DNA of 41,324 nt from an uncultured Eubacteriales bacterium (GTDB taxonomy: Bacteria > Bacillota > Clostridia > Oscillospirales > Acutalibacteraceae), in assembly GCA_900315785.1 (NCBI GenBank), contig ONAL01000012.1:1-41324 (forward strand). The letters are read 5' to 3'. The notes beneath the pieces were generated by a model, which did not search any database, was not told where the DNA came from, and worked only from the letters and a program-made list of their open reading frames with translations. Made by a program: the position numbers and the translations under genes. Position 1 is the stretch's first letter. Each line of letters opens with the position of its first letter. Positions 1 through 41,324 of this stretch are shown here, piece after piece.

Positions 1-62
1 GATTGACAAATCGCTTTGATGCTTTTGTTTAATGCAGCTTTTATTCTTTTAATTTGTTTCAT
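1..62 (-). CDS. Start of a leftward gene cut by the window edge
   Basis: An ATG on the minus strand at 62-60 opens a frame that stays open to the window edge. It encodes about 20 residues beginning MKQIKRIKAAL, a basic start. A good ribosome binding site (AAGGAG, minus strand of 72-77) lies 9 nt upstream, which is the main reason to call it real. Too little is present to name a product. The RBS overlaps an inverted repeat in the leader (see the 74-112 entry). Confidence 0.5.
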   Translation of the reverse strand, partial: MKQIKRIKAALNKSIKAICQ

Positions 63-73
63 TATGTTGTGCT

Positions 74-112
74 CCTTGTAATTAAGATTGGATTTTACTC
101 CTAATTACAAGG
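74..112 (-). promoter_or_regulatory. Leader hairpin overlapping an RBS
   Basis: An 11-bp perfect inverted repeat (74-84 with 102-112, CCTTGTAATTA and its complement) lies directly upstream of the leftward ATG at 62. Its ATG-proximal arm contains part of the AAGGAG ribosome binding site. In the RNA the arm would pair with CCTT and could hide the site. It adjoins a second, stronger hairpin at 112-142. Regulation of translation is an inference. Confidence 0.4.
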
Positions 113-142
113 GCGAATTTTGTTTTGCAAACAAAATTCGCC
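112..142. repeat. 14-bp stem perfect inverted repeat
   Basis: GGCGAATTTTGTTT at 112-125 is exactly complementary to 129-142, with a 3-nt loop. It lies in the leader of the leftward gene starting at 62. It has no clear U-tract of its own on either strand, so it may be an operator, an attenuator arm or a small repeat rather than a simple terminator. Confidence 0.5.
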
Positions 143-197
143 GCACACTTTTGCTGTTTTGTCAAGCCTTTTATTAAAAATTTCTTAAAAATGTTTC

Positions 198-237
198 AAA
201 AAAAACAAGGCACCCACTTTTCGTGAGTGTCTTGTTT
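198..237 (-). terminator. Intrinsic terminator after comM
   Basis: On the minus strand an interrupted stem (AAACAAG, CAC and CAC blocks pairing across a short loop at 217-221) is followed by a run of eight T. It lies about 50 bp beyond the comM stop. Confidence 0.75.
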
Positions 238-287
238 CTTAACTAAATGATATTGAGGTTCACGCCTGTCTGTTTCTTTATGGATTT

Positions 288-1817
288 CTAGATTTTATTC
301 CAGTATTTTCGGTCAAGAGAGCGGTACTGAATCGCTTCGGCTATGTGCTGGATTTCAATCCTTTCGCTGTTGTCAAGGTCAGCAATAGTCCTTGCCACCT
401 TCAGAATTCTGTTGTATGCTCTTGCCGAAAGGCTCATAGCTTCAAATGCCGATTTCAACAGCTGTGAAGCTTCATCGGTTATCTCACAGAAGGTCTCGAG
501 CTCCGAGTCCGTAAGCCTTGCGTTGCACGTTGTTTTTGAGTTCTTGAAACGCTCGGTCTGAATATGCCTTGCCGCATTTACGCGCTTTTTGATATCGGCT
601 GAACACTCCTCGTTAGCCTTCGCCGCGAGCTCGTCATACTCGACAGGCGGCACCTCTATGTGAATATCGAAGCGGTCTATAAGAGGACCCGAGACCCTGT
701 TCAGATATGTGTGTATCTTCTTTTCCGAGCAGGTGCATTTACGCGTCGGGTGATTATAATAGCCGCAGGGGCACGGGTTCATTGCGGCAATCAGCATAAA
801 GTTGCACGGATAAGTGTACTTGCCGTGAACTCTCGACACGGTTACAACACCGTCCTCAAGCGGCTGACGAAGCACCTCGATTGTCTTTCTGCCGAATTCG
901 GGCAGCTCATCGAGAAAGAGCACACCGTTGTTAGCAAGAGAAATCTCACCGGGCTTTATCATAGTGTTTCCGCCGCCCGTCATCGCTACGTGTGACACCG
1001 TGTGATGGGGTGAACGGAACGGACGCGTCTTTATCAGCGGAACACCCTGTGACAGAGTTCCCGCGATTGAGTGGATTTTTGTTGTTTCAATTATTTCGTC
1101 AAAGGTCATATCGGGCAGAATGCCGCTCATTCGCTTAGCGAGCATACTCTTTCCCGAACCTGGTGGTCCAATCATAAGCACATTGTGACCGCCTGCTGCG
1201 GCAATTTCGAGCGCGCGCTTGACCTCGTACTGACCCTTAACCTGAGAGAAATCAGGGATATCGTTTTCTACAGTGAAATCTTCGTTGTATACTGCGGGAG
1301 CGATAAGCTCAACTTCCTTGAAGTGCATATAGAGCTGATAAACGCTCGAGACAGGGTAGACGTCGATTCCTTTTACCACTGCACCCTCAAAAGCGTTCGC
1401 AGCAGGAACAAATAACCTTTTAATCCCCAGCTCACGCGCTTTGATAACCATAGGCAAAACGCCGTTAATCGGTCTTACCTCGCCCGAAAGGCTCAGCTCA
1501 CCGAGGAAGGCGCAGTCGCGGTAATCTGCGTCAAGGCTTCCTGTAGCCTTTAGCAGAGCCATAAATATCGGCAAATCGTAAATGGGACCTTCCTTTTTGG
1601 TGTCGGCAGGGGCAAGATTTACCGTGATTCTTGACACAGGGAACTCAAAACCGCAGTTCTTGAACGCGGTTCTCACCCTGTCCTTGCTTTCCTTGACCGC
1701 CGCGTCGGGAAGTCCGACCATATCAAACAGCGCGTTTCCGCGCGAAATAGCGACCTCAACGTCGACGGGATAGCAGTCTATACCGAACAGCCCGAAGCTT
1801 TTGCACTTTACAACCAT
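288..1817 (-). CDS. comM: YifB/ComM family Mg-chelatase-like AAA+ ATPase
   Basis: About 509 residues, the usual size of the YifB/ComM family. In competent bacteria ComM is a hexameric helicase that promotes branch migration during natural transformation; its role in Firmicutes is less clear. The N-terminal ChlI-like (Lon protease S5-like) domain covers roughly residues 15-165. The AAA+ core has Walker A GPPGSGKS near residues 217-224, Walker B LFLDELPEF, and the family hallmark MNPCPCGYY followed by a Cys pair (CTC) that resembles a small metal site. The C-terminal ChlI-C domain follows. The ATG at 1817 is preferred over the in-frame TTG at 1832, because GAGGGGTG sits 5-6 nt upstream of it. 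It has its own promoter and terminator and appears to be monocistronic. Confidence 0.93.
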   Translation of the reverse strand: MVVKCKSFGLFGIDCYPVDVEVAISRGNALFDMVGLPDAAVKESKDRVRTAFKNCGFEFPVSRITVNLAPADTKKEGPIYDLPIFMALLKATGSLDADYRDCAFLGELSLSGEVRPINGVLPMVIKARELGIKRLFVPAANAFEGAVVKGIDVYPVSSVYQLYMHFKEVELIAPAVYNEDFTVENDIPDFSQVKGQYEVKRALEIAAAGGHNVLMIGPPGSGKSMLAKRMSGILPDMTFDEIIETTKIHSIAGTLSQGVPLIKTRPFRSPHHTVSHVAMTGGGNTMIKPGEISLANNGVLFLDELPEFGRKTIEVLRQPLEDGVVTVSRVHGKYTYPCNFMLIAAMNPCPCGYYNHPTRKCTCSEKKIHTYLNRVSGPLIDRFDIHIEVPPVEYDELAAKANEECSADIKKRVNAARHIQTERFKNSKTTCNARLTDSELETFCEITDEASQLLKSAFEAMSLSARAYNRILKVARTIADLDNSERIEIQHIAEAIQYRSLDRKYWNKI

Positions 1818-1851
1818 AGTTTCACCCCTCAAGTCCTATGTTATTAGGTGT

Positions 1852-1881
1852 ATTATATCATATGAACAAATGTTTTTGCAA
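1852..1881 (-). promoter_or_regulatory. Promoter of comM
   Basis: On the minus strand, TTGCAA (1876-1881) and TATAAT (1852-1857) are separated by 18 bp, about 35 bp upstream of the comM start. Confidence 0.6.
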
Positions 1882-1929
1882 TAGGAATTTCACAAAATTT
1901 CCTGTTTTTTATTCGCAAAATCAGTAGTT

Positions 1930-1958
1930 TTGACAAATTGAAGATAATGTGTTATATT
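1930..1958 (+). promoter_or_regulatory. Sigma-A-type promoter of the SigH-like gene
   Basis: TTGACA (1930-1935), 17 bp, TATATT (1953-1958), about 34 bp upstream of the start codon. Confidence 0.65.
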
Positions 1959-1991
1959 TAAATGTAAGCCAAATTCAAAGGTGGTGTTTGC

Positions 1992-2555
1992 TTGGGCAAA
2001 ACCAATTACAGCGCGCTTAATGACTCAACGCTCGCGGCACTCTCAAAGAAAGGCGACGAAGCGGCGTTCGAGGAAATCACGCTCCGATATATCAAGCTGA
2101 TTTACTCGATAGCGTCGAATTACACGAGTGACGGCTATGATATCCAGGACTTTGCGCAGGAAGGGCTGCTTGCGTTTCTTATCGCCTGCAAGACCTATGA
2201 GGAGGGCTCCGCGTCCTTCAAAACCTACGCCGTAAAATGCGCCAAGAACCGTTTCAGCGATATCGTTAAAAAGGAAAATCAGAAAAGCAGCGTGCCCAAG
2301 GACAGGCTTGTTCCGATGGACAATCTCTCCGAATCTGAGGTTGAGAGCGAAAATCTCGAGGACTATGTGCTCGAGAAGGAATACCTCAAAACAATGCTCG
2401 AGCATATTCAAAGACAGCTCAGCACGGATGAGAGAAAGATTTTCTCAATGTACGCGCGCGGATATTCTTATAAAGAAATCGCCGAGGAACTCGGCACCAC
2501 ACCCAAGAATGTGGACAACATTCTCCAGAAAATTAAACGTAAACTCAGAAAATAA
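1992..2555 (+). CDS. Sigma-70 family RNA polymerase sigma factor, SigH-like
   Basis: 187 residues with sigma region 2 (about 22-95; core-binding stretch DIQDFAQEGLLAF and DNA-melting stretch TYEEGSASFKTYAVKCAKNR) and region 4 (about 135-187; helix-turn-helix YSYKEIAEELGTTPKNVDNILQ). There is no region 1 or 3. This layout and wording match the SigH/Spo0H and SigI-like group, though it is shorter than Bacillus SigH (about 218). The start is TTG at 1992, preceded by AGGTGGTG. The next gene, a secreted LRR-dockerin protein, starts 15 bp downstream with no terminator between, so the two are probably co-transcribed. No anti-sigma gene is adjacent. It could be the general transition-phase SigH or a specialised sigma factor. 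Confidence 0.88.
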   Translation: MGKTNYSALNDSTLAALSKKGDEAAFEEITLRYIKLIYSIASNYTSDGYDIQDFAQEGLLAFLIACKTYEEGSASFKTYAVKCAKNRFSDIVKKENQKSSVPKDRLVPMDNLSESEVESENLEDYVLEKEYLKTMLEHIQRQLSTDERKIFSMYARGYSYKEIAEELGTTPKNVDNILQKIKRKLRK

Positions 2556-2570
2556 ACGGAGGTTATCGTT

Positions 2571-3575
2571 ATGAAAAGAATAATCTCAATAACTGCGGCG
2601 TTATGTCTGCTTGTGCTTTCGTGCGTGAATTGCTTCGCCACGACATACGTGTACTTCGGCGACTTCAAGCTCGCTATCAACGGCGACGGCTATCTGCTCG
2701 GCGGATATCGCGGCACGGAAGCAACTGTCACTCCGCCGACAACGGCATATGGTAAACCCGTTACGGGAATAGCAGAGGACTTTATCGAAAACTGCGAGAC
2801 TGAGCCTTCGTCAATAGTAATTCCGGATGGCTATGAGAGTATCGGAAACTTCGCGTTTTACAACTGCAGCAGTCTTGAAAGCGTAGCTTTTCCTTCGACG
2901 CTCACATTTATCGGAACCATGGCATTCAGCGGCTGTACAACGCTTTCGTCAGCAGACCTGAGCTCTTCTCAGATTAAGACCATTCCTTACGGATGCTTCT
3001 CGGGCTGCACAGAGCTTTCTTCTGTTTCGCTCCCCGACGGTCTTGAGAAAATCGGTGACTACGCGTTCTCGCAGAGCGGTGTTTCCGCAATCGTCTTGCC
3101 TCAAAGCGTAACGGAAATCGGAAGTCTCGCTTTCAACGAGTGTAAGAGTCTTTCGAGCGTAACATTGCCTGACGGCATTCTTAAGATAGGCGAGAAGGCT
3201 TTCTACGGCGAGAATCAGCTTACAACGATTTCGCTTCCCGCGTCTCTCAAAAGCATAGGCGCCTACGCTTTTTATCCCAGAGGACTAGAGGGCGGACAGC
3301 TCACTGTCGAGTGTCAGAGCGGCACCTACGCGGCTGATTATGCTTACAGCAATTTCCTTAATATGAACGCGAAGTCAAACATAGGCGACGCTGACGGCAA
3401 CGGAAAGGTGAATATCAACGACGTCACCTTTGTCCAGCTTTATCTGCTCGGGTTAGCAGACTTCACCTACTACGGTCAGGAGAACAACGCTGACGCGAAC
3501 CGCGACAACGTTGTAAACCTCAGAGACGCTACCACAATTCAGCTGAAGCTTGCAAACAGGATAGATTTTGAATAA
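2571..3575 (+). CDS. Secreted leucine-rich-repeat protein with C-terminal dockerin
   Basis: 334 residues. The N-terminus is a signal peptide (MKRIISITAALCLLVLSC..., cleavage near FA/TT at about 24). Residues about 60-265 hold BspA/TpLRR-type leucine-rich repeats of about 23 residues (pattern IGxxAFxxCxxLxSVxLPxxLxxIG). Residues about 273-334 form a type I dockerin with two Ca-binding segments (DADGNGKVNINDV and DANRDNVVNLRDAT). Dockerins bind cohesins on scaffoldins, so the protein should be displayed on a cellulosome/amylosome-like complex. The LRR domain probably mediates protein or glycan binding; no catalytic domain is seen. RBS ACGGAGG lies 9 nt before the ATG. It is followed by a strong terminator and is probably in operon with the sigma factor. 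Confidence 0.92.
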   Translation: MKRIISITAALCLLVLSCVNCFATTYVYFGDFKLAINGDGYLLGGYRGTEATVTPPTTAYGKPVTGIAEDFIENCETEPSSIVIPDGYESIGNFAFYNCSSLESVAFPSTLTFIGTMAFSGCTTLSSADLSSSQIKTIPYGCFSGCTELSSVSLPDGLEKIGDYAFSQSGVSAIVLPQSVTEIGSLAFNECKSLSSVTLPDGILKIGEKAFYGENQLTTISLPASLKSIGAYAFYPRGLEGGQLTVECQSGTYAADYAYSNFLNMNAKSNIGDADGNGKVNINDVTFVQLYLLGLADFTYYGQENNADANRDNVVNLRDATTIQLKLANRIDFE

Positions 3576-3583
3576 CATCAACT

Positions 3584-3612
3584 AAAAGCAGCCTTTTCAG
3601 GTTGCTTTTTTT
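3584..3612 (+). terminator. Intrinsic terminator after the LRR-dockerin gene
   Basis: AAAAGCAGCC (3584-3593) pairs with GGTTGCTTTT (3600-3609, one G-T pair), followed by a T run. The T-tract overlaps the -35 element of the next promoter. Confidence 0.8.
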
Positions 3613-3630
3613 GTCGCAGTGATATATAAT
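3602..3630 (+). promoter_or_regulatory. Promoter of the PqqD-peptidase-ABC cassette
   Basis: TTGCTT (3602-3607), 17 bp, TATAAT (3625-3630). The -35 lies inside the 3' arm and T run of the preceding terminator, which is unusually compact. Confidence 0.5.
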
Positions 3631-3665
3631 GTATCTGTACTTTATAATGGAGGTATTTTGGGATT

Positions 3666-3929
3666 ATGAAAGCTAAATCCGACTTTTTACTCAGGAAAAT
3701 TTCCGATTCATATGTAATTGTCCCTGTAGGCTCGGCTGTAGTCGATTTCAGCGGACTTGTAAACGTCAACGAGAGCGGCGCTATGCTCTTTGAAATGCTC
3801 CAGAAGGGCTGCGAGGAAAGCGACCTCGTTAAAAAGCTGTTAGAGGAATATGACGTCGAGCGCGAGGTTGCCGAGGCGGACGTCAAGAAATTTATCGGCA
3901 AGGTTAAGGACGCCGGTATACTTGAATAA
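3666..3929 (+). CDS. PqqD-like peptide chaperone (RiPP recognition element fold)
   Basis: 87 residues matching the PqqD family: a short N-terminal beta segment (residues 14-29, SYVIVPVGSAVVDFSG), the typical NESGAMLFEML helix (about 38-48) and the helical C-terminus with EVAEADVKKFIGKVKDAGILE-like wording (L and E end). In PQQ, lasso peptide and other RiPP pathways PqqD/RRE domains bind the leader of a precursor peptide and hand it to a modifying enzyme. No radical SAM or other maturase is in this cluster. GGAGG at 3649-3653 lies 12 nt before the ATG. It is the first gene of a four-gene operon. The family call is strong; the substrate is unknown. Confidence 0.87.
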   Translation: MKAKSDFLLRKISDSYVIVPVGSAVVDFSGLVNVNESGAMLFEMLQKGCEESDLVKKLLEEYDVEREVAEADVKKFIGKVKDAGILE

Positions 3930-4389
3930 GCAGCTTGATTTAAAGGAACTGATTCCGATAATGAAGGAACAGCTCGACAGAGGAAAGCCCGTCTCCTTTG
4001 TGCCGAACGGCAGGAGCATGGAGCCTATGCTCGACGGCGGCAAGGATATGATTATCCTGTCAAAGCCAAAGGGCAGACTTCACCTTTTCGACGTTGCGCT
4101 GTACTATCGCCGTGAAACCGACCGTTATATCGTCCACAGGGTTGTGGGCTTTAAGAAGGACGGCTCCTATGTTATGCTCGGCGACAATAATATCGAACGC
4201 GAATACGGTATCCGCGATGAGGATATCATCGGCGTTGTAACGAACTATTACCACAAGGGCAGTATGCGCTCGGTCACCTCAATGCGTTACCGCTTTTACT
4301 GCAATTACAGGTATTACACAAGACCGTTAAGACTCGTTTACCGCAGAACGCGCGCGGGTCTTTCAAAAAGGATAAATAAGGACGATTAG
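3922..4389 (+). CDS. S26-type signal peptidase-like protein with Ser/His dyad
   Basis: 155 residues. PNGRSMEPML near the N-terminus carries the candidate catalytic Ser32. The later YIVHRVVG box has His72 where bacterial type I signal peptidases have Lys, as in the ER/SipW type. GDNN, the family's fourth box, follows. An N-terminal membrane anchor, normally present in signal peptidase I, is not visible; the C-terminus is strongly basic and aromatic. The chosen start is TTG at 3922, overlapping the PqqD gene by 8 nt with TAAGGA upstream; an ATG at 3961 is the alternative. Placed between a peptide chaperone and an ABC exporter, it is probably a leader-processing protease. S24 (LexA-like) peptidases share this fold and are the alternative label. 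Confidence 0.82.
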   Translation: MNKQLDLKELIPIMKEQLDRGKPVSFVPNGRSMEPMLDGGKDMIILSKPKGRLHLFDVALYYRRETDRYIVHRVVGFKKDGSYVMLGDNNIEREYGIRDEDIIGVVTNYYHKGSMRSVTSMRYRFYCNYRYYTRPLRLVYRRTRAGLSKRINKDD

Positions 4390-4390
4390 A

Positions 4391-6124
4391 TTGGAAGATA
4401 ATAAGAGATTTTCAAAATCCTATCTTAAGGAAATAAGAAACTTTGATAAGAAAACCACTGCATGGATTTTGCGTAATACAAAAGCCCAGCTTGGTTATGT
4501 CGTTCTGCTCGGAATTCTCTCCGCGTTAATCGCTTATGCGGGCGTTGCGATGGCTCAGCTCGCGCGCGGAATTGTTGATTCCGCGGCGTACGACAGGGAT
4601 ATGAACAAGGTTATCATCTACGCGGTGGCTCTGCTTGCGCTCACCATGACGCAGATTGGAATGGGTGTTTTCAATAACGTAATGTCATTCAACGCGAACG
4701 CAAAGCTTGAGATTGCGCTCAAGTCTAAGCTGTTCGAAACGATGATAAAGAAGGACTACGCAAAGGTCACATCGTTCCACACAGGCGAGCTGATGAACCG
4801 ACTGACGAGTGATATAGGCGTAATCACGGGAGCGATAGTAAACATCATTCCGAATGTGATTTACTTCCTTGTAAAGCTTGTCGGTATTCTGATAATTCTG
4901 TTCTCGATTGACTGGCGCTTTGCGATTGTGTTCGTAATCGGCGGCGCGATTGTTATGACCTTCCTGCTGCTCTTCAAGGGTAAGCTCAAGAATATGCACA
5001 AGAGGGCACAGGAGAGCGACGGCAAGACACGCAGCTTTATGCAGGAATCACTTGCAAGCCTGCTTGTTATCAAGGTTTTCAACCGTTACAAGAGAATTAC
5101 AGACGAGAGCGACAAGCTCCAGATGAATAATTTCAGAATCAGAAGAAAGCGCAATTACATCTCTATCGGCGCGTCGCTCGGCTTTTCGGTTGTGTTCACG
5201 CTCGGCTATATGTACGGACTTGTATGGGGTTCGTTTATGATTCTTTCGGGCGCGATTACCTACGGTATTCTGACCGAAATTCTGGCGCTTGTTTCCCAGA
5301 TTCAGACGCCCGTTCAGGGACTTACATCGGTAGTTCCGCAGTATTATCAGGCGCTCGCTTCCGCCGAGAGAATTATCGAGATTGAGGAATTCCCCGACGA
5401 GCACGAATACGATGACAACGAAAAAATCGACAATGAAAAGCTCTACTCTGAGCTCAGCTCCGTAGAGTTCGAGAATATCACCTTTGCCTATGACCGCGAT
5501 ACCGTTCTCGAGGACACAAGCCTCAGTATCAAAAAGGGCGATTTCGTCGTTATTACGGGTATTTCGGGAATCGGCAAGAGCACGCTGACAAAGCTTCTGC
5601 TCGACGTTTTCCCTGTAAAGAAGGGTGAAATCTACTTCAAGCTCAACGACGGCGGCAAGGTCTACGCCGACCGCAACACTCGCTGTATGTTTGCGTATGT
5701 TCCTCAGGGCAACTTCCTGCTTTCGGGCACAATCAGAGAGAACATCTCCTTTGTACGACCCGACGCTTCCGACGAAGAGATTATGGCGGCGGCAAAGATT
5801 GCCTGCGCAGACTTTATCGAGGAGCTGCCCGAGGGTCTCAACACCGTTCTCGGCGAAAAGGGAATGGGTCTTTCCGAGGGTCAGGTTCAGCGTGTGGCGA
5901 TTGCCAGAGCAATTCTCTGCAACGCTCCGATGATTATCCTCGACGAGGCGACCTCTGCGCTCGACGAAGCCACTGAAATCAGACTTTTGAGAAATATCGA
6001 GAACCTCAAGAACAAAACCTGTATACTTATTTCCCACAAAAAAGCGGCGAACGAGGTCTGCAACAAGGAAGTAAGAATTGAGGATAAAAAGATTATCGTA
6101 AAGGAAATCCGACATGGCGATTAA
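4391..6124 (+). CDS. ABC exporter, fused membrane and ATPase domains
   Basis: 577 residues. The N-terminal half (about 30-320) has six hydrophobic segments typical of a type I exporter. The ATPase domain has Walker A GISGIGKST (390-398), signature LSEGQ (494-498; Gly to Glu at position 3 of LSGGQ), Walker B MIILDE (514-519) and the H-loop LISHK (His549). There is no N-terminal C39 peptidase, so any leader must be cut elsewhere; the preceding S26-like protein is the obvious candidate. The start is TTG at 4391, one nt after the upstream stop, with AAGGA 7-8 nt before it. It likely exports a peptide or lipid as a homodimer. The substrate is inferred only from the neighbours. Confidence 0.92.
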   Translation: MEDNKRFSKSYLKEIRNFDKKTTAWILRNTKAQLGYVVLLGILSALIAYAGVAMAQLARGIVDSAAYDRDMNKVIIYAVALLALTMTQIGMGVFNNVMSFNANAKLEIALKSKLFETMIKKDYAKVTSFHTGELMNRLTSDIGVITGAIVNIIPNVIYFLVKLVGILIILFSIDWRFAIVFVIGGAIVMTFLLLFKGKLKNMHKRAQESDGKTRSFMQESLASLLVIKVFNRYKRITDESDKLQMNNFRIRRKRNYISIGASLGFSVVFTLGYMYGLVWGSFMILSGAITYGILTEILALVSQIQTPVQGLTSVVPQYYQALASAERIIEIEEFPDEHEYDDNEKIDNEKLYSELSSVEFENITFAYDRDTVLEDTSLSIKKGDFVVITGISGIGKSTLTKLLLDVFPVKKGEIYFKLNDGGKVYADRNTRCMFAYVPQGNFLLSGTIRENISFVRPDASDEEIMAAAKIACADFIEELPEGLNTVLGEKGMGLSEGQVQRVAIARAILCNAPMIILDEATSALDEATEIRLLRNIENLKNKTCILISHKKAANEVCNKEVRIEDKKIIVKEIRHGD

Positions 6125-7259
6125 GCTCTCCGAGAGTAAAAAACAGCTTTACATAAACTATATAAAGCTCATAGCCTCGGTCATCAATTCCGAGAAACCG
6201 CCAAAGCTCCCCGCCGATTTTGACTGGGAGCTTGTTTGCCGTAACTCACAGCGAAACGGTGTGGCGAACATCATCGCCTACACCTTCGACAAGGTGAACG
6301 TAAAACCGCCAAAGACGGTCTATAACGTTATGGAAAACGAGCGCCGTTTCGAAATACTCAAGGAAACGTCTCAGATTTTCGATATTGAAAAGGTTATTCA
6401 AAAGTTTGAGGAAAACAAAATCCGCAACATTCCCCTGAAGGGCTACTTTATGAAGCATTACTATCCTCAGACAGACTTCCGCTCAATGAATGATGTAGAC
6501 ATCTTCTGCGAGCGTAAGATGTACAAGAAAATCCGTGCCTGTTTTGAGGAATGCGGCTTTACCGAGAATAAAATGCGCTCCGCAAATGAGCTTGCGTTCA
6601 CGAAGGACTTGATTTTTGTCGAGGTGCATTTCGTCATTGACCGTGACCAGAAGGGCTATTATGACAAAATCTGGGATATGGTAAAGCCGAGGGACGACTA
6701 CAACTGTTCCTATGAGTTCTCTCCCGAGGATTTCTACGTCTATATGCTGTACCACGCGTCAAAGCACATCAAAAACGGCGGTATCGGTATTCGAATGATA
6801 CTCGATTTCTATGTGTATAACAGGGCTTTTCCGAACCTCGACTACAGCTATATCAAGGAACAGCTGACAGAGCTCGGTCTCTTGAAAACACACGAGAAAA
6901 TCACCTCAACCGCAGAGGATTGGTTCTCGGGGAAGCTTGAGGATTTTGACAGCTTCGGCGAGTTTGTTCTTTACTGCTCGACCTTCGGCGACAGCGAATT
7001 CCACGAAGCACTCACGCCTGTCGGCGACTCCTCGGCTTCGGGAGTTCTCAGGCATATTTTCAGACCTTATTCTCAGATGAAAAATATCTATTTTTATCTG
7101 CATAAATTTCCTTTTCTTCTGCCGTTTTCGTGGGTTCAGTTCTGGTTCTCGCGTGTGTTCGTGAGCAAGGACATAAACCGCTCCTACGGTACGGAAAAGA
7201 AAATCAGCCCCGAGGTAAGACAGAGGGCTGACGAAATAATAAATGAACTTGAATTGTAA
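6114..7259 (+). CDS. NTP_transf_5-like nucleotidyltransferase-fold protein
   Basis: 381 residues. The diagnostic stretch lies at about 107-130: PLKG, then YP (117-118), Arg123 and the acidic pair Asp127-Val-Asp129. This matches the uncharacterised nucleotidyltransferase family (PF14907 type), in which two Asp residues bind metal. Members often occur in lasso-peptide and other exported-peptide clusters. The start ATG overlaps the ABC gene by 11 nt, so the genes are translationally coupled. It could add a nucleotide or related group to the peptide or to a partner protein; the activity is not demonstrated for this branch. It is the last gene of the cassette, with a hairpin after it. Confidence 0.82.
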   Translation: MAIKLSESKKQLYINYIKLIASVINSEKPPKLPADFDWELVCRNSQRNGVANIIAYTFDKVNVKPPKTVYNVMENERRFEILKETSQIFDIEKVIQKFEENKIRNIPLKGYFMKHYYPQTDFRSMNDVDIFCERKMYKKIRACFEECGFTENKMRSANELAFTKDLIFVEVHFVIDRDQKGYYDKIWDMVKPRDDYNCSYEFSPEDFYVYMLYHASKHIKNGGIGIRMILDFYVYNRAFPNLDYSYIKEQLTELGLLKTHEKITSTAEDWFSGKLEDFDSFGEFVLYCSTFGDSEFHEALTPVGDSSASGVLRHIFRPYSQMKNIYFYLHKFPFLLPFSWVQFWFSRVFVSKDINRSYGTEKKISPEVRQRADEIINELEL

Positions 7260-7285
7260 AACGGCTGCCTTTTCTGACAGCCGTT
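7260..7285. terminator. Hairpin between convergent genes
   Basis: AACGGCTG (7260-7267) pairs with CAGCCGTT (7278-7285). The T-tracts are weak on both strands. It separates the rightward cassette from the leftward MscS gene and probably ends both transcripts. Confidence 0.55.
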
Positions 7286-7288
7286 CGG

Positions 7289-8095
7289 TTATTTCTTATC
7301 AATAATGTGAACATCGAGCTGGTTGAACGGTATCAGAATATCGTTTTTCTCGAGCTCTTTTTTTATGCTCTCGGTCAGGAAGTAATATACCTTCCAGTAA
7401 TTCTCAAACTTCGTCCAGCACCTTGAGACCACCTCAACCGAGCTGTCGAGGTATCTCTCGAGCCTTACCTGAGGTGTGAACTTCTCAACATCAAGGATGA
7501 CGTTGTCGGTTCTGCGGACAACTGAAAGCACAATCTCCTTTACCCTGTCAAAGTCGGTTTCATAGGGGATAGGAATTTGCACCTGAACGCGGATTTCGGG
7601 GTTTTTGGTGTAGTTCGTGACCTTGGTTGTTGTGATGTTGCTGTTCGGGATAACGACGTTTGTGTCGTCGTAGGTGCGGATATATGTGTGCATAAGGTCA
7701 ATTCTTTCAACAAAGCCCTTATGCGAGTCAAACTCGATAAAGTCGTCTGTGACAAACGGACGTGTAAAGAGAATCACAACGCCGCTCGCGATATCCGACA
7801 GACTGTCCTTGAGCGCCAGCGCAAAAGCTGCGGCAACTGCCGAGAAGCTCGCGATAATACCCGTTGTGGAAATACCGAGCTGTGAAAGCGCGCTGATGAT
7901 AATTATAACGTAGCAGACAATTCTGATTACGCGCTTGAAAAAGTTGATTAGGGAAGGGTCGACCTGAGTTTTTTGCATACCCTTCACAAACAGCTTGGTG
8001 ATGATAATCGTGATTAAGAATCCGATTAAGAGAATCAGCACAGCCTCTCCGATATTAATCAGAGCGTCAATCCATATGTTCCAGTATTTATCCAT
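7289..8095 (-). CDS. Small-conductance mechanosensitive channel, MscS family
   Basis: 268 residues. Three membrane segments (about 13-38, 52-72 and 77-110) are followed by the beta domain. The pore-lining helix TM3 is Ala/Gly-rich (SFSAVAAAFALALKDSLSD), and the turn GVVILFTRPFVTDDFIEF plus VVIPNS are typical of MscS proteins. The channel heptamer opens under membrane tension to release solutes. RBS GAGGTG lies 4 nt before the ATG. It follows the dockerin protease gene by 11 bp and is probably its operon partner; no functional link is evident. Confidence 0.92.
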   Translation of the reverse strand: MDKYWNIWIDALINIGEAVLILLIGFLITIIITKLFVKGMQKTQVDPSLINFFKRVIRIVCYVIIIISALSQLGISTTGIIASFSAVAAAFALALKDSLSDIASGVVILFTRPFVTDDFIEFDSHKGFVERIDLMHTYIRTYDDTNVVIPNSNITTTKVTNYTKNPEIRVQVQIPIPYETDFDRVKEIVLSVVRRTDNVILDVEKFTPQVRLERYLDSSVEVVSRCWTKFENYWKVYYFLTESIKKELEKNDILIPFNQLDVHIIDKK

Positions 8096-8106
8096 ATTTC
8101 ACCTCA

Positions 8107-9642
8107 TTACAAAAGGTCAATCTGAATCGCGGTAGCGTCGTTGATATTCACAACGCCGTCTCCGTTGACATCCGCAATCGCCTTTTGCTTGTCTGTGAAT
8201 TTTACGTCAAATTTAGCAATGTACTGCTGAATAAGCGTAACGTCGTTGATATCCTCAACTCCGTCGAGGTTCACGTCGCCGCGTCCTGTCGCAATCGCCT
8301 TGATTACGAGAGTACCGCCGATTTCATCGTTAAGTGTATCTGTGTAATAATCACGCACATCAACAAGTCCCGCGCTACTCTCGATAAACGACTTGCCGCT
8401 CTTGCATGTGTCTATGAAAATCATATTTTTTGTGTTCTTGTTTCTCAGCCACTCGCTGACGCCGATTCCGTTCTTTGCATCCGTATTTGAGCTGTCAATC
8501 TCAACCGCAATAGCCGCCTTTACGGGCGCTACGGTAAGCTTGTCGAAGTCGTGGCAGATGTAGCCCGAATAGTCAACTTTGCCGCTGCCGAGGCTCTGCC
8601 ACTGTTCGCGGTCGGTGACGGGCTTTTCATCTTCGCCTACGGGTACAAAGAATACTTCATAATCCGCGCCGACACAAGTGCTCTCGAACACAACCTTGTC
8701 GAGAATATCGCCTTTCTCCGAGAAGTCAAAAACATTGAAATATGTTACCTTATCCTCATCGATATAGTTGAACTCGTAGGTAGCGCCGTATTCCTCGTTC
8801 TGGTATACGCTGTCGGTTTTCTCGATTTTATGCAGGTCAAGCACCGTGAAGCTCGGAGCAAGAAAATCGTCGTTGAACAGGTAGAAATCCTCATAAGAAA
8901 TCCACAGGTAGCCGCCGATGGAGTTGTTGTTGCCCCAGCTGTTCTTGCAAAGCCACGCTCCGTCGTTTTCGGGCTGATACGTGCCGTCAAACTTATCCTT
9001 GCTGTAGTTGTCGTCCCAGCCGACTACCGATACGGAATGACCCGAAATCGAAGAGCCGATATCAGGGAGAAAGTAAGAGGTTCTGTCAAGGCTTGAGGCT
9101 TCCGACTTGTAGTTGAGGTTTGCCGTAACAGCGCCGCTCTCCATAATGTCGCGCTTTATTTGTTCTGTGTCGCTTCGATTTATGTATCTGAGCTTTGTCG
9201 TGCCGTAACGGAGCGAGTTGTCAAAAAGCGCTCTCGGACCGTTCCAGCTTATGAAGTTTCCGATTGGAATATAGGTGTAGCCCGATTCCTTGGAGTTGCG
9301 CTGCCAGCCTTCGCCGTCCTCGTGGATTGTGCCCCAGTTGTCGAGCGCGTCTACGCTCAGATAACCGTAGAATGAACGGTTCTTGATGATGAATGTCTCG
9401 AACGAAGCGAGCGACGAATACACCCAGCACAAATCTCCCGTCTGAGTTTTGACCGCGGTTGTGTAGCCGAGGTCTGCCGAACTGTAGTAAGTGGGGAGAG
9501 AATCGTTCTCGGGTTCTGTCTGCGGCTCTGTCGCTTCGTTTTCGGACGCGGAAAACAGGCTCACGTCGGCAGCGTTTGCCGAGAAAGCCGAGAAGCTGAA
9601 TATTAAGATTATTGATGTCAGAATTAAAGCTATCTTTTTCAT
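8107..9642 (-). CDS. Secreted papain-like cysteine protease with C-terminal dockerin
   Basis: 511 residues from the chosen ATG. A signal peptide (MKKIALILTSIILIF..., cut near ANA/A) is followed by a C1A peptidase domain: catalytic Cys72 in TGDLCWVYSS, His202 in GHSVSVVGWDD and Asn234 in CKNSWG. Residues about 290-440 form a beta-rich lectin-like region often seen after such peptidases. Residues about 454-511 are a type I dockerin (DVNLDGVEDINDV and DVNGDGVVNINDAT), so the protease should be docked on the cell-surface complex. ATGs at 9648, 9651 and 9669 are possible, but none has a clear RBS. A -10 box ends exactly 7 nt before the ATG at 9642, so the mRNA may be leaderless. Confidence 0.9.
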   Translation of the reverse strand: MKKIALILTSIILIFSFSAFSANAADVSLFSASENEATEPQTEPENDSLPTYYSSADLGYTTAVKTQTGDLCWVYSSLASFETFIIKNRSFYGYLSVDALDNWGTIHEDGEGWQRNSKESGYTYIPIGNFISWNGPRALFDNSLRYGTTKLRYINRSDTEQIKRDIMESGAVTANLNYKSEASSLDRTSYFLPDIGSSISGHSVSVVGWDDNYSKDKFDGTYQPENDGAWLCKNSWGNNNSIGGYLWISYEDFYLFNDDFLAPSFTVLDLHKIEKTDSVYQNEEYGATYEFNYIDEDKVTYFNVFDFSEKGDILDKVVFESTCVGADYEVFFVPVGEDEKPVTDREQWQSLGSGKVDYSGYICHDFDKLTVAPVKAAIAVEIDSSNTDAKNGIGVSEWLRNKNTKNMIFIDTCKSGKSFIESSAGLVDVRDYYTDTLNDEIGGTLVIKAIATGRGDVNLDGVEDINDVTLIQQYIAKFDVKFTDKQKAIADVNGDGVVNINDATAIQIDLL

Positions 9643-9649
9643 ACCCATC

Positions 9650-9678
9650 ATTATAACAATTTTGAACAATAATGTAAA
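9650..9678 (-). promoter_or_regulatory. Promoter of the dockerin protease, possibly leaderless
   Basis: On the minus strand TTTACA (9673-9678), 17 bp, TATAAT (9650-9655). Seven bases separate the -10 from the ATG at 9642, so the expected transcription start coincides with the start codon. Confidence 0.55.
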
Positions 9679-9760
9679 GCCCCAAAAAATGACACCGAAT
9701 AATCAGATTTTCAGGGGACAGAATAAGCAGTGAGAGTACATTTTTGATAGGAATGATGCT

Positions 9761-10645
9761 ATGGAGCTGCGTACTGACCTTGCCGTTGAGGCAAGAGAGC
9801 TTGCGGGAGATGAAGTCGGCGGGATTGAGTACCGTTCCCGCAGGGAAAACGGAATGGATATTTCGCGTCTGAGGGTCAAGACCCACGCCGCAAGCGTCAA
9901 GCTTCACAAGGAACAGGGCACATATATTACGGTTGATGTGCCCGCAATGACCGATAATATCCTTGCGACCGACGGCAGAATCGAGACTGTCGGTAGGGAA
10001 ATCAGACGGCTTCTGCCTGTGAACGGACTTGCGCTCGTCTGCGGTCTCGGTAATATTGATATTACTCCCGACGCGCTCGGTCCCAAGAGCGTTTCCAGAG
10101 TTCTCGCGACGCGTCATATTACGGGTGAGCTTGCCAGAAGTACGGGACTTGACAGCCTGAGACCTGTCGCGGCTCTGAGTACTGGTGTGACAGGTCAGAC
10201 TGGAATCGAGACCTTTGAGTATATCGAGAGTATAGTCAAAAAGCTCCGACCAAGTGTTGTGATTGTGATTGACGCGCTTGCCTCGCGCAGACTTAACCGT
10301 CTGGGCTGTACCGTTCAAATCAGCGACACGGGCATTTCCCCGGGCTCGGGAGTTCAGAACCACAGGAAGAAAATCAGCAGAGACACCGTCGGAGTTCCCG
10401 TTATTGCCGTCGGAGTTCCGACTGTCGTTGACGCTTTAACGCTTGTTTGCGACGCTCTGCACGTCGATGACCCCAAGACCTTCGAGGAGCTGAAAAACGT
10501 TCTCACACCTCAGAACCGCTCTATGGTTGTCACCCCGAAGGAAATCGATTTACTCATCGACCGAGCCAGCAGATTTATCTCCCTTTGTATCAACTTTGCG
10601 CTTCAGGAAAACGTCGATATGGATGTTCTGGAAAGGTTGATTTAG
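9761..10645 (+). CDS. gpr: Germination protease GPR
   Basis: 294 residues. GPR degrades small acid-soluble spore proteins when the spore germinates. The protein opens with the conserved RTDLAVEA stretch, where the zymogen is processed, and contains VDVPA, the VCGLGN stretch, GPKSV, and the ALSTGVTGQTGIE and VIVIDALASR blocks that are characteristic of peptidase family A25. AGGA about 8 nt upstream supports the ATG. It is followed 60 bp later by spoIIP, the usual gpr-spoIIP order in spore formers. It is a forespore gene, so a sigma-G/F promoter is expected, though none was recognised with confidence. Confidence 0.95.
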   Translation: MELRTDLAVEARELAGDEVGGIEYRSRRENGMDISRLRVKTHAASVKLHKEQGTYITVDVPAMTDNILATDGRIETVGREIRRLLPVNGLALVCGLGNIDITPDALGPKSVSRVLATRHITGELARSTGLDSLRPVAALSTGVTGQTGIETFEYIESIVKKLRPSVVIVIDALASRRLNRLGCTVQISDTGISPGSGVQNHRKKISRDTVGVPVIAVGVPTVVDALTLVCDALHVDDPKTFEELKNVLTPQNRSMVVTPKEIDLLIDRASRFISLCINFALQENVDMDVLERLI

Positions 10646-10705
10646 CTCATAATCCTTTGTGTTTCCACATATTATTATAAAAAGATGTGAAATACAGGTG
10701 GTACT

Positions 10706-11785
10706 ATGCTCATTGGAAGAATAAAAAAGATTTGCGTTTCTCTTGTTTCATTAACCCTTGTCGGGCTTGCCGTCTGGTGTGTCGGACTGCGAGCCTCGGG
10801 TTTTGTCACTAACGAAAACACCGCGCTTATGGCAGCGGCAATGACTATGTCTAAGGGAAACATAACCGCAAAAAGCCCGACCGAAGCGACTGAAAAAGCT
10901 AAGGAACAAACGCCCAAAGAAAAGAAACAGGTAATTAACGTCGAGAAAACCTCAACAACCTTTTCATCAGATTACTATAACAGCGAAGCTGACCACGGCG
11001 ACGCGGTGAAATATCCCGTCTACAGCAGAACTATTGACGACGGAGGGGAGAGTTACGACAATTTTATGGTCAGGAACACGACTTCGTTCCCGTTTGATAT
11101 AGGCTCGGAGCTTAATTCTAAGCTCGGCTTCAAGCTTGAAAAATCCGATGATGTTCAGGTGCTTATTTATCACACCCACACCTCGGAAAGCTATCTTGAC
11201 CGTGACGTGGGTTATTATTACTCCGACTATTACCCCAGAACCTCGGATGAGCGCTACAACGTCACACAGGTCGGCGAGGCAATCGCAGAGCAGCTGAGAC
11301 AGGCGGGAATAGGAGTTATCCACGACACCACCGTCCACGATACAACCTATAACGGAAGCTACGACAGGAGTATTGTGACGGTCAATTCTTATATTAAAAA
11401 GTATCCCAAAATCAAGGTCACGCTCGATATCCACAGGGATTCAATCGGTGCCGATGACTACAAGGTTAAGCCGACCTTTACATATAACGGTAAAAAGGGA
11501 GCGCAGATTATGATAATGTCGGGTTACGACGAGGACGGCTCCTACGGCTTTCCCGATTGGGAAAAGAACCTGCGCTTTGCCCTCAAGCTCCAGAAAAACT
11601 GCGAGGATAATTTTCCTCAAATGACGCGTCCGCTCAACTTCGGCGACTTCGTTTATAATATGAACGTCAACACTGGTTCACTGCTTATCGAGGTCGGAAC
11701 CGACTCAAATACCCTCGATGAAGCGGTCTATTCGGGAAATTTATTAGGTAAAGCTCTCGCCCAAGTATTGCAAAATAATATCTAA
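10706..11785 (+). CDS. spoIIP: Stage II sporulation protein P (amidase)
   Basis: 359 residues. An N-terminal membrane anchor (about 10-32) precedes a low-complexity charged linker and the SpoIIP amidase/endopeptidase domain (about 145-355). Conserved zinc-site stretches are visible: LIYHTHTSESY, LDIHRDS and LIEVGTDSNT. With SpoIID and SpoIIM the enzyme degrades septal peptidoglycan during engulfment. RBS AGGTGG is close to the ATG. It forms a sporulation pair with gpr. The 60-bp gap before it has no terminator. Confidence 0.94.
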   Translation: MLIGRIKKICVSLVSLTLVGLAVWCVGLRASGFVTNENTALMAAAMTMSKGNITAKSPTEATEKAKEQTPKEKKQVINVEKTSTTFSSDYYNSEADHGDAVKYPVYSRTIDDGGESYDNFMVRNTTSFPFDIGSELNSKLGFKLEKSDDVQVLIYHTHTSESYLDRDVGYYYSDYYPRTSDERYNVTQVGEAIAEQLRQAGIGVIHDTTVHDTTYNGSYDRSIVTVNSYIKKYPKIKVTLDIHRDSIGADDYKVKPTFTYNGKKGAQIMIMSGYDEDGSYGFPDWEKNLRFALKLQKNCEDNFPQMTRPLNFGDFVYNMNVNTGSLLIEVGTDSNTLDEAVYSGNLLGKALAQVLQNNI

Positions 11786-11796
11786 TTTGCTATAAT
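11768..11796 (+). promoter_or_regulatory. Promoter overlapping the end of spoIIP
   Basis: TTGCAA (11768-11773), 17 bp, TATAAT (11791-11796). The -35 lies within the spoIIP reading frame. It would drive the acidic-repeat protein and dusB. Confidence 0.6.
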
Positions 11797-11799
11797 ATG

Positions 11800-11827
11800 T
11801 AAGTTAAGTTGTATTTTAACTTATTTT
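11800..11827 (+). terminator. AT-rich hairpin just after the promoter
   Basis: TAAGTTAA (11800-11807) pairs perfectly with TTAACTTA (11816-11823), followed by TTTT. It sits at the predicted 5' end of the downstream mRNA. It may end spoIIP transcripts or act as a 5' stabilising or attenuating hairpin. Confidence 0.4.
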
Positions 11828-11851
11828 CGGACTTGTAAAGGCGAGGTTTTT

Positions 11852-12463
11852 ATGAAGTTAAAAAGGTTATTTGCTTTTGGTTTCATAGCTCTTATCCTCT
11901 CGTTCTCAACAGTCGGCGTGTTTGCCGTCGAGGACGAGAGCTCCTCTGCGTCTGAATCCCAGTACGAGGAGTCGTCTGCCGAAACAGAGCCCGAAACAGA
12001 GCAGACCGAGGACACTGAGCCCGAGACTGAGGAAACCGAACCCGAGACTGAGGAAACTCAGCCCGAGACCGAGGAAACCCAGCCCGAAACTCAGGCGACA
12101 CAGGAGACACAGGCGACCTATGAGACAGAGTCTCAGGAGACACAGGACACCTTTGCCGTGCTTGACAACGACTTGTCTAACCTTCCCGAGGCTGAGACCA
12201 CGCCCAGTCCCACGGCTGCACGCAAAAAGTCCGACAAGAACGCCGATATGACCTACGGCATTGTGAGCTGGGCTTGCGTTATCGTCGGCTTGCTGACGGT
12301 TCTGATTGTTATAATCAGCAACAAGACTCATTATTACGGCGGCGGAGGAAAGCAGCGCTACGACGACGGCGACAAGATAACGGGTCAGAAGCGTCTCTTG
12401 AACGACGAGTATTATAATAACCGCAACAGAAGCGCTTATTATAATAAGGACACACGCCGATGA
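11852..12463 (+). CDS. Acidic Glu/Thr/Pro-repeat membrane protein, unknown function
   Basis: 203 residues, not recognised as a named family. A signal-peptide-like start (MKLKRLFAFGFIALILSFS) is followed by a Glu/Thr/Pro/Gln-rich low-complexity stretch (about 28-105) built on degenerate E-T-E and P-E-T-E repeats, a short linker, one membrane segment (about 132-153, YGIVSWACVIVGLLTVLIVI) and a basic, Tyr/Asn-rich C-terminus. The layout suggests a surface-exposed acidic tether with a short cytoplasmic tail. The RBS is AGGCGAGG. The stop overlaps the dusB start (ATGA), so the two genes are translationally coupled. The repeat is coding low complexity, not a noncoding repeat. Confidence 0.8.
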   Translation: MKLKRLFAFGFIALILSFSTVGVFAVEDESSSASESQYEESSAETEPETEQTEDTEPETEETEPETEETQPETEETQPETQATQETQATYETESQETQDTFAVLDNDLSNLPEAETTPSPTAARKKSDKNADMTYGIVSWACVIVGLLTVLIVIISNKTHYYGGGGKQRYDDGDKITGQKRLLNDEYYNNRNRSAYYNKDTRR

Positions 12464-13434
12464 AAATCGGTAACGTCGAAATCCGCTCAAGGTTCTTTCT
12501 TGCGCCTCTGGCTGGGATAACCGATATGGCGTTCCGTCAGGTGTGCACAGGCTTCGGCGCGGGCTACCGCGAAACGGAGATGGTTTCCGCAAAGGCGCTC
12601 AGCTTCGGAGACAAGAAGAGTATGGAGCTTATGGAGCTTAGCTCAGACGAGCATCCGTGCGGTATTCAGCTCTTCGGCAACGAACCCGATATCATAGCTT
12701 CGTCCGCGAAGCTTGCTGTTGAGGCTGGAGCGGATATCATTGACATCAATATGGGTTGTCCTGCTCCGAAAATCGCTAACAACGGCTCAGGTTCTGCGCT
12801 TATGAAGAACCCGAAGCTCTGCGGCGAGATTGTCAGAGCGGTCAAGGATTCCGTCAGTGTTCCCGTTACCGTCAAAATCCGCAAGGGCTTTGATAAGAAT
12901 TCGGTAAACGCCGTGGAGGTCGCGAAAATCTGTGAGGATAACGGCTGCGACGCGGTTATCGTTCACGGCAGAACGCGCGAGCAGTATTACTCGGGTCAAT
13001 GTGACCTCGAGATTATTAAAGCGGTCAGACAGGCTGTGCAAATCCCCGTCATCGGCAACGGCGACGTGCGTGATATAAGGTCAGCCGAGAAGATGTTTGA
13101 CACCACAGGCTGTGACGCTGTTATGATTGGCAGAGCGGCGCTCGGTTCTCCGTGGATATTCAGACAGCTTAACGATTATTTCGAAAAAGGAATTATAACC
13201 GAATTGCCCTCAAGCGAGGAAAAGCTCGAAATAATGCGAAAGCATATCGAGCTTGTTGTAAAGTACAAGGGCGAGCATATGGGTATGCTCCAGTCCCGAA
13301 AGCAGCTTGCTTGGTACCTCAAGGGCTTCAAGGGAGCAGCAAAGCTTCGGAACGAAGCGGGCAAGGTATCAACGCTTGAGGATATGTACAGATTGATAGA
13401 AACAGCGGCGGAGCAATCCTTGCTGTATACATAA
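12460..13434 (+). CDS. dusB: tRNA-dihydrouridine synthase, DusB type
   Basis: 324 residues, the normal size. The enzyme reduces uridine to dihydrouridine in the tRNA D-loop using FMN and NADPH. The FMN-binding TIM barrel shows LAPLAGITDMAFRQ at the start, the active-site stretch NMGCPAPKI with the catalytic Cys, VKIRKGF, VHGRTREQYYSG, IGNGDV and MIGRAALGSPW. The C-terminal helical domain follows. It starts inside the stop codon of the preceding membrane-protein gene. Confidence 0.95.
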   Translation: MKIGNVEIRSRFFLAPLAGITDMAFRQVCTGFGAGYRETEMVSAKALSFGDKKSMELMELSSDEHPCGIQLFGNEPDIIASSAKLAVEAGADIIDINMGCPAPKIANNGSGSALMKNPKLCGEIVRAVKDSVSVPVTVKIRKGFDKNSVNAVEVAKICEDNGCDAVIVHGRTREQYYSGQCDLEIIKAVRQAVQIPVIGNGDVRDIRSAEKMFDTTGCDAVMIGRAALGSPWIFRQLNDYFEKGIITELPSSEEKLEIMRKHIELVVKYKGEHMGMLQSRKQLAWYLKGFKGAAKLRNEAGKVSTLEDMYRLIETAAEQSLLYT

Positions 13435-13484
13435 AGGCTCGTCATTTTGACAGCCGTGTCAGTAAATAATAAAGGAGTATCAAA

Positions 13485-14732
13485 ATGAAGGAAATGCAGA
13501 ATATCGAGATGTTAAAGCAGTACGATCCCGAAATCGGTAACGCTATGGCGGACGAGCTTGCCCGTCAGAGAAGAAACCTCGAGCTTATCGCCAGCGAAAA
13601 TATCGTCAGCGAGCCTGTTATGGCGGCTATGGGTTCAGTGCTTACCAACAAATACGCCGAGGGTCTCCCGGGCAAGCGCTACTACGGCGGCTGCCAGTGC
13701 GTAGACGTTGTCGAGGATATCGCTCGTGAGAGAGCCTGCAAGCTCTTCGGAGCCGAGGCTTGTAACGTTCAGCCTCACTCGGGCGCTCAGGCAAACACAG
13801 CGGTTTACTTCGCTATGCTCGAGCCCGGTGATACCGTTATGGGTATGAACCTCAACGAGGGCGGTCACCTCACACACGGCTCACCTGTAAATATTTCGGG
13901 TAAATACTTCAACTTTGTCGCTTACGGCGTTGACCCCGAGACTCACTACATCGATTACGACAAGGTTCTCGAAACCGCCAAGGAGTGCAAGCCCAAGCTC
14001 ATCGTTGCGGGTGCAAGCGCATATCCCAGAGTTATCGACTTCAAGCGTCTGCGTGAAATCGCTGACGAGGTCGGCGCTTACCTTATGGTAGATATGGCTC
14101 ACATCGCAGGTCTTGTAGCAGGCGGCGCGCATCCCAATCCTGTTCCTTACTGTGATTTTGTTACTACTACAACTCATAAAACTCTCAGAGGTCCCCGCGG
14201 CGGTCTTATCCTTATGAAGGAAAAGTACGCAAAGGACATCAACAAGGCTGTATTCCCCGGTACTCAGGGCGGTCCCTTAATGCACACAATCGCCGCTAAG
14301 GCTGTTTGCTTCGGTGAGGCTATGAAGCCTGAGTTCAAGGAATACGCTGCTCAGATTGTCAAGAACTGCAAGGCGCTTGCCGACGGTCTCGTAAAGCGCG
14401 GCTGCAAGCTCGTTTCGGGCGGTACAGACAACCACGTATTACTTATGGATTTACGCGGCACAGGCGTTACAGGCAAGGAGCTTGAGGCTCGCCTTGACGA
14501 GTGCTATATCACTGTTAATAAGAACACAATCCCCAACGAACCGCTTTCTCCGTTCGTAACCTCAGGTGTTCGTATCGGTACAGCTGCCGTTACAACAAGA
14601 GGTCTCAAAGAGGATGATATGGATAAAATCGCCGAGTACATCACACTTGTTCTCAAGGACTTCGAGGCTAATGCCGACAAGGTAAGAGCAGGCGTTGAGG
14701 AAATCTGCGCTAAGTATCCTCTCTATGAATAA
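13485..14732 (+). CDS. glyA: Serine hydroxymethyltransferase
   Basis: 415 residues. It converts serine and tetrahydrofolate to glycine and methylene-tetrahydrofolate using PLP. The PLP Schiff-base lysine is Lys232 in [44 protein letters not shown] and VDMAHIAG are all present and complete. AAAGGAG precedes the ATG by 7 nt. A strong terminator follows, so glyA is probably a single-gene unit. Confidence 0.97.
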
Positions 14733-14735
14733 TCG

Positions 14736-14762
14736 AAAGGGCAGTTAATTCTGCCCTTTTTT
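14736..14762 (+). terminator. Intrinsic terminator after glyA
   Basis: AAAGGGCAG (14736-14744) pairs with CTGCCCTTT (14751-14759), 6-nt loop, followed by a T run. Confidence 0.9.
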
Positions 14763-14833
14763 GACTTATTGGAAACTTCTTTTTTCCGCTGTTGATGAAC
14801 ACTTGGGAAAACGACGTACCAAAAGGCGGGAGA

Positions 14834-14852
14834 GAGTACCCATCGGTACTTT
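14834..14852 (+). other. Small hairpin in the rarA leader
   Basis: AGTACC and GGTACT pair across a 4-nt loop and are followed by TTTTTG, about 25 bp upstream of the rarA RBS. It is terminator-like but short (6 bp), so an attenuator is possible and a chance palindrome cannot be excluded. Confidence 0.3.
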
Positions 14853-14881
14853 TTGCAACATAAGTTTAAGGAGGTTTTTAT

Positions 14882-16156
14882 ATGTCCGCTCCGCTTGCCG
14901 ACAGACTGCGTCCTCGGACGCTCGACGACATAGTAGGGCAGAAGCATCTGCTCGGAAAGAATAAGCCGCTTCGCAGGATTATTGAGAGCGGCGAAATACC
15001 CAACCTTATTTTCTACGGTCCCTCGGGCGTAGGCAAGACGACGCTCGCGAACTATATCGCTAATATCACTAACAAAACCTTCAAGAAGCTCAACGGCACA
15101 ACAGCCTCGACAGCCGATATAAAGGAGGTTTTTGCCTCAACCGACACACTTATGGGGCTTAACGGAGTTCTGCTCTATCTCGACGAAATCCAGTATTTCA
15201 ACAAGAAGCAGCAGCAAACTCTGCTCGAATACATCGAGAACGGCAAAATCACCCTCATAGCCTCAACCACCGAGAATCCGTACTTCTACGTCTACAACGC
15301 AATTCTCTCGCGAAGCACTGTTTTTGAGTTCAAAAGCGTTCCGCCTAAGGAAATCGAAAAGGCGGTGCTCAGAGGTATTGACTACCTTGCCGAGGAAATG
15401 GACGTGGAGATTGAAATCGAGGACGAGAGCGTTACACACATCGCGACCTCGTGCGGCGGCGACGTCCGCAAGGCTATGAACGCCGTGGAGCTCTCCGTTA
15501 TCGCTTCTCCCGAAAAGGACGGCAAGAGGGTGGTAGAGTATTCCACAGTCGATGAGCTTACTCAGAAATCGTCTATGCGCTATGACCGTGACGGCGACGA
15601 GCACTATGACATCGTCTCTGCTTATCAGAAGAGTATGCGCGGTTCCGACGCTGACGCCGCTATTCATTATCTCGCAAGACTTCTTGAGGCAGGCGACTTG
15701 CCATCTGCTTGCCGCAGACTTATGGTCTGTGCTTCAGAGGACGTCGGGCTTGCTTATCCTCAGCTTTTGCCTATTGTCAACGCCTGCGTTGAAATGGCTA
15801 TGAAGGTCGGTCTCCCCGAAGCCCGAATTCCGCTTGCTGACGCGGTTATTATGGTATGCAACGCGCCTAAATCGATATCTGGTATTACGGCTATCGACAG
15901 GGCGATTTCCGACGTCAGAGCGGGCAAGGGAGGACCCATTCCGCGACAGCTTCAGAACAAGCACTTTGACGGTGAGGATAATCCTAATAAGGGACAATTT
16001 TACCGTTATCCACATAGCTATCCCAATCATTATATCGAGCAGCAGTATCTTCCCGATATGCTGAAGGACGTCACTTATTACGAATACGGCGATAACAAGA
16101 ACGAGCAGTCATTCAAGGCTTACTGGGATAAAATAAAGAATAAACCAATCGAATAA
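14882..16156 (+). CDS. rarA: Replication-associated recombination protein RarA (MgsA)
   Basis: 424 residues. It is an AAA+ clamp-loader-like ATPase that acts at stalled replication forks. It starts with PLADRLRPRTLDDIVGQ, typical of the family, then Walker A GPSGVGKT (46-53), Walker B LLYLDEIQYF, the sensor STTENPYF and the C-terminal tetramerisation domain (SYQKSMRGSDADAAIHYLARL-like stretch, DGxxNPNKGQFYRYPH). TAAGGAGG lies 8 nt before the ATG. Confidence 0.95.
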   Translation: MSAPLADRLRPRTLDDIVGQKHLLGKNKPLRRIIESGEIPNLIFYGPSGVGKTTLANYIANITNKTFKKLNGTTASTADIKEVFASTDTLMGLNGVLLYLDEIQYFNKKQQQTLLEYIENGKITLIASTTENPYFYVYNAILSRSTVFEFKSVPPKEIEKAVLRGIDYLAEEMDVEIEIEDESVTHIATSCGGDVRKAMNAVELSVIASPEKDGKRVVEYSTVDELTQKSSMRYDRDGDEHYDIVSAYQKSMRGSDADAAIHYLARLLEAGDLPSACRRLMVCASEDVGLAYPQLLPIVNACVEMAMKVGLPEARIPLADAVIMVCNAPKSISGITAIDRAISDVRAGKGGPIPRQLQNKHFDGEDNPNKGQFYRYPHSYPNHYIEQQYLPDMLKDVTYYEYGDNKNEQSFKAYWDKIKNKPIE

Positions 16157-16162
16157 CTTTAG

Positions 16163-16200
16163 AAAGGCGAGAGGGCGAGCCCCTTTTGCCTTTGTTTTTT
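16163..16200 (+). terminator. Intrinsic terminator after rarA
   Basis: An outer stem AAAGGC/GCCTTT and an inner stem GGGC/GCCC are followed by GTTTTTT. The rest of the gap up to 16431 is AT-rich, with a possible -10 TATAAT at 16353-16358 without a good -35. Confidence 0.8.
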
Positions 16201-16370
16201 GGTTGCAGAATTGTACAGTTTTCTTCAATTCTGATTGGTTCAAATCTCAATATGTTAATTATTAGCAAAATTTATAAAATATCTTGAAAAATTCCATCAT
16301 TTTGACTACTGTTTATTTTCCAATACAGAAAATTAAAATGCCTCTCTGTTGATATAATAATATTGATTAT

Positions 16371-16414
16371 AAATCTTATTATGGGAAGTTTTGAAATTTG
16401 AACAAATAAGATTT
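16371..16414 (+). promoter_or_regulatory. Inverted repeat in the leader of the CBM26-dockerin gene
   Basis: AAATCTTATT (16371-16380) and AATAAGATTT (16405-16414) are perfect complements 24 bp apart. The second arm ends 3 bp before AAGGAGG. It lies just after the -10-like TATAAT at 16353, so it could be an operator or a 5' mRNA structure controlling the starch genes. Confidence 0.4.
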
Positions 16415-16431
16415 TAGAAGGAGGAAATTAT

Positions 16432-17976
16432 ATGAAAACAAGGGCTTTAAAGTTTCTCAGCTTAATGCTCGTAATGGCGGTTATCACAACCTGTTGTGTA
16501 ATCGCAGGGGCGTCGGCCTCTGCCGTTACAGGTAAGGTTTACTTTGATAACTCCGTAACTCACTTTGACACACCTTACTGCTATATGTGGGGCGGTTCGT
16601 CAGGCGCAAACAAAGATTGGCCGGGCATTGCCATGACAAAGGTCGACGGCGATATCTGGTCCTATGATGTGAACGGTGATTATACCTCAATCATCTTTAA
16701 CAAGGGTAGCAACGAGTACCAGTCAAACGACCTCTCATTTACCGGAGTAGGCAAGGTTGCAAAGCCCAACGGCTCAGGCAACAAGTTTGACGTTTCCTGG
16801 AGCAATTATCAGGGCGGAGACGACCCCACAAATCCGACAAACCCGACAAATCCCACTAACCCCACCAATCCTTCGGGCGGCGCGGGCTCGGTTTTCTGTC
16901 AGAACGACAAGAACTGGACAAGTGTTTACTGCTATATGTGGAACTCGGAAAGTGACAAGAATACAAATTGGCCCGGCGAAAAAATGACAGACACGGGCGA
17001 CGGCGTTTGGGAATATGACTATCCCAAGAGCTTTGCTAACGTAATCTTCAATCCGGGCGGCGACGACGGTAAGACAAGTGATATGACTTTACCCGGTGAC
17101 AACTATATCTATAACAACTCCACAGGCAAATGGGAGCCGTATTCAACTTCTCCCGTGAAGATTACTTCCTTAACAGCTAACTTAGAGGAAACTACAATCT
17201 ACACAGGCACAAGCGTTACATTTACAACCGTAGCCAAGACTACTGCGGGCGGAAACCTCACCTACAAGTACAGCGCAAACGGCGCAACTCTTTCCGAGAG
17301 TTCATCCGCTTCCTGCGTATGGGTTCCCAACACTGCGGGCACATACAAAATCACTGTTGACGTAACCGACTCATCGGGCAACACCAATTCACGTTCCCTG
17401 ACTTATACGGTTGAGAACGCGGGCTCGCTCGAGGGCGCGTACATCAGAGGCTTTGCCAACTCCCTCAAGACTGTTTCACAGATTAAGAAGGGCACAGCGA
17501 TTACCTTCACAACCGACGCTATCGGCGGCAACACAGGTAACGGACTTCTGTTCTACAAGATTGTAGTAAAGGCTCCCGACAATTCCCAGAATATTGCTTA
17601 CTACACCAAGAACAACATTTATAACTACACTCCCACACAGCTTGGTACATATACTTTCACGGCGTATGTTCAGAACTCTTACAACACAACAGTAAGCAGA
17701 ACCTACACCTACACAAGCGTTGATACTATCACAGAGAACACTAACCCGACAAATCCGACCACACCGACTAACCCGACAACTCCCACAACTCCGGGTATCC
17801 TCTACGGTGACGCGGACGACAGCGGCGCTGTAAACATCAACGACGTTACAACAATCCAGATGCACCTTGCTCACTACAACAACGCGATTAACCTCGGGAA
17901 AGCGGACTACGACCGCAACGGTAGTGTTACAATTCAGGACGCTAACGAAATCCAGAAGTTCCTTCTTTTCAAATAA
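16432..17976 (+). CDS. Starch-binding protein: two CBM26-like modules, Ig-like region, dockerin
   Basis: 514 residues, no catalytic domain seen. After a signal peptide (about 1-30) come two CBM26-like modules (about 33-128 and 150-242). Each has the paired aromatic pattern CYMW...WPG, W-Y-D and IIFN/VIFN. They are separated by a linker of repeated NPT triplets. Residues about 245-430 contain one or two Ig/PKD-like beta domains, then a second Pro/Thr linker and a type I dockerin (about 455-514; DADDSGAVNINDV and DYDRNGSVTIQDA). It should hold starch on the scaffoldin complex, like the non-catalytic starch-adherence proteins of R. bromii amylosomes. RBS AAGGAGG. The amylase follows after 14 bp and is probably in the same operon. 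Confidence 0.93.
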   Translation: MKTRALKFLSLMLVMAVITTCCVIAGASASAVTGKVYFDNSVTHFDTPYCYMWGGSSGANKDWPGIAMTKVDGDIWSYDVNGDYTSIIFNKGSNEYQSNDLSFTGVGKVAKPNGSGNKFDVSWSNYQGGDDPTNPTNPTNPTNPTNPSGGAGSVFCQNDKNWTSVYCYMWNSESDKNTNWPGEKMTDTGDGVWEYDYPKSFANVIFNPGGDDGKTSDMTLPGDNYIYNNSTGKWEPYSTSPVKITSLTANLEETTIYTGTSVTFTTVAKTTAGGNLTYKYSANGATLSESSSASCVWVPNTAGTYKITVDVTDSSGNTNSRSLTYTVENAGSLEGAYIRGFANSLKTVSQIKKGTAITFTTDAIGGNTGNGLLFYKIVVKAPDNSQNIAYYTKNNIYNYTPTQLGTYTFTAYVQNSYNTTVSRTYTYTSVDTITENTNPTNPTTPTNPTTPTTPGILYGDADDSGAVNINDVTTIQMHLAHYNNAINLGKADYDRNGSVTIQDANEIQKFLLFK

Positions 17977-17990
17977 GATAGGGGGCAGTT

Positions 17991-20375
17991 ATGTCGATTA
18001 AAAGAATATTATCGCTGGCACTTTCGCTCGCTATTCTTTGTGCAGTCTGCGCCTTCAGTCTGAACGCGGTTTCGGCGGAGGAAGATACTCAGCCGACTGA
18101 AACAAAGATTATCGTCCATTTTAAGTCAGAGGACACTGCGCCGTATGTCTATTACTGGAACTCGCTTCCTCAGAACATTGAGTGTGAGTATCCCGGTGTA
18201 GCTATGGAGAAGGACAGCTCACAGGGTGATGACTGGTATACCTTTACCTTTGACGACGTAACTAAAATCAACCTGCTGTTTACCGACAGATACGGCAAAC
18301 AGCTTTCAAGCGAGCTCACCCGCAACACGGGCGAGTGGTGGTACAAGAACAGAATCTGGCGTTCCTCAAACCCCGACAATCAGGAGGTTTCGGACAGCAT
18401 AGACTTCCGTGAGGACACGATTTACTTTGTAATTCCCACGCGTTTTTATGACGGAGACAGCTCCAACAACGTCCACTGCTGGGACGACGGCAAGGCGGGC
18501 AACCCCGACTCTGACGTTGCCTGGAGAGGCGACTTCAAGGGTCTTGCCGAAAAGCTTGATTATATCAAGGCTCTAGGATTCTCAGCTATCTGGATTACTC
18601 CCGTAGTCGAGAATGCTTCTGGCTATGATTATCACGGCTATCACGCGATGAACTTCGACAAGGTAGACCCGCGTTACGAGAGCAGCGACTTCACCTATCA
18701 GGATTTAATTGACGCAGCTCACGCGAAGGGTATGAAGATTGTTCAGGACGTTGTCTGGAATCATACAGGCAACTTCGGTGAGACTAATCTCTGCAACGAG
18801 TTTGAGAAGGACTACACCAAGGACCTTGGAAACCTCAAGGAGAGTATGATTCCCACCAAGGAGCTTCTTGAAATGGCAGGGGTAAAGACCGCTGCCGAGT
18901 ACTGGAGCCTTCCCGATCAGACTCAGTATGCAGCTCGTCTTAACCTGATGAAGGACACAACCTATCCAGGTGATCTCGGTAACTCAAAGGGCTCAAAACC
19001 CGACAAAACCGATTACACTATGGATAAGGTTTCCAAGGCAGGCAACAAGAAAAACCCCTACAACTACTGGCATTCGGGTTATTTTCAGAGCCTTAACTGG
19101 GACGACTGGACCTGTAAGTATTGCCAGATTGAGGGCGACTGCGTAGACCTCAACACCGAGAACCCCGATGTGGCGAGCTACACGGTCGATGCTTATTCCA
19201 GATATATCAAAATGGGCGTTGACGCTTTCCGTGTGGACACCGTCCGCCATATTCCGAGAGTTTCTCTCAACCTTATGTACAATCCTCAGATTTTTGCCGC
19301 CGCAGAGGATGCGGGCAACCCCAATTTCTATATGTACGGAGAAATCTGCACGCGTTACACTCAGGTCTGGTATCGTGACCATGCCGAGGAGAGCTCGCCG
19401 TTCTACACCTGGAAGGAGAGAAATTCCAAGTGGGCTAACCAGTGGGAATGGGATTCAAGCCCCGAGTCAGTAAACGCAAATATGAACATAACCTTTGACC
19501 ATTATCTGGAGGAGGACGGCACAAGCAATCAGCCGACCTCTGACAACGCGTTCCTCAAGGGCCTCAAGTACCACGAGCCCGACCACAGCAAGGCTTCGGG
19601 TATGAACGCCATTGATTTCCAGATGCACCGTTTGTTCGGCAGCGCAAAGAGCGCGTTTGGCATAGGCAAGTCGGGAGATAAGTATTATAACGATTCCTCC
19701 TATTCCGTTATGTATGTTGATTCCCACGACTACGCTCCCGAGCAGCCTAACGAAAAGACGCGTTTTGAGGGCGGCGAACAGACTTGGGCAGAGAACCTTG
19801 ACCTGATATTCACATTCCGCGGTATTCCCTGCGTATACTACGGTTCCGAGGTTCAGTTCAAGAAGGGCGAAAAAATTGATGTCGGTCCCAACGCACCGCT
19901 CGAAGAAACAGGCAGAGCCTATTACGGCGACTACCTCGAGGGCGATGTCAGCGCTACAGATTTCAGTAAGTTCACAGCGACAGGCGATATAGCTGACACG
20001 CTTGAACAGCCGCTCTGTAAGCACCTGAGCAAGCTCAACGCTATCAGACGCGCGGTTCCTGCTCTTCAGAAGGGTCAGTACACAGCCGACAGCAGCTACG
20101 TAAGCGGCGATATGGCATTCATCAGACGTTATACCGACAGCGAAGAGGGTACAGATTCCCTTGCGCTCGTAACAATCAGCGGCGCCGGTACATTCAAGAA
20201 TATCCCCAACGGAAAGTACATCGACGCTGTCACTGGCGACGAAAAGACCGTCACAAACGGTACGCTCTCCACAGGTTCCGTAGGCAAAGCGAATATGCGT
20301 GTGTATGTTTGCTGCGCAAGCGGCTTCAAGGGCATTGACGGAGCTATCGGCGGCGAGACAGATTATCTTAAATAA
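17991..20375 (+). CDS. Secreted GH13 alpha-amylase with N-terminal starch-binding module
   Basis: 794 residues. Signal peptide about 1-29; a CBM26-like module about 37-122 (YVYYWNS, YPGVAME, WYTFTF); then the GH13 barrel from about 143. The catalytic regions are complete: region I DVVWNH (253-258), region II GVDAFRVD with nucleophile Asp416, region III YGEIC with Glu451, and region IV YVDSHD ending at Asp580. A beta-sandwich C domain closes the protein. It cleaves alpha-1,4 bonds in starch outside the cell. It has no dockerin or sortase motif, unlike its operon neighbour, so it is probably free or starch-bound. A GGGGG-containing RBS lies 6-10 nt before the ATG. Confidence 0.95.
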   Translation: MSIKRILSLALSLAILCAVCAFSLNAVSAEEDTQPTETKIIVHFKSEDTAPYVYYWNSLPQNIECEYPGVAMEKDSSQGDDWYTFTFDDVTKINLLFTDRYGKQLSSELTRNTGEWWYKNRIWRSSNPDNQEVSDSIDFREDTIYFVIPTRFYDGDSSNNVHCWDDGKAGNPDSDVAWRGDFKGLAEKLDYIKALGFSAIWITPVVENASGYDYHGYHAMNFDKVDPRYESSDFTYQDLIDAAHAKGMKIVQDVVWNHTGNFGETNLCNEFEKDYTKDLGNLKESMIPTKELLEMAGVKTAAEYWSLPDQTQYAARLNLMKDTTYPGDLGNSKGSKPDKTDYTMDKVSKAGNKKNPYNYWHSGYFQSLNWDDWTCKYCQIEGDCVDLNTENPDVASYTVDAYSRYIKMGVDAFRVDTVRHIPRVSLNLMYNPQIFAAAEDAGNPNFYMYGEICTRYTQVWYRDHAEESSPFYTWKERNSKWANQWEWDSSPESVNANMNITFDHYLEEDGTSNQPTSDNAFLKGLKYHEPDHSKASGMNAIDFQMHRLFGSAKSAFGIGKSGDKYYNDSSYSVMYVDSHDYAPEQPNEKTRFEGGEQTWAENLDLIFTFRGIPCVYYGSEVQFKKGEKIDVGPNAPLEETGRAYYGDYLEGDVSATDFSKFTATGDIADTLEQPLCKHLSKLNAIRRAVPALQKGQYTADSSYVSGDMAFIRRYTDSEEGTDSLALVTISGAGTFKNIPNGKYIDAVTGDEKTVTNGTLSTGSVGKANMRVYVCCASGFKGIDGAIGGETDYLK

Positions 20376-20385
20376 TTATTACAAT

Positions 20386-20407
20386 CGGCTGTCAGCAATG
20401 ACAGCCG
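20386..20407 (+). terminator. Hairpin after the amylase gene
   Basis: CGGCTGTCA (20386-20394) pairs with TGACAGCCG (20399-20407), loop 4, followed by a weak T-rich stretch. Confidence 0.65.
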
Positions 20408-20420
20408 TTACTTTATTTAC

Positions 20421-20448
20421 TTGACATATTAGAGAATCGGAGTATAAT
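20421..20448 (+). promoter_or_regulatory. Promoter of the FMN-riboswitch transcript
   Basis: TTGACA (20421-20426), 16 bp, TATAAT (20443-20448): near-consensus, about 15 bp before the aptamer. Confidence 0.8.
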
Positions 20449-20462
20449 AATATAAGAAGTTG

Positions 20463-20573
<111 letters not shown>

Positions 20574-20591
20574 CAGTCATACTGTAATTAT

Positions 20592-20620
20592 AGCCCTGTT
20601 GATTTTTCAACAGGGCTTTT
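20592..20620 (+). terminator. Riboswitch expression-platform terminator
   Basis: AGCCCTGTTG (20592-20601) pairs with CAACAGGGCT (20608-20617), followed by TTT. It lies between the FMN aptamer and ribU, as expected for transcriptional control. Confidence 0.85.
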
Positions 20621-20659
20621 CCGTTGACAGCTCCTAAATATTTTAAGGAGGTCATACTT

Positions 20660-21331
20660 ATGACAAACACAAGAACAGACCGTGTAAAAATGATTTGCTC
20701 TCTGGCAATGCTCACGGCTCTCGCACTCGCAGTCGACTTTTTCATCAGACTGCCCAACATCAGCGGATTTCTGACCTACGAGCCTAAGGACGTTATCCTG
20801 ACAATAGGCGCGTTTATCTACGGTCCGATTGCAGGTATCGCGATGTCTTTTATCGTCTGCCTGGTTGAGATGGTTACGGTCAGCACCACGGGACCCATCG
20901 GTCTTTTGATGAATTTCCTCGCCTCGGGAGTTTTCGTCGGCATTTCCTCGGTAATATATTACCGCAGGAAAACTCTCCCCAGAGCCATTATTGGACTTCT
21001 GGCGGGCTCGCTTTCGATGATAGCTATAATGCTTTTATGGAATTATATCATCACTCCGATTTATCAGGGAATTCCTCGTCAGGCTGTGCTCGACCTTTTC
21101 CCGACAGTCCTCATTCCTTTTAACGCAATTAAGACAGGACTCAACTCTTCACTTGTCCTTCTGCTCTATAAAGGCGTTGTAACGGCTCTCAGAAAGTCAA
21201 AGCTCGTGCCTGAGAGAGAGTCTGCAGACAGCGACAACAAGGTGATGAACACTGTCATTCTGCTCAGCGTTTCTGCGCTTATCGTTGCTACGCTCGTGCT
21301 CACTTTGCTTATCTTTGCGGGTATCATTTGA
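20660..21331 (+). CDS. ribU: Riboflavin ECF transporter S component RibU
   Basis: 223 residues, about six membrane segments. The wording YEPKDVILTIGAFIYGP, FLASGVFVGISS and NAIKTGLNSSLV is typical of RibU. The S component binds riboflavin and pairs with a shared EcfAA'T energising module encoded elsewhere. The start ATG at 20660 has TAAGGAGG 7-8 nt upstream; an upstream TTG in frame at 20624 lies against the riboswitch terminator and is unlikely. Control by the FMN riboswitch confirms the substrate class. A charged ERESADSDN loop and an extra C-terminal membrane segment (about 197-222) lengthen it relative to many RibU proteins. Confidence 0.93.
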   Translation: MTNTRTDRVKMICSLAMLTALALAVDFFIRLPNISGFLTYEPKDVILTIGAFIYGPIAGIAMSFIVCLVEMVTVSTTGPIGLLMNFLASGVFVGISSVIYYRRKTLPRAIIGLLAGSLSMIAIMLLWNYIITPIYQGIPRQAVLDLFPTVLIPFNAIKTGLNSSLVLLLYKGVVTALRKSKLVPERESADSDNKVMNTVILLSVSALIVATLVLTLLIFAGII

Positions 21332-21355
21332 CAAATTTAATATATGTGGTATAAT
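21328..21355 (+). promoter_or_regulatory. Promoter of the THF-riboswitch transcript, overlapping the ribU stop
   Basis: TTGACA (21328-21333), 16 bp, TATAAT (21350-21355). The -35 overlaps the ribU TGA stop codon. Confidence 0.75.
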
Positions 21356-21364
21356 ACCATTGTT

Positions 21365-21461
21365 CACAGAGTAGGAGCTTATGCGTGAAGTGCCTTCTGA
21401 ACGGGGAGTTGTCAGAGGGACGAAAGTGTTAACTGCGGTGTAAGCTTCGCATCCCACTGTT
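21365..21461 (+). promoter_or_regulatory. Tetrahydrofolate (THF) riboswitch, class I
   Basis: It contains AGAGTAG near the 5' end, GCGT..AAGTG, the ACGGGG..GTTGTC and GGACGAAAG stretch, the CTGCGGTG turn and a closing CGCATCCCACTGT, matching the folT-type THF aptamer. P1 pairs ACAG with CTGT. It lies upstream of a FolT-type transporter gene, with a terminator in between, so folate should repress the gene. Confidence 0.9.
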
Positions 21462-21477
21462 GCTTACTGATGCGGAA

Positions 21478-21511
21478 AACGGGTTGCTTTGTGCAGCCCG
21501 TTTCTATTTTT
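21478..21511 (+). terminator. THF riboswitch terminator
   Basis: AACGGGTTGC (21478-21487) pairs with GCAGCCCGTT (21493-21502, one G-T pair), followed by TCTATTTTT. It lies between the aptamer and the folT RBS. Confidence 0.8.
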
Positions 21512-21539
21512 GGTAGGTGCTTATAGAAAGGTTTTGGTT

Positions 21540-22109
21540 ATGAAAACATTTGGTTCAAAATTTGTTAATTCCGCAAAAGAACTAAAAGGCGTGTACGGTC
21601 TCACCGCGACAGCTATGCTTCTGGCAATCAGAATCATCGTCGGAATCTTCGCGAACGCGACAATGCCGATGTTCGGCAATCTTCTGAAAATCAGCATTAA
21701 CTTCCTGCCGATTGCAGTTGCAGCCGCGCTCTTCGGTCCGATTTCCGCGGCTCTGGTCGGCGGCTTGGGAGATGTGCTCTCCTTCTTTATCAATCCCGCA
21801 AGCGGCGGAAGTTATTTCCCTGGGTTCACATTGAACGGAATACTCACGGGTCTCATTCTGGGAATATTTCTATATAAGAATAATATTTCCCTCAAATCTG
21901 TGCTTATCTCCTGGACAATCAACGCCGTTGCTATTGAGGTTTTCCTCTCGGGTTACTGGCTCTACTTCATCTACGGAGTGGGAAAGGGCGACAGCTTTAT
22001 GTTCTATCTCTGGACAAGAGCTATTTCCGAGGGAATAAAGTATATCCCGTCGGTTATTCTGATACTGCTTGTGTGCAAGGGATTAGAGAAAATAAGAATA
22101 GGCAGATAA
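21540..22109 (+). CDS. folT: Folate ECF transporter S component FolT
   Basis: 189 residues, about six membrane segments. The features RIIVG near the end of TM1, FGNLLKISINFLPIAVAAALFGP and GGLGDVLSFFINPASGGSYFPGFTLN are characteristic of FolT-like S components (GxxxD and Pro-rich loop). It imports folate through the shared ECF module. AAAGG lies 8 nt before the ATG. The THF riboswitch upstream agrees with the substrate. The start is placed after the riboswitch terminator. Confidence 0.92.
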   Translation: MKTFGSKFVNSAKELKGVYGLTATAMLLAIRIIVGIFANATMPMFGNLLKISINFLPIAVAAALFGPISAALVGGLGDVLSFFINPASGGSYFPGFTLNGILTGLILGIFLYKNNISLKSVLISWTINAVAIEVFLSGYWLYFIYGVGKGDSFMFYLWTRAISEGIKYIPSVILILLVCKGLEKIRIGR

Positions 22110-22119
22110 CTCTCGCCAG

Positions 22120-22151
22120 CCTTTTGGGACATTCATCTTCCCAAAAGGCGG
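22120..22151. repeat. GC-poor inverted repeat after folT
   Basis: GCCTTTTGGGA and TCCCAAAAGGC pair as an 11-bp stem with a short loop. There is no U-tract on either strand; the true terminator is the next hairpin. Confidence 0.5.
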
Positions 22152-22172
22152 GATAAAACAGTCTATAAAGAT

Positions 22173-22206
22173 AAAAGTCTCAGAGCTTAAAACTCTGAGA
22201 CTTTTT
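22173..22206. terminator. Bidirectional terminator between folT and the acyltransferase gene
   Basis: AAAAGTCTCAGAG (22173-22185) pairs perfectly with CTCTGAGACTTTT (22193-22205), with a T run on + and A-rich sequence before it that gives Ts on minus. It serves both convergent units. Confidence 0.9.
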
Positions 22207-22219
22207 ATATGTATGGTTA

Positions 22220-23305
22220 TTACCTGCCGCCTGTAAACAGCTTGTGAGCTTTACGGAAATTCTTTCTGAACGCCATACTCACGCCGATGCACACAGCGCC
22301 GACCGAGATTGGCAGACAGATAAACAGCGCGATGTGAGCGGGGATAGAAGCTCCCTGCTTGAGCGCCGTCTGGAAGCACAGGTGGAGCAGAGGCTCGTGC
22401 ATAGCATACACAAAGAAAAGGTGTGTAGCTGCAATTATAAAGCCCTTCTTGTCGGTGATTCGCTTTGCTATGTGGTCAAAAATCAGCCACATTGCTATAA
22501 CGCCGATAACCTCATTGAGCTTGTAGAGCGCGTACATAATCACGGTTATGTATGTATCCTTGCCGCCGAGCGCCGCGATAAACGTGTGCGCAAGGCTGAT
22601 ACCAATCCAGATTAAGCTGAACACAACCGTCAGCATTCTGTTGTCGTGCCAGGTGAACTTGCGCGACTTGGCAAAGATTGCGAACGCCGCACCTACCGAG
22701 AACGCGAACAGACCCGAGAAGTTGATGATGTAGCAGAAGTCAATCGCCCACAGCGCTCCGAGCGGAACGAGGATTATACCGCGCGTGTACTTTACCAGCA
22801 CATAAATCAGCGGAGCGAGGATTACAAAAATCATCAGCTGCTGAACGAACCACAGCGGGAACGAAGCGGGGGAGAGAAAGTAGTAGTAGAACTGTGTCGG
22901 CGCGAATGCTTTTTCCTTAACTATGTCAAGTCCCTGAAAGAACGGAACCTGAGCGAGCAGCGTGAGAAAAGCACCCGAAAGCACCACCCAGATAACGTAG
23001 GGCAGAAGCAAGCTGTAAGCGCGCTTCTTGAGCTTTTTAAGGTAGCCCTTCAATGTGTTCTGATAGTTAAAGAAGAAGAGAAAGCCCGACAGCGCAAAGA
23101 ACATCGGAACCGCGAATCTCAGCAGCGAGTTCGAAAAGAAGTATTCGAACATTGCCGCGCCGTTGAAGCCCTCGGCAATTCGTGTGTCGGGGGAAAGGAA
23201 GCTGTCGGAGAAGTTGTAGGAGTGGATAAATACGACAGCCGTCATCGCGAAAACAGTGATGAATTTAATTTTTCTGCTTAGATACTTACTCATCTTCGTG
23301 TTCAT
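22220..23305 (-). CDS. Membrane acyltransferase, acyltransferase-3 family
   Basis: About 361 residues with around ten hydrophobic segments. The pattern FITVFAMTAVVFIHSYNF with an early His, PMFFALSGFLFFFNY and FPLWFVQQLMIF matches the acyltransferase-3/OafA group, which O-acetylates cell-surface sugars or peptidoglycan. The target is not known here. The start is uncertain: ATGs at 23323, 23314, 23305 and 23293 all overlap the end of rex; 23305 is chosen because GAGG lies about 12 nt upstream. It is the last gene of the acn-icd-rex operon. Confidence 0.87.
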   Translation of the reverse strand: MNTKMSKYLSRKIKFITVFAMTAVVFIHSYNFSDSFLSPDTRIAEGFNGAAMFEYFFSNSLLRFAVPMFFALSGFLFFFNYQNTLKGYLKKLKKRAYSLLLPYVIWVVLSGAFLTLLAQVPFFQGLDIVKEKAFAPTQFYYYFLSPASFPLWFVQQLMIFVILAPLIYVLVKYTRGIILVPLGALWAIDFCYIINFSGLFAFSVGAAFAIFAKSRKFTWHDNRMLTVVFSLIWIGISLAHTFIAALGGKDTYITVIMYALYKLNEVIGVIAMWLIFDHIAKRITDKKGFIIAATHLFFVYAMHEPLLHLCFQTALKQGASIPAHIALFICLPISVGAVCIGVSMAFRKNFRKAHKLFTGGR

Positions 23306-23942
23306 AATCGCCATTGACCTCATTCATTCTGTAGCATAATGTCATAAGCATATCGCTTAAATGTACGTTTTCAACCACTGCGTCGGGGTAATCGCCGCCG
23401 ATAAAGTAGTGGGTGAAGTTCCAGAAGCACTTTACGCCTGCATTGTACAGTGTGTCCACTGTCTTTTTTGCCGCGCTTCTCGGAACGCAGAGGAAAGCCG
23501 CGCTGACGTTGTTGTCTCTGCAAAATTTGCTGATGTTATCAACATCCATAATCTCAACCTTGTTGATATGTGCTCCGAGGATTTCCTCGTTGTTGTCAAA
23601 GATTCCGACAAGCTCATAGCCGAGCTTGTCAAAATTCATATGCGCCGCAATTCCCGTGCCGATGTGACCTGCGCCCACGAGCACAGCCTTGTAATGACGG
23701 TTGAGACCGAGAATGTTAGCGATTTCCTCTCTGAGCTTTGGGACAGAGTAGCCGTAGCCCTGATGACCGAAGCCGCCGAAGCAGTTGAGGTCCTGTCTGA
23801 CCTGACTTGCGGTGGAGCGCATAATCTCCGAGAGCTTGCCTGAGCTGATTCTGTCTATGTTTTTTTCTTCCAGCTCGGTCAGAAAACGGTAGTAGCGCGG
23901 AAGCCGTCTTATAACCGATTTTGAAATATTTTCCCTATTCAT
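23286..23942 (-). CDS. rex: Redox-sensing transcriptional repressor Rex
   Basis: About 218 residues. The N-terminal winged helix (about 1-75: ISKSVIRRLPRYYRFL, SGKLSEIMRSTASQVRQDL, and FGHQGYGY in the wing) precedes a Rossmann domain with LVGAGHIGTGIA and the C-terminal swapped helix. Rex binds DNA when NADH is low and releases it when NADH is high. The start is ATG 23942 with AAGGA 4 nt upstream; a TTG at 23963 would add seven residues. Only 25 bp separate this start from the icd stop. Its co-transcription with acn and icd links a redox sensor to enzymes that make reduced cofactors. Confidence 0.95.
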   Translation of the reverse strand: MNRENISKSVIRRLPRYYRFLTELEEKNIDRISSGKLSEIMRSTASQVRQDLNCFGGFGHQGYGYSVPKLREEIANILGLNRHYKAVLVGAGHIGTGIAAHMNFDKLGYELVGIFDNNEEILGAHINKVEIMDVDNISKFCRDNNVSAAFLCVPRSAAKKTVDTLYNAGVKCFWNFTHYFIGGDYPDAVVENVHLSDMLMTLCYRMNEVNGDYEHEDE

Positions 23943-23967
23943 ATTTTCCTTCTTTTTCCCCAATGCC

Positions 23968-25179
23968 TTACTGCATTAACTGTTTGAGGTTTTCGTTAAC
24001 CGCCTCTAAAAATTCTGTGGTGTTTACCTTCTTTTTGTTCTCAAGAGTTGAGATGAGGTAGAGGTCGCCTGTCATAATGCCGCTTTCAATTGTATCGATA
24101 ACAGCCTTTTCGAGCTTGTCGGCGAAGTCCTTGAGGTCATCAAGTCCGTCGAGCTCGCCTCTCTTTCTGAGAGCTCCCGACCACGCAAAGAGCGTAGCAA
24201 CGGAGTTTGTGGAGGTTTCCTCACCCTTGAGGTACTTGTAATAATGGCGCTGAACCGTGCCGTGAGCAGCTTCGTATTCATAGATACCGTCGGGGCTAAC
24301 GAGCACCGAGGTCATCATAGCGAGCGAGCCGTAGGCTGTAGCGACCATATCGCTCATAACGTCGCCGTCATAGTTTTTGCACGCCCAGATGTAACCGCCG
24401 TTTGAACGTATAACACGCGCGACCGCGTCGTCGATAAGTGTATAGAAATATTCGATACCAGCCTTCTCGAACTTTTCCTTGTACTCGTTTTCGAATACCT
24501 CGCTGAAAATGTCCTTGAAGCGGTGGTCGTACTTCTTGCTGATTGTGTCCTTTGACGAGAACCAAACGTCCTGCTTGGTGTCAAGACCGAAGTTGAAGCA
24601 AGCTCTTGCGAATGACTTGATACTGTCATCAAGGTTGTGAAGTCCCTGAATAATGCCGTCGCCCTTGAACTCGTGGATAAGGCTCTTTTCGACGGTGCCG
24701 TCGGGCTTTGTAACAACGAGCTCAGCCTTTGAGCCTCCCTCAACAACCATTTCCGTGTTCTTGTAAACATCGCCGTAAGCGTGACGCGCAATGGTGATGG
24801 GCTTTGTCCAGGTCGGAATGTAGGGTGTAACGCCCTTGACGAGAATCGGAGCTCTGAATACAGTTCCGTCGAGCGCCGCTCTGATTGTACCGTTCGGGCT
24901 CTTCCACATCTGTGTCAGATTGTACTCGTCAACTCTGGCCGCGTTAGGAGTGATTGTAGCGCATTTAACCGCTACGCCGTACTTCTTAGCCGCTGCCGCG
25001 CTGTCGTGAGTAACCTGATCCTTGGTTCTCTCTCTTTCCTTAAGACCGAGGTCATAATACTCGGTCTTTAAATCTATATACGGAAGCAGGATGATATCCT
25101 TTATCTGCTGCCATATTACTCTTGTCATTTCGTCTCCGTCCATCTCAACGAGCGGAGTTTTCATCTGAATTTTCTGCAT
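23968..25179 (-). CDS. icd: NADP-dependent isocitrate dehydrogenase
   Basis: 403 residues. It is the eukaryote-like dimeric subfamily ([15 protein letters not shown] at the start; later [52 protein letters not shown] and [13 protein letters not shown]). It converts isocitrate to 2-oxoglutarate and CO2 with NADP, mainly to supply glutamate. Its ATG follows the aconitase stop directly with no gap, using an AAAGGAG RBS located inside the end of acn, so the two are translationally coupled. Confidence 0.96.
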
Positions 25180-27111
25180 TTAACCGTTCTCCTTTGTGTA
25201 GTCAAGAAGTCCGCCTGCGATAAGAATGTCTCTTGTTCTGTCGGTGAGCTCGCAAACTGTCTCGATTGTCTCGCCGTTTGTCTTGTTAACGAGAGTGATG
25301 TTCTCGCCTGTGGCAATCTCAGCCTTTACGTTCGGGAGCTCAAGCTGGTCGCCGAGCTTAATCTTGTCATAATCGTCTGCGTTCTTGAATGTGAGCGGAA
25401 TGATACCTGCGTTGATGAGGTTAGCGCGGTGGATTCTCGCGAAGCTCTTTACAAGCACAGCCTTAACGCCGAGGTAGAGGGGAGCGAGAGCCGCGTGCTC
25501 ACGTGAAGAGCCCTGACCGTAGTTTTCGCCGCCGACTACAACGCTTGAGCCGAGAGTCTTTGCTCTGTTCGGGAAATCCTTGTCGCAAACTGTGAAGCAG
25601 TGCTCGGAGATTTTCGGGATATTTGAACGCAGGGGAAGGATTTTCGCACCCGCGGGCATAATGTGGTCTGTTGTGATGTTATCGCCGACCTTGAGCGAGC
25701 AGGAAGCCTCGATGCTGTCAGAAAGCGGAGAGGTCTTGGGATAAGGCTTGATGTTGGGACCTCTGAGCACCTCAACGCTGTCCATCTCGTCAACGGAAGC
25801 GGGCTCGATAACCATATTATCGTTGATGAGGAACTTCTCGGGCATTTCGATTACAACGTCTGCGCCGAGAGTTGTCGGGTCTGTGAATACGCCTGTGAGC
25901 GCCGAAGCCGCGGCAGTCTCGGGAGATACAAGGTAAATCTGACCGTCAGCTGTGCCCGAACGACCCTCAAAGTTACGGTTAAAGGTTCTCAGCGAGATAC
26001 CGCCCGAGTTAGGCGACTGACCCATACCGATACAGGGACCGCACGCGCTCTCGAGAATTCTCGCGCCTGCCGCAATCATATCGCCCAGAGCGCCGTTTAA
26101 TGCGAGCATATTGAGAACCTGCTTGCTTCCGGGAGCAATTGCGAGGCTTACGCCGTCGGCAACAGTCTTGCCCTTGAGGATAGCCGCAACCTTCATCATA
26201 TCTCTGTAAGAGGAGTTTGTGCAGGAACCGATACAAACCTGGTCAATCTTCTTGCCCGAAAGCTCCTCGATTGACTTGATGTTGTCGGGAGAATGAGGAC
26301 AAGCCGCAAGAGGCTTGAGCTCGTCAAGGTTAATCTTGATAATCTCGTCGTACTCTGCGTCGTCGTCGGACTTGAGCTCTGTGTAATCCTCCTCACGTCC
26401 CTGAGCCTTTAAAAACTCGCGTGTGATTTCGTCGGAGGGGAAGATAGAGGTTGTCGCGCCGAGCTCTGCGCCCATATTTGTGATAGTAGCTCTCTCGGGA
26501 ACTGAAAGCGTCTTGACGCCTTCGCCCGCGTACTCTACAATCTTGCCTACGCCGCCCTTAACGGACATAATCTCAAGCACCTTGAGAATGATATCCTTAG
26601 CGGAAACCCAGGGTCTGAGCTTGCCTGTGAGCTCAACCTTAACCATTTTAGGCATTGTGATATAGTAAGCGCCGCCGCCCATAGCTACAGCTACGTCAAG
26701 TCCGCCTGCGCCGATTGCGAGCATACCGATGCCGCCGCCTGTGGGGGTGTGGCTGTCGGAGCCGATTAAGGTCTTGCCGGGCTTGCCGAAGCGTTCAAGG
26801 TGAACCTGATGACAGATACCGTTGCCGGGTCTTGAGAAGTAGATGCCGTGCCTCTTGCACACCGACTGTATAAAGCGGTGGTCGTCGGCATTCTCAAAGC
26901 CTGTCTGCAGGGTGTTGTGGTCTATGTAAGCTACGCTTTTCTCTGTCTTAACTCTCGGAACTCCGATAGCCTCGAACTCGAGATACGCCATAGTACCTGT
27001 TGCGTCCTGAGTGAGAGTCTGGTCAATTCTGAGACCAATGTCGCTGCCGACTGTCATTGTGCCGTCAACGATGTGCTCTTTAATAATCTTTTGAGCGATT
27101 GTTAAACCCAT
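25180..27111 (-). CDS. acn: Aconitate hydratase
   Basis: About 643 residues, the shorter LeuC-like/mitochondrial-type bacterial aconitase. It isomerises citrate to isocitrate using a [4Fe-4S] cluster; ligands are in CIGSCTNSSYRDM and SACGPCIGMGQ. Substrate-binding HTPTGGGIG and the swivel domain with GSSREHAALAP are intact. GGAGG lies 7 nt before the ATG at 27111; an upstream in-frame start is not needed. It is the first gene of the minus-strand operon acn-icd-rex-acyltransferase. Confidence 0.95.
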   Translation of the reverse strand: MGLTIAQKIIKEHIVDGTMTVGSDIGLRIDQTLTQDATGTMAYLEFEAIGVPRVKTEKSVAYIDHNTLQTGFENADDHRFIQSVCKRHGIYFSRPGNGICHQVHLERFGKPGKTLIGSDSHTPTGGGIGMLAIGAGGLDVAVAMGGGAYYITMPKMVKVELTGKLRPWVSAKDIILKVLEIMSVKGGVGKIVEYAGEGVKTLSVPERATITNMGAELGATTSIFPSDEITREFLKAQGREEDYTELKSDDDAEYDEIIKINLDELKPLAACPHSPDNIKSIEELSGKKIDQVCIGSCTNSSYRDMMKVAAILKGKTVADGVSLAIAPGSKQVLNMLALNGALGDMIAAGARILESACGPCIGMGQSPNSGGISLRTFNRNFEGRSGTADGQIYLVSPETAAASALTGVFTDPTTLGADVVIEMPEKFLINDNMVIEPASVDEMDSVEVLRGPNIKPYPKTSPLSDSIEASCSLKVGDNITTDHIMPAGAKILPLRSNIPKISEHCFTVCDKDFPNRAKTLGSSVVVGGENYGQGSSREHAALAPLYLGVKAVLVKSFARIHRANLINAGIIPLTFKNADDYDKIKLGDQLELPNVKAEIATGENITLVNKTNGETIETVCELTDRTRDILIAGGLLDYTKENG

Positions 27112-27157
27112 TTGATTACCTCCATAATACATTATTATATATAATCATACATTGTAT

Positions 27158-27186
27158 ATTGTACCACAATCAACCAATAAAGTAAA
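27158..27186 (-). promoter_or_regulatory. Probable promoter of the acn operon
   Basis: On the minus strand TTTACT (27181-27186), 17 bp, TACAAT (27158-27163). No clear TTGTTAA-N4-TTAACAA Rex box was seen here. Confidence 0.45.
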
Positions 27187-27187
27187 G

Positions 27188-27221
27188 CAAAAATTGCCCT
27201 GCCGCAAAAGGCAGAGCAATA
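27188..27221 (-). terminator. Terminator of the YczE-like gene
   Basis: On the minus strand ATTGCTCTGCC pairs with GGCAGGGCAAT (27210-27220 with 27193-27203, one mismatch or G-T pair), followed by TTTTTG. It lies just upstream of the acn promoter. Confidence 0.8.
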
Positions 27222-27228
27222 TAATTTC

Positions 27229-27879
27229 TTATTTTTCCATAAAGGAATTTAAAGGCTTGTCAAGCGGCTTTTTTATCAGATTTACTACAACTCCTGTCAG
27301 CAGTGCGGCTATGAGCGTACCCTCTCTGATACCGACAATTTTACCGAAGAATAACATCGAGAGCGCAGCCGCTGCCGCAACCCAGCAGATGTCAAAGGCA
27401 ATTTTTGTTTTGCCGAAGTCCTTATGAGCAGTATCCGAAATCGCTTTTACCAGTCCTTCGCCCGAATTATAGAGAATGTTCGCAATGACTGCCAGAGCAA
27501 TTCCGAATCCGAGCACCGCTACGCCCGCAAGCGTAAGCAGCATTCTGACAAAGTAATTCGGGACAGGTATGAACGAAACTATGTACAGACCGATGTCGCA
27601 GAACCAGCCGAATACGAACGACAGGGGAATCTGTAACAGCTGCAAGAGTTTAAAATTCTTTCTTAGAATTATAACCTGACCGAGCAGCATAAGGCAGTTT
27701 GTAACCGCCGACCAGAGCCCGAAAGATATAAAGTCAAACTTTATGCTCAGAACATTCGGCATAGACGAGATTGTCGATATACCGAGGTCGGCTCTTTTAG
27801 AGAACGCGATTCCCAGTCCCGAGAAGAAAAGCCCGATTACAAACAAAAGGAATCGCTTCGTAAACTCTTTTTTAGACAT
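27229..27879 (-). CDS. YczE/YitT-type integral membrane protein
   Basis: 216 residues with five to six hydrophobic segments. The start FVIGLFFSGLGIAFSKRADLGISTISSMPNVLS and later GFGIALAVIANILYNSGEGLVKAI match the YczE/YyaS/YitT membrane family, whose biochemical role is not established (YczE affects antibiotic production in Bacillus). RBS GGTGAT lies 5 nt before the ATG. It is a single gene with its own terminator, divergent from typA. Confidence 0.8.
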   Translation of the reverse strand: MSKKEFTKRFLLFVIGLFFSGLGIAFSKRADLGISTISSMPNVLSIKFDFISFGLWSAVTNCLMLLGQVIILRKNFKLLQLLQIPLSFVFGWFCDIGLYIVSFIPVPNYFVRMLLTLAGVAVLGFGIALAVIANILYNSGEGLVKAISDTAHKDFGKTKIAFDICWVAAAAALSMLFFGKIVGIREGTLIAALLTGVVVNLIKKPLDKPLNSFMEK

Positions 27880-27913
27880 TTTTTATCACCGCATTTATTT
27901 TACCACATAAAAG

Positions 27914-27942
27914 TTGAAATTTCTACATTAAAGTGATATAAT
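27914..27942 (+). promoter_or_regulatory. Promoter of typA
   Basis: TTGAAA (27914-27919), 17 bp, TATAAT (27937-27942), about 40 bp before the start codon. Confidence 0.7.
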
Positions 27943-27983
27943 AAACTGTTGTATATTTATTTGGTATATTTTAAGGTGATTTT

Positions 27984-29804
27984 ATGAGTAAAAGAGACAA
28001 TCTTCGCAACGTGGCAATTATTGCCCACGTAGACCACGGCAAGACAACCCTCGTTGACCAGCTTCTGAAGCAGAGCGGAATTTTCCGTGAGAACGAGGAA
28101 GTAAACGAACGCGTTATGGATTCGAACGACCTCGAGCGCGAGCGCGGAATTACAATCCTTTCCAAGAACACAGCCGTTATGTACAACGGCGTAAAGATTA
28201 ATATCGTGGATACCCCCGGACACGCCGACTTCGGCGGCGAGGTTGAGCGTATTCTTATGATGGTTGACGGCGTTGTGCTGCTCGTTGACGCGTTTGAAGG
28301 CTGTATGCCTCAGACCCGCTTCGTGCTCAAAAAGGCGCTCGGCCTAGGCAAAAAGCCCCTTGTTGTGCTCAACAAAATTGACCGTCCGGGAGCTCGTCCC
28401 GAGGAGGTTGTCGATGAGGTTCTCGACCTCTTTATTGAGCTCGGCGCTGATGACGACCAGCTCGAATTCCCCGTCGTATACGCGTCTGCGCGTGACGGCT
28501 TTGCGTCGACCGACCCAGATGTTCGTGAGGGCGATATGACGCCTCTCTTTGACGCTATTATCAACGAGATTCCCGCTCCTGAGGGTGACCCCGACGGCGG
28601 TTTACAGCTTCTGCTCTCCAACATCGATTATGACCGTTTTATCGGCAGAATCGGCGTAGGACGAGTTGAGCGCGGTACCGTCAAGAACGGTCAGCAGGCA
28701 GTGCTCTGTCACAGTGACGGCACGACGACAAACGTCAAGGTCTCAAAGCTTTACCAGTTTGAGGGCTTGAAGAGGGTAGAGAGCGAGAGCGCTTCCTTCG
28801 GTGACATCGTCTGCGTAAGCGGTATTGACGACATCAATATTGGTGAGACAATCTGCGACACCGAGAACATCGACCCGCTTCCGTTTGTCAAGATTGACGA
28901 GCCTACCGTTACAATGAACTTTATGGTAAACAACTCTCCCTTTGCGGGTCAGGACGGTAAGTATGTGACTTCACGAAATATCCGTGACAGACTCTTCAAG
29001 GAGATTGAGACAAATATCGCGCTCAGAGTTGAGGAAACCGACTCAGCCGACACCTTTAAGGTTTCGGGCAGAGGCGAGCTTCACCTCTCAATTCTGATTG
29101 AGACAATGCGCCGTGAGAACTACGAGTTCCAGGTTTCCCGTCCTCAGGTCATCACCAAGATGATTGACGGCGTGCTCTGCGAGCCGATTGAGTACCTTAT
29201 GATTGAGGTTCCCGAGACCTACGTCGGAGCGGTTATGGAGAAGCTCGGCTCAAGAAAGGCTGAGCTTGTAAATATGGGCACACGCCAGGGCGGCACAACT
29301 CACATCGAGTTCCGTATTCCGTCCAGAGGTCTTATGGGTTACCGTCCCGAATTCCTCACAGATACGAACGGCAACGGCATTATGAACCACGTCTTTGACT
29401 CCTACGAGCCGTTCAAGGGCGAGATTATCACACGTCACACAGGCTCTCTTGTAGCCTTTGAGACAGGCACCAGCGTAGCCTACGGACTGTTCCAGGTTCA
29501 GGACAGAGGAAGGCTCTTTATCGGTGCGGGCGTTCCCGTGTACGAGGGAATGATTGTCGGTTCCTCGCCTAAGTCCGAGGATATCACCGTCAATGTCTGC
29601 AAGAAGAAGCACATCACAAATACACGAGCTTCGGGCTCCGACGACGCCCTCAAGCTCACACCCCCGACGACACTCTCGCTTGAGCAGTGCCTTGAGTTTA
29701 TCGCCGACGACGAGCTCGTCGAGGTAACTCCCAACAACATCAGAATGAGAAAGATGATACTTTCCAAGGAACAGCGAATGAAGCAGCAGTTCAGGAAAAA
29801 ATAA
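27984..29804 (+). CDS. typA: Ribosome-associated GTPase TypA/BipA
   Basis: 606 residues. It is an EF-G-like translational GTPase that helps 50S ribosome assembly, often under stress. G motifs: [12 protein letters not shown] (G1), RGITI (G2), [14 protein letters not shown] (G3), [10 protein letters not shown] (G4) and the YASA segment (G5). EF-G-like domains 2, 3 and 5 follow, with the BipA-specific C-terminal domain ([11 protein letters not shown]...[11 protein letters not shown]). RBS AAGGTGAT precedes the ATG. An exonuclease gene follows 8 bp downstream. Confidence 0.97.
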
Positions 29805-29812
29805 GGAAGAAT

Positions 29813-30670
29813 ATGAACATAGTTATTTTGGATTTGGAGTGGAACGGTTCCTACAGCAAGAAGGTTCACCACTATGTCAACGAGATAATCGAGTTCGGCG
29901 CAGTCAAGGTTGACGAAAACCTGAATTTTCTCTCAGAGTTTTCTCTGCTTGTAAAGCCAGAAATCGGTCGCAAGCTCAGCTCTCACATCGCCGAGCTGAC
30001 TCACATCTCCAACGACGAGCTTTTCTCAAACGGCATAAGCTTCAGTGAAGCCTGCGAGCGTTTCGAAAGCTTTGCGTGCGACAGCGTAATCCTCACATGG
30101 GGAACCTCGGATATACTGACGCTTATGGATAATTTCCATTACTATACGGGTGACAGCTGCATACCGTTTCTCAAAAAATACTGCAATCTGCAGGAATACT
30201 GCGAGTACAGGCTCGGAGTTCATAACCCCGCGTCTCAGCTCGGACTAATGAATTGCGCCGAGCTAATCGGTATCAAGAGCGACGAGAATGAGCTTCACCG
30301 CGCCTCAACCGACGCGCAGCTCAGTCTCAGATGTCTCAAAAGCACGTTTGATAAGGACGCGTTTTGGGATTATGTGTTCGACGCGGACGACGAGTTCTAC
30401 CGCAAGATTACGTTCAAGAACAAGCAGATTACGGATATCAACAATCCGCTCGTGGACAAGTCCCAGCTCTATTTTATCTGTGACGACTGTCATATCAGAG
30501 CCGAGCAGCTAACGCATTTTAAGGTCAAGAACAAGAACTTTGTCGCAAGGTTCCGCTGTCCCAAGTGCCGAAAGATTTTTACGGGCAGAATCTCCGTCAG
30601 ACTCAAATTTGACGGGCTCTCAATCCAGAAAAAAATGTTGGTAAACGAACCGCCCAAGCTGGAAGATTAA
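29813..30670 (+). CDS. DnaQ/ERI-like 3'-5' exonuclease with C-terminal zinc ribbon
   Basis: 285 residues. The DEDDh exonuclease fold spans about 1-180: Asp7 and Glu9 in ILDLEWNG, a third acid in the SDILTLMD stretch and HRASTDAQ carrying the His and last Asp. Residues about 222-262 have two CxxC pairs (CDDC and CPKC) that suggest a zinc ribbon binding nucleic acid. It could trim RNA or DNA ends; the substrate is unknown. RBS AAGGAAG. It lies 8 bp after typA and is probably co-transcribed. Confidence 0.87.
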   Translation: MNIVILDLEWNGSYSKKVHHYVNEIIEFGAVKVDENLNFLSEFSLLVKPEIGRKLSSHIAELTHISNDELFSNGISFSEACERFESFACDSVILTWGTSDILTLMDNFHYYTGDSCIPFLKKYCNLQEYCEYRLGVHNPASQLGLMNCAELIGIKSDENELHRASTDAQLSLRCLKSTFDKDAFWDYVFDADDEFYRKITFKNKQITDINNPLVDKSQLYFICDDCHIRAEQLTHFKVKNKNFVARFRCPKCRKIFTGRISVRLKFDGLSIQKKMLVNEPPKLED

Positions 30671-30682
30671 TATAATAACACG

Positions 30683-30735
30683 AAGTCGAGAACAGAGCTT
30701 CCTTTGAAGGATGACTTTTGTTCCCGACTTTTTTT
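30683..30735 (+). terminator. Terminator after the exonuclease gene
   Basis: An outer stem AAGTCG-GAACA with TGTTC-CGACTT (30683-30694 and 30719-30730) encloses CTTC/GAAG, followed by TTTTTT. Confidence 0.8.
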
Positions 30736-30779
30736 GCACTCAGAACCAAAGTCCTGACAAGGGGACAGCTCCCTGAAAT

Positions 30780-30793
30780 CGAACAAATATTCT
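30780..30793 (+). promoter_or_regulatory. LexA (SOS) box 1
   Basis: CGAACAAATATTCT, one mismatch from the Firmicutes core GAAC-N4-GTTC. It lies just upstream of the -35 at 30802. Confidence 0.55.
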
Positions 30794-30801
30794 ATTTTCT
30801 A

Positions 30802-30830
30802 TTGATTTCGAACGAATGTTCTGCTATAAT
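30802..30830 (+). promoter_or_regulatory. SOS-type promoter of the two-gene unit
   Basis: TTGATT (30802-30807), 17 bp, TATAAT (30825-30830). A perfect LexA box fills the spacer. Confidence 0.75.
30809..30822 (+). promoter_or_regulatory. LexA (SOS) box 2
   Basis: CGAACGAATGTTCT matches the Bacillus/Clostridium LexA consensus CGAACNNNNGTTC and lies between the -35 and -10, where bound LexA would block RNA polymerase. The two boxes are 29 bp apart, about three helical turns. Confidence 0.75.
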
Positions 30831-30836
30831 TATTGT

Positions 30837-30866
30837 ACAAGCTTATTACGCCCCGAATAAACTTGT
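30837..30866 (+). other. Hairpin at the predicted 5' mRNA end
   Basis: ACAAGCTTATT (30837-30847) pairs with AATAAACTTGT (30856-30866), one C-A mismatch. The predicted transcription start is about 30837, so the stem would sit at the very 5' end and could stabilise the mRNA. It has no terminator T run. Confidence 0.45.
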
Positions 30867-30909
30867 AAAATAATTAATCGAACGAAGCGAAGCAAAAGGA
30901 AGGATGAAT

Positions 30910-31125
30910 ATGAATTATTTTACTTGGTCGCGGGAGTATTACCGTGACGCGGAAAAACTCTTAAAACACATCCGTAAGCTCGAGGAGGAGCTCAAAACCG
31001 CCAATAAGCTTAATCTTGAAGAAATCAACTCCACCATAGCGTCATACAGGTACATCTACTACGACGTACTAAACACCGCAAAGCTGCTCGAGGAACGGGC
31101 GAGAAAGGCGACAGATGCAGCATAA
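30910..31125 (+). CDS. Small helical protein of a LexA-box unit, unknown function
   Basis: 71 residues from the ATG at 30910, chosen because AAGGA lies about 9 nt before it (the ATG at 30904 abuts the RBS). The sequence is mostly helix-forming with coiled-coil-like spacing in residues 12-35 (RDAEKLLKHIRKLEEELKTA) and is rich in Lys and Glu. It is not a recognised family. The next gene overlaps its end by 11 bp, so the two proteins are translationally coupled and may act together. It is predicted to be induced by DNA damage. Confidence 0.75.
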   Translation: MNYFTWSREYYRDAEKLLKHIRKLEEELKTANKLNLEEINSTIASYRYIYYDVLNTAKLLEERARKATDAA

Positions 31126-31423
31126 AGTTATTACCTATAATAAGGAGCGTGATGACAGAGCGTCGCTCAACGCTTACAACAGCAAAGGAACGAACAAGCG
31201 CAATCTCAAACTTATGAAATCGCTGTTGTCAAGAGCGATTGCAGGCGAGCTCACCGAGCGCCAGCGCTATTGTCTTGTTGAGTATTATCTCAACGGCAAA
31301 AAAATGGTAGATATTGCCGATTCCCTCGGCTTGAATCCCTCAACGGTATCACGTCATATCAGCAGAGCTTCAATCCGCCTCAAGTCCATTGCAGGCTACT
31401 TTGACGGTTCTGAATATTATTGA
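31115..31423 (+). CDS. Sigma-70 region-4-like HTH DNA-binding protein
   Basis: 102 residues. The C-terminal half (about 47-95) reads like sigma region 4: LTERQRYCLVEYYLNGKKMVDIADSLGLNPSTVSRHISRASIRLK, with the helix-turn-helix VDIADSLGLNPSTVSRHI. The N-terminal 45 residues are basic and polar. It has no region 2, so it cannot be a complete sigma factor and is more likely a transcription regulator. AAAGGCG lies 5-6 nt upstream of its ATG, which is inside the previous gene. It sits behind two LexA boxes. Confidence 0.8.
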   Translation: MQHKVITYNKERDDRASLNAYNSKGTNKRNLKLMKSLLSRAIAGELTERQRYCLVEYYLNGKKMVDIADSLGLNPSTVSRHISRASIRLKSIAGYFDGSEYY

Positions 31424-31474
31424 AAAATTATATATTGAATATTTTTCCCAAAGTTGAATGTTTGAACGGGAAAG

Positions 31475-31506
31475 CTAAAGGGGAGCCTTTTCGGGCTCCC
31501 CTTTAG
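31475..31506. terminator. 13-bp perfect hairpin between convergent genes
   Basis: CTAAAGGGGAGCC (31475-31487) pairs exactly with GGCTCCCCTTTAG (31494-31506). The T tracts are short on both strands, yet its position suggests that it ends both flanking units. Confidence 0.6.
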
Positions 31507-31513
31507 TCATATA

Positions 31514-31720
31514 TCACAGTTCAAAATCTTCCTTTGAAAAATGCATCATACGCGCTTCGGCTTTCGGTATTCTGAGCGTCGGGTTGTAGATGAATTTTCT
31601 GCACTTGCCGTCCTTGATTTCACGCTTTTTTGTACAGCCGAAGTTGGTTTCCTCAGCGCTGAAATTATCGCAGTAGGCGCAGTTCGGCTCAACATTCGCC
31701 CCGAATAATTTGTATTTCAT
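31514..31720 (-). CDS. Small four-cysteine protein, unknown function
   Basis: 68 residues with four Cys: CAYC (14 and 17), Cys29 in FGCTKK and Cys40 in GKCRKF. The spacing suggests one zinc or iron-sulfur site. The tail is acidic. AAGGTGAT lies 3-4 nt before the ATG. It is divergent from pgeF and its promoter shares a -35 element with it. The function is not recognised, but the RBS, promoter and Cys pattern argue for a real gene. Confidence 0.7.
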   Translation of the reverse strand: MKYKLFGANVEPNCAYCDNFSAEETNFGCTKKREIKDGKCRKFIYNPTLRIPKAEARMMHFSKEDFEL

Positions 31721-31761
31721 ACTATCACCTTGCTTTCACATTTTGCATTTATTATATGGAT

Positions 31762-31790
31762 AGTATAACAAATATTAAATTATCTTGCAA
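31762..31790 (-). promoter_or_regulatory. Leftward promoter using a shared -35
   Basis: On the minus strand TTGCAA (31785-31790), 17 bp, TATACT (31762-31767), leading to the four-Cys gene. Confidence 0.6.
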
Positions 31791-31813
31791 GATTTTGAAC
31801 AATGGAATATAAT
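31785..31813 (+). promoter_or_regulatory. Rightward promoter using the same -35
   Basis: TTGCAA (31785-31790) is its own reverse complement. With a 17-bp spacer it pairs with TATAAT at 31808-31813 to drive pgeF, mirroring the leftward promoter exactly. Confidence 0.6.
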
Positions 31814-31830
31814 AATAAACGGTGATTATT

Positions 31831-32658
31831 TTGATAAACAGTAAAACTATGACATTAAAAAACGAGAATACGGTACCGTATTTGGTATATAATTCTCTTG
31901 AAGAAATAAATTTCATTAAACACGGCTTTTCAACACGTCTCGGCGGAGTCAGCGAGGGCATCTTCTCCACAATGAATATGGCGTTCAACCGCGGCGACAA
32001 TCCCGACAGCGTTACCGAAAACTACCGCAGGCTTTGCGGCTCGGTCGGACTTGATTTCGAAAGCCTTACAGCCTCGGCTCAGGACCATCACACCTTTGTC
32101 CGAAAGGTTACTAAAGCCGACAGAGGTGTAGGCATTTACCGTCCGCGCGATATGCAGAGCGTTGACGCTCTTATCACAAACGAGAGGGGAGTAACTCTTG
32201 TAACCTACTATGCCGACTGCACGCCGCTTTTCTTTGTCGATACCAAGAATAAGGCTATCGGTCTGGCTCACGCGGGCTGGCGCGGCACCGTAGGCAGAAT
32301 CGGTCAGAAGGTGGTCGAAAAAATGACCGCGGAGTTCGGCACAAATCCCGAGGATTTAGTCTGCGCCGTAGGACCCGCGATTTCCAAGTGCTGCTACGAG
32401 GTGGACAAGACCTGCGCCGACGAGTTCTACGCTCTTACCGATTTGGATAATTCCACGTTTATTTTTCCGAAAGAGAATAATAAGTTTATGCTCGATTTGC
32501 TCGAGACCAACCGCCAGATACTCGTAAAGGCAGGCGTAAAGGCAGAGAACATCACGCTTTCCGACCTCTGCACGCGCTGCAACAGCGACCTGCTCTGGTC
32601 GCACAGGGCTACAAACGGACAGCGCGGCACAATGTGCGCCGTGATGTGTCTGAAATGA
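31831..32658 (+). CDS. pgeF: Peptidoglycan editing factor PgeF (YfiH family)
   Basis: About 275 residues. PgeF-type enzymes (the former multicopper oxidase-like family) have a metal site and are linked to removal of misincorporated amino acids from peptidoglycan precursors; purine nucleosidase activities are also reported for the family. Family stretches: HGFSTRLGGVSEG, QDHHTFV, YADCTPLFFVD, AHAGWRGT and GPAISKCCYEV. The C-terminal CTRC lies in the LSDLCTRCNSDLLWSHR block. The TTG start at 31831 is preferred because GGTGAT lies upstream with spacing similar to that of typA; GTG 31822 and ATG 31849 are alternatives. Confidence 0.93.
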   Translation: MINSKTMTLKNENTVPYLVYNSLEEINFIKHGFSTRLGGVSEGIFSTMNMAFNRGDNPDSVTENYRRLCGSVGLDFESLTASAQDHHTFVRKVTKADRGVGIYRPRDMQSVDALITNERGVTLVTYYADCTPLFFVDTKNKAIGLAHAGWRGTVGRIGQKVVEKMTAEFGTNPEDLVCAVGPAISKCCYEVDKTCADEFYALTDLDNSTFIFPKENNKFMLDLLETNRQILVKAGVKAENITLSDLCTRCNSDLLWSHRATNGQRGTMCAVMCLK

Positions 32659-32679
32659 TTGGTTTCCAAAGGAAGTAAT

Positions 32680-35016
32680 ATGAAAAAACTAACCAAAACA
32701 ATCCCCGTTCTGCTTTCGTCCCTCTTTCTGCTCTCCGTCGGCTCACTCAATGTTTCAGCCGCGGTAAAGTATGTCAATAACACGGGCAAGGCGACGGTCG
32801 TATGCGGTACCTACCGCAAAACCTTCACAGCCAAGAAGTATTTCAACAACTTCTCAATGGCGCTGAATGCCGCGCTGGAAGCCGCGGGCAAGAAGGCTAC
32901 GGCAAATAAAACCGCACGAGTTACGGTCCAGAAGGGTCATTACAGCCTGGACAGGACAATCAAGGTCTATTCGAACACAGTACTTGACGCTACGGGTTCC
33001 TATTTCAGATATTACGGAAATCTGCTCCGTAACGGCTTTGACGGAAAGAAGTCCGCGGGCTACGGCTACACATCAGCCTATAACATAACAATCAAGGGCG
33101 GCGAGTGGGAACAGCTAATCGACTTTAAATACGCTGGCTCATCGGATACAACCAAAATGCACTCGACCTTCCGATTTGCCCATATGACTAACCTCAAGGT
33201 CAAGGAAGCGAGCTTCAAGAACAACTACAACTGCCACGATATCGAGATTGCGGGCGTAAGCGACGCCAAGATTTACAACAATAATTTTTATAACACCAAG
33301 TCCGTCAACGGTATCGACAACGATGGCGGACGCGAAAGCTTGCAGATTGACCTAAATGATTCCGAGGCAATGCCGTATTTTCCCGCATATGACGACACTC
33401 CATGCAAGAATATCGAGATTTACAAAAACCGCTTCAAGAACAAGTTCCGTGCTATCGGCAGTCATCACGCAGTTTTGGGACTGAACTTTGATAATATCTC
33501 GGTTCACCACAACTCTATGGATAGTATTGCGGGTATGTGCGTATACGCGATTTACTGGACAAACTCCAAGATTTATTCCAACACGATGACAAATGTAGGT
33601 CTCGGCGTTGATATGCGCAATATGACAACAGGCTCGGGCTACAATTTCTATAATAAGAAGAATCTCACCGCAGACGAGTCCAACAGCTTTGTCGCTTCGT
33701 CGTATAACTATATCTATGATAACAATATTCACATCCGTGAAAAGGATGATATCCTCGTTCGTGAGTGCGGAATCCGTGTTTTGGGTGAGCACTGCGCAGA
33801 GGATGATAATGTAACAGGCACCAAGTCGGGAACATACAAGGTCTATAATGTCCACATCGGTGTTGACGAAAGCAAAAAGCCGTTACCGAACACAATCTCG
33901 GGCAACGTCGCGGTCGGCATTCACCTCAACTACGGTGTGAACTGCGTTGTGAAGTACAACAGCGTTGACCTGAAAAACAGTATTGCGTCGTCAGCGAACG
34001 GATTTGAAATCAAGGCTTGTGAGAACACCGTCGTTGATTTTAACTCTATTTATAACGCAAACCGTTCGGACAGCGTGGGTATAAACCTCACCGTTCCTGC
34101 TTCTGGCTTCGGAAACGCAAATGTTTCCGCTTCCAAGAATCTGATTGATAACGTCTTGAGCGTCGGTATCAGAGTTAATAAGGGCACTGCAACGGGCTTG
34201 TACAGCAATATTATCAAGAATTGTTCAGGCAAGGCTATTGAAATCAAGGACGCTCTCGAGACCGTCGCTGAGTATAATACCCTCTCAGCTTCCAATTACG
34301 GTATTTACGTTTCGGGAAAGACCTCGAGCCTAAGTATGAGCGACAACTCTGTAGTGCTCCCTAAACAGGGTGTTTATGTCGCGTCGGCAGACAGCATTTT
34401 TGCCGATGAAAACAGAATTACGGCAAAGTCTAACGGCGTTTTCCTGAATAACGTTAATTCTGCGGTGTTCTCTGACAATGTTATTGACAGCAGCGGCTAC
34501 GGCATAAGGCTTTCCGCTGACTGCCTGAGCACATCGATTACCGAGAATAACATCAGGTCAAATAACGAGAATATTTATCTCAACGGCTCGGCTTCAGCTT
34601 TGACTGACAGAAAGACCCTGCTTATTTCGGGCAATTCCTTCAACACATCGGACGACAAGGCAGAGGTCAAGGTTGTTTATGATAACGTCGATTTGAAGGC
34701 ATATACCAACTTCCGTTCCGACGGCAGTGAGGTTCTCTACCGTGTAAAGCCAAACACCGACTCACGTTATACAAACCTCTATGGCGAGCTTACACTCGAT
34801 AACCTAACCAAAGAGACAACTGACGATGGAGATGTTCTGACCTATTCGTCTCCCGATAAAGGCGTGAATTACAGTATTGAGAGGGGAGAAGAGCTGCTCT
34901 CCGATACGACTGAACAGACCTTTACAGCTCCCGCCGCAGAGGCAGCGGTCTACACTGTCACACCCTTTATGCCGTGCGGAATCATCACCGTATTCGGCAT
35001 ACCGATGACGGTTTAA
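32680..35016 (+). CDS. Secreted right-handed parallel beta-helix repeat protein
   Basis: About 778 residues. A signal peptide (about 1-26) leads into a domain that reads as a right-handed beta-helix: many repeated NxI/IYxNxF/V stretches such as IYNNNFYNTKS, IEIYKNRFKN, ISVHHNSMDS and KIYSNTMTNVG. The fold occurs in pectate lyases and related polysaccharide enzymes, but no catalytic triad can be assigned. The C-terminus (about 690-778) is beta-rich. There is no dockerin or sortase signal. RBS AAAGGAAG. It follows pgeF by 21 bp and may be co-transcribed. Likely a cell-surface or secreted glycan-acting or structural protein; its precise role is unknown. Confidence 0.85.
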   Translation: MKKLTKTIPVLLSSLFLLSVGSLNVSAAVKYVNNTGKATVVCGTYRKTFTAKKYFNNFSMALNAALEAAGKKATANKTARVTVQKGHYSLDRTIKVYSNTVLDATGSYFRYYGNLLRNGFDGKKSAGYGYTSAYNITIKGGEWEQLIDFKYAGSSDTTKMHSTFRFAHMTNLKVKEASFKNNYNCHDIEIAGVSDAKIYNNNFYNTKSVNGIDNDGGRESLQIDLNDSEAMPYFPAYDDTPCKNIEIYKNRFKNKFRAIGSHHAVLGLNFDNISVHHNSMDSIAGMCVYAIYWTNSKIYSNTMTNVGLGVDMRNMTTGSGYNFYNKKNLTADESNSFVASSYNYIYDNNIHIREKDDILVRECGIRVLGEHCAEDDNVTGTKSGTYKVYNVHIGVDESKKPLPNTISGNVAVGIHLNYGVNCVVKYNSVDLKNSIASSANGFEIKACENTVVDFNSIYNANRSDSVGINLTVPASGFGNANVSASKNLIDNVLSVGIRVNKGTATGLYSNIIKNCSGKAIEIKDALETVAEYNTLSASNYGIYVSGKTSSLSMSDNSVVLPKQGVYVASADSIFADENRITAKSNGVFLNNVNSAVFSDNVIDSSGYGIRLSADCLSTSITENNIRSNNENIYLNGSASALTDRKTLLISGNSFNTSDDKAEVKVVYDNVDLKAYTNFRSDGSEVLYRVKPNTDSRYTNLYGELTLDNLTKETTDDGDVLTYSSPDKGVNYSIERGEELLSDTTEQTFTAPAAEAAVYTVTPFMPCGIITVFGIPMTV

Positions 35017-35026
35017 GATGATATAA

Positions 35027-35060
35027 ACAAAACGCCTTGAAGTTTGGCTTCAAGGCGTTT
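35027..35060. terminator. Bidirectional terminator between two secreted-protein genes
   Basis: AACGCCTTGAAG (35031-35042) pairs perfectly with CTTCAAGGCGTT (35048-35059). On the minus strand it runs into TTTTGTTT. Confidence 0.8.
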
Positions 35061-35077
35061 GTGCTTGTAAATGGAAT

Positions 35078-36970
35078 TTATTTAACTGTTACTTTGATTT
35101 TCTTGAAGGCGCCGCTCTGAGCGTAAACGTATATGTAGCAGGTGCCTTTCTTTTGAGCTTTTATTTTGCCGCCGCTGACTGTGGCAATTTTCTTGTTTGA
35201 GCTCTCGTACTGAATCTTGCGGTGAACGCTCACCTTGAGCTTCTTTGACTCGGGAACTGCCTTGGGTTTGAGATTGAAGGTCTTGCCCTTCTTGAGTGAA
35301 ACCTTGTCCTTCTTGGCTGCTGTCGTAAGCTTTTTGAAGTTTCCGACTTTGCCGCCCTTTGTGGCGATGTGGAGCGTTTTTGCTGTCGAAATTGACTTGC
35401 CGCTCTTGTTGAACGCGGTTACAAGGTACTTGTAATACGTTCCCTTGTTGAGCTTCTTCTGTGTGTACGAGGTTTTTGTCACAGTTGTAAGATACTTATA
35501 GGGCTTGTTCTTGCCGCATCTGTTTCCGTAGATTACATAGGTCTTTGCGCCTTTTACCTTGTTCCAGGAGATTGTGATTGAGTTGTTCGCTGACTTCTTA
35601 TGCTTAGCCGAGAGAATACCAAACGTGCTGCCCTTGGGGTCAGCGTCGGACTTTAAGCTTGTGATGAAGTCTTCGACCTGAGTTTTAGTTGCGCCTGCGT
35701 CAAGGTCTTTGATTGGCTTTTCGGGTTTAGGGTCATCGCCGCCGGTTGAAGGCTTGTGGTCTGCAGCATAGTCCTTTGTAAAGGTTACGGTGAGAACATC
35801 GGAATACGGTGAATAGAATTCATCAATTATATCTCCGCCAAACTCAAGTCTCAGTGAGCACCAATAGCGCGCTCTGAACTCAATCTCTGTTCCCGCGGGA
35901 ATAGGCTTGCCTGTTCCGTCCTCAAAGCTGCCGTTAATTGCCAGAATATCCGACTCATTCCAGCCGCTCTTGACATCAAAATCACCCTGCAGGGATTTCC
36001 ATTCCTTGGTGCCCTTGACGCGAGCTTCGGTCTCTATGCGGATTGTGCCGCCGTGTGCGGTGACTTCGGTAAGGCTTTTGTTGAGCTCATCCGAAACAGT
36101 CTGCGAGTACGCTACAATGGGGTAGTCGTTGAAGGTCTCGGAGGAAACCGTCAGATTGGAAATCACGGGAGCCTCAAGCGTGTCGGCGCTCGGCGGAGTC
36201 CAGTTCGAAGCGTCCTTGCCGTATGCAGCGGCATTTGACCAGTCGGAGAACAGATAATTCGTGTCATAACCGACTACCTGATTCAGCTCGTCAAACTTAG
36301 GAGTTGATGTTACAACGTAGTAACGCATACGCGCGTAAACAGTGTGCTTGGTGTAGTCAATAACAACTCTGCCATCGCCCGGTTCAGCTTCGACGACTGT
36401 ATACTGGTCAGGCTTGAGCACATCCTTCATACCGATAGCGTGAACGCCGTCCTCGTAATCAGTGCCGTTCCAGCGTGATTCAGTCGGGTCAAGCGGGTTG
36501 CCTGCGTAGCGTGTAATCCAGCATTCATTTGTTGACTGAGCGTCAGGTCCTGCATAAATAACATCCCACTCGGCGGTTCGCGGACGCGCGTCGCTGTCAT
36601 ATCCCAGACCGAAGCTGCGCGTTCCTTCATTATCGTTCCAGAACTCATTCTGATGCCAGTCGGTGGGATCATCGATTGCCCAGTCAATCTGAGCGTTGAT
36701 ATACATATCCTCAACACCGTAGCGTTTCATAATTGCTTCTCTTTTTGATTCATCATCGCAGTTCTGCATGAACTGAATCATATCGCTTTCCATGCTGTAA
36801 GAGAAATTCATATCGGTCGAGGTGTCGTCATATACCTTGCTCATAGACACTGTTTTTGAGGGTATGAGCTCAAATGGCAGTTCCGATTTCTCAACCTTCG
36901 CGCTTGCCGCTACAGTCACGCACGATATGAGAAGTAAACAGATAAGGGTAATTGATATCAGTTTTTTCAT
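35078..36970 (-). CDS. Secreted protein with FN3-like and Big2 domains
   Basis: 630 residues. Signal peptide about 1-24. Residues about 70-420 are a unique region rich in aromatic and acidic residues, with repeated beta elements but no recognised catalytic motif. Residues about 455-545 look like a fibronectin type III domain (ITISWNKVKGAKTYVIYG..., YTQKKLNKGTYYKYLVTAFNKSGKS). Residues about 553-630 look like a bacterial Ig-like Big2 domain (VSLKKGKTFNLKPKAV, YESSNKKIATVSGGKIKAQKKGTCYIYVYA). The many Lys residues in the C-terminus may favour binding to the wall. AAAGGATG lies upstream of the ATG. No dockerin; unknown function. Confidence 0.85.
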   Translation of the reverse strand: MKKLISITLICLLLISCVTVAASAKVEKSELPFELIPSKTVSMSKVYDDTSTDMNFSYSMESDMIQFMQNCDDESKREAIMKRYGVEDMYINAQIDWAIDDPTDWHQNEFWNDNEGTRSFGLGYDSDARPRTAEWDVIYAGPDAQSTNECWITRYAGNPLDPTESRWNGTDYEDGVHAIGMKDVLKPDQYTVVEAEPGDGRVVIDYTKHTVYARMRYYVVTSTPKFDELNQVVGYDTNYLFSDWSNAAAYGKDASNWTPPSADTLEAPVISNLTVSSETFNDYPIVAYSQTVSDELNKSLTEVTAHGGTIRIETEARVKGTKEWKSLQGDFDVKSGWNESDILAINGSFEDGTGKPIPAGTEIEFRARYWCSLRLEFGGDIIDEFYSPYSDVLTVTFTKDYAADHKPSTGGDDPKPEKPIKDLDAGATKTQVEDFITSLKSDADPKGSTFGILSAKHKKSANNSITISWNKVKGAKTYVIYGNRCGKNKPYKYLTTVTKTSYTQKKLNKGTYYKYLVTAFNKSGKSISTAKTLHIATKGGKVGNFKKLTTAAKKDKVSLKKGKTFNLKPKAVPESKKLKVSVHRKIQYESSNKKIATVSGGKIKAQKKGTCYIYVYAQSGAFKKIKVTVK

Positions 36971-36996
36971 AAATATCCCATCCTTTCGTTAATTTG

Positions 36997-37025
36997 AGTA
37001 TATCAAAGCTATAGTAATAAATCAA
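36997..37025 (-). promoter_or_regulatory. Promoter of the FN3/Big2 protein gene
   Basis: On the minus strand TTGATT (37020-37025), 17 bp, TATACT (36997-37002). Confidence 0.55.
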
Positions 37026-37190
37026 CAGGTTTTTAATATATTCTGCATTTGTTTAGGTAAAGTACGGCAGTTTTTGAAGTCATAGATAAAGTTTTCAAAA
37101 AGTGCTTGCCTGAAATGTCCGATTGTGTAATAATTAGTTATAGAAACGCAGCGGTAATTTGCGTTAAGTATTAACGGTAAGGAATGAATT

Positions 37191-38813
37191 ATGAAAAAAA
37201 TCAGACAACACGCTACAGTGAAAAGCATTTTGGGTATAGTCATACTGCTTGTGCTCTTTTCGGCAATAGTATTGACCATAGGTTACAATACTCTTTCAGA
37301 CGCGCTTCTTCAGCAGTACTCCGAGGGTGCGTATCTTACGGCGAAAATAGCTTCTCAGCGTATTGACGCCGATGATATGGACGAATATGTTCAGAGTGGT
37401 GGAAAAGGCGAAAAGTACACAAAGGTGCTCAACGATTTGGACAGAATCTGCAATTCGTCGGGCGCGACATTTGTTTATGTGATAATCCCCGATACCAAGG
37501 ATTATGCCCACATCGATTTCATTTTCTCGACCATAAACCACGAAAGTACATACAAAGTGTATGATTTCGGTTATCACAGGGAAACCACCAATGATGAATA
37601 TAAGGAGAAATACAGAGCGCTCTGCGAAAAGAAATCAGAGCGTGAAATGGTAATACGCGACCAGGGTTATATCGAGACAGGCTCCCACATCACTATGATG
37701 GTTCCGCTCAAGGGAAGCGACGGAAAGGTAAAAGCGCTTTTGTGCGTTCAAAGACAGATGGATATCCTCGCAAGAATGCGCAACAGTTTTATTAGTAAGA
37801 TTATTATAACGCTAATCTGTCTCGTTATTATCGTAATTCTCGTTCAGAGCATTTTCCTGCATCGTACGCTATTGCGGCCGCTCAAGCTGATTTCAGGTGA
37901 AGCGACGCGCTTCTCGACAGAGAATACTGTTTCTCAAAAGAAGCTGACTGAGTCGATAAGCAATATTGATGAAATCGGTATGCTTGCGGGTTCGGTTGAC
38001 CGTATGGAAGAGCAGATTCAGGAGTATATCGATAATATTACAAGGGCTGCAGCGGAGAAGGAGCGCGTCAGCACCGAGCTCGATATGGCAACTCGGATTC
38101 AGGAGAGTATGCTTCCGAATGATTATCCCGCATTTCCCGACAGAGATGAGTTTGATATTTTCGCGAAAATGACTCCCGCAAAAGAGGTCGGCGGAGATTT
38201 TTACGATTTCTTCCTCGTGGATGACGACCACCTTTGCGTTGTTATGGCGGATGTCTCGGGCAAGGGAATCCCCGCGGCGCTGTTTATGATGGCGTCAAAA
38301 ATTATTCTGAAGAATAACGCGGTTATGGGAAAAACTCCCGCTGAAATACTGAAGGATACGAACAATTCCATTTGCGCTAACAATCAGCTTGATATGTTTG
38401 TCACCGTCTGGCTTGGAATTCTCGAGATTTCCACAGGCAAGCTGGTTGCGGCAAACGCGGGTCACGAGTATCCTGTGCTGAAAGCTCCCGACAGAAAATA
38501 CGAGCTGATTAAGGATAAGCACGGCTTCGTAATCGGTGGAATGAGCGGTATGAGGTACAAGGAATACGAATTGACGATGAAGCCTGGTTCAAAGCTGTTC
38601 TTGTATACCGACGGCATACCCGAAGCTACTAACGCAAAAGAAGAACTCTTCACAAATGAGCGTATGCTTAACGCGCTAAATGAAAACCCCGACGCTGATA
38701 CTAAGCAAACCCTGCTCAATGTCAGAATAGCCGTGGATGAATTTGTTCAGGACGCGGAAAAGTTTGACGATTTGACAATGCTATGTCTGGAGTATAAGGG
38801 GAGAGAGAATTAA
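37191..38813 (+). CDS. Membrane sensor phosphatase: extracellular region, HAMP, SpoIIE-type PP2C
   Basis: 540 residues. Two membrane segments (about 12-33 and 200-224) bracket an extracellular domain of about 165 residues that resembles a small-ligand (Cache-like) sensor. A HAMP domain (about 225-280) and a coiled-coil linker (STELDMATRIQESMLP) follow, then the SpoIIE/RsbU phosphatase domain (about 315-538) with metal-binding GGDFYDFF, VVMADVSGKG and FTNERML/DDLTML blocks. Such proteins remove phosphate from anti-anti-sigma factors in partner-switching pathways. No anti-sigma or STAS gene lies nearby. The RBS is AAGGAATG. Confidence 0.93.
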   Translation: MKKIRQHATVKSILGIVILLVLFSAIVLTIGYNTLSDALLQQYSEGAYLTAKIASQRIDADDMDEYVQSGGKGEKYTKVLNDLDRICNSSGATFVYVIIPDTKDYAHIDFIFSTINHESTYKVYDFGYHRETTNDEYKEKYRALCEKKSEREMVIRDQGYIETGSHITMMVPLKGSDGKVKALLCVQRQMDILARMRNSFISKIIITLICLVIIVILVQSIFLHRTLLRPLKLISGEATRFSTENTVSQKKLTESISNIDEIGMLAGSVDRMEEQIQEYIDNITRAAAEKERVSTELDMATRIQESMLPNDYPAFPDRDEFDIFAKMTPAKEVGGDFYDFFLVDDDHLCVVMADVSGKGIPAALFMMASKIILKNNAVMGKTPAEILKDTNNSICANNQLDMFVTVWLGILEISTGKLVAANAGHEYPVLKAPDRKYELIKDKHGFVIGGMSGMRYKEYELTMKPGSKLFLYTDGIPEATNAKEELFTNERMLNALNENPDADTKQTLLNVRIAVDEFVQDAEKFDDLTMLCLEYKGREN

Positions 38814-38845
38814 CGAGCATTGTTACATTTCATGGTAAACTAAGT

Positions 38846-38876
38846 TGAGGCTGACTTTTTGGTCAGCCTCATTTTA
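38846..38876 (+). terminator. Terminator after the phosphatase gene
   Basis: TGAGGCTGAC pairs with GTCAGCCTCA across a T-rich loop, followed by TTTTAA. Confidence 0.8.
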
Positions 38877-38889
38877 ATATTTGGGTTAT

Positions 38890-38939
38890 CATTGTGCATA
38901 GCTTTGCCGTTCATAAAAGCGACGGGCTAAAAACAGTCC
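38890..38939. repeat. 50-bp direct repeat, copy 1
   Basis: It begins CATTGTGCATAGCTTT and ends with ACAGTCC. It matches 39152-39201 over 50 bp with one difference (G at 38906, A at 39168). Confidence 0.9.
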
Positions 38940-39151
38940 GCAGGACTGTTTTCTTAATGTAGCGTTGCGACCGCCGCCTGTGGCGGATGAAGGGAGCAAA
39001 AGCGCTCTCCAAAATAAGGAGTTGAAGGAAGCAGCTTTAGCTGCGACGAGCAACGACAATATTTTGGTGAGATAGAATTCGAGCCCCGTTATCTCTGTTG
39101 AGTGAAGATAACTGCTCTCCATCTTGTCCGACGTTACGTTTCGCCTGTTGC

Positions 39152-39201
39152 CATTGTGCATAGCTTTACCGTTCATAAAAGCGACGGGCTAAAAACAGTC
39201 C
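39152..39201. repeat. 50-bp direct repeat, copy 2
   Basis: The second copy, 262 bp downstream of copy 1, after which the sequence diverges at 39202. The mobile-type genes start about 90 bp later. Confidence 0.9.
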
Positions 39202-39292
39202 ACGGGGTGTTAGCAATAAAGAAGGTCTTATGTGAAACAGTCGGATAGTTTGATTTTGTAGGATAAAATATAAACTTACGGAGGTTTTACAA

Positions 39293-39481
39293 ATGAAGGA
39301 CATAAAATATCACATCTACCTAAATAGCGAAGAAAGGCGTCTGTTGATCGGCAGTCTAAATGATTTGAGAAACAAGTTGATTGCTGAGGGCAGGTATACA
39401 GACCTTGTTGATGAAGTATTAATTAAGGCAGCCAATGCAAAAATCAAAAAAATCAAGGTGGTCAGCAAATGCCCGCAATAG
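39293..39481 (+). CDS. Small mobile-element protein, unknown function
   Basis: 62 residues; the pattern KYHIYLNSEERRLLIGSL, NKLIAEGRYTDLVDEVLIK is common in small proteins of clostridial integrative elements and plasmids. It is basic at the C-terminus. ACGGAGG lies 9 nt before the ATG. Its function is not known. It marks the start of an accessory segment. Confidence 0.75.
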   Translation: MKDIKYHIYLNSEERRLLIGSLNDLRNKLIAEGRYTDLVDEVLIKAANAKIKKIKVVSKCPQ

Positions 39482-39609
39482 GCATATTTGCATCTTTTGA
39501 GGGTGGTAATGATAATACCTTAACCCCCCCTCTAAACCGCTATTGCAAAGCCGCATAAACACTGACTTTTTAACTATCACTTTTTCGACTATTATGGAGG
39601 ACAAAGATT

Positions 39610-39966
39610 ATGACAAATAAGATTACATATACACAGCAAGGCGATTATCTCTTACCCGACCTAAAACTTCCCGAACAGCCAAAGGTTGAAATAGGAATTT
39701 TTGGCAAGCGACATCTTCGATATTTGGAGCACAACCGAAAAATCCTTTACACAAATCTGTTGACCAAAGGCAAGTTGACCGCTCACTTGGCTGAGATTGA
39801 TAAACTGGCGGAGGATATGTTCTTTCGGTTAGTAAAACAGATAGCAGAGCGTGAGGGGGTGACCGAACAGCTCAAAGCAAAGGATCAAATGCAGTGGGTG
39901 CGGAAGATGAACAATATCCGCAACCGCGCAGAGGAAATCGTAAATAATGAAATGATCTATCAATAA
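39610..39966 (+). CDS. tnpV: TnpV-type transposon-encoded protein
   Basis: 118 residues matching the TnpV family, which accompanies clostridial transposons and conjugative elements: TYTQQGDYLLPDL near the start, IGIFGKRHLRYLEHNRKILYTNLL in the middle and WVRKMNNIRNRAEEIV near the end. The role is not established. GGAGG lies about 12 nt before the ATG. A terminator follows. No site-specific recombinase is in the window. Confidence 0.85.
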   Translation: MTNKITYTQQGDYLLPDLKLPEQPKVEIGIFGKRHLRYLEHNRKILYTNLLTKGKLTAHLAEIDKLAEDMFFRLVKQIAEREGVTEQLKAKDQMQWVRKMNNIRNRAEEIVNNEMIYQ

Positions 39967-39970
39967 GCGC

Positions 39971-40003
39971 AGCCTGCTGATCGAATCGGTCAGCAGGCTT
40001 TTC
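39971..40003 (+). terminator. Terminator after tnpV
   Basis: AGCCTGCTGA (39971-39980) pairs perfectly with TCAGCAGGCT (39990-39999), followed by TTTCTCT. Confidence 0.85.
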
Positions 40004-40004
40004 T

Positions 40005-40718
40005 CTATAAATTGATCCCGGCTTTTCTTGCCTGCGAGATCTGGTCTTTTCGTTTGATAAGATACAACCTGCCGTCCTTGATGAACCTCGCGCCGGTCTG
40101 TTTGAAGTAAAAGGGCGTATTCGTCCGCAGGCATTGTTCACGTGTGTTCAGTATCCATTCATAGTGGCACGGTCGGGCGTTATCTCCCGATTCACCGCCG
40201 CAGGTGACCTGTTCGATTTTTCCGCTCTCCAGATACCGCTCAATCTCGATTTGCTCCAGCATCGGTTCGTGGATGATTCTTCGATGTTTGATCGGTAGTC
40301 TGAGCAGTATCGGCAATCGCTCGTCGGCGCGTTTTTGATTTTCGCAGGTTGAGCAGATGGTTACGTTATTATAGCCGTCTCCCCAGTCGTCAGGTAGGCT
40401 GACCTCAAAACGCTCGATACGTTTAGTGATAATGCAGAAATTGAGATCACCGCGTTCACGGATAAAAGCCCACGCCTCTTTGCGCCATTCGTCCGCTTCT
40501 TCAATAAAGAAATCGGAGGTCATACAGGAGTAGACCGTGCCGCTCTCCTGCATTTTATAACTGCCTCCACGACTTCGCTTGACAGGGGCGTTGAAGGTCG
40601 ATGTTTTTGTCACGATATTGCTGTCCTTGTCATACATCGAGTCCCTGCGGAACATATAGCAGTTCAGACAGCCCTCGCTGATCTTGTGGCAGCCGTGCCA
40701 CGGATTCCATATCTCCAT
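40005..40718 (-). CDS. DUF5131 (phage Gp37/Gp68-like) protein
   Basis: 237 residues. The N-terminus has WNPWHGCHKISEGCLNCYM, the family's Cys-rich motif (Cys in GCH, then CLNC), which looks like a radical SAM-type iron-sulfur binding site. Later SDFF, ITKR, CSTCENQ and CGGESG are also typical. Its activity is unknown; homologues occur in phages and mobile elements. AGAGGAAAA lies 6 nt before the ATG at 40718. It is on the minus strand, converging with tnpV. Confidence 0.85.
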   Translation of the reverse strand: MEIWNPWHGCHKISEGCLNCYMFRRDSMYDKDSNIVTKTSTFNAPVKRSRGGSYKMQESGTVYSCMTSDFFIEEADEWRKEAWAFIRERGDLNFCIITKRIERFEVSLPDDWGDGYNNVTICSTCENQKRADERLPILLRLPIKHRRIIHEPMLEQIEIERYLESGKIEQVTCGGESGDNARPCHYEWILNTREQCLRTNTPFYFKQTGARFIKDGRLYLIKRKDQISQARKAGINL

Positions 40719-40815
40719 ATTAGTTTTCCTCTGAGAGAGCACAAGTGAAAATGTGTTCTTTCATACATACCATTTCTCCTCTTTAGATGATATCAGAAAA
40801 AGCTGACTTTGTCCA

Positions 40816-40847
40816 TAAAGAAACAGGGCGATTTTCACCGCCCTGTT
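40816..40847 (-). terminator. Terminator after the sirtuin gene
   Basis: AACAGGGCG (40822-40830) pairs with CGCCCTGTT (40839-40847); on the minus strand it runs into TTTCTTT. Confidence 0.75.
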
Positions 40848-40856
40848 GATTATATT

Positions 40857-41324
40857 TCACGCACATTTTATTTGTGCGAAAGTTTCACCTATATCCCCGT
40901 CAAGGCAAACCGACTGCACAGCGATCTCTTCGGGGCAGTATGTTTCGCTGTAATTGAGGCAAGCATAGGTCGCTTTATCATTTGTAAGCGTCATTTGCCA
41001 GAAGGGATATTTTACTATCACAGGCGTATTTGAGCCGACGCCGAGCTCCAGATAGAGGACGTGATCGTTCTCGTGCTTTTTGAGAAAGTCGGCATACGCC
41101 GCTGACGCTCTGTGCCAGCCCTCATCTTCGACAAAAGTGTCGTCACTTCTGAGATTCATTACAACGTCGCTGCCATCATCGGGGCATTTAGGGATAAGCT
41201 CTGTCGGGATCTGCATTTGGATATTTCTGTCATTAGGCACTTGGAAAAAGCTGTTTTCATCCCTGATAAAGCCTTGCGCTTCCATCGCCCGGTATACCCA
41301 TTCTTCGTTGTCGTAGGTCTTTTG
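40857..41324 (-). CDS. C-terminal part of a SirTM-like sirtuin (Sir2 family), 5' end outside the window
   Basis: About 155 residues; the frame is open to the window edge. QKTYDNEEWVYRAM at the edge, FVEDEGWHRAS, LYLELGVGSNTPVIVKYPFWQM, ATYACLNYSE and SVCLDGDIGE match the C-terminal half of bacterial sirtuins of the macrodomain-linked (SirTM) branch. These enzymes use NAD; the branch acts as a protein ADP-ribosyltransferase. The usual second zinc Cys pair (CPxC-type) reads CPDDGSD here, so one Cys is missing. The N-terminal Rossmann half and any partner gene lie outside. An ATG at 41285 is internal, not the start. Confidence 0.8.
   Translation of the reverse strand, partial: QKTYDNEEWVYRAMEAQGFIRDENSFFQVPNDRNIQMQIPTELIPKCPDDGSDVVMNLRSDDTFVEDEGWHRASAAYADFLKKHENDHVLYLELGVGSNTPVIVKYPFWQMTLTNDKATYACLNYSETYCPEEIAVQSVCLDGDIGETFAQIKCA

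What the first reader, a model, noticed from the sequence alone, without database searches (positions are those of the whole stretch)
3602..7259. Peptide-type cassette without a precursor or radical SAM: PqqD, Ser/His S26 peptidase, ABC exporter, NTP_transf_5
Four genes are packed with overlaps or 1-nt gaps (8-nt overlap, 1 nt, 11-nt overlap) behind one promoter. The parts are those of a RiPP maturation and export line: a leader-binding chaperone, a leader-cleaving protease (Ser32, His72), an exporter lacking its own C39 protease, and a nucleotidyltransferase-fold protein (Asp127/Asp129). No maturase or precursor is visible, so the substrate must come from elsewhere or the modification is nucleotidyl transfer. 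The LRR-dockerin gene just upstream is separated by a terminator but is a possible client.
Basis: partly seen in the sequence, partly recalled or inferred. Interest (0 to 1): 0.78.

Follow-up and report, generated by a model that had tools for sequence, protein, structure and literature searches.

The report
Peptide-maturation cassette tied to dockerin proteins
A gut Ruminococcus carries a small gene line that looks built to trim, tag and export short peptides encoded elsewhere in its genome, and in its close relatives those peptide genes often sit beside secreted proteins of the kind that plug into the cell's external enzyme scaffold.

Summary
The four genes are real and as described. They match the RRE, SipW-like peptidase, MsbA-like exporter and NTP transferase of linear polyphosphorylated peptides (LPPs), a RiPP family published in May 2026 (PMC13381572). 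The window lacks the family's kinase and precursor, but the same genome has candidates for both: one HprK-like kinase in a second cassette (contig C20) and nine short YxxP peptides at other loci, each with a Ser near the expected place. Three of the nine are followed directly by a dockerin gene. In the genus sample, 18 of 18 cassettes with exporter plus NTP transferase (window included) have a dockerin gene directly upstream; over all types it is 34 of 78, against 8 of 434 background pairs. The window's LRR-dockerin is most similar to other cassette-linked ones. I read this as a dispersed, dockerin-associated LPP-like system, a new variant of a known kind. Against it: kinase and precursor are outside the cluster, the leader lacks HQxIxFET, the RRE profile scores closer to lasso B1 proteins than to LppB, and 5 of 17 full cassettes in a wider named set have no dockerin. 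Chemistry, product and function are untested.

The parts
3666..3929 (+). PqqD-family RRE (LppB-like), 87 aa
   Evidence: Pfam PF05402 E 4e-16; AF2 pLDDT 93, best PDB matches TbiB1 and TfuB1 with leader peptide; N35, Y62, D72, F76 correspond to LppB N33, Y60, D70, F74 (alignment; residues named in PMC13381572 section 8)
3922..4389 (+). S26/SipW-like Ser-His peptidase (LppS-like), 155 aa, no Pfam match
   Evidence: TIGR02228 E 6.4e-10, below its cut-off; S32, H72, D88 invariant in 18 sequences
4391..6124 (+). MsbA-like ABC exporter without C39 peptidase domain (LppD-like), 577 aa
   Evidence: PF00664 and PF00005; MsbA-type models lead the NCBIfam list, below their cut-offs
6114..7259 (+). NTP_transf_5 protein (LppN-like), 381 aa
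   Evidence: PF14907 E 8.6e-41; D127 and D129 invariant in 21; AF2 pLDDT 85.7, best PDB match ANT(2'')-Ia E 3.4e-4
2571..3575 (+). LRR_5-dockerin protein with signal-peptide-like start, 334 aa; conserved neighbour of the cassette in the genus
   Evidence: LRR_5 E 4.6e-55, Dockerin_1 E 1.1e-6; its 8 best matches among 78 dockerin proteins, self excluded, are cassette-linked; dockerin directly upstream in 18 of 18 ABC+NTP5 cassettes of the genus sample
3584..3609 (+). Intrinsic-terminator-like hairpin between dockerin gene and pqqD
   Evidence: 11-bp stem, -13.3 kcal/mol, z -4.23, runs into a T-run; not listed by the terminator scan

Best explanation
The window holds the B-S-D-N part of a dispersed LPP-like RiPP pathway. 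PqqD captures YxxP leader peptides made from at least nine loci elsewhere in the genome. The HprK-like kinase of the second cassette (contig C20) adds phosphate to the Ser near the leader-core junction. The SipW-like peptidase removes the leader next to that Ser, the NTP-transferase-fold enzyme adds a further group to the phospho-Ser, and the ABC protein exports a short, mostly acidic linear peptide. Several of the peptides are encoded between a giant, apparently secreted protein and a dockerin protein, so they most likely act at the cell surface together with dockerin proteins held on cohesin scaffolds. Shown by sequence: gene set, groove residues, catalytic residues, precursor family, one kinase gene, dockerin linkage in the genus, synteny. 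Inferred: every enzymatic step in this organism, the cleavage site, kinase action in trans, and the surface role.
For: Same gene set as lppB-S-D-N (PMC13381572 sections 6 and 7). RRE model: best PDB hits are lasso B1-leader complexes, and the YxxP-contact residues N, Y, D, F of LppB are kept. Nine YxxP peptides in this genome, each with Ser at Y+19 or Y+20 (read by eye from those calls). In 65 peptides aligned on Y, P at Y+3 in 64 and Ser at Y+19 or Y+20 in 57. dN below dS in 3 of 6 peptide pairs tested (0.141/0.652, 0.151/1.083, 0.499/0.748); dS undefined in the other 3. One HprK-like kinase match in the genome, on C20. Dockerin directly upstream: 34 of 78 cassettes versus 8 of 434 background gene pairs, Fisher p 5.6e-24; 18 of 18 with ABC and NTP5, window included. 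31 of 65 peptides have a dockerin as next gene versus 21 of 513 other genes. Five of the genome's 17 dockerin hits lie beside a precursor or cassette, and cohesin-like domains are present, 7 hits, 4 over cut-off. Orthologous site, with C1-dockerin, gpr and spoIIP neighbours and mostly MscS, shared with 7 fetched genus regions (L054, L059, L063, L068, L076 without the MscS match, L083, L087).
Against: No kinase or precursor in the window. The RRE profile scores lower on LppB (9x8z, 24.3 bits) than on three lasso B1 proteins (33-34 bits), and 9x8z is not among the 50 listed fold matches. The precursors lack the published HQxIxFET stretch; the Ser lies 1-2 residues further from Y than in LppA, and 8 of 65 have no Ser at Y+19/20. 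Precursors were assigned to the pathway by motif alone, and the second cassette's RRE could serve some or all of them. 44 of 78 cassettes have no dockerin next to them; the groEL-linked pairs have none. Seven of the 18 fuller cassettes, the window included, have no peptide within 4 kb upstream. In the named set, 5 of 17 ABC+NTP5 cassettes have no dockerin upstream (L147, L151, L153, L156, L162), one is at a contig end, and at least 9 of the 11 with dockerin are contigs already in the genus sample. So the link may be limited to this genus. No product has been seen, and LppN had no detectable activity in the published host.
Confidence: 0.72

Rival explanations
1. A lasso-peptide system that lost or moved its cyclase and B2 protease; the enzymes now act as remnants or serve a lasso pathway elsewhere in the genome.
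For: RRE profile nearer to lasso B1 proteins than to LppB; HprK and NTP transferase are known lasso tailoring enzymes (PMC9266682 passages); an asparagine-synthase-like gene lies on C19 about 5.6 kb from two precursors.
Against: No B2-type transglutaminase over the cut-off in the genome; the single weak hit (E 0.007, one stop) falls inside the coordinates of a 666-aa ORF. The genome's five Asn-synthase hits lie on C27, C28, C19, C13 and C30, its RRE hits on C17, C20 and C23. All four window ORFs are open. Of the nine own precursors only one would start a core with Gly right after the Ser (by eye). Flanks of the relatives' cassettes were not scanned for cyclases.
Confidence: 0.12
2. The LRR-dockerin protein itself is the substrate: the cassette modifies or trims it before or during export, and the small peptides are unrelated.
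For: Directly upstream in 18 of 18 ABC+NTP5 cassettes of the genus sample and in some loci overlapping the next gene; the best matches of the window protein are cassette-linked.
Against: It begins with a signal-peptide-like stretch (by eye), expected to send it through Sec rather than a peptide ABC exporter; no YxxP leader at its N terminus (a YGKP starts at residue 60). A separate YxxP peptide family with the right leader, dN below dS where computable, lies next to many of these genes.
Confidence: 0.08
3. The enzymes do process the peptides, but the dockerin linkage has no functional meaning: surface-protein genes and RiPP genes share variable surface loci.
For: Gene content upstream of the cassette varies between relatives at one orthologous site; 5 of 17 full cassettes in the named set lack a dockerin; LPP clusters in Bacilli sit in polysaccharide loci (PMC13381572 sections 6 and 12).
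Against: The same order (large protein, peptide, dockerin) recurs at separate places, also within one genome; dockerin and next cassette gene overlap or nearly so in several loci; 18 of 18 in the genus sample.
Confidence: 0.2

Closest known systems
Linear polyphosphorylated peptides (LPP), lppA-K-B-S-D-N of Paenibacillus alginolyticus (PMC13381572; sections 6-9, 11, 12, 16 read, not the supplements)
   Same: Discrete RRE, SipW-like leader peptidase with Ser/His, HprK-like kinase (here in another cassette), MsbA-like exporter, NTP transferase, no cyclase; YxxP leaders and a Ser near the junction.
   Different: Kinase and precursors not in this cluster; precursors dispersed and numerous; leader lacks HQxIxFET; mostly short acidic tails; neighbouring dockerin and giant proteins. 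The paper's main text has no occurrence of 'dockerin' or 'Ruminococc'.
Paeninodin/pseudomycoidin lasso peptides with HprK and NTP transferase (passages of the review PMC9266682; primary papers not read)
   Same: RRE, kinase, NTP transferase and exporter; YxxP/WxxP leader logic.
   Different: No B2 protease over cut-off in this genome, and no Asn synthase on the contigs with RREs.
Amylosome LRR-dockerin proteins Doc1 and Doc2 of Ruminococcus bromii (PMC9112005, section 4 with Table 1 read, other passages)
   Same: Signal peptide-LRR-dockerin proteins; there found in EDTA washes of cells, i.e. with the cell-surface complex.
   Different: No peptide-maturation genes are mentioned in what I read; orthology was not tested.
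HPr-rel-A system PqqD chaperone (TIGR04353)
   Same: PqqD-type chaperone with an HprK relative (system make-up recalled).
   Different: Window PqqD scores 21.2 bits against a cut-off of 35.

Membership tests
LPP | Discrete PqqD/RRE beside a SipW-like peptidase | tested here: met
   (peptidase model below its cut-off)
LPP | MsbA-like exporter and NTP transferase in the cluster | tested here: met
LPP | HprK-like kinase in the cluster | tested here: not met
   Absent from the cassette; one match elsewhere, on C20
LPP | Precursor in or beside the cluster | tested here: not met
   None in the window; nine elsewhere in the genome
LPP | Leader consensus YxxPxVLxHQxIxFETxxS | tested here: inconclusive
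   Y, P and a spaced Ser kept in most; HQ and FET not
LPP | RRE in the LPP clade | tested here: inconclusive
   Profile scores 24.3 bits for LppB, 33-34 for three lasso B1s; no tree built
LPP | Polyphosphorylated linear product | not testable with these tools
   Needs mass spectrometry
Lasso peptide cluster | B2 transglutaminase-type protease | tested here: not met
   No hit over cut-off in the genome, which is 91.5% complete
Lasso peptide cluster | Asn-synthase-like cyclase with the RRE | tested here: not met
   RRE hits on C17, C20, C23; Asn-synthase hits on C27, C28, C19, C13, C30
Radical-SAM RiPP (ranthipeptide/SCIFF) | Radical SAM maturase with the RRE | tested here: not met
   None among the eight window proteins scanned around the cassette; the genome's SCIFF maturase on C23 carries its own PqqD-like domain
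HPr-rel-A system | PqqD over the TIGR04353 cut-off | tested here: not met
   21.2 versus 35 bits

The most novel reading that the evidence does not exclude
A RiPP wired to a cellulosome/amylosome-type scaffold: each phospho-peptide is made for, and carried or sensed by, its own LRR-dockerin partner, so that peptide products are displayed on cohesin scaffolds of the cell surface. One shared maturation line serves many precursor-dockerin pairs in trans.
Probability: 0.35. Interest if true: 0.85.

Novelty: new variant of a known kind. Interest (0 to 1): 0.62.

Why it matters
LPP function is unknown; the founding paper says so and works with Bacilli. Here LPP-like precursors are common in a genus of gut Ruminococcus MAGs: the peptide profile hits 83 of 100 genomes, and a PqqD-domain hit occurs in 99 of 100, although that count includes domains inside radical SAM maturases. 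Many of the precursors are physically linked to dockerin proteins. That gives a concrete place and partner to test and links RiPP biology to scaffold-based polysaccharide degradation. It also warns that precursor searches limited to a few kb around the enzymes would miss all nine candidates of this genome.

Tried and rejected
Tried: NCBIfam on five peptides, no match. Pfam on eight giant proteins: InlB-type repeats in three (one of them below its cut-off), an X25 pullulanase-type domain in one, nothing in four. A search for small conserved ORFs near 13 groEL-linked PqqD-S26 pairs gave only groES among the top 12 (groES and groEL named by recall of sequence). NTP_transf_5 profile against PDB sequences: only lincosamide transferases at E 0.031, so a fold but no substrate. 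Aligning giant-protein C termini gave a poor alignment, so I claim no shared domain. Literature: 'dockerin' with 'lasso peptide' gave one paper, whose passages show no link between the two; the 15 listed of 55 papers for dockerin/RiPP/PqqD had zero dockerin mentions. I therefore say only that these searches showed me no report of the linkage.

Biases: the peptide profile A1 was seeded with 19 peptides, mostly from cassette regions, so the 31 of 65 is not fully independent. Regions were fetched mainly in PqqD score order, 80 of more than 150 listed matches. Of 82 regions (80 plus L007 plus the window), four had no cassette by my definition and were dropped (L016, L027, L061, L079). Species are related, so the Fisher p overstates independence. 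Gene calls are my own longest-ORF calls, and many large ORFs are cut by region ends. The background for the downstream comparison (21 of 513) uses a wider distance limit than the upstream one (8 of 434).
Full report
What is there. The four ORFs lie as described, tightly packed on the + strand: PqqD, an S26/SipW-like protein, an ABC exporter and NTP_transf_5. Ser32/His72 and Asp127/Asp129 are invariant among the aligned homologues (18 and 21 sequences). A terminator-like hairpin lies between the upstream LRR-dockerin gene and pqqD (not listed by the scan). The window is contig C17 of a 1.67-Mb genome, 91.5% complete. Of 25 named loci with a related NTP_transf_5, all are MAG contigs, 11 labelled Ruminococcus and 4 Oscillospiraceae, many from ruminant gut sites by their titles.

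What it resembles. The set RRE + SipW-like peptidase + HprK-like kinase + MsbA-like transporter + NTP transferase defines the LPP family (PMC13381572; sections 6-9, 11, 12 and 16 read). In that work the kinase polyphosphorylates Ser3 of the core, the peptidase needs the RRE to cleave, and the NTP transferase had no visible effect. The window has B, S, D and N. The RRE model (pLDDT 93) matches lasso RRE-leader complexes best, and the residues N33, Y60, D70 and F74 of LppB that hold the YxxP motif are present as N35, Y62, D72 and F76 (alignment; residues). The same N and D are found in lasso TfuB1 in that alignment, so they mark a YxxP-binding type, not LPP alone. Against a close LPP tie, the profile scores LppB lowest of the four solved relatives, and LppB's entry is not among the 50 fold matches listed.

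The missing parts. The kinase: one HprK-like match in the genome, in a second cassette on C20 with the order dockerin-K-PqqD-S26, its genes overlapping. The precursors: regular-expression scans of the 82 genus regions turned up short ORFs of the form MKKxYxxPE[FL]E...[DE]-hydrophobic-[LI]-x-x-S with variable, mostly acidic tails. A profile of 19 of them hits 83 of 100 genus genomes at E 0.01 and 29 of 200 family genomes, in 22 of 135 genera, at E 0.001. In this genome nine were read: C30 (two), C22 (two), C6, C20, C14 and C19 (two). The weakest had E 0.095 and were accepted on motif. In 65 peptides aligned on Y, Ser stands at Y+19 or Y+20 in 57, against Y+18 in LppA by the paper's numbering. 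Of 59 tails counted, 58 have a net negative charge; D 15%, G 15%, E 10%, K+R 2.5%. Of six peptide pairs tested, three gave finite values with dN below dS and three had undefined dS.

The dockerin link. Of 78 cassettes in the genus sample, 34 have a dockerin gene directly upstream on the same strand within 250 nt, against 8 of 434 background neighbour pairs. By type: ABC+NTP5 18 of 18, window included; HprK without ABC 11 of 15; HprK+ABC without NTP5 2 of 10; PqqD-S26 only 3 of 22; S26+NTP5 0 of 9; ABC only 0 of 4. A YxxP peptide lies within 4 kb upstream in 11 of the 18, and in those 11 it stands between a large ORF and a dockerin gene. Of 65 distinct peptides, 31 have a dockerin as the next gene and 50 have a same-strand ORF of at least 300 aa within 400 nt before them (tally). 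Three of eight giant proteins scanned carry InlB-type repeats, one of these below the cut-off. In the window's own genome 5 of 17 dockerin hits are beside a precursor (C30, C22, C6) or a cassette (C17, C20), and cohesin-like domains exist. The window's LRR-dockerin matches cassette-linked dockerin proteins best. Against generality: in the named set, 11 of 17 ABC+NTP5 cassettes have a dockerin directly upstream, 5 do not (L147, L151, L153, L156, L162) and one is at a contig end.

Synteny. At the orthologous site, recognised by C1-dockerin, gpr and spoIIP genes and mostly an MscS gene, relatives L059, L076 and L083 carry large protein + peptide + dockerin before the cassette; L068 and L087 keep dockerin-PqqD-S26; L054 and L063 have PqqD-S26-ABC without dockerin. 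The window thus looks like a version of this locus without the local precursor module. R. bromii LRR-dockerin proteins were found in EDTA washes of cells (PMC9112005, section 4), which makes a surface site for such proteins plausible.

Mechanism and doubts. I favour trans-acting LPP-like maturation of dispersed precursors followed by export to a dockerin-decorated surface. Steps after gene identity are inferred. The main doubts are which precursors belong to this cassette rather than the C20 one, the undefined NTP transferase reaction (structural neighbours are aminoglycoside and lincosamide nucleotidyltransferases; PsmN is reported to add hexose), and the functional meaning of the dockerin link. 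A lasso pathway in this genome is unlikely: no B2 over cut-off, and Asn-synthase hits lie on other contigs than the RRE hits.

Verdict. It is a new variant of a known kind, with an unproven but testable tie to dockerin proteins.

Noticed in passing
L029, L040, L042, L046, L047, L057, L060, L062, L064, L072, L078, L081, L084: A PqqD-S26 pair (some with NTP_transf_5) sits directly behind what looks like groES-groEL (named by recall) in 13 fetched genus regions, with no dockerin directly upstream and no YxxP peptide found nearby; reason unknown.
   Followed up: partly
L010-L015, L017: Seven HprK-PqqD-ABC-NTP5 cassettes (L010, L011, L012, L013, L014, L015, L017) have no S26 match in the block although six of the seven have a YxxP peptide and all have an upstream dockerin; the leader protease may come from elsewhere.
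   Followed up: no
L007 7143-10496 (contig C20): Second cassette of this genome: Ser-rich lipoprotein-like gene (by eye), short dockerin, HprK, PqqD, S26, then an NAD(P)H-hydrate epimerase gene 4 nt on.
   Followed up: partly
L085, L092 4119-4271, L126, L128: A second precursor type (e.g. DVLC[AGS]S or DVLMTS) whose tail ends in hydrophobic/aromatic residues; the one in L085 lies upstream of a lipoprotein-dockerin-K-B-S cassette.
   Followed up: no
window 1992-2555: A sigma-70-family factor gene ends 15 nt before the LRR-dockerin gene; no match to it was found in the fetched loci at E 1e-10.
   Followed up: partly
window 8107-9669 and 16432-17976: Two more dockerin proteins in the window; the first is a papain-like peptidase with lectin-like domain, present at this site in seven genus regions.
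   Followed up: partly
L147 and L162: MAG contigs labelled Alistipes and Ruminococcus carry large protein, YxxP peptide, small gene, HprK, PqqD, S26, ABC, NTP_transf_5 in one row without dockerin, the most complete LPP-like clusters seen here.
   Followed up: no
L177 2830-3292 and 8202-9734 (contig C19): Two tandem YxxP peptides and, about 5 kb on, an orphan asparagine-synthase-like gene; one peptide could by eye start a Gly core.
   Followed up: partly
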